From the NCBI GenBank assembly GCA_022457155.1, contig JAJGOT010000311.1, positions 344,501-408,500 of the forward strand: DNA of 64,000 nt. Direction: 5' to 3'. Source of the stretch: Cladopsammia gracilis. Its lineage: Eukaryota; Cnidaria; Anthozoa; Scleractinia; Dendrophylliidae. Under the pieces are notes generated by a model. The model saw nothing but the letters and a program-made list of their open reading frames with translations. It had not been told where the DNA came from and made no database searches. A program made the position numbers and the translations under genes. Shown here in pieces: positions 1 through 64,000 of the stretch; the first letter of the stretch is position 1; each line of letters starts with the position of its first letter.

Positions 1-124
1 CCGGCTACATCCTTTTGCTTCGACTTCTGATTGCTGATTGTCTCCGTGTACTGTGATTGGGCGTTGATCTTGAGGCGCCGTCACACGGCAAACTAAAGAG
101 CCCCTAAAGTTAGCAAACTCAAGT

Positions 125-540
125 TGGCGTGTGTGAACCCGGGCCCGGGGGTGTGTCGCTGGGACTCTGAGACCCTTAACCTTTTCTAGACCATTTTAGC
201 TGCATTTTGGAACCCTATCCTAGACTAAACACCGAAAAATCCTACCCTATCCTAGACCTATTCCAGACTCGCTATTATCCAGAAACTCGTTCACTATCAC
301 AGTCTAAGATGCCAGGGTTCAGTAAAAATGCCGTATACTGCCCGCCGTACCGATTTTTAAATGCCACTTGCAAGTAAACCTCGTCTGGACTAAATTCATC
401 ACGCAACTGATCAGTTTCGCGGAAAATGATACCCTATTCTAGACCAAAAATCTCTGATTGCTATATCCTATCCCAGACTAAACTGCCTGAAAACCATATC
501 CTTCACAGCGGCACATACCAGGAGCCCATCTGTATAGCTC
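125..540. repeat. Interspersed repeat with CCTATCCTAGAC-type motif
   Basis: The stretch repeats variants of a short motif (accctatcctagac, accctattctagac, tcctatcccagac) at irregular spacing, with no long reading frame. The repetition is visible directly. Assignment to an interspersed repeat family is inference, and I cannot name the family. Confidence 0.5.
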
Positions 541-553
541 ATATATGGGAATA

Positions 554-584
554 CCCCCCCCCCCGGTGGGGGGGGGGGGGGGGG
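554..584. repeat. poly(C)/poly(G) hairpin tract
   Basis: Eleven C are followed by GGT and then seventeen G, so the tract can fold on itself. Length is probably unstable and error-prone in sequencing. The small reading frames across it are low-complexity artefacts. Confidence 0.8.
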
Positions 585-1237
585 TGAACGCCACATCAAC
601 AGTTGGCAAACGTGTTTACAAACTGTTGGCGACAAATAGAACTTGTTTTTATTCTTGCCAACTTTTTGGAGTTGGAAAACTTCAGTTTGTGCAACCTTGT
701 TTCACAGTGTCCTCTGTCTTCTTTCCTCGAGAAGAAAAAACCTCGAGAAGGGGGATGAGTTGTGTTGAAGTTTGTGGTATGAAAACACGAGATTGCCAAC
801 CTTATGGAGTCTGCCATCACTGATTGTCGCATGAAGGCGCCTTAATTGAAAACCACTCCGTGATAGTAATCAGAAGTATCAAGCCTCTCAGCAGTTTGAA
901 GGATGTGTAGTATTATTATACATTAGTCACTATGATCTGTCTTCTCATTGGCTAAAGCCTACAGTTAATTCTGGAAATCAGTTCGCCCAACAGAGATCCT
1001 ACAGATTATGCACTATTCTGCGAGCAGATTAGTGAATAATCTGCAGAGTGCGCGTGCAATGCCGCATGATTTCCGAGAGCAATGTCAAGTTTACGGGTGG
1101 TGAGTGCAATTGCAGCTTTGCACACAGCCAAGTAAAAACATGGCTCCTCGATTTGCTTCTTCAACCGAGCAAGAAATTGAGATATCGCTGGACGATAAAG
1201 ACTCGGAAAATACAATACGAAAACACAATACGAAATA
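585..1237. other. Non-coding stretch, nothing recognised
   Basis: Only short, unconserved frames are present on either strand, and I see no repeat structure or RNA gene here. Confidence 0.4.
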
Positions 1238-1740
1238 CGTGATAGTCAATGATCAAGTGATAGTCAATGACAGTTCGTGTTGAAACGGTGTGAAAAAGCG
1301 CGAATTTGAGTCATCAACTTCCATCGGCCATCATGCACTGTTTGCTCGGCCAATCACAACAGTGACAGACAATCCAATGAACCAATCAGAACTCGAAGCA
1401 AAAAGATCGGGTGGTGATTGTTACCTTTGCACACAACCAAGTAGGCAATATCAATGTTAAAGTTCTTGTGGGAAATAATAAACTGTGTTCCGTGCAACAG
1501 CGGGTTTGTCGTTATTTTGTTTAGAACAATGTATAATAAAACAATTATTAGATTCGGTTTTGTGATATCCGGAATAATCAAGGTCTCGGTAACCTTGATT
1601 ATTCCGGATATCACAAAAACCTCATCCAATAATTGTTTATAATTGGTGTACCTTTGTGAAGTCACATTCTAAACTGCTCAGCCCCTAATTTCGTATTGTG
1701 CAAATCCAAGCAAAAATCTGGCAGTGTGGACTGAATTGTA
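1238..1740. mobile_element. Decayed MITE cluster with a perfect 27-bp hairpin
   Basis: Pieces of the family seen intact at 1757-2038 recur here, such as the segment around 1352-1403 (ccaatgaaccaatcagaactcgaag). Inserted into it is a foldback whose arms 1558-1584 and 1592-1618 are perfect 27-bp inverted repeats around a 7-nt loop. An outer pair (aaacaattatt / aataattgttt) extends the foldback. Confidence 0.65.
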
Positions 1741-1756
1741 ATCTATATGAAGTATA

Positions 1757-2038
1757 GAGCAGTTTTCAATTGAGTGTCGTAAAACCAAAACCAAAGTAAT
1801 TACTCTGACCAATCACAGCAGTCGTAAACAATCCAATGAACCAATCAGAGCTCGAAGCAATTACATGTCGGCGGCGCCAAGCGCGGGAAAACGCGTGCGA
1901 GCAAGTCACGATTGGTTTTGGTTTTACTTCTGATTGGTCGAGAAAGTGGCGCGAGATTTTTTAGCCAATCACAAAGCGTAGCAATGCAAAACCAAAGCAA
2001 TTGTGTAATTACTTTTGACACTCAATTGAAAACTGCTC
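1757..2038. mobile_element. 282-bp MITE with TA target duplication
   Basis: Perfect 22-bp terminal inverted repeats begin GAGCAGTTTTCAATTGAG at 1757 and end at 2038, each flanked by TA (1755-1756 and 2039-2040). There is no coding capacity. TA duplication points to mobilisation by a Tc1/mariner-type transposase (inference). A second copy lies at 5416-5975. Confidence 0.85.
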
Positions 2039-2171
2039 TAACAGTAGCCATCACACTAAATGTTTTAATTTCTCGGTATTACTTGACGTTATCCATCGAT
2101 ACGTGTACAACTCATGCGCTCTGTCAAACGATCAAAACTATCATCAACAATCATTAAAATTTTGAACATAT

Positions 2172-2757
2172 TCAAAGTGAATGATAGCGCGTGATACTCA
2201 ATGATAGTTCTTGTTGAAACGGTGTGAAAAAGCGTGAATTTGAGTCATCAACTTCTCGGCCATCATGCACTGTTTGCTCGGCCAATCACAACAGTGACAG
2301 ACAATCCAATGAACCAATCAGAACTCGAAGCAAAAAGCACGTACAGTGGTCAGTGCCAAGCGCGCGGGAAAACGCGTGCGAGCATATCACGATTGGTTTT
2401 GGTTGGTTGACAAATAAGTGGCGCAAGATTTTTTAGCCAATCACAAAGTATATGCAAATCACGACATTATTTTCGACACTCAATAGCGTTCCGCCCAGAT
2501 TCTAAAAATAGAATTGGCGCGCAGCATCATGGGATTGAAATGCGTACAAACATTCAAGAACTATGCAGGTAGCTACGAAAAAACAGGTGCTACGAAGCAC
2601 TGTTCTTGGGTACAACTCGACAATTATCCACAACATGTACATGAATCGCAAAAACTGGTGTCTTTGAAATATTTGTCCGCATTTCGATCCCACAATGCAA
2701 TGCTGCCAAATATGACGTCATCTGGGCGGAACGCTATTGAAAACCACTCTCTATAAG
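2172..2757. mobile_element. Related MITE copy carrying a nested second MITE
   Basis: The internal sequence matches the 1757-2038 family (caatccaatgaaccaatcag; gcgggaaaacgcgtgcgagc). Near its right end it is interrupted at 2481-2739 by an element with perfect 20-bp inverted ends, CAATAGCGTTCCGCCCAGAT at 2481-2500 and its complement at 2720-2739. The outer MITE resumes with ttgaaaaccactc. Confidence 0.75.
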
Positions 2758-3090
2758 TTCTGGCCCTAACTGATATCTCGGCAAACGATACAAGTGCCTC
2801 TGATAATGAACCCTCTCCCCCTCCCTCTTCCCCTCCCACTTCTCCTTCCTCTCCCCCCCCCCCCCCCAAAAAAAAAAACCTTCCACCCCAAGCGTAAAGA
2901 GCATCCCAAATTAAAATGATAGAAAAATCAAATTTAATTTTGTAAAATACTGAAAAGCAAACAATAACAGAGGACGAGGATACCAAACAGCTTTCATTTA
3001 AATGGTAGCATCGTCGGATATTATCTACATATGTCAGAGTTTTCTACCTTAAATTAAATGGCATAATCAACAGTATCACTGGAAAGTAGA
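2758..3090. other. Low-complexity spacer
   Basis: It contains a pyrimidine-rich CCCT/poly-C/poly-A tract at about 2812-2880. No gene is seen. Confidence 0.4.
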
Positions 3091-3491
3091 GAGAAGTGCG
3101 AGAAGCATGAACCAAAGGCGAGTGCTTCTCGCACTTCTCGAGTGTTCTTAAAAATCCCCAAGTGCTTACAGCTATTTCAATTAACGTTGTCGGATAAAAA
3201 AGGCGAAAAGCCAAGACCGCAAGGTAGTATGGATTTTTATTCAATGGCTTTTAACCTTAACCCATACTACCTTGCGGTCTTGGCTTTGAGCTTTCATCCG
3301 ACAACGTTTATTGAAATAGCTGTATACACCTAATTCAATAAAGGTTGCTTTGGCAGTTGGTCATTGGTAATTGGGATTTGGCATTTGGCATACGGAACAC
3401 AATGCAATGCTTCGCTTGAGTGACCACCAAACAATAGCTTCCCTATGCCCAATTACCAATGACCAAAGCAACCTTTATTGAATTAGGTATA
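3091..3491. mobile_element. Three adjacent foldback elements
   Basis: Three inverted repeats follow one another. The arms are 3091-3107 with 3122-3138 (gagaagtgcgagaagca). Next is about 3168-3328, whose outer arms share acagctatttcaatt and whose inner arms share aagccaagaccgcaaggtag. The third is about 3325-3491, with arms sharing taattcaataaaggttgctt. The middle one has a relative in the MORC2 intron at about 41,514-41,739. All are non-coding. Confidence 0.75.
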
Positions 3492-3608
3492 TAACTCAAC
3501 AATGCACGAGGAACAGGTTTTTTTTTATTTCTTTTATAAAATAAAAACGGTTATAATGAACCTTACGTCACGCGCAAGCTTTATCGAGTTATAATGAACT
3601 CGGTTTAA

Positions 3609-4688
3609 CCAATCATTAACACAGCCATAGAGAACAACCATCTCCCTCCATCAGCTACCAATCTTATTGTCGAACATCCACGCACCTCAAAATTTTACTT
3701 GTTACCAAAGACATGGACTGTATCCACTGACAAGCTTCCTTTCCTTGATATCTACATGAAGCCTCGGGATAATTGCATATCCACTTCTGTCTATTACAAA
3801 GACACAGATAGTCACTCCTACCTCAACTTCAGCTCATCCCATCCATCCAGTTGCAAGTCATCCATACCTTATAGTCAGTTTCTTAGACTGCGCAAGATCT
3901 GCAGTGAAAACGATGACTTTGACATCGAAGCAACAAAAATGGAGACCTTTTTCACAGCACGTGGTTATCCGAATGACCTGATAAGAAGAGGGAGAGAACG
4001 AGCATCGACCAGATCGAGAGCTGAAATTCTTGAGAATAGCACTGGGAACATCGCCGCTAATGACAGGGTACCATTCGTCACCACCTTCCACCCCATGAAC
4101 CTGGACGCCTGTAAAATAATTTCAAGGAACTTCGGGATCCTTCACGATGACAGCACGACCACCGATATTTTCAGAAAACCACCACTGAAGGCTTTCAGGC
4201 GTGCCAAGAATCTGAAGGACCTGTTAGTCAGAAGCAGCCTACCGCGGGACCTTCCTCACCAACCAACAGGTACTTTCCCTTGCAACAGGACCGTTTGCCG
4301 TACATGTCCCCATGTTAATTCATCTACTACAATTACAACACCCAAAGGGCATGTCAATATCACAGGGCACTTTACCTGCATCACGGACAACGTGGTTTAC
4401 TGTTTAACATGCGACAAATGTCCCTTAACTGTTTACATTGGAGAGACTGGACGCAGGTTGGCTGACCGTTTCAGAGAACACCGCAGGGATGTAATCAACG
4501 GCAGAAATGACCTTCCCGTACCTGCGCATTTTAACCAACCGAATCACTCACTGCAGGATTTGAAAGTCGCTGTACTGAAAGCGGGCCTGGCCAACCAAGA
4601 ATATCGCAAGGAACAGGAAATGCGTTTCATTTTTAGGCAAGGAACCATGGCCCCGAGTGGTCTGAATCAAGACTTTAGTTTTACGTGA
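3609..4688 (+). pseudogene. Penelope-like RT/GIY-YIG protein, RT core deleted
   Basis: The open frame reads through to the stop at 4688. Near its start FYLLPK, typical of the beginning of a Penelope reverse transcriptase, is followed directly by TDKLPFLDIY, which normally lies after the RT core. The catalytic RT motifs are therefore absent. The C-terminal part keeps a Cys-rich linker (CNRTVCRTCPH; CLTCDKC) and a GIY-YIG nuclease: VYIGETGRR with the RFREHRR arginine motif, then a downstream Glu (KEQEMRFI) and Asn (SGLNQ). No in-frame ATG opens the frame. It is a remnant of a mobile element and not a host gene. Confidence 0.8.
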
Positions 4689-4802
4689 ATTTACTTTTTT
4701 GCCCACTCGCGCGCCAGCGCGCGCTGCCACGTGAGTGATCATGTAATTGGACACGTGTGCTAAATTAACGAACTTTTCAACGGTTTTTTTTTAATACTTT
4801 TG

Positions 4803-4840
4803 TACCCTGAAGAAGGCAGCATTGCCGAAACGTCGGGAAA
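4803..4840 (+). ncRNA. Hammerhead-ribozyme-like core of the Penelope element
   Basis: CTGAAGA at 4807-4813 fits the conserved CUGANGA box. It is followed by a GGC-agcatt-GCC stem II, then GAAAC and GTC. Penelope-like elements are known to carry minimal hammerheads in their terminal regions. Stem III would be very short and stem I is weak here, so self-cleavage by a monomer is doubtful. Confidence 0.45.
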
Positions 4841-4889
4841 AATCATTCTACAAACAGCGTCAAATTTGACACATTTTTTTCATTTAACC

Positions 4890-5410
4890 AATCATAGCGC
4901 GCGCATTTCCTTGAGCATTTTATAAATGGAAATATTGTGAACAAAGAATCTTATTCCCAGGAGGTTTGGTACAACAATACGTTGGCCGAATTTATCTATT
5001 ACACGACTCAACGATTTTTTTCTGGATTTGGTCTGTGCATCAGGAGTTATCGTTGACACCAGAAATTCACGACTGTTTTCTATGCTCTGTGTTTGCGTTA
5101 ATTTTCCAATCATTTCTTTCCCCGAGGTCTGTTGAGTCACATGATGCTTCAGCAAATTCCCAGGGGGGGCGTTCACGAGCAGCCGAAACCAGAGAAGCTT
5201 CGTGCTCTTTCTGTACAGGCCAATCCGCTTGCCTCCAGTACGTGACAAAGTAAGCAGCAAGACCTTTATTTCAGTGACTCGTTTTAGTGTTAAACAAAAA
5301 AAACTGAAGACTGTTTTAATATGAAGTTATAGTATAGAAAAGTGACCGTTGAAGTTAAAATCAAATGTGGTCTTAATATTACAAGAGTAGGTGATGTATC
5401 CATGAATAAT
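4890..5410. other. Spacer, nothing recognised
   Basis: Overlapping frames of about 95 and 122 codons occur on opposite strands without recognisable domains. I see no support for a gene. Confidence 0.35.
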
Positions 5411-5415
5411 AAATA

Positions 5416-5975
5416 GAGCAGCTTTCAACTGAGTGCCCTAAAACCAAAGTTATTACTCTGGTAAATCACAACAGACGCTGACAATCCAATGAACCAATCT
5501 GAGGTTAAAAAAAAAGGTAAAGTCGCACTCGGGCCACGATGGCCCACACGGCCGGAGCTCAACCCGGTTTCCGTAGCATGAAGCAACTAGGAATATTGCT
5601 ACTCCCCCCTGGATGGGATGCTAGTCCATCGCAGGGTTACCCCCAGCATTTTGTCGCCGGTACCCATTTATACACCTGGGTGGAGAGAGACAGTGTGGAG
5701 TAAGGAAACAACACGACGGCAGAGACCAGGCTCGAACCACCGACCTTCAGGTTGAAAGTCCGACGCGCTAACCACTAGACCACCGTGCCGCCCACAACCA
5801 ATCAGAACTTGAAGCATATACACGTAGCCGGCGCCAAGCGCGGGAAACCGCGTGCGAGTATATTACGATTGGTTTTAGTTTTACTTCTGATTGGTTGAGA
5901 AAGTGGCGCGAGGTTTTTATCAGCCAATCACCAAGTGATGCATTGCTAAACCAAAGCACTCACTGAAAATTGCTC
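5416..5975. mobile_element. MITE copy split by a SINE
   Basis: The same family as 1757-2038: the left end GAGCAGCTTTCAACTGAGTG follows TA at 5414-5415, and the right end at 5975 is followed by TA at 5976-5977. The SINE at 5515-5792 interrupts it. Remnants of the MITE sequence (aaccaatctga / aaccaatcaga) flank the SINE as its target duplication. Confidence 0.8.
5515..5792 (-). mobile_element. tRNA-derived SINE
   Basis: Read on the minus strand, the 5' end starts as a tRNA-like sequence. It has an A-box-like GGTGGTCTAGTGGTTAGCGC and a B-box-like GGTTCGAGCC about 30 nt later. A non-tRNA body follows, ending near GACTTTACC. The same unit occurs at 43,076-43,366 and, decayed, at about 27,361-27,545. 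It inserted into an existing MITE. Confidence 0.85.
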
Positions 5976-6342
5976 TATCCGGGGCGATTATTTTCTATTC
6001 TCCATACAGGAGATTACTAATGGAGGTTTTGGAGAGTGAGGATATCTATGTTGATGTCGAATTTCTTTGTACCAGTCTTCGTAATTTTAAAACACTTAAT
6101 TGACTTTAAACTGCATTTTATTACCCTTCTCCTTATATTTATTATATATATATTCATATTTATTTTTATTTCTATTATTAATTGATTTATTTGTTGTTAC
6201 AGTAACTACCCATAAATTATCCATTCCTTATTTTCGTATTTATTATTATCTGTCAATTATTTTATAGTGAGCTCCTGTAATTGTTTAGTGTGCAGCAACC
6301 CGCCACGATTAACACTTTATTTATTTGCGGGTTGCCAATTAA

Positions 6343-6480
6343 CAATTATTGGATGAGGTTGAGCACGATAGCGATAATTATCAAGGCCAAAGTTTGTGTT
6401 ATCTGCCGAAGCCGAGGGCAGTGAGGCGGATAACACAAACTGAGGCCTTGATAATTATCGCTATCATGCGAAAACCGTGT
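6343..6480. mobile_element. Foldback element
   Basis: The arms gatagcgataattatcaagg (from 6367) and its complement (6444-6465) enclose a second matched pair (agtttgtgttatc at 6391-6403; gataacacaaact at 6429-6441). The flank caattattggatgagg resembles the flank of the hairpin at 1558-1618, so the two probably belong to one family. Confidence 0.75.
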
Positions 6481-6889
6481 TTTATTATGCATATTCCTGA
6501 GCTGCACTTGTAAAGACAAGAGCGCGCACAAAAAAGTGATCAATGCACAGCAGTCAACTTGTAAGTAAACAACTTACGTCACTTCTGCATGCATAAAACT
6601 ATTGTCTGTAGGTATGACGTAACAGAAACAGCAGGCAATAATTAGCTGCGTGCTTATAGCCAATCAAAATCGAGCTAGTGACACCAATGTATAATAATAG
6701 ATATTCTTTAAATCATACTTATAGAAGGAAGAGATGTAATAAGAATTAACCAAAGGAACCGTACTACCGTAGCTAACTTTTAAATTGTAAGCCAGTGTTC
6801 ATCGGCAATACGCCTCAAGGAGCACTATTTCACTTTCACAGTTTCGTCTTGACGAAAAAATCATACTCCGGCATGCATACAAGGAACCT

Positions 6890-7520
6890 ACACAACATTT
6901 ACGAGCCATTTAAAAAACGTATATTACAAAACACGACGTGTTATTACAGTTCATGACAGCTCGAATTATGACAAATTGCGACGACGTGCTATTACGGTTT
7001 GGGTTATTACAAAATGAGACAAACTGAATGAAGCGAAATGAAGCGAAAATTGTTATTGCAATTTACGACATATCTTACAAAACGCAAAAAATATATTTAC
7101 AATTCACGACAATGCAAACGACCATCTCAAAAGGAACAGACCATTAAAAGTTACGAGTAGGATGATATTAAATCGGTGTTCATCACCCTTATGATGTTTC
7201 GTTAGGCTCAGGAAAACTAAATAGCACGAAGTACGGTGAGTTATGATGGCTGCGGTGGTTGCAAGGTTTTTAACGGAATGAATGGTACTAAAATAACTGA
7301 ATTAGCCACCTAACATGTTATTACAAAACACAATTTAATACAATACATTGCCGTGAAAAAATACGTTAATGTCTTATTACATGCAATTTACGACAGCATG
7401 GATTATTAGAAATCAGTTGCGACAACGTATTATTACAATTTGCGGTAGGTGCGTTATTACAAAATGTGACAAGCGTGTTTATAATTTACGACATGCATGA
7501 TAAAATGCAAAAAACGTTTT
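6890..7520. repeat. Degenerate tandem region rich in gttattaca / acgaca motifs
   Basis: Variants of gttattacaa...tgacaa and atttacgaca recur at irregular spacing of several tens of bases. The repetition is visible by eye but too diverged for me to set a unit length. No gene is present. Confidence 0.5.
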
Positions 7521-10500
7521 TGCTACGTAGCACTTAAATTAAATGATAATAATGAAAATTGTTTGTCCTGGTGCTGATGTTTGTGTTCTCTGAGACAAAC
7601 GTTTTTGCTCATGATAAAACAACAATTTATTCTTTGTACTACAATACAAGAGTTGGGTGGTTTGGTTTGCCCTGCAAATAGCTGGAAAGCTAATTGTGGC
7701 GGGGCAAAACAAGTACATTAATAACACAAATTATCTAATAAGATCAAAAACCTTATACTATTACAAAGCCTTGCAGATTGCACTAAAAATAAATGAAACA
7801 CAGAAGTTCAGTGGTCTAATTAACACAGCGCTTACCGACGTACAATGCGTTAAGACAAGGAGTCTGACTATAGCAAGTGTATCTATGTACCTACTTTATT
7901 AATAAAATACGACGTTATTAGAATCCATGGCGGTACAGCCGTTAATTTTTGGAACGAGTAGAAAGTTCCGTAAGGGGTCGGAGGGGGGTATATTCTGCGG
8001 TATTCGACATGCTTTTAGAAAGTAGTGACGGATATCTATATAAAATTTTGGAGTGCGATAAACAGAGAGTCGAAGAGAAGAACCGTTGCAAGTTTAAAGT
8101 AATGGAAAAAGAATACTTAGTGGGCCAAGACATTGAACTACCACTGTTAGACAAAAACTGCTTTTCTAAACCTGCCAACTCGAACGACGTTTTCAATTGG
8201 ACAAAAATGCGTCACGTGACGCGCCTAAGTAACAAACTATAACAAAGTAACAAACTATATAACTCCAAAAGGAAATATAACAGCTTGAACACTCAACTTG
8301 AACGTTGAGTCGTGCAATTTTTGATCGTAGCGATTCTACGAGAGGTTAAAACGTTTCATTTCAGTATCGATTGCCGAAAGATAATTACATGTTGCCATAG
8401 ATGTCTGCAAAACTGTATAGTTGGTTCGAGACATGTACGCAAATTGAGCTATCGTATGTTTACATGGGACCAGTTTACGACGTGATTGCAATTTGACTTG
8501 GTTCCCGATGGAAGATGAAGTGCTGCGAGCAGATACCAACGAAGCGTCGTATTTCTCAATCGATAAAAAATATTTGGACTAGGTTACATAACAGTGCCCA
8601 AAATATATTGTAGAAAACAGAAGAATAACATCTATTTAACGTATACACTGGCGTCAATGTCCTCAGTCTTGGGCATTAGGAGATGTCAGTAATAAACTAA
8701 CGTATGAAGCATTGAGAGTCCTTGTAGGCATTAGTGGGCCGAATAAACAAACGTATATAAACAACCCTTCATTGAATGTCCTTTAATGTACACTATATGA
8801 GGACATATGACTACATGCAACGATTCAGGAGTATAACTAACTCATTCATATAGCCTTTCATGTTCTTCAGTACATGTATATGTGGAATAAACGGGCATAA
8901 CAAACTAGTGGGTCGTTTGGCACATTGGCCACCGAGCACATTCACGGTTCAGTTCAGCCGGTTTGTTTGTCACAGATCAGAGTGCATCGGCTCAACTCAT
9001 GATTCGGTCTGTAGGTCGCTTTTTCTGGTAGTTTCTTGGTGTTGCGGATGGTGTGATCACCAAATGACGTAAAACAAAAGATTAAATAGACACTGAACAA
9101 TACCCACACCACAACACATTAGCGAAGTAAATCAATAGGAAAAATTTTGACCAAATCCAGAAACTCCCGAGAAGCGCCGTCGCGTCAAAAAGCAAGAGGA
9201 ATGAAACGGGTTTGAGCCAGCGTTACAATGGTCATCTGTGCTGTTGAACAGCATGAAAGCGAGACAAAAGGATCTAATAACACACAAAAGCGAGTTAAAG
9301 TGTTATCCATAAAATAAAAAATGCTGCTGCAAATTTTTTGAAAAATTTACTTCAAAATAGGTGTGCTGCTCGCGAAATAAGCGGTCTCTTAATAACGCAA
9401 ATAATTATTTCAGGGTAAGCGACAGCCACTTTTGGTCCCAACTAGAGATTATTTTTTCACTTGAAATGAGAAACGTTTAAAGTTTATCTTTGAAACCAAC
9501 GTAATTAGCCCCAGGAAGCAACGTTTTCTATAAGCACAAGGTACATAACACGCCGATTTACTGTCAATATGGGACTTACGATTAAGCGCACAGCGTGAAC
9601 GGAACAAAGACAATAACAGACGGTTTGAACAGAGGATATTTATGTAAATGACAGAAATATAAAGCAGTTATTATTCGATTTAAATTTTAAATTTCACTTT
9701 TTGTTCACTTAAAATGAAATTTAGTCAAAAACTGTAAAACAAAATTAAGAAAAAAGGAAAAAAATAGGATGCATCGTTATTTTACTTAAAACTCACAATT
9801 TAAACGGTTTACATAACGTTGTCGTTTTCGTATCGCACAGTGCGTCAAATTCTAATTCATTAGCCCCGTTATGCCATAAACCAACAGGTGAAAACACCTT
9901 GAGTAGCGGACTTGCGTCAGAGCATGTTAAATAGCGATTATTGCAGGAAAAGACCGCCAAGCGGAACCCAATAGTCTGTTTGCAAATAGAAAGAACCCAG
10001 CAAAGAGGTGTGGCGAACCAATCAGGCAGCGACATCTCAACGCTATGACGCAAACACTCCTTATAAGGTAAATTGAAAAAGTGACAGCTGGTTTTACAAA
10101 AAAATTAGCGAAGGCCTTGTTTGTTGCGCCAACAGGTGATGTTTAAAGGACAGCAACTATAGTCGTATTTCACAATGCTGTACGCTCGAAAATAAAGAAA
10201 ATTTGTATAAAGGAAAATCGAAATATAGCGTTTCTTTACTATTTTCTGGTTTAGACGGTTGAATTAATATTCTTGTCGTTTATTACCATTTCTGCAATGA
10301 AGACTAACCTAATTTTTTTACCGTCACCCAATTTTCTTATATAGAGTAAACGGCATTCTTATTAATGGTTCAAATTACCAACGCTGTTTTCTTTACTTGT
10401 CGTTGAACAAAAAGGCTCTTTTTTTCAACTTTAGATCGGGACACTGACATTTATCAGCAAATACACTTTACAATACCGAACAACACTCTTACCTTTATTC

Positions 10501-22900: not shown

Positions 22901-25900
22901 GTCTCCGAAAATGCGGTAAACTACTCACGAGAATTCCGAATCTCGGAATGAATTTGCAAAACCGATGCGTAAACTTGAAAACTCCATTCAAATTTTCAAA
23001 AATACTGGTCACGCGTGACGGAGCATGGCTGTAATTATTTAAAACAATCCTCTTTATGAACAACAGGAAAAACGTATACGAAGGCCATATGTGATTACTG
23101 AAAATATAACTATTTACAATCACATAAACGTTTAAATTCAGACAAATCCAGCTTTGGTGAGCCCGCTTTTCCTGTTCGTTTTAATTTGACTAAAATCAGC
23201 ATCTTTATTGATTAAATATACACAGAATATTGGAAGTTTCTTTCTAAATAACCGCAGTTTTACTGCTCAATTTAAAGCCGAGTACGTGATAACGCAATTT
23301 CTGTGGACAAAATGCCGAAAGAATATCGTCGTTTTGAGTAACACGGCACAAAGTTGTGACTTTGTTGTTAGTAAACTATTCCGCTGCACACCGTGCCGCT
23401 TCCAGGAATTTCTGTACGATTTTTTTGGAACCAGATCCTTTGTTCACTTGCGATGTTTTTACTTGACTGTAACGGCGTGTGATAGCAAAATGGCACAACT
23501 TTCATTAATGAACTGTAAAGTTCCACTAAAAAAGTTCAGAATTTTGCTGGTAGAATTATCACTGGAAAGCAGAAATTTGATCATATAACACCGGTATTAA
23601 GAGAGTTAAGGTGGCTCCCCGTGACCAGTTTTCTTAATTATATACTTGGAGTTTTAGCGTTTAAATGTGTTAAGAGGTTAGCCCCCAGTTATCTATGTAA
23701 TAGATTTAAGACACGTGCTTCTGTTCATGACTGCAATACCAGATTTAAGAATAACCTGAACATTTATTGTAATTAGTTAATTAAGAGACATTTAAAGGAA
23801 TTTCTTAATAGTTTTTAATTAGCAATGTAATACATGTTAATATTTATTGTATTCTTTATTGTAATTAGTTTTTTAAAAACCATTTACAGACATACATACT
23901 TTATTACCTTTCCCCAAAGGGGCTTTTCAAAGATAATTAAAACTAACTAACAAGAATAATCGAAAAATAACTAATTACATTATGATCATAAATATAAATC
24001 GTATTTACAAATATAAATTGAATTAATTAAGTTAACATTCTAAAAATTCCTTAAGAAGCTTGCGCTTTAAAACTTTCTTAAAAACCGAGACAGATTTACT
24101 AAATTTTAAAATAGGGTCCAATGAGTTCCAAATGTTAACAGTGCGATAATAAAATGTCCTCTGGCCAGAAGCAGTTCTAAATAAATCAATCAATAAATCA
24201 ATCGATCAATCAAACAAACATCAATCAATCAATCAAACATGACAATTCTTAAAATGTACTAAATGTTCACTCGTGTTTGATTTGTATTAATTTCACAGAA
24301 CCTTGCGAGACATGCAGAGGAAAGTTCATTTTATGTTTTCGCGATGACGGGGATGGTATGGATCCATGTAAGTGGTTGCTTTTTTTATAAACACATGCTT
24401 CACAATGTATTACGTCAGGACATGTAATGCTCGCGCTGTGATTGGCTACCTCGTTATTAAGGTTACAGTGTACCTTCGGGGGTGTCTCCAGCATAACAGC
24501 TCTAGCGTCCTAAGATTACACTTAATATACCTAAACCCAGATATCAAATTAAAGCTTATAGAGCTGGCTATCTAAATATGGAAACCATTTGCTAATAAAA
24601 TGAATTGTCGAATTTTTTACGACGTCTAAATTCAAACATCCGAATCAGCTTTAAAACGCTATAACTCAAAGCGATTATTATATTTTGCTAATTTGATTTG
24701 TTCTCGGGTTTCCGAACACGAAGCGCTAAAAAAACGTGTCGGCGATTTCCCATATTCAATTGCAGTGAAAAGTTACAGAATATTTTCGAAAAGGGGAGAA
24801 AAAAAAATTGGAATGATCGCACGGAAATGGCTCTTGACGAAAAAGTTTTCGGAATTAAGAAATTTGTTGATTTTATGTTAGCCTAGCTTCTGTCCAAATT
24901 TAAGGAAAATCGAACAAATTCCCTTTGAGTTGTAGCTCTTTAAAGTGTCCCCAAGAAGCGAAAAATTAACTTTGAGAAAACGGCGATTAAAAAAACATAT
25001 CGCTTAATAAACAAACTCCGCCCACAAAAGTTGTACCGTCATTTCTCGTCAAGTTTCACTATTTTTCGATAATTTTTTTTTTGGATGAAAGTTCATTCTG
25101 TAAACTTTATTTTAACGCCAAAAAAAAATTTCAATAAATTTTCGATCTGAAGGTACACTGTAACCTTAAGGACACTAAAAGGACAGACTCGCATGTCCGC
25201 ATCAGTAATAGGAGAGGTGTACATATTATAGAGGTAGGGTTTGTATGTATTTTGTTATCTTTCGGAACAAGTGAACTGTCCGTAATTGAGGTGTCCGTAA
25301 GATGGGGTTTGACTGTGTTTTCTAGACACAAAATCGTTGTTTTAATGCTCGCATCGCTCTTGAAAACCAGGTCAAAGAAAAGAGTGAACGCTTTTCGTGT
25401 TATATGGCTGGTCCAATAACGGAGAAAGTTTAGTCCCCCCATGTGGAAGGAAATATTAGTTATCTTAACGCGAAATTAAGCTCTGTCTCGCCATTTCACA
25501 TTTTAACAAGTAGATTTCTTTGGTTCGTATTGCAGCGGAAGTTGGGAATGTGGTCCAGTTTGGCCGATCGGTTAAACGCACCGTGGACTCGAGAATGATT
25601 GGACAGTATGGAAATGGGCTGAAATCGTAAGTGTCAAAGCGATACCATTGATTTTCAACTCGAAAAAGAATGAAAGGCTCCTTTGAGCCAACTCGTGAAT
25701 ACGAAACGCTCTTAATAAAAGATTCTGCATACCTTCGGACCCTCCCCTATCCTAGGCGTTTTGCTCCACCGACCCTACCCCCTGCGTCCAACTCCCCATA
25801 CTTCCCTCCCTCCAACGCCATCCCCATGGGTAAGGCAGGTGACCATTACATATCGGGGGCTCAATGTTTACAGCCGAGCGAATGCTGCAGCTCGTTTAAC

Positions 25901-28900
25901 GCTTCGCGCATTCACGAGATAAAAATGCTCTTTTTTACTTAAGAATATGATTGTCGTACAGTTATTCACATATTGTAAGTAACCAATCATAACTTAGCAA
26001 AAACGTATGACCGTGGGGTGAAGCATGAGGAAACTCTCTTAGCCAAATTTACGATTGTTTTTTCTCCTGATTTGTTGTAAGTGTAACACGTTCTAATCTT
26101 CCGCTTGTGTAAATTTCGCACGCAGCATTATTTTGCTTTGGAGTTATTTTGTATAGGAAAGTAACTTTGCATTTTTGCGTTTTAGCGGCACAATGCGGAT
26201 AGGAAAAGACATGCTCTTGTTTACGAAAAAGTAAGTAGAACCTCCAGTCATTAGTGTGTTTGAATCTGGATCTTTGGCTGTCCTTTGTAGTCTTATATAT
26301 AGTAATTAAATATTGTTTTTTTTTTCCTGGCAGAGGCAACACCATGAGTTGTTTGTTCCTTTCAAGGACGTTTCATGAACGCGAGAAAATTGAAGAAGTG
26401 AGTGTTAAAAATTAGTTATTTTTCAGTCTTGATTCTTAATTATTGAAAAGCAATAGTTAACGTTATCGTTTTATCGCTTGATCCAAGGTTGTAGTGCCCA
26501 TGCCGTCCTGGGAAGCGTCCTCTAAAAAACCGCTGGCGAAATCCAAGCGTGAATTGGAAAAAGTAAGCTTTAAATTTTTTATTTTGTATATGATCTGCAC
26601 TAAGCGCTTACCATTTGTCAGAACTAGCCAGCCAAACCGGTCAGTTCAGTCGTAAGCAGAATGCACCGTTTTGAAGACCTGGGCCGAGTTGTTCGAAGTA
26701 CGATTAGCGCTAATCCATGGTTAATTACCATGACAACTGATATGTTCTGTTGACAGTTATCCAGGATTAGTGCTAATCAGGCTTTGAACAACTCGGCCCT
26801 ATTCGCACAAGTTCATCAACTGGATGGATGATACATGCTATCTATGAATTGACCGGTCTGAACGGCCACCTTTGACAAATGGAAAGCGGCAGGTCAATTT
26901 TCACAGTACCATGAACTATTCGCCCAACGTTAACATACCCTTTTTTTCTCTATTTAGCACCAAGTCGAAACCAATCTGATCTTGAAGTACTCGCCATTCA
27001 AGACGGAAGTGCAATTGTTCGAGCAATTTAATAAAATCGGACCAAAAGGTGAATGAAAGCTGTGGATGTGAAAACAAGCTTGCTATGTTGATCTGTTTCT
27101 TTGCGGCAACTTATTCAAATTCCGATTCTTTTATTTTAACCAGGAACACTTGTAGTCGTTTACAATTTAAAGCTCATGGACAACGGAGAACCAGAACTTG
27201 ATGTAAGTGTCAGCTGACCACATTGCTAATGTACACTATCAGCAACATAAACTTAAATACGTTCTACATTATGCTGTGCAGGTATCCCGATGATACTCTT
27301 TGCCTCTCATTCTTGCACCTGTCCCATTTTCTGACTGAAGTAAACTAGAAACGTCTGTAACGCTGCTGTACTGGGTTACGCCCAGAATGTTGTCGCCGGT
27401 ATCCATATACACCTGGGTGGAGAGACAATGTGGAGTAAAGTTTCTTGTCTAATAAGGAAACAACACGACGGCAGAAACAAGGCCTTGAACCACGGACCTT
27501 CAGATCTGAAGTTCAACGCGCTAACCACAACACCACCGCACAGGCTAACCAATTCACCATCGCCCCTCCACAGTCATATCATTGGAGACCTCGGTTAATT
27601 CATGTGATGTCTTGAAATACGCAGGTAGTGAGTGATCCCCATGATATCAAAATGGCGGACCCTTATGCTGGAGAGAACGTGGCTGATTATGACATGTATG
27701 TGTTGTCTGTGCTTTACTCTTAGATTCACCTATCTACCTTCAGTGAGTGTTATAACGGACACCCGCAGGGCTGCTGTGTAGTGTCCGTCAGGCGTATTCA
27801 TATATACTAGAGTGTTATAAGTGCATGTTATGAACTGTAAAACAATGAATTTTGTATGAGATGTAATAAACTATTACACACGCACACACAAAAAGAACAA
27901 CTAGAGTGGTAAAACTGCAGTTAAAAAATTGAATTGCAGGCCGCTCGATTCTTATCACGTGGTAACCATAGTTGAACCTGCGATGATGTAAGCGAGCACC
28001 CTCTGGACTAGTAAAGCCTAAAGGAGATGGTCGCTTACGAGAGAATCGACGATATTTGCCAACACGAGTTTGGTGTTCGAAGGCGCCTTCAGAGGGTCAA
28101 AATCCAAAAACTGTGGAAGACGTCGTCGTTCTCAATTGTTAGCAACACCCGAATGGTCAATGATAAACTTGATAACACTGCCTCCCATATTTTTGCATTT
28201 TCATTCGGTGGCGCAGCAGCGCTGCAAACATTAAGGACTTTAAGATCCACTACGGCGAACCTCTGCTACGGCTAATGCAACCGAAAGAGACTGGGCCGAC
28301 TACGCCGTCTCCCGGCAAAATTCAAATGAACCGGGTACGGCGACTCGGCGATGTAAACAAATGTAACCTTGAACAAGTTTTTTGCTTTGCTGTTTGTTTG
28401 GGAAACAATGGTTTCTTGGAAAGAATTGAGAGAGCTTATAGTGTTATATTACTACATGGATGTCCTCGATGACGCCGAATTTCTCTTGCTATACGACCTT
28501 TACAGCCCACAGAACCTGGACTTTCCGTGTGACTTGTATCCAAATTTCGATCTTCAAAACTTGACCGAAGATGAATGTTGGGCCGAATTTCGGTTAAGAA
28601 AAGCTGATATCCCAAAGCTTTTTCAGGCTTTAAGGATTCCTGACGTCATAACTTGTCACCAAGGAACAACTTGCGAAGGAACTGAAGCGCTGTGTATACT
28701 TCTGAAGCGGTTGTGTTACCCTTGCCGATACAGCGACATGGTCCACTTGTTCGCTAAGCCCGTTCCTATAATTTGCATGATTTGCATGGGATCGAAAACA
28801 TTATTCTCCGGCTATGTGTTCTTAAAAAAAAAACATTTATATTCGAGACAACTCGTTCTACATTAAGCTGCATGAAATTTATCTCTCTAAATACACTGTT

Positions 28901-29534
28901 TTAGAGACTAGAGGTGAGCAAAAATAATAAAAAAACAACTTCGAACTTACGATGCTTGCGATTTCTGCTTGTCCATCTGAATACTGCTCGACAAACTTCA
29001 ATTTTTTTTCGCTAAATGAACGTTATAAAACCCAAAATCAATTTAAAAATTTTAAAAATGAATGATCTTTGCATTATAACGAGTTTAATTGCATTCTAAC
29101 GAGTTTAAATCTGATAGAAATACTGAATTTTACTCACGTTGTGAACACTCCGTCAAGTCGATGTGTTTGCCGTACCACACAGCCGTCCTACGGCGGGAAA
29201 GCTGCCTTGGACCACAAGTAGTGACGTCACCGGAAGTAATTTTTCACTATTTTGCCGTAGCCGAGCCTCTCCGTAGTGGATCTTAAAGTCGCTATTCCCC
29301 ACACTGATTACGTGTTGTTATTTGTTAGGATCATGCCTGAACGGAGTTCGTTCAGGGCCTACACTGCTATAATGTACTTGGACCCTCGAATGAAAATTTA
29401 CATCCAGGTACGTGAAGCAATAACGTGTCACTTAGCTTGCTCTGTCAATTCGGCTCCTTCACGGCTGTCTTTTCTTTGTCATAGAACAAAAAGGTGCAGA
29501 CCAAGCGACTGATGACTTGCCTGTACAAACCCAG
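16930..29534 (+). CDS. MORC2: MORC2-like exons 1-13: GHKL ATPase domain
   Basis: Exons: 16930-17000, 17482-17535, 18294-18328, 24299-24367, 25536-25626, 26186-26230, 26334-26397, 26488-26562, 26958-27048, 27144-27202, 27625-27695, 29329-29407, 29485-29534 (residues 1 to about 285). Visible GHKL motifs are ELVDNARDA (Glu36 general base and Asn40 for Mg), DDGDGMDP, the ATP-lid glycines [11 protein letters not shown] and the segment [31 protein letters not shown] and [19 protein letters not shown] match the end of the ATPase and the start of the transducer. Intron 3 is unusually long (18,329-24,298). Confidence 0.95.
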
Positions 29535-32500
29535 GTAAGTGACTTGTTTACCCTTGTTGTACCTTCTAGGAATTCCAATGCAAATATAACAAACCTTCAA
29601 ATATTCTAATATTGAGCAAGTAAGCAACTATTTATACGGGGGGAACGTAACAGTAAAAATACGGACAAATCTGTGGCCCGCAGAATATATAATGAAAATA
29701 AAAGAATGGAAAAAAAAAACAAAACAATAAAATGCAAACAGTACGAGAGGAAAGTACTGCTCAATATCTTTCCATTAAGTATCTTTGAGTGGTCACATAT
29801 AAGGATTTCTTCCAGACTCGAAAGATAGAACCAATTTTCCTGACTAAGCATTTCTCTTTGAGAAGGTTAATCCTTTCACACCCAAAGTCAATTATGAAGA
29901 CATGAAGTGTAGTTCTAACTTTTGAGTCTGTGGACGAAATCCTATGGTGTGACCATTCAAATGAAACCTCTTTGGCAGTACTTTTGTATGGTACTATTTA
30001 TTTTTCAGTTTTTTACAAAATGAAATTTGGAATTTTTCTTAGATTTTGGCACTCTTGGGAGTTAAGGATTAACACTTCAACACCTGTCTTTTATTAGGTC
30101 TTACCATTTTACGTCAAAACGGTTTAAGACGAGATCAGAGAAGGAAGCCGAGAAGGCAGAACATGAGGCTAAAATAGGTAAATTTATGTGGGCCTTTGTT
30201 AATAAAAATGCGTTTTTACCACTGACATAATCTACAGTCCGAGTAATCACGATGATCGTTCTGGAGAGAAAAGTTTTGTTGGTGACTGTCCTCAAGAATT
30301 GTGGTGGTTGATTTTGATCAAGATGCTAACACAAAAATACAACAACAACAATTGTACTGTTACTGAAACAGATTATGTAGTGGGGGTGAGATTGGGGGGG
30401 GGGGGGGGGGGGGGGGGGAGTACATCCGTTGTGAAAATGAACGTAATGGAAACAAAGGGGGTGGAGGCCGCTGGGTCCTTCCCAGACTGTGAACGAATGA
30501 ATGTCCTCATTTTTTTTTTTTACTTGCAGCCGAAGAGAAAGCAAGAGAGCTAGAAACACAGGCCAGGTAGTTTTAATCAGTGTTTCTTTGGAAGACGATC
30601 GCTCGAACTTTCTGCATTCCAAAAGCGTAACTACGTTGCTCTAACGACGTGTTATTAACTTTCAGGGAAATCCAAGCACAGGCAGAGCAAACATCAAAGG
30701 ATAAAAGGGTATAATTATCTTTTCTATTTACAAGAGAGATTTAAATTTCACAATCTTGTGGCAGACACAATTCATAGGCGTTTTTCCCGGAAGTGTCGTT
30801 GTACCTTAACTCCCAAAAGTGTCCGAGTCAAAATTCAAGAAAAATAATCTTGTAAAACGAATGGTACCATGCAAAAGTACTGCTGAAGAGGTTTCATTTG
30901 AATGGTCACACCATAAGATTTCATCAACAGACTCAAAAGTTAGAACAAATGGTACCATGCAAAAGTACTGCTGAAGAGGTTTCATTTGAATGGTCACACC
31001 ATAGGATTTTATCAAAAGTTAGAACTACACTACATGTCTCCATAAATGGCTCTGGTAGTGAAAGGGTTAAATTCGTTCGGTACGCTATAAAACTAAATGA
31101 AACCAGTGGGTCTAGAAATACACCAGAAATAGCTCAACATTTTTACACAGTGCGTTGTGCCACCTTTATCTCTCGTATGGTATTTTGTTTGTTTCCACTT
31201 TTCAATACAACTGCTTTTTGGACAGGTGGAGCTGAGGAAAGCACAAGGTCTTGCGTCCGAAGCCCGAGCAGAAGCTAACATGAAGACCAAGATTGCCGAT
31301 GCTAAGAAGAAGTACGTATAACATGATGATTGTTTTTGCGACGTAACATTTTCGCGGTTATATTAAAATCGCGATCATTTGATGTCGAGAAAGGAGCAAT
31401 TCGCTTATTTATTATTATATACACCACCGCACCTCCTACCTATATCCACGTGCCTTCATTATATCGCTAACGTTCTGTGCACGTTTATAAATTTGTTAAG
31501 GTCAATGAAGGAACCAAAAACTCTCAACTTCACCTTTGGAATCAATATCGAGAATCGTCGGTGTTATGGAATGTTTATCTACAACTGCAGTCGGTAAGTT
31601 ACCGTAAACATTCTCCCCTTTCTCTGGTTATCCCCTACACTTATTTTTCAATTGTACGACGTCAAAAGGTGGCTACCATCATTAAATGCACTCCACTGAC
31701 ATCCACCGTACGAGTCCACAGTAGAAATATCGAAGGTACAAGTTTTAGGCAAACCGCCTAATTATTGTAGGATACGTACATGACAATTATCTGCATCTGC
31801 AACTACAACTTATTAATTCATTGTAGATGGCATTAGAATTTATATAAAATTATTTGGAATTTGCGCTCTGTTTAAAAAACGAAAAACGCTTTCCTCGTTT
31901 CCATAATGTTGCATGAGCGAATGTTTGGAAGAAGGAGAAAACTTTTCATTTCCTTAATTATGTTGATGTGTGCATGACACCTCGCTTTTCTCGCAAATAA
32001 GTGCATTACCTTTATTAGGCTGTTTCTTTACAAAACAACAGCAGCCTAATTCTTCAAATGGATGTCGAATTTCTTATAAACACTTGTTATTCGACAGGCT
32101 TATACGGATGTATGAAAAAGTTGGGCCGCAGCAAGAGGGAGGAGTGTAAGTGAACTTTGTTCTCTTTATTCTTCTGTTCTTTGGGTAAGTGTTTCTGCTA
32201 TTCATTTTGTTGACCGTCATTTCTTTAATTTCTCCTTTTTTGTTTGCAGAAAATGTTACGGAGTCATAGGTGAGTTTTTCTTGCGTTTCTCTCTTTCAAT
32301 CATTCTTACGTGATGAGCAAAAGGTTCCTGATACCTTTATCTTCAAACTTTGTAGCAACAACCAAAACGTCCGTTTTCATAATTTTTAAAGCCAGCATCA
32401 ACACTTTTTTTATAAATTATTTGTACCACATGTTCTCTTCGTTTTCTGTTCACCAGGCGTGGTAGATGTGCCATACCTCGTACTGGAACCTACTCACAAC

Positions 32501-35500
32501 AAGCAGGATTTTGCGGACGGAAAGGTATCAAACAAACCATATCGTTTCTTGCTTTCTTTCCTCGCTGGTCAACTGTGTTCACCAACGTATTTTCTTGTTA
32601 CTGTTACCGGACAGAATATCGAAAAAAAATATTGAACAAAATGTCGAGAAGGCATGTATTTACCGCTTTGCTTCGATTACTAAAGCGGTATTTACTCAAT
32701 ACTGGCATGATTGACTTTTACACTGTACGAGATTTTAAACCCTTTTTCATAGCGATACGTGTTTCATTCTGGAACGAAATGGTTAAAACCAAAATAAGTA
32801 TGAATTAAACTTGTGAAGGTGATGAACGTTTCGCGAATAGTTCAAACATTAAAAGCACACTGCCTGTAGAGTTTGAAACCCCATTCAAGTTTTAATGCAA
32901 ACTTTACCTTTTAGTAACTATGAACCACTGGGACATTAAAACGAATCACACGAGTTAAAATCTCCTTGTCTCACACATCGTTATACCTCTGTCCCTTCCT
33001 TCCTTTTGCAGGAATTTAAACACTTAACTAGAGCTTTAGGAGAACACCTTGAACAGTACTGGAAAGACTCACAGATTGAATGTAAGTGACCTATCTTTTT
33101 TATCAGTAACAAATGGAGGGTACGCAGTTAGCGTGAAGGGTTTTAATGATGTTGGAGTAATACAGGTCCAATCATTCAAATTTGTTTGAAGCTGAGTAAC
33201 GGCTCTTAACCCTTAAACTCCTTCCAAGAGTATCAAAAATCAAAATTCAAGAAAAATGACAAATTCTATGTTGTAAAATATTGAATAACAAATGGTACCA
33301 TGTAAAACTTCTTCTGACGAGGTTTCATTTGAATGGTCTCATCATAGGATTTCGTCCACAGACTAAAAAGTTAGAACAAATGGTACCATGCAAAAGTACT
33401 GCTGAAGAGGTTTCATTTGAATGGTCACACCATAGGATTTCGTCCACAGACTCAAAAGTTAGAACAAATGGTACCATGCAAAAGTACTGCTGAAGACGTT
33501 TCATTTGAATGATCACACCATGGGATTTCGTCCACAGACTCAAAAGTTAGAATAAATGTACCATGCAAAAGTACTGCTGAAGAGGTTTCATTTGAATGGT
33601 CACACCATAGGATTTCATCCACAGACTCAAAAGTTAGAACAAATGGTACCATGCAAAAGTACTGCTGAAGAGGTTTCATTTGAATGGTCACAACATAGGA
33701 TTTCGTCCACAGACTCAAAAGTTAGAACAAATGGTACCATGCAAAAGTACTGCTGAAGAGGTTTCATTTGAATGGTCACACCATAGGATTTCGTCCACAG
33801 ACTCAAAAGTTAGAACAAATGGTACCATGCAAAAGTACTGCTGAAGAGGTTTCATTTGAATGGTCACACCATGGGATTTCGTCCAGAGACTCAAAAGTTA
33901 GAACAAATGGTACCATGCAAAAGTACTGCTGAAGAGGTTTCATTTGAATGGTCACACCATGGGATTTCGTCCACAGACTCAAAAGTTAGAACAAATGGTA
34001 CCATGCAAAAGTACTGCTGAAGAGGTTTCATTTGAATGGTCACACCATAGGATTTCGTCTACAGACTCAAAAGTTAGAACTACACTTCATGTCTCCATCA
34101 TTGCCTCTGAAGTGAAATGGTTCACCAGTTAACGAATATGGTTTGTTAGTAAGCAACGGCGCAACGTTTGGTGTTTTTTTTTCTTTAACTAATTGGTAAA
34201 AATGGAAAAAAGTAAGGGTTGACCAAGTCTTCTGTCTTTCTTGCTTCTCGAGAGAAGAAAACTCCGGATTCCAAAGGCAGGATGTTTTGATAGATAGAAG
34301 TGTTTTCATTGTTTTAATGGTTCTAACACGCTTTCTTCTTTTTCAACAGCTCAAGGCGTAACAAAGTTTTGGTAAGTGGTGTATGGCCTTGAACGATATT
34401 TATCATTTTGTTTTGCGTTATTAGTGGCTTTCCCTGTTTACCTTTGTTTTGTTTTTTTGTTTTCTCTTCCAGGGAGAATTTCGGGTATTGCAGTAAATGG
34501 AACGACGGTCCTTCCATGGATCAGAAGTTCGTAAGAAAAAGAGCGATGCAGATAAAAGTGAATGTGCAGTGTGGTACGTGTGGGCAACGTAATCAGAGAA
34601 TCAGAACGAGAATACAGTCATATCCCTCTTAACGGGCCTCCGTCCAACACAGACCCTCGTGCCGTACTAGCCACTTTTGTTTGTCTCCCATCAAGATATA
34701 CACTTACTAAGGCCATATATGGTTGGCTCCTGTTGTACCTCAGTCTCTTTACCTTTGTATCCCTCTAAGATATATATTTGAAAGATGGAGCCATGTAGTT
34801 GTTCCCTGCCGAAGTAGTCCTTTCCTAGTTGTGCCCGGTTCCGAACGTGTCCGTTTTAGAGTGAGCTGACTGTAGCTCCTTTGCAGTGAAGTCTTTTTCT
34901 TTTGACAAGCGAGAGGTATCTCTATGTCGTGTGACGACAGCTGTTTCTTGTTCCTGCAGATGTGTGTCTCAAGTGGCGGCAGTTGCAGTTCTCACAAAGA
35001 AACGTTGGCCGTGAATTACCGGATGAGTGGTGCTGTGTCATGAATCCGGATCCTAGTTATAACAGGTGTGTTTCTCGTCCAAGAATGACAGTCCGCACTT
35101 AAGGGTTAACGCTGCCCCGACTTAAAATATCGTGTTTTCATGATTATGGCCAGGAGCTTGCTTTAAACTTACTTTATATTGAAATTGGAAGAAACCATTA
35201 CCAAAAGTGATAGAAGCAAAGAAATATGAACTAAACAGACAAAATAACGGATAGAAAAGTCAAGTTTCACAAGAATGGGAAGTTTGATTTTTTGACCACC
35301 TGTCAATAAATCAAATTTCATAAACTGTAATCCACTTCAATCCTTGCAATGACGCACTTTATCCCCAAACTACAGCTTTTGTTTTGCTCTAAAGAATCTT
35401 TTTATCCAACTAAGTTGTATATTTGGTGGCATTTGGCGATATAACGTGGAAATAAGCTAAGCGAAATTTTGCTGTTTTGCCCGCACAGTATCCCTTTAAG

Positions 35501-38500
35501 TGTCCTCTGGATGAGTTCGTTTTCTCTACTTTCGCGTAATTTTTCATGCGCACTTGCTTTTATCATTTGTAATTTTTCTTCTTTTTATCAATATTGTAAT
35601 GTACCGCTTTACCAATACTTTGTGTGCTGCACTAAAAATCCGAATAAAAATGTGTGTAATGCGTCAAGAAAGGGTATTCCCTACCTCTCGAGCCTACGTA
35701 AAATTTTGAACTCTTTTCAGACTAATAAAAGTATCAGTTCGATATCAGTACATTGCTTGTTGTGCAGTTTTGTGTGCTCAGGACTGCAACAGACCCAATT
35801 TGATGCTTTGAAAGAAATCAGTGCCACATGAATGCTTCAGAAAATGAATAAATAAATAAATTCTTTAAAGACGGAAAACAGTAATGCTGGATCTGTTCAA
35901 GATATTTCGGATCGACAAAGCTTTTGCAGCTAACGTTCTGACGACTGTCATCTTGATATCACTCAGCAGTGCCTTTTTGGGGGATAGTGGGTTAAGAAAT
36001 TCACCACGGTACGTTTTTCAAATAAGCAAGAACCACAACAGCACGAACGTATTTGTCAATCAACAGTTTAAGATTTTTTTTTATTTTACAGCTGTTCTCG
36101 ACCCGAAGAAAATGTCAAGATAACCGTAGGACAGTTGAAGAAACAAGTTAAAACAGCAGAAGAAAAACAGAAAGAATTGCAGGAGGACATCCGGAAAAAG
36201 CAAGAAGAACTTAGAAAGCAAGAAGCACGCAGTCAAATGGAGGTAAATACTTATCTGGTTCAGTATTGGAGAATTTCCCAGTATCGATAATCAAACGTCC
36301 TTTAGTCTAAATGTATTCGAAAAAGGTACTTTAATGCGTTTTCTTCTTCAGCAGCGCCAACGGACACCACAAACCGTACCGGAAAGGAGCAGAACTCAAC
36401 CACAGGCCGCTGCACACAAGAAGGTATGTGTACAATCCGCTTAAAATTAATAGCAGTCACATCTGATAAACGTTGTTGAAATCTCGATTGGCATCATGAA
36501 ATAAAAAAAAAAAATTGAACACATTAACAAATTTACACCGGTTTTCCGTGGTGTGGACTCTTATTTACCACGATTTACGTCATCACATGGTCAAAATGTT
36601 GTGGACTCACGAGGCGAAGCCGAGTGAGTCAGCAACAAATTTTGACCATGTGATGACGTAAATCGTGGTAAATAAGAGTCCACACCACGGAAAACCGGTG
36701 TAAATTTGCTTTTTACAACAATATTTAGAAAATAATACAAAGAAAAATCGAAGTCTTGTTACAAAACGTGACAGCAAAGAAAGAGCAAGCGTTGTCTATA
36801 ACTTTCTCGCAATCTGATTGGTTGTTTTCAAGCGCACGTGATGTTAGCGTCAGCACCGTTGTCTGGACTCTCATTTACCACTCACGTCGACCAATCAGAT
36901 TGCGAGTTTAGCGGCAATTGTGGTAAAAAGTATTTTTTCTGTACGGTAAAAAATAAACCGTTTTTATGTCATAGTTTCCTAACTGCGTTTTACGCAAATA
37001 AAACAAAAGAAAAATTCGTTAGTTAAGTGCTGTGAATTAATAAGTAATTATATCTGTTATCATTGTGTTTTATTCAGGTGGAAAGGACATCTTCAGTTGA
37101 GAGTTGCTCTTCGTCCAGGAGTGATACTTCCGAGGTAGGTTCGAGACATTTATCGCACCCTTGCAACAGTACGTACATTTAGCCAATTACAGTAACGCAA
37201 AGCTGAGGGCGCGTATTTTTGAGACATATTCTGGTCATTCTGAAATCAGAATATGCTAACAAAACTATGTTGTTTACATTCTCACAAACCAAAAATTAGC
37301 GACTTCTTTCCATATTATTTTTAAGAGAGGAATAGGTGCAACATTTAGAGCTGTTCTGTGTTTTGGATTTGCCAGAACATGCCCCCCCCCCCCCCCCCCC
37401 CAAGAAAAGAAAAGAAAAACAAAGTGCCCCAGAGTTTAGATGTAAGCACCATCTTAAGTAATTCTTTCTTTCCTTCTTAAGTAATGATCCACATAAAAAG
37501 GATAGCGCTGAACGGCTATGCACGATGGAATGTCAATTTTTTTTCATTGTTACAACTAGTGATCTCATTGGCCAAGACGCAAAAACTGCTCAAAAGTTAA
37601 GGTTCAAGGTGCATTTTGGCTCATTTTTTTAAGGTTTCAAGTAATTTGAGACCCAATCGCACAACATGCAAGTTTTAAAAGATATTGTATTTGGGGAACT
37701 TCATCAAAGAAGCAAAATTATTAGCTATTGTCTTCTGCTATTCTAATTGGTTTAGCACGAACATTTCCTAAAATTTATTTGACGCAAATGGATTTTCTTT
37801 ATTTTTATAATGAAATATAATTATGAACCATCAGCTCCTCCTCTATTCTTGAAACCAAAGATATTCTATGTGGGAAAGAGCCAAAGCCGCAGAACAATGA
37901 AGTTTACCATAGTTCTTATATGAAGCATACTTAATTGTTTGTATTTATACAGAAGCGGCCGCCAAACAGACCAGTAGTAGTAGTGGACAGTACGGAGGAG
38001 CACAGAATAAAGAAATCCGCACAAGAGGTCAGTCGAACTTCACGTTAAAATATCGTTTAGTATTATATCAAACACGGGGAGAGTTTCATCTGGATATCCA
38101 AACACCGACAAGCGGGTTATATAAACGAAGCGTAGTAGAGATTTTTATACTCTTTCAAGGTGTTTACATACCTTGATGAAACACTCTTTCGATATAGCCT
38201 CTCAAACCATTAATTATTCTTGGAGAAATTCAAAGCAAAAGTTGACCAAATTTTATGGTGATCAGTATCACATATCCAAATATTCTTTACGGTAGTGACT
38301 TCCTTTGTTTTCACTTCATGAATTATGTAATTTATCAAACACCGCGAGGAAGTATGTTTCATCAGGATATCCAAACATGGAGAAGTGGGTCGAAAAATGA
38401 AGCGCAGCCGAGTTTTTTTTTTTAACCCACTTCCAGGTGTTTGGATACCTGATAGCTTCTCAAACTGATCATTAATGATCCTCTTTCGAGGCAGGCTGGT

Positions 38501-41500
38501 TGATGTGTACGATAATTTAGGACAACAACGCATAGGTGATGGGTAAAATCAGGGTGGCAGGGAAGTGACACTAGGGAACCCCCCGGGGACCAGGAGAGGA
38601 GTGCCCTCCTGGGGGGAGAGCAGATCAGGTGGTACCGGGGGTAGCCACCCTGGACGTGGTCCGGATCTGTCTCCAGTGGGGTGAGGCCCATATCCCTAGT
38701 CACGGGGAACTAGGGAACCAGGAGAGGGGTGCCCTCCTGGGGGGAGTACAGATCAGGTGGGACCGTGGGTACCCACCCTGGAATGGATATTTCTCCGGAC
38801 CTGTCTCCAAGGGCTAAGCCTTACTGTGGGGTAAAGTGCAGCCAAGGGTTGCACTTCCCTGCCGCCATATTTATTAATAAACAATACCACGAAAAAAACA
38901 TTCCAGTTGATAAACTTTAAATCACAAAGGTTTCAGTCATGGGAGGGTGGGGGGGAAAATTGTTATGATGCTCGGTGCGAAGCGATGGAAGAATGAACTG
39001 GGTGGGACACGCGCTATTACATTATAGGTAAGAGCACGAGGGCAACATATGACAGAACTGACTGGGACCTTTGTTTGATAACATCTTACTGAGATTGGCT
39101 TACTTTGGACTTTGCTTTAAAACTTAAAGACATTGTAAATAAGGCGACTATATCAATGTCAGGCTTGACCTAGACCTTAAGAAAATACAGAAAGCAAGGC
39201 TTGGACTTTGGCCTTGCAGAGAAGTACAGAAATTGTAGTACCCTCTAAAATTAGCATAACAATAGGCCATACACTTAACAAGTGGACTAGGGAAAGAATG
39301 TTACACGCCGACAGTAAGTGACTCTTACGATTGTCTCAGGTCTCATTAACATCAGTTTATCGAATAATAAACTTGAACTTAAATGCGGAGAAAACGAAGG
39401 AATAAAATCGCCAAACTCTATGCAAATTAGGACCAGGTATCCAAACCTCCTTCACCGTAGTGATTTCCTTTGTGTTCTCGTCATGAATTATTAATGCATT
39501 TTAGAATATCGAGTTTCCCACACCCATCGTAGTACCCTGAAAGAAACGCGTCTTTGAAGTAACGACCACTCACAATCACGACAGTTCAACTGTAAAGTAT
39601 CCGATCCTTGATCGATTCTCAAACGTTGCAACAACCCTTGGAAAGTAACGATCCTGTTTCTTTCTCTCTCAGCCACTGAAACGACGAAACGCAGAACCTC
39701 GGCCTGATGTAGAGGTAAGTCTTCATTAATTTTGTTGTTGGAGGTCGTGAGCCATCAAATTGTTTTGACCCCTTCTGTTACACGATACTGTTTTTTTTTT
39801 TAGGAAGTACAAGCCAAGCGGAAACGAAACGAAGCGCAAACAACAAAGGTACGAATGCCACAATGGTTTTTCTGTTATGCGAAACAATATATTGGAAGAA
39901 ATCCAAGACTGTTCTCGGGTCGAAGTAATGGCGATACAAAAGAGTTTCAGTTGTAGTTTATTTATTTTTTGATAACACACAGTGGTAGTGGGTCCGCGCG
40001 ATTTAACAACTAAAACAAATATTGCGTATGACACATAGTCCTAGCTATTGGGCAGGCAGACGAGATTGTTCACTTGTTTGAAATGAATATCCAGACATTC
40101 CAGCTTTGGTCATTGTTTCCTTAATTCTCATGAACCGCATGCTTGATTATGCATTGACATCACAAGGAGAAATTTGATATTGATCACTACTGGGACTTAA
40201 GGGGTTAAGAAAACTTTACAGGATACAACATTAACTCCACCAAAAAATAAGGGTCTTATTATTTAAGTACACTTGTGTGAATTGTTGTTGTTGTTGTTGT
40301 TCACGTCATGGAAACTTTGCATGTATACGAACAGAGCGTGGACAGAAAAGAAAACGAGGCCAAAAGAGAACAGCAAACGAAACAGAGGCAAGAGAGACAG
40401 GAAGCTCCAAAACAAGAGGCTTCAAGACGAGAAGCTTCGGTACAACAGGAAACAAAAACAGAGGACCCAGCACCGAAAGAGCTAACAGAATTGGAACAAA
40501 TACAACAAGAACAGCTTATGGAGTGGAGCAGCGAGGGTGAAAGTGATGGAACAACACGTATGTAGATTTTTGTTTCACTCTTGTACCTCTTACAAACGCC
40601 ATATTTGAAGCTTTGAAATGCAAGAGGTGATATTCCTGGAATGTAAATGTTTCACACGAACTTACTCTCAGTTTTTGTTTTGGCAGTACCCAAAGGAACC
40701 AAAGTGGAAGCCCGGGTTGATGGTTCTAAATGGTTAGTCAAATTGTTAATTTACAGTAAACCGTAATGGATAATTTCGTCGTTTATTAGGTCAGTACAAA
40801 ATATAATACACGGAGAAACATTTGATGATATTTGTTGCACGATCTGTAGGTACATTGGAACAGTAATCAATGCTAAGCCGAAGAAGGGATCTTCGTGCAG
40901 GGTCCGTGTCAAGTTTGATATGTATCCAAAGGACAAGTATGACAAGTGGTAAGTTCACAGACGCTTGAATCACACAACAAATCGTTGAACTAACCCTTCA
41001 CTTTTTATGGGTGCCAAAGAAACACACTTTTTCTCAAAATTTCATAGAGGAAAAACTAAGAACCGAAAAGCTCCGAAGAAAAGTACCACTCAAATGCCAC
41101 AGAAAAATACTGCGCAAAAACGTTTATTGAATGGTCACATTTTAAGATTTGTTAGCAGACGTTAAGTTAGAACCACCTTGTACAGCAAAATAAACAGCAC
41201 CACAAGACAGTACTGCTTAATGGCTTCTATGTTAATGGTCACAAGCCAAACAAACAGGAAAATCTGATCGCGAAGGGAACCATTGGTGGCTTCGATAATT
41301 TGTTACTGTGACAGTAATCTCTTTACTAAATGTTGTTCGTATTTGTAGGTTTGACCATCCCAGCGATGACTTACGAGTTCTGCAAGTGAGTATGATCCCG
41401 TATCTTAAACAAATCTTACCGTTTGTGAATGGTTCCTGTGCTCAAATAGAATGAGTGATAAACCGTGCTATTGCTAGCCATAGTATCTGCATATCGTGTT

Positions 41501-44500
41501 GTTTACAGCTATTTCAATTAACGTTGTCAGATGAAAGCTCAAAGCTATAAGGCAAGATAGTTGGAGCGGCGCAAAAGAAACGTTTTTCCCGCTCGTCGCA
41601 TCGCTCATCCGCGCCGTTTCTTTACGTTTCGCCGCTCCCGACTATCTGCATGCCTTAAACAGGCGCTCGGTTTACTCGTTCGGTCTTGACTTGTAGGCTT
41701 TGAGCTTTGAACTTTCACCCGACATTAATTGAAATAGCTATATACTCGCCGAACACAAGCTGTTTCTTTCATTTTTGTAAGTCAGCGCTTGACAGGGTAT
41801 CAAAAGACTTGTTGGTCTGGAAAGAACGAAATTTGCAATTTTGGGTTATGACCTTACGGCTGATGAGTTTGGTATAAAACCCAGGCGTATTGAACGGGTA
41901 TTACTGAATTGGAAGGCTTGTTTAATTGCCTGTAACAAACCGTGTCAAACAAGGTGTCCATTTGTTTTCAGCCTGTGGAGACACCAGCACCTAAGTCACC
42001 AAGCCCCTCCCGCGAGGTTCCAAGTACAACTACGTTTGAAACGCCAAGCGAACAACAAGAGCAGCGTAAACAGCAGACGCCAACAGCTGTCCAGTCCCCG
42101 GAGGACAACAGAGTATCTTCCATGTCAGATGCTACTAACGTCACTGCAATGGAGGAAAATCCAGCAGTTCAACAGTTAGCTACATTGTTTAGGTTTGACA
42201 CTGTCTACATATATATATTTTCACTTATGTCCAGGATTGCAGATAATTAGATGCATGACAAATTTAAATATCCAACACGAAGTGTCCCGTTAAGTCTAAG
42301 TGTTAACCATCTTTTTTGAAATGTTAGGTAAGCAATAGTGTTATTGTTTTTATGTTAGGGTAAACGCACCTGTTTATCTTTACTTAAAGAGCAGAATTTA
42401 GGGGACACTTCGTGACGTTTTTTGTCTGTATTTTTGAAAACAGGTAATGTTGAAGTTCCGTAGAAGAGCAAGAGGACACTTTGTGACGCTTATTAAATTT
42501 GCCATGCATCTAATTATCTACAATCCTGGACATAACTGGGTTTGTGGCATTGCAGTAGGTCTTTCAGTTTCAAATGTTTTCCTTTCTTTTGTACAGTGTA
42601 TTGAGATATCCTATTTTTTTTTGTAGACGATGCCTTTCATACTTTGCCCCTCCGGAATTCAAAGTCACCAAGGAAAACATAAAGCTGATGGGTAATGATG
42701 AGCTGAGGGACTTTCCACTGGTATGAAGTAACCTTGTTCTTTGTTGTCGTAAAATAAGGTTTTCCTAAAATTACTGAGTCCACCACACCCTAACTGTTAG
42801 AGTGCTTTAGTATTTGTTGAATGCATCCAGAGTATCGAAAAACAACGGAGACGCAAGTTGCAAGCCAATGCACGTTTACTTGGTTTGTCAGGGTTTAAAA
42901 TGTGTTGTAAATGTATTGGCGTTTTACTGGCAAGCAGCAGCCGTTCAGCAACACAACAACCATTTATTTTCGCCACACTACCATAAAGTACTAAAATAGA
43001 ATTAGAATATACTCAATTTTGCAAAAATGGTACCCTCTTTCTGACAAAGATTAGAGAGTCATGTTCCGGTTGTTAGTAAAGTCGCACACGAGCCAGATGG
43101 CCCACACGGCCGGAGCTTAACCCGGTTTCTGTAGCATGAAGCGACTAGGAATATTGCTACTCCCCCCTGGATGGGATGCTAGTCCATCGCAGGGTTACCC
43201 CCAGCATTTTGTCGCCGGTACCCATTTATACACCTGGGTGGAGAGAGACCGTGTGGAGTAAAGTTTCTTGTCTAAGGAAACAACACGACGACAGAGACCA
43301 GGCTTAGAACCACCGACCTTCAGGTTGAAAGTCCGACGCGCTAACCACTAGACCACCGTGTCTCCACATGTTCCGGTTGTTACGTATAATTTATTATTTT
43401 TTGTTCCGTGTTAATTGTTTCCTCCGTTATGTTTTATTGTCACATTCCGCACGCCTTTATTCCGCGTATTATTCACGTATTATTCCGCGTATTTCGGTTT
43501 CTAAAATCACTTCATATCACATCAGTTCCCTGAACCTTTCAGCATTGGTAAGCCTAAGTTTTCGTTTTTACAATTAATGTATTTCAACCTTCCGTTTGTT
43601 ATTTGGTTTACTTTAACTCATTTTATGTTAACCTTTATGTTAAGTACTTTGCTGAACAAGCTTCTACATGTTACGAATCGATCGCCTGCGCGCCGGTTCA
43701 AGTCACTTTATTTAAAATATTTCAAAATGTATTCGCAATGAGCAGTTTGTAGTAATCCTGTTTTTATCGTTTGTAGGAGGAGTTCTTTGACTGCTACGAA
43801 CAAGGTATTAGCCAGGTAAGTGGACTTCAGTACAGTAACGAAACAAAACAAAACAAAACATCCCTAATGTTAGGTATTGTCATGATCCAAAGCCGGACAA
43901 GATACTCAAGGTATATTATGTGCATCTTGTCTTGAAAAGAAACCTACTTTGTGCAACAGGACCTTTAAATAGCCAAATCTTCGAAGCAAATCTCAGAAAA
44001 ATAACTCTGGCTAGAAAAATGAGAAAGAAATAAAACTGGGGATTCTGAGATCAGAGTGCGAATACGATTCTGAATTCGTGTATGAATTTTCAAACCTAGT
44101 GTGCTAGCTTGTGATTGAAGATCTTGAAGATTTTCAATTTTCTACTATTTCAGTTGGTTGATCGTTTCCGAACGGATAAGGAAGAAGCCGTTAAAAAGGC
44201 CGAAGCTGCCGAGGAGCGATTAAGGAGAGCGATCAACGAAAAAGAAAGAGCTACATCCAAACTGTTAAATCTGAGGGGGAATGCTGCAAAACTTCTACGT
44301 TGTATTCAAGAGGTTTGTTTTCGAGTTTTCCTTCCCCGTTCTTGCAAATCATCTAGCATTTATAGTTGTTGATTTGTTCATAACCATCTTTTGCATTCAC
44401 CATCTCTTCTTTCTAGGATCCCAGCGAGTGTACAATAAGTGCAGACGATGTATCGGATAGGGTGGACGAATTGATGGAGAATATAGCACATCAGGCTGCG

Positions 44501-44512
44501 GGGCAGTTATAG
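16930..44512 (+). CDS. MORC2: MORC2-like GHKL ATPase with CW zinc finger (whole gene, 40 coding exons)
   Basis: The gene was assembled by following GT-AG junctions and conserved protein similarity. All 40 exon phases agree and the sum is 3,084 nt, or 1,027 residues plus stop, close to the about 1,030 of human MORC2. Family members are nuclear ATPases that dimerise on ATP binding and compact chromatin; in vertebrates MORC2 works with the HUSH silencing complex. The order of domains is GHKL ATPase, S5-type transducer with a coiled-coil insert, CW zinc finger, basic low-complexity linker, Tudor/chromo-like domain and C-terminal coiled coil. The ATG at 16,930 has G at -3 and starts a peptide matching the MORC2 N-terminus ([16 protein letters not shown]). 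Catalytic residues are intact, so it is probably functional. Exon coordinates are in the segment entries. Confidence 0.95.
22368..22512. mobile_element. Foldback MITE in intron 3
   Basis: The outer arms (tcatacggtttt / aaaccgtatga) and inner arms (caatttgggattaatttgca with gtgagtttttcaaaa, and their complements ending at about 22,512) pair over almost the whole length. A short centre, cacgagccgctt, forms the loop. Non-coding. Confidence 0.75.
23521..23765 (+). pseudogene. Non-LTR retrotransposon (LINE) RT C-terminal fragment
   Basis: In one frame the translation reads [20 protein letters not shown] and then LRELRWLPV and [12 protein letters not shown]. This is the pattern found at the C-terminal end of CR1/Jockey-type reverse transcriptases. 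Only this end is present, consistent with the usual 5' truncation. The frame is closed upstream, so it is a remnant. Confidence 0.75.
24178..24240 (+). repeat. (AATC)n-type simple repeat
   Basis: Imperfect tandem aatc/atca units in intron 3, just after the LINE fragment; it may be the LINE's simple-repeat tail. Confidence 0.7.
24461..25165. mobile_element. 705-bp TTAA-flanked MITE (piggyBac-like) in intron 4
   Basis: The 17-bp terminal inverted repeats GGTTACAGTGTACCTTC (24,461) and GAAGGTACACTGTAACC (ending 25,165) are perfect. Both are flanked by TTAA (24,457-24,460 and 25,166-25,169). TTAA target choice is the signature of piggyBac transposases. The interior has no transposase frame, so it is non-autonomous. 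Confidence 0.85.
26682..26800. mobile_element. Foldback MITE in intron 8
   Basis: Ends gggccgagttgttcgaa and ttgaacaactcggccc are inverted. A second inner pair, ttagcgctaatcc / ggattagtgctaa, supports a hairpin of about 120 nt. Non-coding. Confidence 0.75.
27361..27545 (-). mobile_element. Decayed tRNA-derived SINE in intron 10
   Basis: It shares attttgtcgccggtacccat-like and caccttcagg...gcgctaaccac segments with the copies at 5515 and 43,076, but it is diverged and 3'-truncated relative to the minus-strand SINE orientation. Confidence 0.65.
28235..29290 (+). mobile_element. Decayed PIF/Harbinger-like transposon in intron 11
   Basis: Inverted ends start gactttaagatccactacgg at about 28,235 and end ccgtagtggatcttaaagtc at about 29,290, with weaker pairing for a further 20 bases. 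The interior carries the N-terminal part of a Harbinger-like transposase but no DDE nuclease. It is far shorter than an autonomous element. Confidence 0.65.
28369..28866 (+). pseudogene. Truncated Harbinger-like transposase N-terminus
   Basis: The frame ([20 protein letters not shown] followed by a stretch around [18 protein letters not shown]) matches the helical N-terminal region of HARBI1-like transposases as I remember it. The first codon in this frame is not ATG; the first in-frame ATG lies about 13 codons in. The frame ends in unrelated Lys-rich sequence before any catalytic DDE motif, so it is a broken copy. Confidence 0.6.
29915..30062 (+). repeat. Single-unit copy of the 88-bp repeat family (intron 13)
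   Basis: One unit (gactcaaaa...caaatgg-type core with ggtgtgaccattcaaatgaaa) lies between flanks resembling 33,199-33,270 and the repeat's distal flank. It is in inverted orientation relative to the array at 33.3 kb. Confidence 0.6.
30098..33081 (+). CDS. MORC2: MORC2-like exons 14-22: transducer domain and coiled-coil insert
   Basis: Exons: 30098-30177, 30530-30566, 30666-30708, 31226-31311, 31501-31593, 32098-32145, 32250-32269, 32457-32524, 33012-33081 (residues about 285-466). Exons 14-17 are Lys/Glu/Ala-rich and predict a long antiparallel coiled coil, which in MORC2 projects from the ATPase. Exons 18-22 resume the transducer fold with [45 protein letters not shown] and [11 protein letters not shown]. 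Exon 20 is a 20-nt microexon. Confidence 0.94.
30820..31065 (+). repeat. Two-unit copy of the 88-bp repeat family (intron 16)
   Basis: Two successive 88-bp units (aatggtaccatgcaaaagta ... cagactcaaaagttagaac) lie between the same flanking sequences found around the longer array at 33.3 kb. The family is therefore an interspersed element whose core expands in tandem. Confidence 0.8.
33283..34079 (+). repeat. 88-bp minisatellite array, about 9 units (intron 22)
   Basis: The segment ttagaacaaatggtaccatg recurs at 33,371, 33,459, 33,546 and on to 34,074 at a spacing of 88 (once 87). First and last units are more diverged. There are no spacers between units, so it is not CRISPR-like. The long frames on both strands are produced by the repeat. 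Confidence 0.92.
34350..36242 (+). CDS. MORC2: MORC2-like exons 23-26: CW-type zinc finger
   Basis: Exons: 34350-34371 (22-nt microexon), 34473-34573, 34960-35065, 36092-36242 (residues about 467-593). The CW domain spans the exon 24/25 junction, with [12 protein letters not shown] at about residues 505-514 and a later WCCVMNPDP. This gives the Cys pairs and Trp typical of CW fingers, and the last Cys is supplied by NRCSRPEE across the exon 25/26 junction. Exon 26 continues into a charged coiled coil of repeated KQ/EE. CW domains in other MORC proteins read histone H3 methylation; in vertebrate MORC2 the aromatic cage is incomplete. I cannot tell which applies here. Confidence 0.93.
36352..40557 (+). 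CDS. MORC2: MORC2-like exons 27-32: basic low-complexity linker
   Basis: Exons: 36352-36423, 37078-37134, 37953-38027, 39673-39714, 39804-39848, 40335-40557 (residues 594-764). The segment is rich in Arg, Lys, Ser and Pro, with likely nuclear-localisation clusters (KRPPNRP, PLKRRN, AKRKRNE). It is then Gln/Glu-rich and ends in an acidic stretch ([10 protein letters not shown]). All these exons but the last are phase-0, so they could be skipped without a frame change. Similarity to vertebrate MORC2 is low here, so these calls rest mainly on splice sites and phase agreement. Confidence 0.82.
36529..36707. mobile_element. Long foldback element in intron 27
   Basis: Arms of about 69 bp (36,529-36,597 and 36,639-36,707) are almost perfectly complementary. 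The 41-nt centre contains a smaller gactcac/gtgagtc hairpin. A further inverted pair (cgcaatctgattggt at 36,809, accaatcagattgcg at 36,890) follows directly and may belong to the same insertion. Confidence 0.85.
38028..39672 (+). repeat. Repeats in MORC2-like intron 29
   Basis: Two copies of a GC-rich segment of about 64 bp lie 129 bp apart (38,589-38,652 and 38,718-38,782; ccaggagagg...gtgccctcctggggggag). Before them, 38,060-38,460 holds two diverged inverted segments around tatccaaaca and ggtgtttggata. No coding sequence is recognised. Confidence 0.6.
40687..44512 (+). CDS. MORC2: MORC2-like exons 33-40: Tudor/chromo-like domain and C-terminal coiled coil
   Basis: Exons: 40687-40732, 40850-40948, 41349-41385, 41972-42192, 42627-42720, 43777-43815, 44154-44312, 44417-44512. 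Residues about 765-825 ([41 protein letters not shown]) form the Tudor/chromo-like domain of MORC2. Residues 826-898 are a Pro/Ser/Thr-rich linker. Exon 37 onward ([29 protein letters not shown]) matches the conserved C-terminus. Exon 39 is a long Ala/Glu/Lys/Arg coiled coil thought to dimerise the protein. The stop TAG is at 44,510-44,512. Confidence 0.93.
41514..41739. mobile_element. Foldback element in intron 35
   Basis: The outer arms acagctatttcaattaacg and attgaaatagct are those of the foldback at 3168-3328. The interior differs and carries its own inverted gcggcg-type segment. Non-coding. Confidence 0.7.
42225..42535. mobile_element. Inverted-repeat element in intron 36
   Basis: Imperfect 42-bp arms (ttatgtccaggattgcagat at 42,225 and its near-complement ending at 42,535) enclose subterminal repeats of the gacact-tcgtgacg type. 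There is no coding capacity, so it is probably a non-autonomous DNA transposon. Confidence 0.75.
43076..43366 (-). mobile_element. tRNA-derived SINE with perfect 16-bp target duplication (intron 37)
   Basis: It is the same SINE as at 5515-5792. CATGTTCCGGTTGTTA occurs directly on both sides (43,060-43,075 and 43,367-43,382) without mismatch, which fits LINE-type target-primed insertion and a fairly recent event. On the minus strand it has A-box-like (GGTCTAGTGGTTAGCGC) and B-box-like promoter sequences. Confidence 0.92.
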
Positions 44513-45699
44513 CGACGTTTCTTTTTTATCTTCAAGCAAGTTTGGTGGATAGTTTACGTGCCATTCGTCTTTTTTTTTTTCTGCGTTCCGTTTTTTTTTT
44601 TACAAGCCAACCTGATGGTCCAAGATTTTTCTACCATGCCGTCCATGTTTTGTTTTATAAACATTTCCTCGCGCTCAGCGTGCAGTAACGAATTTGCAAT
44701 TATATAGATGCTTTTCTACTTGAGCTATTTAAGACGTCAACGCAACACGTTCAATGTAAATTGTAATTGTACAGCATAACGCTAAAGTTTTTTTATACCA
44801 AAAAATAATATCACCTTATTCAGAAGGTAAATGAATGCTCACAAATAGTTGTGATGTTTGAGACAATGTAACAAGCAAACGGATTCCAACGCTGTGCATT
44901 CGCGTTACTTTACGATAAACACAAGGTTGGCGACCGCAAGAATGATGCCGCCTTTCTACAGCCACAAGCAAAAGAGAAAAATTGGAAGTTGACGTGGATA
45001 ATGAAGTACTATACTTTGGACAAGTTAGACACTTCGACAAATTCATGCGGAATCATGTTGCTGTTAAAGAATATTTATCATACAAACGAGATAGAGCATT
45101 GTGTGAAACGTCAATTTTATTTCCCTATAATAGAATAATAGTAAAAAATACTCTTTTCTCTGTTTTGGAGAAAATAATACCATTGATTAAAGAACTAATG
45201 TATTATTTTTACCCCTTGATTCCCTGATTCAGAAAATTTTTTTTTAAACATTTTCTCTTTGCTTTGTGAAAGAGTTATTTTAAGATCGCTAATCAAGTGG
45301 TTACAAAAAGGAAATGGTTCAAACACTGCAGGGAAATAAAGGGTCAAAATATGGAATAAATTTAGTGCTATTTCATAAGAATTTATATACACACAAACAA
45401 AGTCATTATAGCGGTTACTTTTGCGTCGCTAAAAATATGAACAGCTTCGTTCCATCTTAACACAATTACCTTTACCAAGTAAAAGATTGAAACCAAATGA
45501 ACTTTACACTTGTTATCTTTGTGTAGTACTTTCCTTTCAGCTGATAGGCTGGATTCGTGTTGAGCAATTTCTGACCAACACCAACCAAGTGTTGAAGTTT
45601 TCTTGGGTAGAGTGTCGGCAGTGGTATTCAACCTACGTATTGCTAGTGGCTACTGTGAAACGCTGGCAGTCGCTCTTTGTGAAATTTCTGCTTTTACAT
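44513..45699. other. Convergent intergenic region (two 3' UTRs)
   Basis: The MORC2-like gene ends at 44,512 (+) and the HECTD4-like gene at 45,700 (-), so both 3' UTRs share about 1.2 kb. Possible poly(A) signals are aataaa at 45,335 and 45,355 (+) and tttatt at about 45,117 (AATAAA on the minus strand). If these are used, the transcripts overlap. No other gene is seen. Confidence 0.5.
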
Positions 45700-48600
45700 T
45701 TATGTGATATCCGTCAGTGGATCTTCGCGGCAGTTGATAGCGTATAACAGTTTTTCGCTCATTATTTCCTGGGTGGAATACTGCGGAAGCTTCACCATGA
45801 ACATACACGTTTCCACGCGAATGTAGCGTGCGTCTGAGGGACCTGGAATTTGAAATATCCCGGATAGAATAAAACCATCACGTGGCTAGATACTATTGCA
45901 CCCATTTGTGAACAAGACAAAAGTCGAAGAATTAAGGCAAAAATCAACAACACAAGCCTAGTCAAGCGACAGGGAGCATTGCCACAATTCCACTACGTTC
46001 TGATAATGGGTGTTTCGGGTGAAACAGCCAACGTCAAGTAACGGGTGTCGAAACATTGTATGGTAAAGGTGACGTGTCTTTACAAGTGACAGCTGGCGCT
46101 TTTTGGTTAGAGTGGCAATGCGTAGAGGAGTATTATTACTACTACTACTCCCCAAGGTTGGCTGAGAAAGACAATGTGGAGTGAAGTCTTCTTGTCTGAG
46201 GAAACACGATCACGACAAAACGAAAACCTTCACCATGCCTGATAACAAGTTATGGATAAGTCCTCGTATTATTTCTTAACATTGTATACAAGTTTAAAAG
46301 CTCCAAAGATAGGTAAACGTAGATGTGAGCTGTAATAAATACTTAAACAAACGAGGGAGTGCGTTCTAACCCTCCGATTGGAGTGCAAGGACCACACACA
46401 CCGTTGTGACAATCATTCAACCTGGTGCGCGTGTTTAATACATGCAGAGAAGTCGATGTACTAGTACTTGAATCTCAAGCTCAGTTATAACGAGTTGCTA
46501 TTCTGTGACCCACGGATTACTTTCCGCGCGATCTAATTGGATAAATCATACAACGTGGTGGATGAAGGGTATCGGGCGATATTCCCCTTCTGATTCGATA
46601 TCATAGCTCGATTTTATGCACAACAAAAAGCCAACCCCATATTTTTAATCCAGTCACGTTGTGCACCATTTTTCCCGCCCGCAGGAGCTAAATTCGTAAG
46701 AACGGCGTTCCGAGATGGCGACTCGACAGCAACCGACTTGCGCCAAAGCTCCATTATCCTACTACAACTACGTCTCGTCTCACAAAGTTAAACGTGTTAT
46801 CTACAGGTATTCGTTGAATTTAAGTTCTACATTACCTCTGCCGTCAGGCGGTCCAATCTTCATCGGGTATGGTGGCACATGTACATCAGCTGTATTGGGA
46901 TTGCCATCCTGACACGTGCAACGGCTTGGTAACCGCTCCTGGTTGCATGCAAACTTCACAAACTTTCGAAGCTGATCCTGGAAATAAAGAACAACTCTTA
47001 CTATGGCACTTTGGGTCGGTTGTGGGCTTGGTGATGTTGAAAACAAAGTTAGACAATCTGATGTGGCAGATAGTGGTAGTATTCCAGTTCCAACTTGCTA
47101 TCCAGCACAATCAGCCAAGCATATCATTATTTGCCACTCCAAGGAGACTGAGCACCAGCTTTCGGCACTAGGCTTTCTGGGATCGTTTGGATAACCAGCG
47201 TTACTCATGATAGGTTGATGGTTTCCAAAGGCAACCATTAACCAATCACAGCTCATATTGGTTACCCAAACGATCCCAGAAATCTCACTGCCAAAAGCTG
47301 TTGCTCAGACCCCACAGTTTCTGGAGGGGCGAATACATCAAAAGGAACTGGATCCTTTTCCTTGGAAATCTCATTGTTGAGCTAGAGCTAATAGATAATT
47401 TTTTCAGTCTCTCCGGAAGCCGAAGTACAAAGGCTTAACAGTCCACTCGCTTTCGTGTTTTGATGATGAACCCACACTCGGGGGAGCACAGGTTGTCGAC
47501 CAATTTTCTCTGTAAATACTCTCTGTTTTCTGCAATCTTTTCAAATTCTTTTCAAACTGACCTAAGGACATGCCCAGCGATTGGTCTCGGACTTGGGTAG
47601 ACATTCACCATTTAATCTGTTTGGTCAACCAGGTTCTTTCTTGCTTTGTTTGTTTTGACCTGTGCTGAATGAGCTATGAAAGATTAAGATTTGCGCCTAC
47701 CTGAGAAAAGCTTTCCATTGAGTTCCAGAAGTATTCGATATGTACATCTGTATCTTTAACCCCGGCAACGTAAGCTGTATGGGCCTGACGCAAAGAAAAG
47801 GAACCCGATATCAGTGGGTTTCACTTAGCACCAAGCAACTCAATTGAATCAAATTATGGTTTGCCTTTTTCAAAGTATTTTTATCAAGTAATCACTTGCG
47901 AATGCACGAGAAGGTCGAAAGTCTAAAATAATACCACAATTTGTCCCAGGAAGAACGCCCGGAATTCAGTCTGAAGCACTTCCAAGACAAATTCATCATC
48001 ACCAGAGTTATAATGCAAGGTGAAAGGGACAAACCTTGAGAAATCCAAGGTCTAGAGAAGGTAAACCACAGGTACGAATTTCCATGTCCAGCGGTGTCAT
48101 GACCGTGAGCACTTGCAGTGGGACCACTGAAGACAGACCACAGCGCAAAGCAGCCATCCGGGACTCACAACGGAGCTCCTTCAACCGTAGCTCCCTGATG
48201 GCCTCTACGTACGATTTGTGATTTTCCCATCTGCGGCAGAAAGAGACGTATAACACGATGCATCAGAGACCTATATCACGAGTTTACGCCGGTTACCATA
48301 AATTAAGAAACGCTAGTTAAAGACACGAAGAAAGTTTGTATTTTTTTAATATGCGAATAAATTGTGTAGATCCAGCCGTTGACTGCTTGGCTTTGACTTT
48401 TTGGTCAACTATTAAAGGTCCACCTTCACCCAAAAGACGTTGCAGTCGTTTGTTTTTGTTTTGAAATGCTCCATTGTTCATACGCGTGATCTGATTGGTT
48501 GCACGCATTCAAGGGTGAATTTCGTGTACTCGAAATTCAGCACAGAAAGTGATAACGGCGCGCACAGCATTTTGGGTGAAGGTGGGCCTTTAAAAGTAAA

Positions 48601-51600
48601 CTGAAGACCCACCCCCCTCTCTGCTCCGGCCCACCTCCCTCCATACTGTTTGACCAGTCCCTAATAAGGAAAAAAACACTTACGTGACGGCGATGTTAGC
48701 TCCATCCGTACAAAGCTCTACTTCCTCGCCGTCAAGAGAAGTGTAAACAAATCGGTATGGACAAAGATCTGCTTCAAAACATAGCGTCTGAAACTCTTCT
48801 TCACTTTCCACCTGCAATGAAAGTAAGTCTTTCGTCAAGGCAATGTGCCCTTTCTCAATTCCCATTACAGTTGATCTGCTCTTTCTTTTACCAAAGGGAC
48901 GAAGCTAAATGTCCCTAACTGAGAGGTGTTCGTATACAGGGTATGTATTTTACGTCATTTTAAAGGCTTTCGCGTACTTGCAAATGGCCCAAACTCGTGT
49001 TTTAGTTGTGTTATAATTTTTAAGTTTGGGGAGAAAAAGAAATATGTGACAATTAAATGATTATGTATGATGTAAAGCTTGGCGCGAAAAAGAGCAATGA
49101 TGATGATGATGATGTAAAGCCAATGATACACGGCTCAACATTTGTGGGTGTTTATTGGTGTTGCGGAAGCCATTGTTGGTTAGCTTTTGTGTTGTGGTGT
49201 GGGTATTGTTCGGTGTCTTGAATCTTTTGTTTTACGTTATTTGGTGATCACACCATCCACAACACCAAGAAACTACCACATTTGTTGATCAGCAGATGTT
49301 GGGAATGCTGTGCAACAAATGTTGAACAATGTATCATGCCTTGTTGAATGTTGAAATAGGCCATTCAACATGTTGAACGAAAATAGGGACAGGCTCTATT
49401 CCGTTCAACGATTTGCAACTTGTTGAACGACGCCAGTGAATCGTTATAAAATGTTGAATGTCTTTTCTACTCATTCAACAAGTTACAACATCGTTCAACA
49501 TTTCAGTGTTGATCAACAGATGTTGTGACTGCTGCTCAGAAAATGTTGTGCAGTGTATCATCCCATGTTGAATGTTGAAACAGGCCATTCAACATACCGT
49601 ATTTCCTCGAATAAACGCCGCGGCGTTTATTAAATTTTTCATGATTTGGGTGCGGCGTTTATTCGAGGGCGGCGTTTATTTAAAATGATGTTTATTTTGT
49701 TAAACAATCAACCGTAACTGTACTTAAAAAGTAGAAAAAAGATACAGTTCTTTGTCTGGCTGTTTGTTTTGCACCCAGGGGTGCGGCGTTTATTCGAGGG
49801 CGGCGTTTATTAATATTTTGGCTCTCAGGTGCGGCGTTTATTTGAGGGCGGCGTTTATTCGAGGAAATACGGTATTGAACGAAAATAGAGACAGGCTCTA
49901 TTCCGTTTAACGATTTGCAACTTGTTGAACGACCTCAGTCAATCGTTTTAAAATGTTGAATGTCTTTTCTACTCATTCAACAAGTTACAACATCGTTCAA
50001 CAATTGTTCAAGAATGTTTTTTTTTACCCAGTTAGGATTGCAATACAGTTTCCGTAATAAAGAGGTTAAGTTTATATGAATTTACTCTCTGCGGCCGAAA
50101 TTAATTGTTCATTGTCCATATATATGGGGATTTTACCGGGACCAAATGAAGTGTCTGTAATACAGGTGCCCGTATTAGAGAGGTATCTGTAAGGAGAGGC
50201 TTGACCGTATTCTCCTATACCCTAATATAATGGAAAAAGAAAACGGAAAGAACCCGCTAGTGTAGCAGCTCTCAGAAACCTCTATTTTCATTGGCCTTGT
50301 AAAACATAGCTGCTATTGTCTTTAGGGCTAGGGTCCATTGTTGTGTTGTTTGTTCTATTGTTCTCTCGAAGGGTATCGAACCAATGGTGTGAGACCTTAC
50401 GAGAGCTGCTACATCGGCCAAAGAAAGAAAATGTATGTTCCATTACCGCCGTTACTGCCGTTTTCTTCAAATGGAAAGCATAAAAACAAAAGTTTAATTT
50501 CACCTCGGAGAAGCGGCGTAAGTAGTTGTAGGTGAGGACATCACATTCTTTGAGGTCATCGTGCGAGTCTAGCGGCAGGTTCAACAGGCTTTTCCAGAAA
50601 GACGGTAGCAAATCCAGAGCGAGGGGAATGTCAGACCGCACAGCAATCCCGAGTAACTGTGGAAAAATATAAGTAGTAAGATAAGAATCGAAAGAAGCAC
50701 AATGGCGTCGGGTGATTGAAGTAAAATCTAGTGTCCAATGATTATCATTTTCCTTTGTTAGTCCGCATAGCAGGGCGCCCCTTGTAATAGCAGGGCGCCT
50801 CGCGCGCGTCCCGGAGATCGCGCACTATATTACTTTAATTTGCGCCTAATACTCGGGCGTTTCCTTTGTTCCAGCTTATGGTTATAAAAGACAAAGAAGA
50901 ATCAAATCAAACCCAGAACAATTTAAACCACAACAAAAGCAATTATAAAAATAGAGATTTTCCAGTTGGTACTTAAAAAAGTACCAACTCAAAAAAAATT
51001 GACGAATTCTTCTTCTGCTGCACCCTTCATTTCACAGACGGCGAAATATAATATGTAACTCGGTAGAAACTCAATCAAACTCACAGGCAATAAGGGGGGC
51101 AATGGGGCCTATAAGAAACCGGAAAATGAACCGCTCATAATTTTCTTTAAAAACCGAAAGACATCAATAAAAATCGCTCGAAACCGAAAACCACCGACCA
51201 TAATGATCAAAAAAATAAATTCACAAACCTGAACTTCCCAACAACCCTTAATGCTCAGCTTTCTTCATTTATTTTAAAGTCATTGCAATAGAATAAGGCA
51301 AAAGTTCTACCGCCTTTTGTGGAACACTTTCACCGGATTCGGACCGAGGTGAAAAAAGGAGGTCTAGGAACTAGGCAAGCGAAAAAACAAAAACCGCTTT
51401 TTTATTCGTAAAAACCGAAAACCGGATGTTAAAAATGGAAAAAAAGAAAACCGCAGCGGATACCAAAACCGACAAACCGGAAATTTTGAGTGTAAAAACC
51501 GAAAAACCGATCTAAAAAATGACCGAAATCGTAAAAGCGAAAAACCCCCAATGCCCCCACATCATGTATATGTTGTGGTGCAATTTTGTCCTTGGTGCAA

Positions 51601-54141
51601 ATTTTATTTTCCTTTGTTTTGGGGTATGGAAATGTATAATAATGAGTTTTGAACAAAGGAAAATTAAATTTGCACCAAGGACAAAATTGCACCACAACAT
51701 GTATAAATACAAGGTAAGTAAAAAAAAAATGAGAATTAGGCAAAACTTCCACTGCCTTTTGTGGGCCACTTTCACCGGATTCGGACCGAGGTGAAAAAAA
51801 GAGGTCTTGGAACTAGGCAAGCGAAAAACCAAAAACCGCTATTTTTATTCATAAAAACCGAAAACCGCATGTTAAAAATGGAAAAAAAGAAAACCGCAGC
51901 GGATACCAAAAACAAAAATCCGGAAATTTGGAGTACAAAAACCGAAAAACCGATCTAAAAAATGACCGAAACCGTAAAACCGAAAACCCCAATTGGTGCC
52001 CACCCCCGTGAATGTAATTTAATTTAATAATTTTCCCACATCATATATATAAATACAAGGGACATAAAATAAAGGAGAGTGATAGAAAGTATATTTCCTG
52101 TGCAGCGTCTGATACCAAGTAAAAATATTATTAGGGACAGCGTCGAATATAGACATTTAGTGCGTCAAATGAATGCTTTACCTGACCAAAGAAGATCAGC
52201 AACTTTTCCTCCGAGTACGTCATGGGACCCGGCTTCAATATATATTTACCCTGCATTTCATAGACAAGAACGACAACAAGTAAATGCCTTGAAAGTTGAA
52301 CACTAATGAGTAACAGGCAAACAAATTTGCAGGGATGATTAATCCCGTTTATACCCAAGAGTCCGATGAAAACCCCGTTTCAGTTTCGTGTTGCAAAATG
52401 AAGAACAGGATCGTAGGAAAGTACTACTTTCAAATGGACGGTGACACACAGATTTGTAAGTTAGAAGCACATAACATGATCCGAGATTTGTCTCTTTTTT
52501 AGGGGAGGTGGTGGGGGGGAGGTGTGAGAGGGTCAAAGAGGACGTACCTTATTCATGTTTGCAGCAGAACTGGGGCATGGAGCTAGGAGTCCGACGTGGT
52601 TACCCTGGAGTTCACGGGCCATCAGCCACATGAAGTGACGAAACGAACCTCCTGAGGAAAGAAAAACAAAACAACAACAACAACATATACATATCCACAT
52701 TAGAATATTCAAAACAAATGAGTCCCTCAACAGAATTGATTACTTTGATTACCTGAACCCAGGACCTGTTCTCCTCGAAGGTGAACCTTGAGAGGAAAGA
52801 CTGGGTCCCCACCAGTGGCGACCTTGACTCTGAGTCCGCTGGATGACAGATTAGAGATGTGACGAGCGGCCTGACAGAACTGAGGTCCGGCTGATGATAC
52901 CTTGTCCGCTGAAAACACACACGGCTCAGTTTATTACAGGGTCAAAAACTTCACGGGAAAGGTTACAGATGCATTCTTTACATTCACACATTATAGTTGA
53001 ATAAGTTATTACTCAAACTCGGTTCAAAATCTTCAAAACCGCTATAAAGAAACAACATGGAAAAATGACGTTTAGTCCGCTTAACCATCTTCTTTTGTAA
53101 AGAGAAATGATGTCTATCACTGTGGAATTACCTTCTAAGGCTTCCAATGGATCCAAAGAGACTTCAGGCGGCGAGTCTTCAGCTCCGCGGTGTGCCGTGT
53201 GGTTGAGCACGTGATTCAAAAGCGCTACCTTGGTGTGGTAGAACAGGAGCCCGCGAGCTTCCCTGAGCAGAGTAGCAGTGCTGAGGTTGTACGAGTCAGC
53301 GGCTCGTAAGTCAGTCACTGGTAACAGCAGTCGCTCCACATCCGAATTTAATGACTTGAGGAAGGCAAACCGACTCCTGAGACTACGGAGGGATAGTCCT
53401 AAAACCAAATAATATTAAAACAGGTGTGGACTTTCCATGTGAAGGTCGGAAGTTTAAGTCCTTGTCTCTGTCAAGTTGTTGTTTTCTTACACAAGAACCT
53501 TTGTTTCACATTGTCTCTCTCCGCCAAAGTGTATTACGGCGAACATAATTCCGTTGTAACCCTCCATCCAAGGGGCGGGGAGGGATGGGGGGATGGGGGG
53601 GGGGGGGGACGGGGGAGATAGCAACTACCTTTGTTCCTTCACGCTTCAGAGAAACTGGGTTAAGCTCCGGCTTCTGTCTGTCTTTAAGTCCGTAGGTTAC
53701 CAGGAAGTTTTTTCCCTGCACAAGTAAAAACAGCCTGTGTACAGCCACCTCCTCCTCTCAATAAAAATCAGGCGGTGTACACTGGCTAGTAAAAACGGCG
53801 TCCCTTAATATCAGAAAATAAACGTGCGCTTTGAGAATTACTTTTTCGGGCTCAAAAGAGAAACAAGATGTCAGCTCCAATGAGTTAACGGACCTGAAAC
53901 CTGCAAGGGGTTCAAGAAACGAGCTTCAGACGTCAGTTTATTATGCATACCTTGTAGCGGATAAAAGTCTTCGCTGGTAAGATCTTCCTCGGAGAGAAGA
54001 AGTTCATCTGGCATTAGACGGGACGGTGTAGTAGACCAGGCGCGACACAGGGTATCCACGTAAAGGACAAGGGCGTGGTCTCGAGTCACAGGCCAGGCAA
54101 AATGGTCTGATTCCATCTCGGACGGCAAGAAATGTGTGCAC
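45700..54141 (-). CDS. HECTD4: HECTD4-like HECT E3 ubiquitin ligase, C-terminal part (11 exons)
   Basis: Exons in transcript order: 54141-53951, 53398-53132, 52908-52753, 52651-52548, 52250-52182, 50656-50504, 48811-48684, 48230-48035, 47784-47701, 46977-46836, 45842-45700. Phases agree at every junction, giving 543 residues plus stop; the first exon begins in phase 2, so the gene continues upstream beyond the window. HECT ligases accept ubiquitin from an E2 on a cysteine and pass it to a substrate. N-lobe motifs are GSFRHFMWLMAREL, CPSSAANMNKG, GPMTYSEEKLLIFFGQLLG and DIPLALDLLPSFWKSL. C-lobe motifs are FVKFACNQERLP and PPYPMKIGPPDG. The last exon carries the catalytic Cys in VETCMFM (codon 45,805-45,807) followed by KLPQYS. 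Similarity to human HECTD4 (about 4,000 residues) is strong. Confidence 0.93.
45843..46835. other. Last intron of the HECTD4-like gene
   Basis: It holds a decayed SINE piece at about 46,136-46,240 (caatgtggagtgaagtcttc, related to the SINE body). On the plus strand, 46,715-46,805 is an ATG-led stretch ending at a GT site, which I list only as a finding. Confidence 0.55.
47171..47283. mobile_element. Short foldback MITE in a HECTD4 intron
   Basis: The ends tttctgggatcgtttgg and ccaaacgatcccagaaa are inverted repeats, followed inward by a taacca/tggtta pair. About 113 bp, non-coding. Confidence 0.75.
48412..48595. mobile_element. Short MITE in a HECTD4 intron
   Basis: The ends aaaggtccaccttcaccc and gggtgaaggtgggccttt are inverted with one mismatch. 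The flank on each side reads ttaaagg / cctttaa. Non-coding. Confidence 0.7.
49100..50004. mobile_element. Nested DNA elements in a HECTD4 intron
   Basis: The outer element contains many ttgaac/gttcaa and atgttgaatg motifs. Two direct copies of a segment of about 130 bp (from about 49,371 and from about 49,876; gacaggctctattccgtt) flank an inner element. The inner element at 49,597-49,872 has inverted ends (ccgtatttcctcgaataaac and complement), TA on both sides, and internal repeats of gcggcgtttattcgaggg. The segment at 49,190-49,275 is the reverse complement of 9,021-9,118. Confidence 0.75.
51307..51995. repeat. Direct repeats flanking an inverted repeat in a HECTD4 intron
   Basis: A segment of about 250 bp (tctaccgccttttgtgg...ggattcggaccgaggtgaaa...aaaaccgaaaaccg) occurs twice, at about 51,307-51,540 and 51,741-51,995. 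Between them lie arms 51,570-51,617 and 51,654-51,702 (tgttgtggtgcaattttgtc and its near-complement). The layout suggests duplication around a foldback or a nested element. Confidence 0.75.
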
Positions 54142-55298
54142 CTGAAATAAACTGGGTTTGTTAGAAAGATCACGTACAACGCCAACGAGGCTCAGAAACT
54201 ATAGAGTTAACAGTATAAGAACTTGTTCTGTTACACTTTTACACAATGTCATTGCTGAGTGTTTTATGACGAGTCCTTCAAGTTATAAATCCTGCGTGAT
54301 GTGAAATAAAGAGTGTGGACCCAGTGTAAGGTTTTTCATATGTTGTGCACTGCTCAATGTAAGCTACAGCCCAATTGAAGCTGAAGCAAGTTTATGACAT
54401 ATCATTTGGCAAGCAGAGAAACTACATTAAAACTAATCAGATAGGCTCCAGTAAAATTATCACGAATCTTAATGTAACAGATTGTGAGTAGTCTTTTATT
54501 TCACTCAAGGAGAGTCGAGCGAGCGAAACACGCGCGCGCGAGAAAACAGCCTACTGCGCGTCGCGTCGTGGCAGGCAATTGTTGGCCTATTTGAGCCAAA
54601 AGTATGGGACAACTAGCGCGTGGCCAAAATATGCAAATTGGGACTTGTGACGTCAACAGTTGTGCAGACCTTCGTAGTCAACATGGTAGTCAAAACGTAT
54701 CGTCGGAGGACATTTCCAACTGTGCAAAACTGCTAAAAATATAGCTAAAACAGTGGTTTGTTTACGAGAAATACTGAAGCGTCTGAAATTGCATAACTGA
54801 TGACGTCACCATGTTATTTGCTTCTGCTTCTCTGTTTTTCTGCCGTAAGGATCAGTTTGCCATTTCTTTTGTTTCACTTCAAGTTTTTAAACTGATCTAG
54901 TTCTGGAATCCCAGATCCGGCCATTCTCAACGGTTTGTTGCAGTGATCGTTCATTCTAAGTTTCTTTTTATACTAGTTCCAGGACCCAACGAAGTTCATT
55001 TTCGACCAACTTTGGACGTCCAAAAAAATACTTTTCATTGCTTGACCATAACTTAAATTGGAAAATTATGAATCTGTGAGTAGTTATGTAAGGCACTGTA
55101 GCTCACTTTACATCACCCATAAAAGTATCGAATTTTGCCCGTTACATTTCCTCGTTAAATTTTTCAAGATTTTTTCAAAAAATCCTCGTTAAATTTCCAA
55201 AATTGTCGTTAATTTAGTGTATTTTGGAAATTTTCCTCGGTAAAAACCCAGTGGGTAACCATCTTACCCGTACATCAGCATTTCTGAGAAAATTCTGG
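54142..55298. other. HECTD4 intron and unresolved left end of the Polinton-like element
   Basis: No gene is seen. The stretch 54,520-54,600 is CG-rich. Somewhere between here and 55,300 the Polinton-like element must end, because nothing of it lies nearer the HECTD4 exon. I cannot place the terminus without the opposite end, which is outside the window. Confidence 0.45.
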
Positions 55299-55380
55299 CT
55301 CACTTTCCAAAAAAACACACATCCTCATGAGCCCACTTTCCAAAAAAACACACATCCCTCATGAGGCACTTTCCAGATCT
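55299..55380. repeat. Tandem repeat beside the polymerase stop (probably terminal repeat of the Polinton)
   Basis: Two full units of about 33 bp (cactttccaaaaaaacacac + atc...ctcatga, starting at about 55,299 and 55,331) and a partial third at 55,365 lie just past the polymerase gene. Polinton terminal inverted repeats often include tandem repeats, so this may mark the inside of the left terminus (inference). Confidence 0.6.
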
Positions 55381-55400
55381 AGTGTTTTAATCGATACTCA

Positions 55401-58400
55401 TTAATATCCGTATGGAAACGTCTCGATACCAGATTCGGTCTTCACCATACACCGTTTATCGTAACACATCCGAAAGTCTTTTTTCTGGTATTTATTTACA
55501 ACCTGTTTTGTTAAAGGATCCCGAGTTATCGCTCGTTCGTTTACGGTTGTTATCTGTTCCTTTTGACCTTCGATAATCTGCTTCATCGTTTTTTGATTTA
55601 TTTTTTGACTATTTTTGTGATTCAGAGTGAAACCTTTGACCTTACATTCCATCTTCCCATCACTTGTACTGTAACTGTATGATTTTGGACCAGAACCGCA
55701 CCAATTCGTAATATAGTGTCCGTTTAACTCATCGGTTAGATCACCGAGGCTGTCACCTGTTTCGATTCGCTGTCCTCCTTCACGTTCGATATACCAACAG
55801 CTGTCGGTGTCAAAACCGAGAACCTGATCACCGAGTTTATCCAACACTTCATACAGCATCATTCTAGCGTGACTGGTTGTGAAAGCAGCAATAAATATGT
55901 TTGTGTTATTACTATTGTCAACGAACTGGTCTTTCAAGTTGTAAGTCATTTCAACCATATCTTCGTTTAAGAATTGAATGTTCAGATCGTCTAAGCTTTC
56001 ATCTAACAAGATCTTGTAAAATTCTTTTGGTTCAGTGACGTACACAGTCTGATTCATGTTATTACGCTGACCAAACTTTCCCCATAAACTACACAGAGAC
56101 AACTTTGAGATTGCCCTCCTTCCAGGATTGTACTCAATCTCATCAAGCTCGATTCCTAACTTTGATTTAACAATAGCCTTGTACTCATCAACACTCTTAT
56201 ATGTACAACCTTCCCCAACCTTCAGCTCACTACTCTCCATCTTGATCTTCATGAATTTTCTTACATAACTCTTGAAAAGGTCATCTGATCTTTTAGGGAA
56301 ATGCCACACCTCGTATATGTTTAGTACCTTGTACCCTTTACAAATCGCCACATTCAGCTCATTTGTGCACCATGTTCCTATGAATGATCGTTCATCATCT
56401 GTATGTGTACATTCCTGAATCTTATTTTCAGCGCACACTCTACAGAGCGGAAATAGCAGCTTTTCAGCCTTATCGCATTTTATTTTTACCGGTAACACAG
56501 GATGATAAAGACCTCTTGGAGGTAAAACTTTACATTTCACAAAACCAAACCAATTCTCATCGTACTCTTGAGGAGGATCGAATATCTTTGTAGGATGACC
56601 TATCGGATAATGCTTGAAGAACTGTACCGTTGAATATAAACTAACAAAGTCAACATATCTACCTTTCTCACCTTTTTTGAATGTGTAGGTCGGTTTTGTT
56701 ATATTTGTTCGTCCACCAAAAAATGCGTCCCTAGGATTAAGAGGTCCTACAAATTCCCGATTCCACGTTTTTAGAAATTTACCAAACTCTTTCTCCTTTT
56801 TCAGTTCACATTCGTAAACCTCAACCAGTTCATACCCGGCAGCTCTAATTTTATCGTTTTTCGCTACCGTCCTCTTTCTTAGAGTTAACATATCCATCTG
56901 ATTTTTTGTGTTGATTGTGTCGCATGTATAACACTTCTCACAACCGTGCCAAAAACATCCTTGAAATTCGTAGACCGTATTCCCACAGAAACCATCAACC
57001 TTTCCGATATCTGGTAAAGTCTCTTCACCACCGTTCAGAGCGTGTTTTATTTTAACACCATCTCTCTGAGAAATCCAATCTAACCATGCGATGCTACTTT
57101 TACTGTAGTTCTCTCCACGTGTAATTTCCTTTACAACAGCGATCTTTTTACGACGCATGTGGTTACTTCTGTACATGGTCATGCATACAGAAGCGATGGT
57201 TATATATTGAAGAGGGTCGATGTTACCTAACTCGATATACTGTTCTCGAAAAATCAACATACCTCTTCTGAGGATGTCTACATCACTATCACAGTAATCT
57301 CTCAACTCCTTCTTCATGTCAAACACATAGTTTTCATCAATACGTTGTTGATACCATTTTAAAAATTCCTTTCTCGCTGAAGGTTTCATGTCATCATAAC
57401 CATAGTGTTTCTTATCAGGAATCGGTCCTACATAGTTTTGGTTACACTTTGTGTTGAAATAATGTGGAAAATACCCTTTTTTCAACTCTTTCAAACCAAA
57501 TGTCTTAGGGAACGATGATAACCCCGCAGCGATAAAGTTTATAGAATCAATAAATCTAACACCCTCAGCCTTCATAGACATAATCTTTGTTCCGTTGTAA
57601 ATAATATCGGGTTTCACTCTGTTCTCTATACACCAATTTCGAATAAACTGAGCATCGTAACTTTTTGCATTGTGAGCTATGAAGGTATACCCCACATACT
57701 CATCCTTGTTAAAAATAAATTTACAAAATTCGTCGACCGTTTCAAACGTATATTTATTACCATAAAAATCGTGACAGACGACTAAATTGACCTCATGAAC
57801 ACCGGTCTCCTGAGTTGCCTCAAAATCAAAGAACATGTATTTATCGGTTCTTGTCCGACAAGAATAACACAGATTTCCATCCTTACATCCGTAACCTTGA
57901 CATTTTCCACCCCTACATTCCGTTTGAGACATGAAACAAAGATGTTCATTCATATCACAGTACTTCTCACAATTACTACACTTTGAATATCCGCAGATGT
58001 GCTTTTTTAGGTCAAAATTTTTAGAAGATGTAATTGTACGTTCGCATTTCAAACATTTACCTACTTTTTTACACACAGTATCTTTACTACCCCATGTGGA
58101 TCGTTCACGTAGATGCTCCATAAAACAATCTACTCCGAAGAAAGATCTATTACACTTATCGCATGGAATTGGTGGTTTAGAACATTTTTTCCCATCAGGA
58201 AAGTATTTAAAACATGCTGTACATTTTGCGGGGCATCTATGACAATCGCGTTTTGTGTACGGCTTTTTGCAGGTGTGACAATAATAATCTTTACTCAAGA
58301 ACGCTGGCATACTTGTGATAACGTCGAAGTGGTTTTTGTTTTTGTAAAGGTATATCATCTGTCCATCGTGCTCATTTTCAGTAGTGAAAATCAGATCATT

Positions 58401-59573
58401 GAACTGATCGCCGTCTACAATGTTTATCTGAATCTTAAGATGTTCCGCGAATCTCTTTACATCTTCCAGATCTGAACCGGTTTCCTCGTTGATCTCCACT
58501 CCAGCTTCTTTATGAAGTTTGATAGCTTCGTCTTTCTGCAGTTTTCTCGAGCTATTGAACCCGTTTTTCAACTGAGATGGTGTCCATTTTTGTTTATTTA
58601 TGTTTGCACGAGCCGTCACTATTGCTCGCGCAAGACAGATTGAGTCATTATTTTTGATTGTGATTATACTCTTTTTATCGCTGGCATTTAATTTTGTTAC
58701 ACGTAATCGGCCCATTCCCCGGGGAACCTTTACCGACTGAATCTCTATTTTGACCTCGGGGAGCGGTACATCCTTGTATTCAATGAATCTAGCTATCTCT
58801 TCGACAAGATCCGTCCCAAGGTGATCTGTGATCGTGATTCGTTTTGTACTGACCGGTTTATACCAACTCGGATGACTAAGTATCCATCGAATCTTGTCAC
58901 CGTTTTGTAACCCTCTCTCTTTTATTACTCTGAGCCCTATTTCTAGCAGTAATTGATCAATATCGAATATTTTATGAGGGTTTAGTATTTTTACATTGAA
59001 TTCATCGAAAAACGATTTGAACTTTCTACTTTCCTTTGAAGATATCTTGATTATCTCATAAGGATGTTCCAACAAGGTTGTTCCTTTCAAGATGTCAAGC
59101 TCGTTGTTGAGCAATTCTCTTTTTGAAAACAGCTGTTTTCTCTGCTTTTTGTTATTTTTCAACTTTTTATTAACCTTTTGGAGTTTTTTCTTGAGCCGCT
59201 TGATCTGTTTCTCTTTTCTTTTATTATCCGCCAATTCAACATGTGAGGGTGCTTCAAAGTTTTTCTCTTCTCTTTTCTGCCTGCGGGTTTGTTTGGGTTT
59301 TATCTGATAAGGTTTTGGTTCTGCTTTTCGTGGAGGTGGTGTTTGTTCTCTTTCCCTAGGTGGTGATTCTTCTTCATCTATAAAATTAACGATACCGCGT
59401 GGTGGGGGAGGTGAAGGTTCATCTATAAAAGTAACGATACCTCGAGGTGGGGGAGTATTTAATCTACTTTCGATGAATTTGATCAGGTCCGCTTTCCTCC
59501 TATAACGTGAATAACCTTTCAAACCGCTTTCACGTGCAATTGCCTTAAGCTGTTCAACAGTTTTTGAATCCAT
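55401..59573 (-). CDS. Polinton-type DNA polymerase B (protein-primed family)
   Basis: 1,390 residues starting at ATG 59,573. It would replicate the element's linear DNA. Residues 1-38 look like a SAP DNA-binding domain. Residues about 40-75 hold two copies of PPPRGIVxFIDE, and residues about 95-155 are very basic and coiled-coil-like. A Cys/His-rich zinc-binding region (about 430-570) precedes the 3'-5' exonuclease: DFEA (Asp583/Glu585), AHNAKSYD (about 635) and YCDSDVD (about 762). A Vsr/PD-(D/E)XK-like insert with FQGCFWHGC lies at about 870. Polymerase motifs are A DFVSLYS (Asp975), B KLSLCSLWGKFG (about 1,160) and C DTD (Asp1255/Asp1257). Motif A has Ser where most relatives have Pro. 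All catalytic acids are present. The start lies 86 nt beyond the integrase stop. Confidence 0.95.
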   Translation of the reverse strand: MDSKTVEQLKAIARESGLKGYSRYRRKADLIKFIESRLNTPPPRGIVTFIDEPSPPPPRGIVNFIDEEESPPREREQTPPPRKAEPKPYQIKPKQTRRQKREEKNFEAPSHVELADNKRKEKQIKRLKKKLQKVNKKLKNNKKQRKQLFSKRELLNNELDILKGTTLLEHPYEIIKISSKESRKFKSFFDEFNVKILNPHKIFDIDQLLLEIGLRVIKERGLQNGDKIRWILSHPSWYKPVSTKRITITDHLGTDLVEEIARFIEYKDVPLPEVKIEIQSVKVPRGMGRLRVTKLNASDKKSIITIKNNDSICLARAIVTARANINKQKWTPSQLKNGFNSSRKLQKDEAIKLHKEAGVEINEETGSDLEDVKRFAEHLKIQINIVDGDQFNDLIFTTENEHDGQMIYLYKNKNHFDVITSMPAFLSKDYYCHTCKKPYTKRDCHRCPAKCTACFKYFPDGKKCSKPPIPCDKCNRSFFGVDCFMEHLRERSTWGSKDTVCKKVGKCLKCERTITSSKNFDLKKHICGYSKCSNCEKYCDMNEHLCFMSQTECRGGKCQGYGCKDGNLCYSCRTRTDKYMFFDFEATQETGVHEVNLVVCHDFYGNKYTFETVDEFCKFIFNKDEYVGYTFIAHNAKSYDAQFIRNWCIENRVKPDIIYNGTKIMSMKAEGVRFIDSINFIAAGLSSFPKTFGLKELKKGYFPHYFNTKCNQNYVGPIPDKKHYGYDDMKPSARKEFLKWYQQRIDENYVFDMKKELRDYCDSDVDILRRGMLIFREQYIELGNIDPLQYITIASVCMTMYRSNHMRRKKIAVVKEITRGENYSKSSIAWLDWISQRDGVKIKHALNGGEETLPDIGKVDGFCGNTVYEFQGCFWHGCEKCYTCDTINTKNQMDMLTLRKRTVAKNDKIRAAGYELVEVYECELKKEKEFGKFLKTWNREFVGPLNPRDAFFGGRTNITKPTYTFKKGEKGRYVDFVSLYSTVQFFKHYPIGHPTKIFDPPQEYDENWFGFVKCKVLPPRGLYHPVLPVKIKCDKAEKLLFPLCRVCAENKIQECTHTDDERSFIGTWCTNELNVAICKGYKVLNIYEVWHFPKRSDDLFKSYVRKFMKIKMESSELKVGEGCTYKSVDEYKAIVKSKLGIELDEIEYNPGRRAISKLSLCSLWGKFGQRNNMNQTVYVTEPKEFYKILLDESLDDLNIQFLNEDMVEMTYNLKDQFVDNSNNTNIFIAAFTTSHARMMLYEVLDKLGDQVLGFDTDSCWYIEREGGQRIETGDSLGDLTDELNGHYITNWCGSGPKSYSYSTSDGKMECKVKGFTLNHKNSQKINQKTMKQIIEGQKEQITTVNERAITRDPLTKQVVNKYQKKDFRMCYDKRCMVKTESGIETFPYGY

Positions 59574-59659
59574 ACGTAAGTATCTTATATCAATATATTT
59601 TATTTTTTAATACCATTTTAAATTTTCATTTCACGTTCATGAAATGAAAAGAATTCTAT
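59574..59659 (-). promoter_or_regulatory. AT-rich integrase-polymerase spacer with 11-bp inverted repeat
   Basis: TTTTCATTTCA (59,623-59,633) and TGAAATGAAAA (59,640-59,650) are perfect inverted repeats with a 6-nt loop, just after the integrase stop. The remainder is almost pure A/T. It may separate transcripts or hold the polymerase promoter; the sequence alone does not decide. Confidence 0.5.
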
Positions 59660-60628
59660 TCACCGCAGATCTTTCAGTTCTTTCAGATCTACCCATGAGT
59701 TGAATTTATCGCTATACCCGCTCCACTTCACTAACGCTTTACCTTTTCGAGCATCTCGTCGAATCACTTTCTCAATACGAAAGATGGTCTGTTTAGCCTT
59801 CTGCAGCTCTTCCTTATAGAAAGAACCCGTTATCTCCTCACCCAACTCATCTTTCAGTTTATAAGTTATTGGGTTAGTGTATCGAATCTTATTGATAACG
59901 AATGTTTCTTCAGTCCAATTCGGTGTGTAACCTTTATCGAAAACAGGACGTTTGTATTTTGATATTCGAACTTTATCCCCAACTTTAAATTTCGGTTTAG
60001 TATTCATCCGTTTCATCTTACCGTACAGATTTAAGTAAACAGCACTTTCGTTCTTTTTCTTCGACGCTTCCACAGGTGTCATACCGATGCTTCGATGTTT
60101 TGAATTATTGTATTCTTTCAATATCATCGGTAATATATCATAATACACGGTATTGTTTTGAACGGTAAACTGTTTATACATTTTCTCTTTTATCGTACGG
60201 TTCCATCTTTCACAAACACTAGATTTTTCTTCATTCTCTGTCGAATACATCACTATCTTATTTTTATCCAACAGTTCTTTCATATTCTTGTTGTAATACT
60301 CTTTACCCTTATCCACCCACAGCATTTTCGGTTTTCTTCCTTTCTTGAATAACGAATTGAACGCTTCCCTAACGGTCTCTCCTTTTTTATTCTTCAACGG
60401 TACAATCCAACCGTATTTACTGAAAACATCTAACACCATGAGAAGATATCGATATCCCTTATTCCACTTACTTAATTTCTGCATCTCAACAAGGTCAGAG
60501 CACCATATCTCATCGATACCGTTTACAATAACACGCCGCCGAGTAAACTTTCGTCTTATGGGTTTATGCAGCTCATCTGCTAGCTTTTCTTGCCACGTCT
60601 CTACGTTTTTACTCGGCGGCCTTATCCG
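59660..60628 (-). CDS. rve-type integrase with C-terminal chromodomain, in -1 frame to the PLA2 gene
   Basis: It would insert the element into host DNA. The DDE triad is Asp in EIWCSDLVE (codon 60,494-60,496), Asp in LWVDKGKEYY (60,311-60,313) and Glu in VCERWNR (60,209-60,211). The C-terminus (ALVKWSGYSDKFNSWV) is a chromodomain, which may steer insertion to modified chromatin. The first ATG, at 60,484, lies after the first catalytic Asp, so a product begun there would be dead. The open frame runs upstream without ATG to a stop at 60,668-60,670 and overlaps the end of the PLA2 gene in the -1 frame. The start given here is the first -1 codon after the heptamer G_GGA_AAC (60,634-60,628), giving 322 residues. 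Splicing or a non-ATG start are alternatives. Confidence 0.9.
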   Translation of the reverse strand, partial: RIRPPSKNVETWQEKLADELHKPIRRKFTRRRVIVNGIDEIWCSDLVEMQKLSKWNKGYRYLLMVLDVFSKYGWIVPLKNKKGETVREAFNSLFKKGRKPKMLWVDKGKEYYNKNMKELLDKNKIVMYSTENEEKSSVCERWNRTIKEKMYKQFTVQNNTVYYDILPMILKEYNNSKHRSIGMTPVEASKKKNESAVYLNLYGKMKRMNTKPKFKVGDKVRISKYKRPVFDKGYTPNWTEETFVINKIRYTNPITYKLKDELGEEITGSFYKEELQKAKQTIFRIEKVIRRDARKGKALVKWSGYSDKFNSWVDLKELKDLR

Positions 60629-61233
60629 TTTCCCAACCCAAGTTTTTGTTTTACGTCGATAGTATTTCTAGCTAACCAATGACCCCATTGTCGATCACTA
60701 TAGGGCACGCTATCCAAGGCTTTCACCATTTTTCTATCCGCTTCGTTTTTACATTTACGCGGTTCCGGCTTATTTGCGCACACAGAATAATCGACATCAT
60801 GCTGCATCGCTATAGCATCCGTTTTACCCGTCGGCTTATCGTAGATCTCCAGTATTTTACCTGTTTCCGGATCATACGTCAGTTGTGTATCCAAGTCATT
60901 GTATGGTCCTGTGTATTTATGTCCGGGTAATGTCCAACCGCCTTTCGGTTTCGGTAATTTACCGATCATTTTATGAATATCGACACCGCTACCGTGGTGA
61001 AGCGGATCGAGTCTTTTCGATAAGTCTCCTGTGAAACTGTCCAAAGCCTGATCTATATACTTATTAGCGGCTGATCTAATCTTTTTCTTTACAAAGTCTG
61101 ATTCGATGGCTTTTGACGCTCCTATTTTTCCTAAATTGTAAAGACCTTTCATACCAGTTTTCATAGCAATCTCTCCAAGACTATGACTACCTTCCACATC
61201 AAAAAAGCCCCCACCTTGTGGGGGCCCAACTAG
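60622..61233 (-). CDS. PLA2-domain virion protein, in -1 frame to the zinc-ribbon gene
   Basis: The domain resembles the phospholipase A2 domain that parvoviruses and adintoviruses use to leave endosomes. A Ca-binding loop is seen as HKYTGPYNDLD, with Tyr where many viral enzymes have Gly. The catalytic pair is MQHDVDY (His codon 60,799-60,801), followed by a downstream Asp helix (ADRKMVKALD). The N-terminal half is a helical Lys/Ala-rich region. There is no ATG before the conserved region: the frame is open from a stop at 61,246-61,248, the first candidate is a GTG at 61,197, and the first in-frame ATG is 11 codons later. The start given is the first -1 codon after G_GAA_AAC. The gene overlaps the zinc-ribbon gene upstream and the integrase frame downstream. 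It could be made by frameshifting, GTG initiation or splicing. Confidence 0.85.
   Translation of the reverse strand, partial: LVGPPQGGGFFDVEGSHSLGEIAMKTGMKGLYNLGKIGASKAIESDFVKKKIRSAANKYIDQALDSFTGDLSKRLDPLHHGSGVDIHKMIGKLPKPKGGWTLPGHKYTGPYNDLDTQLTYDPETGKILEIYDKPTGKTDAIAMQHDVDYSVCANKPEPRKCKNEADRKMVKALDSVPYSDRQWGHWLARNTIDVKQKLGLGNG
60628..60634 (-). promoter_or_regulatory. Candidate -1 frameshift site G_GGA_AAC (PLA2 to integrase)
   Basis: In the PLA2 frame the codons are TTG GGA AAC, so the canonical heptamer GGGAAAC is in correct phase, one codon before the PLA2 stop TAA (60,622-60,624). The integrase is in the -1 frame. The same heptamer drives frameshifting in several retroviruses (known). 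No strong downstream stem is obvious to me. Confidence 0.7.
61207..61225 (-). promoter_or_regulatory. Perfect GC-rich hairpin downstream of the zinc-ribbon/PLA2 slip site
   Basis: On the transcript strand GCCCCCAC, AAG, GTGGGGGC form an 8-bp stem with a 3-nt loop, extendable by two G-U pairs. Its 5' arm begins 7 nt after the last base of the heptamer G_GAA_AAC (61,239-61,233). This is within the usual spacing for frameshift-stimulating stems. It is the most stable hairpin visible in this AT-rich element. Confidence 0.75.
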
Positions 61234-61388
61234 TTTTCCGAACTCTTAACGAAACGGGTTTTCTTGATTCCGCAATTAGCGCAAGTGCACCAAAACATTG
61301 GCCTACCGTTTTTAGCTGTCATATAACCGGACGGTTCGGTACAGCCGGTTTTTATTTTTTCCTTAACACAATACGTTAGTGACTCCAT
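61230..61388 (-). CDS. Small zinc-ribbon protein (DUF5679-like)
   Basis: 52 residues starting at ATG 61,388. The core TAKNGRPMFW...CANCGIKKTRF resembles a small conserved Polinton/large-DNA-virus protein with the pattern T-x-NGR-P...C-x-x-C-G-x-K-K-x-R-F. The usual N-terminal CxxC knuckle is present only as C7-V-K-E10; Cys16 and Cys34 might substitute. The role is unknown, but such proteins are usually virion- or nucleic-acid-associated. The gene starts just after the 8-bp inverted repeat at 61,391-61,411. It may also be the first part of a longer product made through the slip site at its end. Confidence 0.75.
   Translation of the reverse strand: MESLTYCVKEKIKTGCTEPSGYMTAKNGRPMFWCTCANCGIKKTRFVKSSEN
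61233..61239 (-). promoter_or_regulatory. Candidate -1 frameshift site G_GAA_AAC (zinc-ribbon to PLA2)
   Basis: The zinc-ribbon codons are TCG GAA AAC TAG, so the site directly precedes the stop. The first three bases are G, G, A and not identical, so it is a variant heptamer. Slippage of tRNA-Glu from GAA to GGA would use a U-G pair, which is plausible but weaker. The hairpin at 61,207-61,225 supports it. Confidence 0.55.
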
Positions 61389-61390
61389 TT

Positions 61391-61431
61391 TATTATACGA
61401 TCTGTATAATAAAACTTTTTAATTTTAATTA
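61391..61431 (-). promoter_or_regulatory. AT-rich leader of the zinc-ribbon gene
   Basis: TATTATAC (61,391-61,398) and GTATAATA (61,404-61,411) form a perfect 8-bp inverted repeat directly before the ATG. Further upstream is TAATTAAAATTA (61,420-61,431, minus strand), a 12-mer that occurs identically before the core protein gene (62,679-62,690). It is a candidate promoter region (inference). Confidence 0.4.
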
Positions 61432-61884
61432 CATGAAATATTTTTTAATAAACTTTTCATTATAGTTTTGATTATCAATTTTGAATCTACTTAAGCAATC
61501 ATAAAATGATTTTTTGTAAATATTATCAAGAAAATATAAACAATAATAACCGCATCTTACTGATTTTATAGCTTGAAACGGGTAACCGATATTATATTGA
61601 TATTCCATGCGCAAGCTATTAGCATAATCAATGAAATCTTGAGGTGGTGGTAAACAAAACGAATCAAAATAATATATGAGATTTTTATTTTTTACAAATG
61701 TTGCTACCCAATGTGTACCGTTCCCTATCTTATCATCAAGATTAATTATACAACAACCTGTTTTGCCTGTCGGATGATTTACCGTTTGATCTCTCGAAAA
61801 AATACCTTTGAAATCAGGTATTTTTAAATATTTTATCCATTCAAGGAGGTCAAAATTACTTAGCGGTACATCCCTAAATTTGGG
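61429..61884 (-). CDS. Adenain-like maturation protease, in -1 frame to the core gene
   Basis: A C5-type cysteine protease that in adenoviruses and Polintons trims capsid proteins during maturation. Counting from the first -1 codon, the catalytic His is at residue 58 (GTHWVA), the acid Asp at 74 (YYFDSF), the oxyanion Gln at 104 and the nucleophile Cys at 111 (VRCGYYCLYFL). The spacings (16, 7) are close to those of adenovirus adenain (His54, Glu71, Gln115, Cys122). There is no ATG near the start; the only in-frame Met early enough lies after the acid residue. The frame opens at a TGA at 61,891-61,893, inside the end of the core gene, exactly at the heptamer A_AAA_AAC. Length from there is 151 residues. 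Confidence 0.9.
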   Translation of the reverse strand, partial: PKFRDVPLSNFDLLEWIKYLKIPDFKGIFSRDQTVNHPTGKTGCCIINLDDKIGNGTHWVATFVKNKNLIYYFDSFCLPPPQDFIDYANSLRMEYQYNIGYPFQAIKSVRCGYYCLYFLDNIYKKSFYDCLSRFKIDNQNYNEKFIKKYFM

Positions 61885-62660
61885 TTTTTTTCACCCCATG
61901 ATCCGTAAAAAGGTGGAGGAATGTATGGATATTTTGGAGAAATCTGTAATCCTCTACCTCTCGATGCTCTCGATGGTACTTGTAATCCTCTGCCACCAAC
62001 GTCCGTTGGTGGACTTACAGATAATCCTTTTCCAAAAAGTTTTGAAGCTAATTCGATAGCCATAGGAATTCCGATTGCAGCAAGTGTTCCTAAAAATCCT
62101 CCATTTATCTGTCTTTGCGTAGGTTTGAATGTTATACCGCTACCGGTTTGCATACCTTTTTGCACAACTTGCGCTTGCCCTTGTGTTAATCCTTTGATAG
62201 CTAATAGTTGAGGAAGAAAATCAAACGGTATCGTAATTCCGTTACCAAAAATCTTATCGATACCGAGACTTCCCAAAGCGCCTAGCGCTCCTGTAGCTAA
62301 ATGAGGTAGTACTTTTGTAGCTGCTTTTGTAGCTAAAGGTACTACCTTTGTTGCCGCTTTTGTAGCAAAAGGCAGTAACTTTGCACCGAGTGACAACAGC
62401 GAAGACCACAAACTTCCACCTACGGTGATCGCTTTACGAATCTGTGTTTTAGATATTTTGATATCGGTACCGGTACCGTTTTTTAGCGCTTTATTAATCT
62501 TATTAATCTGGGTTTTTGTCAACATCAACTCATGCGACCCTTTCAAATTATTCTTACTCAACCTTATCGTAATTTGAGAGTTATCGTCATATGCTTTTTT
62601 AAGTTTATGTAACTGTCCTTGAGACAGATTTACTCCATATGGTAAATACGCTGTAGCCAT
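61860..62660 (-). CDS. Virion core-type protein (adenovirus pX/pVI-like role)
   Basis: 266 residues from ATG 62,660. The N-terminal half (IRLSKNNLKGSHELMLTKTQ and IKISKTQIRKAI) has the repeated K/L-S-K-x-Q pattern seen in adintovirus core proteins. A hydrophobic/basic centre follows with two copies of (F/L)ATKAATKV. The C-terminal half has a Gly-rich NGGFLGTLAAIGIPMAIELA segment that could be membrane-active. It is probably packaged with DNA or lines the capsid. It is transcribed after the capsid gene with a 33-nt AT-rich gap. The last codons contain A_AAA_AAC in frame, and the protease overlaps in the -1 frame. Confidence 0.8.
   Translation of the reverse strand: MATAYLPYGVNLSQGQLHKLKKAYDDNSQITIRLSKNNLKGSHELMLTKTQINKINKALKNGTGTDIKISKTQIRKAITVGGSLWSSLLSLGAKLLPFATKAATKVVPLATKAATKVLPHLATGALGALGSLGIDKIFGNGITIPFDFLPQLLAIKGLTQGQAQVVQKGMQTGSGITFKPTQRQINGGFLGTLAAIGIPMAIELASKLFGKGLSVSPPTDVGGRGLQVPSRASRGRGLQISPKYPYIPPPFYGSWGEKNPNLGMYR
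61884..61890 (-). promoter_or_regulatory. Candidate -1 frameshift site A_AAA_AAC (core to protease)
   Basis: The core codons are GAA AAA AAC CCA, so the heptamer AAAAAAC is in correct phase, 7 codons before the core stop at 61,860-61,862. The protease frame opens at this very site. The same heptamer works in mouse mammary tumour virus and human astroviruses (known). Only a weak AU-rich stem can be drawn downstream. The seven-A run is also a place where a sequencing or mutation indel could occur. Confidence 0.65.
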
Positions 62661-62693
62661 TTTTAATTTTACAAAATATAATTTTAATTAGAT
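62661..62693 (-). promoter_or_regulatory. AT-rich capsid-core spacer with shared 12-mer
   Basis: It contains TAATTAAAATTA (62,679-62,690 on the minus strand), identical to the 12-mer before the zinc-ribbon gene. It could be a core promoter. AT-richness makes chance recurrence possible. Confidence 0.35.
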
Positions 62694-63992
62694 TTACGCT
62701 TTGATCAATATTTTTCCAGATGATGTGTATAACTCTATCTCTTTTTCATGTAAGACCAGAGCATTCAGTCTATAATTTGTTGGATTTGCTCCGTTTAATT
62801 CATAATTAAAAGTAAGTGCAACTACACCATCTTTTACATCTTCTTCTTGGTTTCTAAGATTAAAGTATAGAATTCCAAAAAGATTTCTGAAATTTGATCG
62901 GTCAATTATTGTTCCGCTTAAAAAGTCGTTGTAAGCGGAACTGTAGGATAACAAAGCTCTGTAAAGTCTTGACTCCTCATCTGATGTCATCTCTAATTGA
63001 GGATATTGGATGCTGTTATTTATTTGCAAGTGTGCTCTAGAAAAATATCGATTGTTTGCACCGATTCCAAATGTTTTGAAAGTAAATATATTTTGCTCCT
63101 GATTACTATAACTTGCCTCGGGAACAACCCAGATGAAAACATGCCTCGGTCTCCTAATACCTGTACTTATTCGAAAGGAGCTATTTACAGAGGATGTTTG
63201 TAATATTTCGGTGTGTTCTCTCAAATAGGTCCATTTTTTGGGTTTCAGATAATCTTCAAGATACTGTTTCATACCTAAACCGTTGAAAATAATTTTTGGA
63301 CACCACAATCTTAATTTTGTTAAGATCACTTTACTATCTGGAGCAGCTCCTTTTCTGAAAATTATATTGTTGTCGCTTTCAAGTTCTATAAGAAGATTTG
63401 TCTTGATATTTGGGTGAAGATTATTTTTGAAAGCTGCAAAATAGCTGTATAGATTTAGCGGAATCGATATTTTGTTAACAGCTGCAGCATCCGTCAGGAT
63501 CTTTCTTCTAGCAAAACCTTCGTTATATAACGCTTGAGCCGGTCGTGCTTCTGTTGTTCCCGTGGATGAATCTAAATATAAAAACTGATCTTTACCGATC
63601 GTATCTGCATAACTTTTTGTATATTTTAAGAGGGAAAGTACGTTCGATGTTTCATTAGCTCTTGAGTTATTATAAACTGTCATCCCGTTGCATTCAACCT
63701 GTATCTGTCTTATAAATGTATGACCATTAGTTGTAGTACAATCTTGATTACCGTTATTTGGTCCTGCTGTTATACCGGTTGTACTATCAGCAAGCGTAAC
63801 AAGTTTGAAATCTACCTCCAGATAAGCGTTATACCAATCGATCGGATTTGCTTCTGAAGAGTTATCAACTGTGAATCGATAATTATTCTTAACCTGTCTA
63901 TTATTATTTGCGACATTATCGATTAGCGGTGTTTCCAAATCGTAGCACACGTATTCATATCGTTTGACCAGTTCCGGATTTCTGAAACTCAT
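62694..63992 (-). CDS. Major capsid protein (double-jelly-roll type)
   Basis: 432 residues from ATG 63,992. It resembles the roughly 430-residue capsid proteins of Polintons/adintoviruses often annotated as F54H12.2-like. Visible features are an N-terminal region with NNRQVKNNYRFTVDN and WYNAYLEVDFKL, a central FIRQIQVECNGMTVYNN strand, a middle KPKKWTYLREH segment and a C-terminal VVALTFNYELNG strand pattern. It would build the icosahedral shell. No transmembrane segment or signal peptide is seen. Only 8 nt upstream are in the window, so its promoter cannot be judged. The assignment rests on general resemblance and gene order. Confidence 0.85.
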   Translation of the reverse strand: MSFRNPELVKRYEYVCYDLETPLIDNVANNNRQVKNNYRFTVDNSSEANPIDWYNAYLEVDFKLVTLADSTTGITAGPNNGNQDCTTTNGHTFIRQIQVECNGMTVYNNSRANETSNVLSLLKYTKSYADTIGKDQFLYLDSSTGTTEARPAQALYNEGFARRKILTDAAAVNKISIPLNLYSYFAAFKNNLHPNIKTNLLIELESDNNIIFRKGAAPDSKVILTKLRLWCPKIIFNGLGMKQYLEDYLKPKKWTYLREHTEILQTSSVNSSFRISTGIRRPRHVFIWVVPEASYSNQEQNIFTFKTFGIGANNRYFSRAHLQINNSIQYPQLEMTSDEESRLYRALLSYSSAYNDFLSGTIIDRSNFRNLFGILYFNLRNQEEDVKDGVVALTFNYELNGANPTNYRLNALVLHEKEIELYTSSGKILIKA

Positions 63993-64000
63993 TCTTATTA

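Follow-up and report, generated by a model that had tools for sequence, protein, structure and literature searches.

Retroelements characteristically reach their protease and integrase through serial −1 frameshifting. In betaretroviruses and deltaretroviruses (e.g., MPMV, MMTV, and HTLV), gag-pro-pol is expressed through two successive −1 shifts, and the transposases of bacterial IS1- and IS3-family elements are also made by −1 frameshifting. The element described here resembles IS1 and IS3 as a DNA transposon that would limit its transposase via −1 slippage at an A-rich heptamer; in contrast, those elements are bacterial, use one site, and carry no virion proteins. With MPMV, MMTV, and HTLV it shares two predicted −1 shifts in one chain, the heptamers GGGAAAC and AAAAAAC, a stem or pseudoknot downstream, an integrase in last position, and a protease that would be reached by a shift. 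Unlike these viruses, it is a DNA element with a family B polymerase gene (PolB), its chain begins with a small zinc-ribbon protein followed by a PLA2-like one, and the protease shift falls in a separate gene pair. The resemblance to retroviruses is limited to the expression logic.

For adintoviruses, one preprint has used KnotInFrame to propose hypothetical −1 slippage near the 3′ end of Penton and for Hexon-Adenain fusions (PMC11071296). These sites belong to the same virus group and to different genes, and the part of the preprint covered here holds no comparative or covariation test and names no site at the integrase, PLA2, or zinc ribbon. As far as that part goes, it is the only previous suggestion of −1 sites in adintoviruses in the literature surveyed. 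A named relative of the present element is the Stylophora coral adintovirus, whose recorded integrase (P0071) is a 355-residue protein beginning with Met; the two integrases are 73% identical. The evidence presented below makes it highly probable (about 0.9) that programmed −1 ribosomal frameshifting operates at three sites in this Polinton (Maverick/adintovirus-like) element.

Gene layout and overlapping frames

The window, i.e., the whole stretch of 64,000 nucleotides from Cladopsammia gracilis that was analysed, contains a Polinton/adintovirus-like element at 55.4-64 kb. All of its genes, and all features given below, are on the minus strand. The element runs beyond the window edge. Three of its components are those of Polintons/Mavericks: (i) a family B DNA polymerase gene (55401..59573; own ATG at 59573), in which Pfam finds only an N-terminal Rho_N domain and DNA_pol_B_2 (E=1e-39), and which is putatively protein-primed; (ii) a retrovirus-like integrase open frame (59660..60667) with rve (3.7e-11) and chromodomain (Chromo, 1.2e-6) matches; and (iii) an adenain-like cysteine protease open frame (61429..61890), whose Pfam match to Peptidase_C5 is weak (0.0087), while a profile of 7 relatives matches ASFV S273R (4e-7) and adenain (8e-4). 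In addition, there is a zinc-ribbon (Zn) gene (61230..61388; ATG at 61388; DUF5679, Pfam 6.7e-9) and a PLA2-like open frame (60622..61245; Phospholip_A2_4, 1.7e-9). The gene at 61860..62660, with its own ATG at 62660, encodes a core-like virion protein, a label taken from the earlier note; it has many unnamed homologues, gave no match in a Pfam search, and belongs to no named family. The open frame at 62694..63998, which runs off the window, is probably a capsid protein gene, a role assigned by position because no Pfam or PDB sequence match, hexon included, was found.

The genes that bear an ATG have no upstream overlap, as the earlier note had claimed: PolB starts at 59573 and the integrase ends at 59660, Zn starts at 61388 and the protease ends at 61429, and core starts at 62660 and the capsid-like frame ends at 62694. 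In the remaining frames the first Met is residue 95 (protease), 28 (PLA2), and 62 (integrase). The integrase stretch W25-N49 lies upstream of any Met in that frame. These three frames overlap the preceding gene by 31 nt (core 61860/protease 61890), 16 nt (Zn 61230/PLA2 61245), and 46 nt (PLA2 60622/integrase 60667), all in the −1 phase. The claim that each such overlap also carries a slippery heptamer stands in canonical form at two of the three. The core/protease slip region (61875..61890) holds A AAA AAC (61890-61884), C CCA AAT (61884-61878), and A AAT TTA (61881-61875), all in phase, and the PLA2/integrase heptamer, G GGA AAC (60628..60634), is in phase and canonical. At Zn/PLA2, the heptamer G GAA AAC (61233..61239), with a TAG directly after it, breaks the XXX rule and is not canonical in the window; other copies have G GGA AAC. 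A −1 overlap together with an in-phase X XXY YYZ is present at core/protease and PLA2/integrase. Zn/PLA2 and PLA2/integrase each have a structure at a spacing of 5-9 nt downstream of the heptamer, the value in the window being 7 nt, with none that convinces at core/protease.

Elsewhere in the genes of the element, canonical heptamers occur at 9 of 2772 in-phase positions, and XXXAAAC in phase at 1 of 2772. The chance that at least two of three overlaps carry a canonical heptamer is P ~0.003, so that the earlier figure of well below one in a thousand was somewhat too strong for the heptamers alone; requiring all three frames to be −1 lowers it to ~0.0003. The three sites had also been described as successive. 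There are three −1 sites, but they do not form one chain: the Zn gene starts from an ATG of its own, beyond the end of the protease, which leaves the core-to-protease site outside. The best reading of the layout is a double −1 chain headed by Zn (Zn to PLA2 to integrase) plus a separate Gag-Pro-like site.

Slip sites and stems in the Zn-PLA2-integrase chain

The main evidence comes from a comparison of 90 loci (89 copies) of the element's family and of divergent families, and all DNA relatives compared come from this one genome. Two scans of viral contigs, one using the integrase and the other an alignment of integrases, found no relative, and hence there is no independent viral DNA for comparison; a protein search of a phage collection gave no match.

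At the Zn-to-PLA2 junction, a pattern of slip site, stop, and GC hairpin fits 88/90 loci in 44 distinct 38-nt forms; 5 of the 88 have an unusual heptamer or a changed stop, both of which the pattern tolerated. The heptamer is GGAAAAC in 43/88 and GGGAAAC or TTTAAAC in 42/88. In the window, the hairpin (61207..61225) has an 8-bp core stem and a 3-nt loop and begins 7 nt after the slip site, and in 84/88 loci the 5′ arm of the minimum-energy fold runs uninterrupted for 8-10 nt. The arms vary between families yet pair: 139 of 144 cells are paired over 18 unique arm pairs, compared with 110 on average and 124 at most in shuffles, where the shuffles ignore the relatedness of copies and the arms, here and at PLA2/integrase, were picked for best pairing, which inflates paired counts. 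The local fold of 30-40 nt is exceptional (z −2.5 and −3.3, the latter with 0/200 shuffles), and the 100-nt fold is not (z −1.2). Readthrough of the Zn stop codon was rejected, as the 0 frame past the TAG closes after 22 residues without PLA2.

The PLA2-to-integrase junction is −1 in 73 of the 90 loci, in frame (0) in 17, and +1 in none; one set of 30 loci came from a fused database protein query, which favours in-frame copies. Among the first 78 loci, a canonical heptamer lies in phase in 61 of the 62 −1 loci that were scored, and GGGAAAC is kept in 48/48 copies retrieved with the integrase query. Sister families carry A AAA AAC in place of G GGA AAC, with a different stem, at the same site, and stems follow the slip site in nearly all −1 loci. 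In the window this is a 13-bp stem, with its 5′ arm (60608..60620) 7 nt after the slip site and its 3′ arm (60535..60547) 60 nt further, within the integrase frame; its score is matched at 7/2960 positions, its own included. A 100-nt fold that holds both arms has a z of −4.1 (0/500 shuffles), while the 40-nt fold (z −0.5) and a 91-nt fold that cuts the 3′ arm (z −1.4) are unexceptional. The short-loop stems are paired at 73 of 81 cells (shuffle mean 63.6; 0/2000 shuffles equal this) and have two-sided changes at several pairs; some copies of the long-loop set lie in another register, and in the copies that are in register this stem shows one-sided variation only. The strongest local evidence is the stems that follow two of the slip sites, which the earlier note did not mention.

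The integrase start is also informative at the protein level. Over codons W25-N49 in 45 copies, 2, 0, and 9 of 25 sites are variable at codon positions 1, 2, and 3, respectively; because of this bias the ATG-less start is regarded as translated, and it is under protein-level selection. For the database proteins, readout and tail patterns were written after the sequences had been inspected, and one first version matched 1/120; with the final patterns, 20 integrases from other contigs, each <400 aa and with sufficient N-terminal sequence, could be scored, of which 14 read out the PLA2 end in −1 (shuffles averaged 0.25 and never exceeded 3) and 2/20 match a readout in +1 (shuffle average 0.34). 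Among 120 PLA2 proteins, 51 have a tail of the kind that frame 0 would give across A AAA AAC and a 5′ stem arm, 14 tails imply +1, and 13 related A-run tails imply −1.

The core-to-protease site and other explanations

The core-to-protease junction is the weaker of the cases, with tandem slip sites and no strong structure. In the 71 scorable loci of 78, the frame is −1 in 60, +1 in 6, and 0 in 5, the +1 and 0 frames occurring in other families; A AAA AAC is in phase in 37/37 loci with the window-type core. In the window, the stem score near this junction is reached at 268/2960 positions, and the folds have z −2.2 and −2.4 at 100 nt and about 0 at 40 nt. A weak stem (TTTAG/CTAAG) has one two-sided change (locus L008), too little to claim. 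The enrichment of −1 overlaps and heptamers in relatives, on which the earlier note had staked its reading, is thus borne out among divergent copies of the same genome at two of the three sites and less firmly here; overall, these copies support an expression logic by −1 slippage.

At this junction in particular, transcriptional slippage on A runs could join the frames instead, which is unlikely but the most serious of the rival explanations. In other families the A runs vary in length and the copies differ in frame (0, −1, or +1), and at PLA2/integrase a run of seven A is found in 8/17 in-frame loci vs. 3/73 −1 loci. However, GGGAAAC and GGAAAAC lack a long A run, the stems covary and lie at a spacing typical of ribosomal frameshifting, and the window family's core-to-protease A run is constant in 37 copies that match a pattern permitting varied length.

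Expression of PLA2, integrase, and protease via separate transcripts, splicing, or internal initiation is quite improbable. PLA2 does have a Met at residue 28, and the −1 integrase frame begins with Met in some database relatives (e.g., P0014 and P0041), but the window element has no ATG before residue 62 of the integrase or residue 95 of the protease, the integrase codons W25-N49 show protein-level selection, and neither splicing nor initiation explains slip heptamers with compensated stems. Old frameshift damage or an assembly error, splitting one long polyprotein frame by chance, has hardly any likelihood, for although relatives with PLA2 and integrase fused in one frame exist in this genome and among database proteins, the same −1 arrangement and heptamer recur in every integrase-query copy, other families carry another heptamer with another stem at that position, and the stems at Zn/PLA2 and PLA2/integrase are compensated.

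Proposed mechanism and implications

According to the favoured reading of programmed −1 ribosomal frameshifting, ribosomes would begin at the zinc-ribbon ATG and most would terminate just past the first slip site. A fraction would shift one base backwards on G GRA AAC and enter PLA2, aided by the GC hairpin ~7 nt downstream, and part of the PLA2 ribosomes would make a second shift, at G GGA AAC or, in sister families, at A AAA AAC, into the integrase, aided by the second stem. Separately, ribosomes translating core would enter the adenain-like protease frame by slipping at the tandem A-rich site. Protease and integrase would be made in small amounts and joined to structural proteins. The controlled product ratios envisaged in the earlier note are a prediction of this reading, and in some relatives the same proteins are fused in one frame. 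That slippage occurs, how frequent it is, and what role the fusions play, we infer from the arrangement described above.

A broader proposal is put forward tentatively, at somewhat less than even odds: a eukaryotic DNA virus/transposon lineage may have arrived convergently at the complete expression plan of retroviruses. This would comprise a Gag-Pro-like protease shift plus two nested −1 shifts through which the integrase is linked to virion-associated Zn and PLA2 domains for low-copy packaging (cf. Gag-Pol and retroviral integrase), with one-base changes in the slip runs toggling lineages between shifted and constitutive fusion. Serial −1 frameshifting with covarying RNA signals in an animal virus-like DNA transposon would by itself show that retroelement-type expression logic arose outside RNA-templated elements. 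Polintons would gain a level of translational control that annotation pipelines overlook, in the form of ATG-less genes and fused or truncated models. Trans-frame peptides would be its expression signature and would help to test whether Polintons form virions.

Genes of the element and its copies in the genome

From 55.4 kb to the end of the window, the minus strand carries the genes of a Polinton/adintovirus-like element, namely PolB, integrase, PLA2-like, zinc-ribbon, adenain-like protease and core-like protein genes, and a further minus-strand gene is a probable capsid gene. The PolB protein (55401-59573) has a Rho_N-like domain at its extreme N-terminus (Pfam 1.5e-5). Left of the element lie local direct repeats of 89-166 nt with spacings of 224-502 nt (49283-51990) and a 52-nt inverted repeat (51567-51703). 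Among the matches listed, named integrase relatives come from corals (Stylophora coral adintovirus, 73%; Oculina patagonica, 73%), which makes a coral the likely host.

An integrase search of the genome (878 Mb, 1469 contigs) matched at least 120 copies, a lower bound on the element's copy number, most with an open frame of at least 331 residues. Ninety loci were read: 48 integrase-query copies (the 8 best and 40 picked down the ranking, the window counted in), the 30 best found with a database protein that fuses PLA2 and integrase, and 12 more places from the table of that second query. L009 and L062 are one copy, hence 89 copies. Gene modules recombine among L001-L078, the first 78 loci; near-identical integrase starts occur with PLA2 ~97, 67 or 40%, core 79-95% or ~40%, and protease ~90-99% or 50% identical to those of the window.

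Frames, heptamers and RNA structure in the window

The earlier note held that ATG-bearing genes lack an upstream overlap, which is true of PolB, zinc ribbon and core, and that genes without an ATG overlap the preceding frame in -1, which is likewise the case for protease, PLA2 and integrase, none of which has an ATG at its start. Its slippery heptamer in every overlap is borne out in canonical form at PLA2/integrase and, as a tandem of three, at core/protease, but not at zinc ribbon/PLA2, where GGAAAAC is one base off GGGAAAC. The estimate that two canonical hits would arise by chance well below one time in a thousand was somewhat too strong: against the element's own in-phase canonical heptamer rate (9/2772), p is ~0.003 for hits in at least two of three overlaps, and ~0.0003 when all three overlaps being -1 is added. 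Taken alone, these chance figures are suggestive, not decisive.

Of 2960 positions in the region, 20 reach the stem score seen after zinc ribbon/PLA2 and 7 that seen after PLA2/integrase, the site in question being one of them in both counts; the core/protease stem is ordinary (268 positions). In the window, the 30-nt zinc ribbon/PLA2 hairpin has a folding energy of -18.1 kcal/mol (z -3.3). The PLA2/integrase stem is a perfect match of 13 bp, with its 3' arm within the integrase frame after another 60 nt.

The three junctions in relatives

The PLA2-to-integrase frame is -1 in 73 of the 90 loci, +1 in none and 0 in 17, an in-frame count biased by the second query, which favoured such copies; none of the 48 integrase-query copies is in frame. 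The loci form nine clusters at 85% identity, six of which contain -1 members. A canonical in-phase heptamer lies in the overlap of 61 of 62 -1 loci among the first 78, L019 being the exception, and GGGAAAC, which was not a selection criterion, stands at the expected place in 48/48 integrase-query copies. Sister families have A AAA AAC as opposed to G GGA AAC in the window family, with their own stem mostly 5-10 nt past the slip site (examples of arms are GATTTTGAG/CTCAAAATC, GGTTTCGAG/CTCGAAACC and AAGGAGTT/AACTCCTT). In short-loop stems, with arms picked for best pairing and arm pairs of fewer than 7/9 matches excluded, 73/81 cells are paired, which none of 2000 shuffles reaches; L027, also excluded, is without such a stem and L011 has a poor one. 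Seven A instead of six occur in 8/17 in-frame and 3/73 -1 loci; in L018, L022 and L037 the additional A places PLA2 and integrase in one frame, and the downstream stem is still kept. Across 45 copies, the 25 integrase codons from W25 to N49, which precede any Met, vary at 2 first, 0 second and 9 third positions, and this pattern indicates that the ATG-less start of the frame is translated.

At zinc ribbon/PLA2, 68 of the 75 scorable loci among the first 78 are -1, 4 are 0 and 3 are +1; the +1 cases, L033 together with the adjacent L049 and L050, resemble indels of a single base. L049 and L050 (contig C507, ~4.2 kb apart) have in common a ~0.8 kb insertion within the PLA2 gene and an altered zinc-ribbon stop. 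A pattern of slip, stop and hairpin fits 88/90 loci; L014 and L022 do not match it, and in L022 GGGAAAC, a stop and a hairpin are visible by eye further along. In the 88, the heptamer is GGAAAAC (43), GGGAAAC (39), TTTAAAC (3) or odd (3), and the stop TAG (51), TAA (18), TGA (17) or altered (2). In 84/88 loci the 28 nt after the stop fold, at minimum energy, with an unbroken 5' arm of 8-10 nt. When the arms are picked to pair best, a distance of 6 to 9 nt separates the slip from the 8-bp stem, whose loop has 3-5 nt. Its 18 unique arm pairs, which include both-sided changes, have 139/144 cells paired, as against a mean of 110 and never more than 124 in 2000 shuffles; this excess is support rather than a probability, since neither relatedness nor the way the arms were picked is taken into account in the shuffles.

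The core-to-protease frame is -1 in 60 of 71 scored loci, +1 in 6 and 0 in 5. Where the core is of the window type (at least 79% identity), each of the 37 -1 loci has A AAA AAC in phase. Some canonical heptamer occurs in 57/60 -1 loci, which is weak evidence in other families because their overlaps are long and A-rich. In those families the core tail GLLLGxNSPFNxIPLLGAIL is conserved in one frame and the approach to the protease, read in -1, overlaps it (e.g., L010, L021-L024, L037, L042), and upstream A runs differ in length between copies, moving the core body among frames. This layout fits slippage on A runs, whether by ribosome or by polymerase.

Database proteins and the proposed mechanism

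Database proteins were scored with patterns composed after inspecting the sequences. Of the best 120 of 6834 integrase homologues, 41 were too short and 14 lacked the anchor; 20 had fewer than 400 residues and at least 22 ahead of the anchor. A pattern for the PLA2 end (KxKLGLG) read out in -1 fits 14 of these 20 (shuffled mean 0.25, maximum 3), and a +1 readout fits 2 (shuffled mean 0.34). Among 120 listed PLA2 homologues, 51 end as 0-frame reading across A AAA AAC and a 5' stem arm would predict, 13 have a different tail that implies -1 and 14 one that implies +1; 1 is fused and 41 are unclassified. At their start, 13 of the homologues show slip, stop and hairpin read out in -1. In some lineages zinc ribbon and PLA2 share one frame.

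For adintoviruses, PMC11071296 puts forward -1 sites as a hypothesis, both close to the ends of some Pentons and to account for Hexon-Adenain fusions. Where 'frameshift' occurs in PMC8097293, PMC10120064, PMC12721341, PMC8363768, PMC12945077 and PMC6905037, it denotes decay, sequencing error, alignment settings or sequence comparison, not programmed slippage; the word is absent from the main text of PMC8547959 and PMC11071308.

On this sequence evidence, -1 ribosomal frameshifting at zinc ribbon/PLA2 and again at PLA2/integrase, a double shift, is the best supported reading, and with less certainty it may extend to core/protease. Polymerase slippage could join the frames instead, at least at core/protease, but it would not easily act on GGGAAAC and is improbable overall. 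Expression of the downstream frames by splicing or internal starts is a good deal less probable still, as it leaves the stems unexplained. That damage broke one long frame is very improbable, given the identical arrangement in 48/48 copies.

Retroviral and IS-element frameshifting are parallels to the element's -1 sites. Ribosomal frameshifting would here yield a falling series, with zinc ribbon more abundant than its extension by PLA2, and this more abundant than the further extension by integrase; the core/protease shift would tether the protease to the core.
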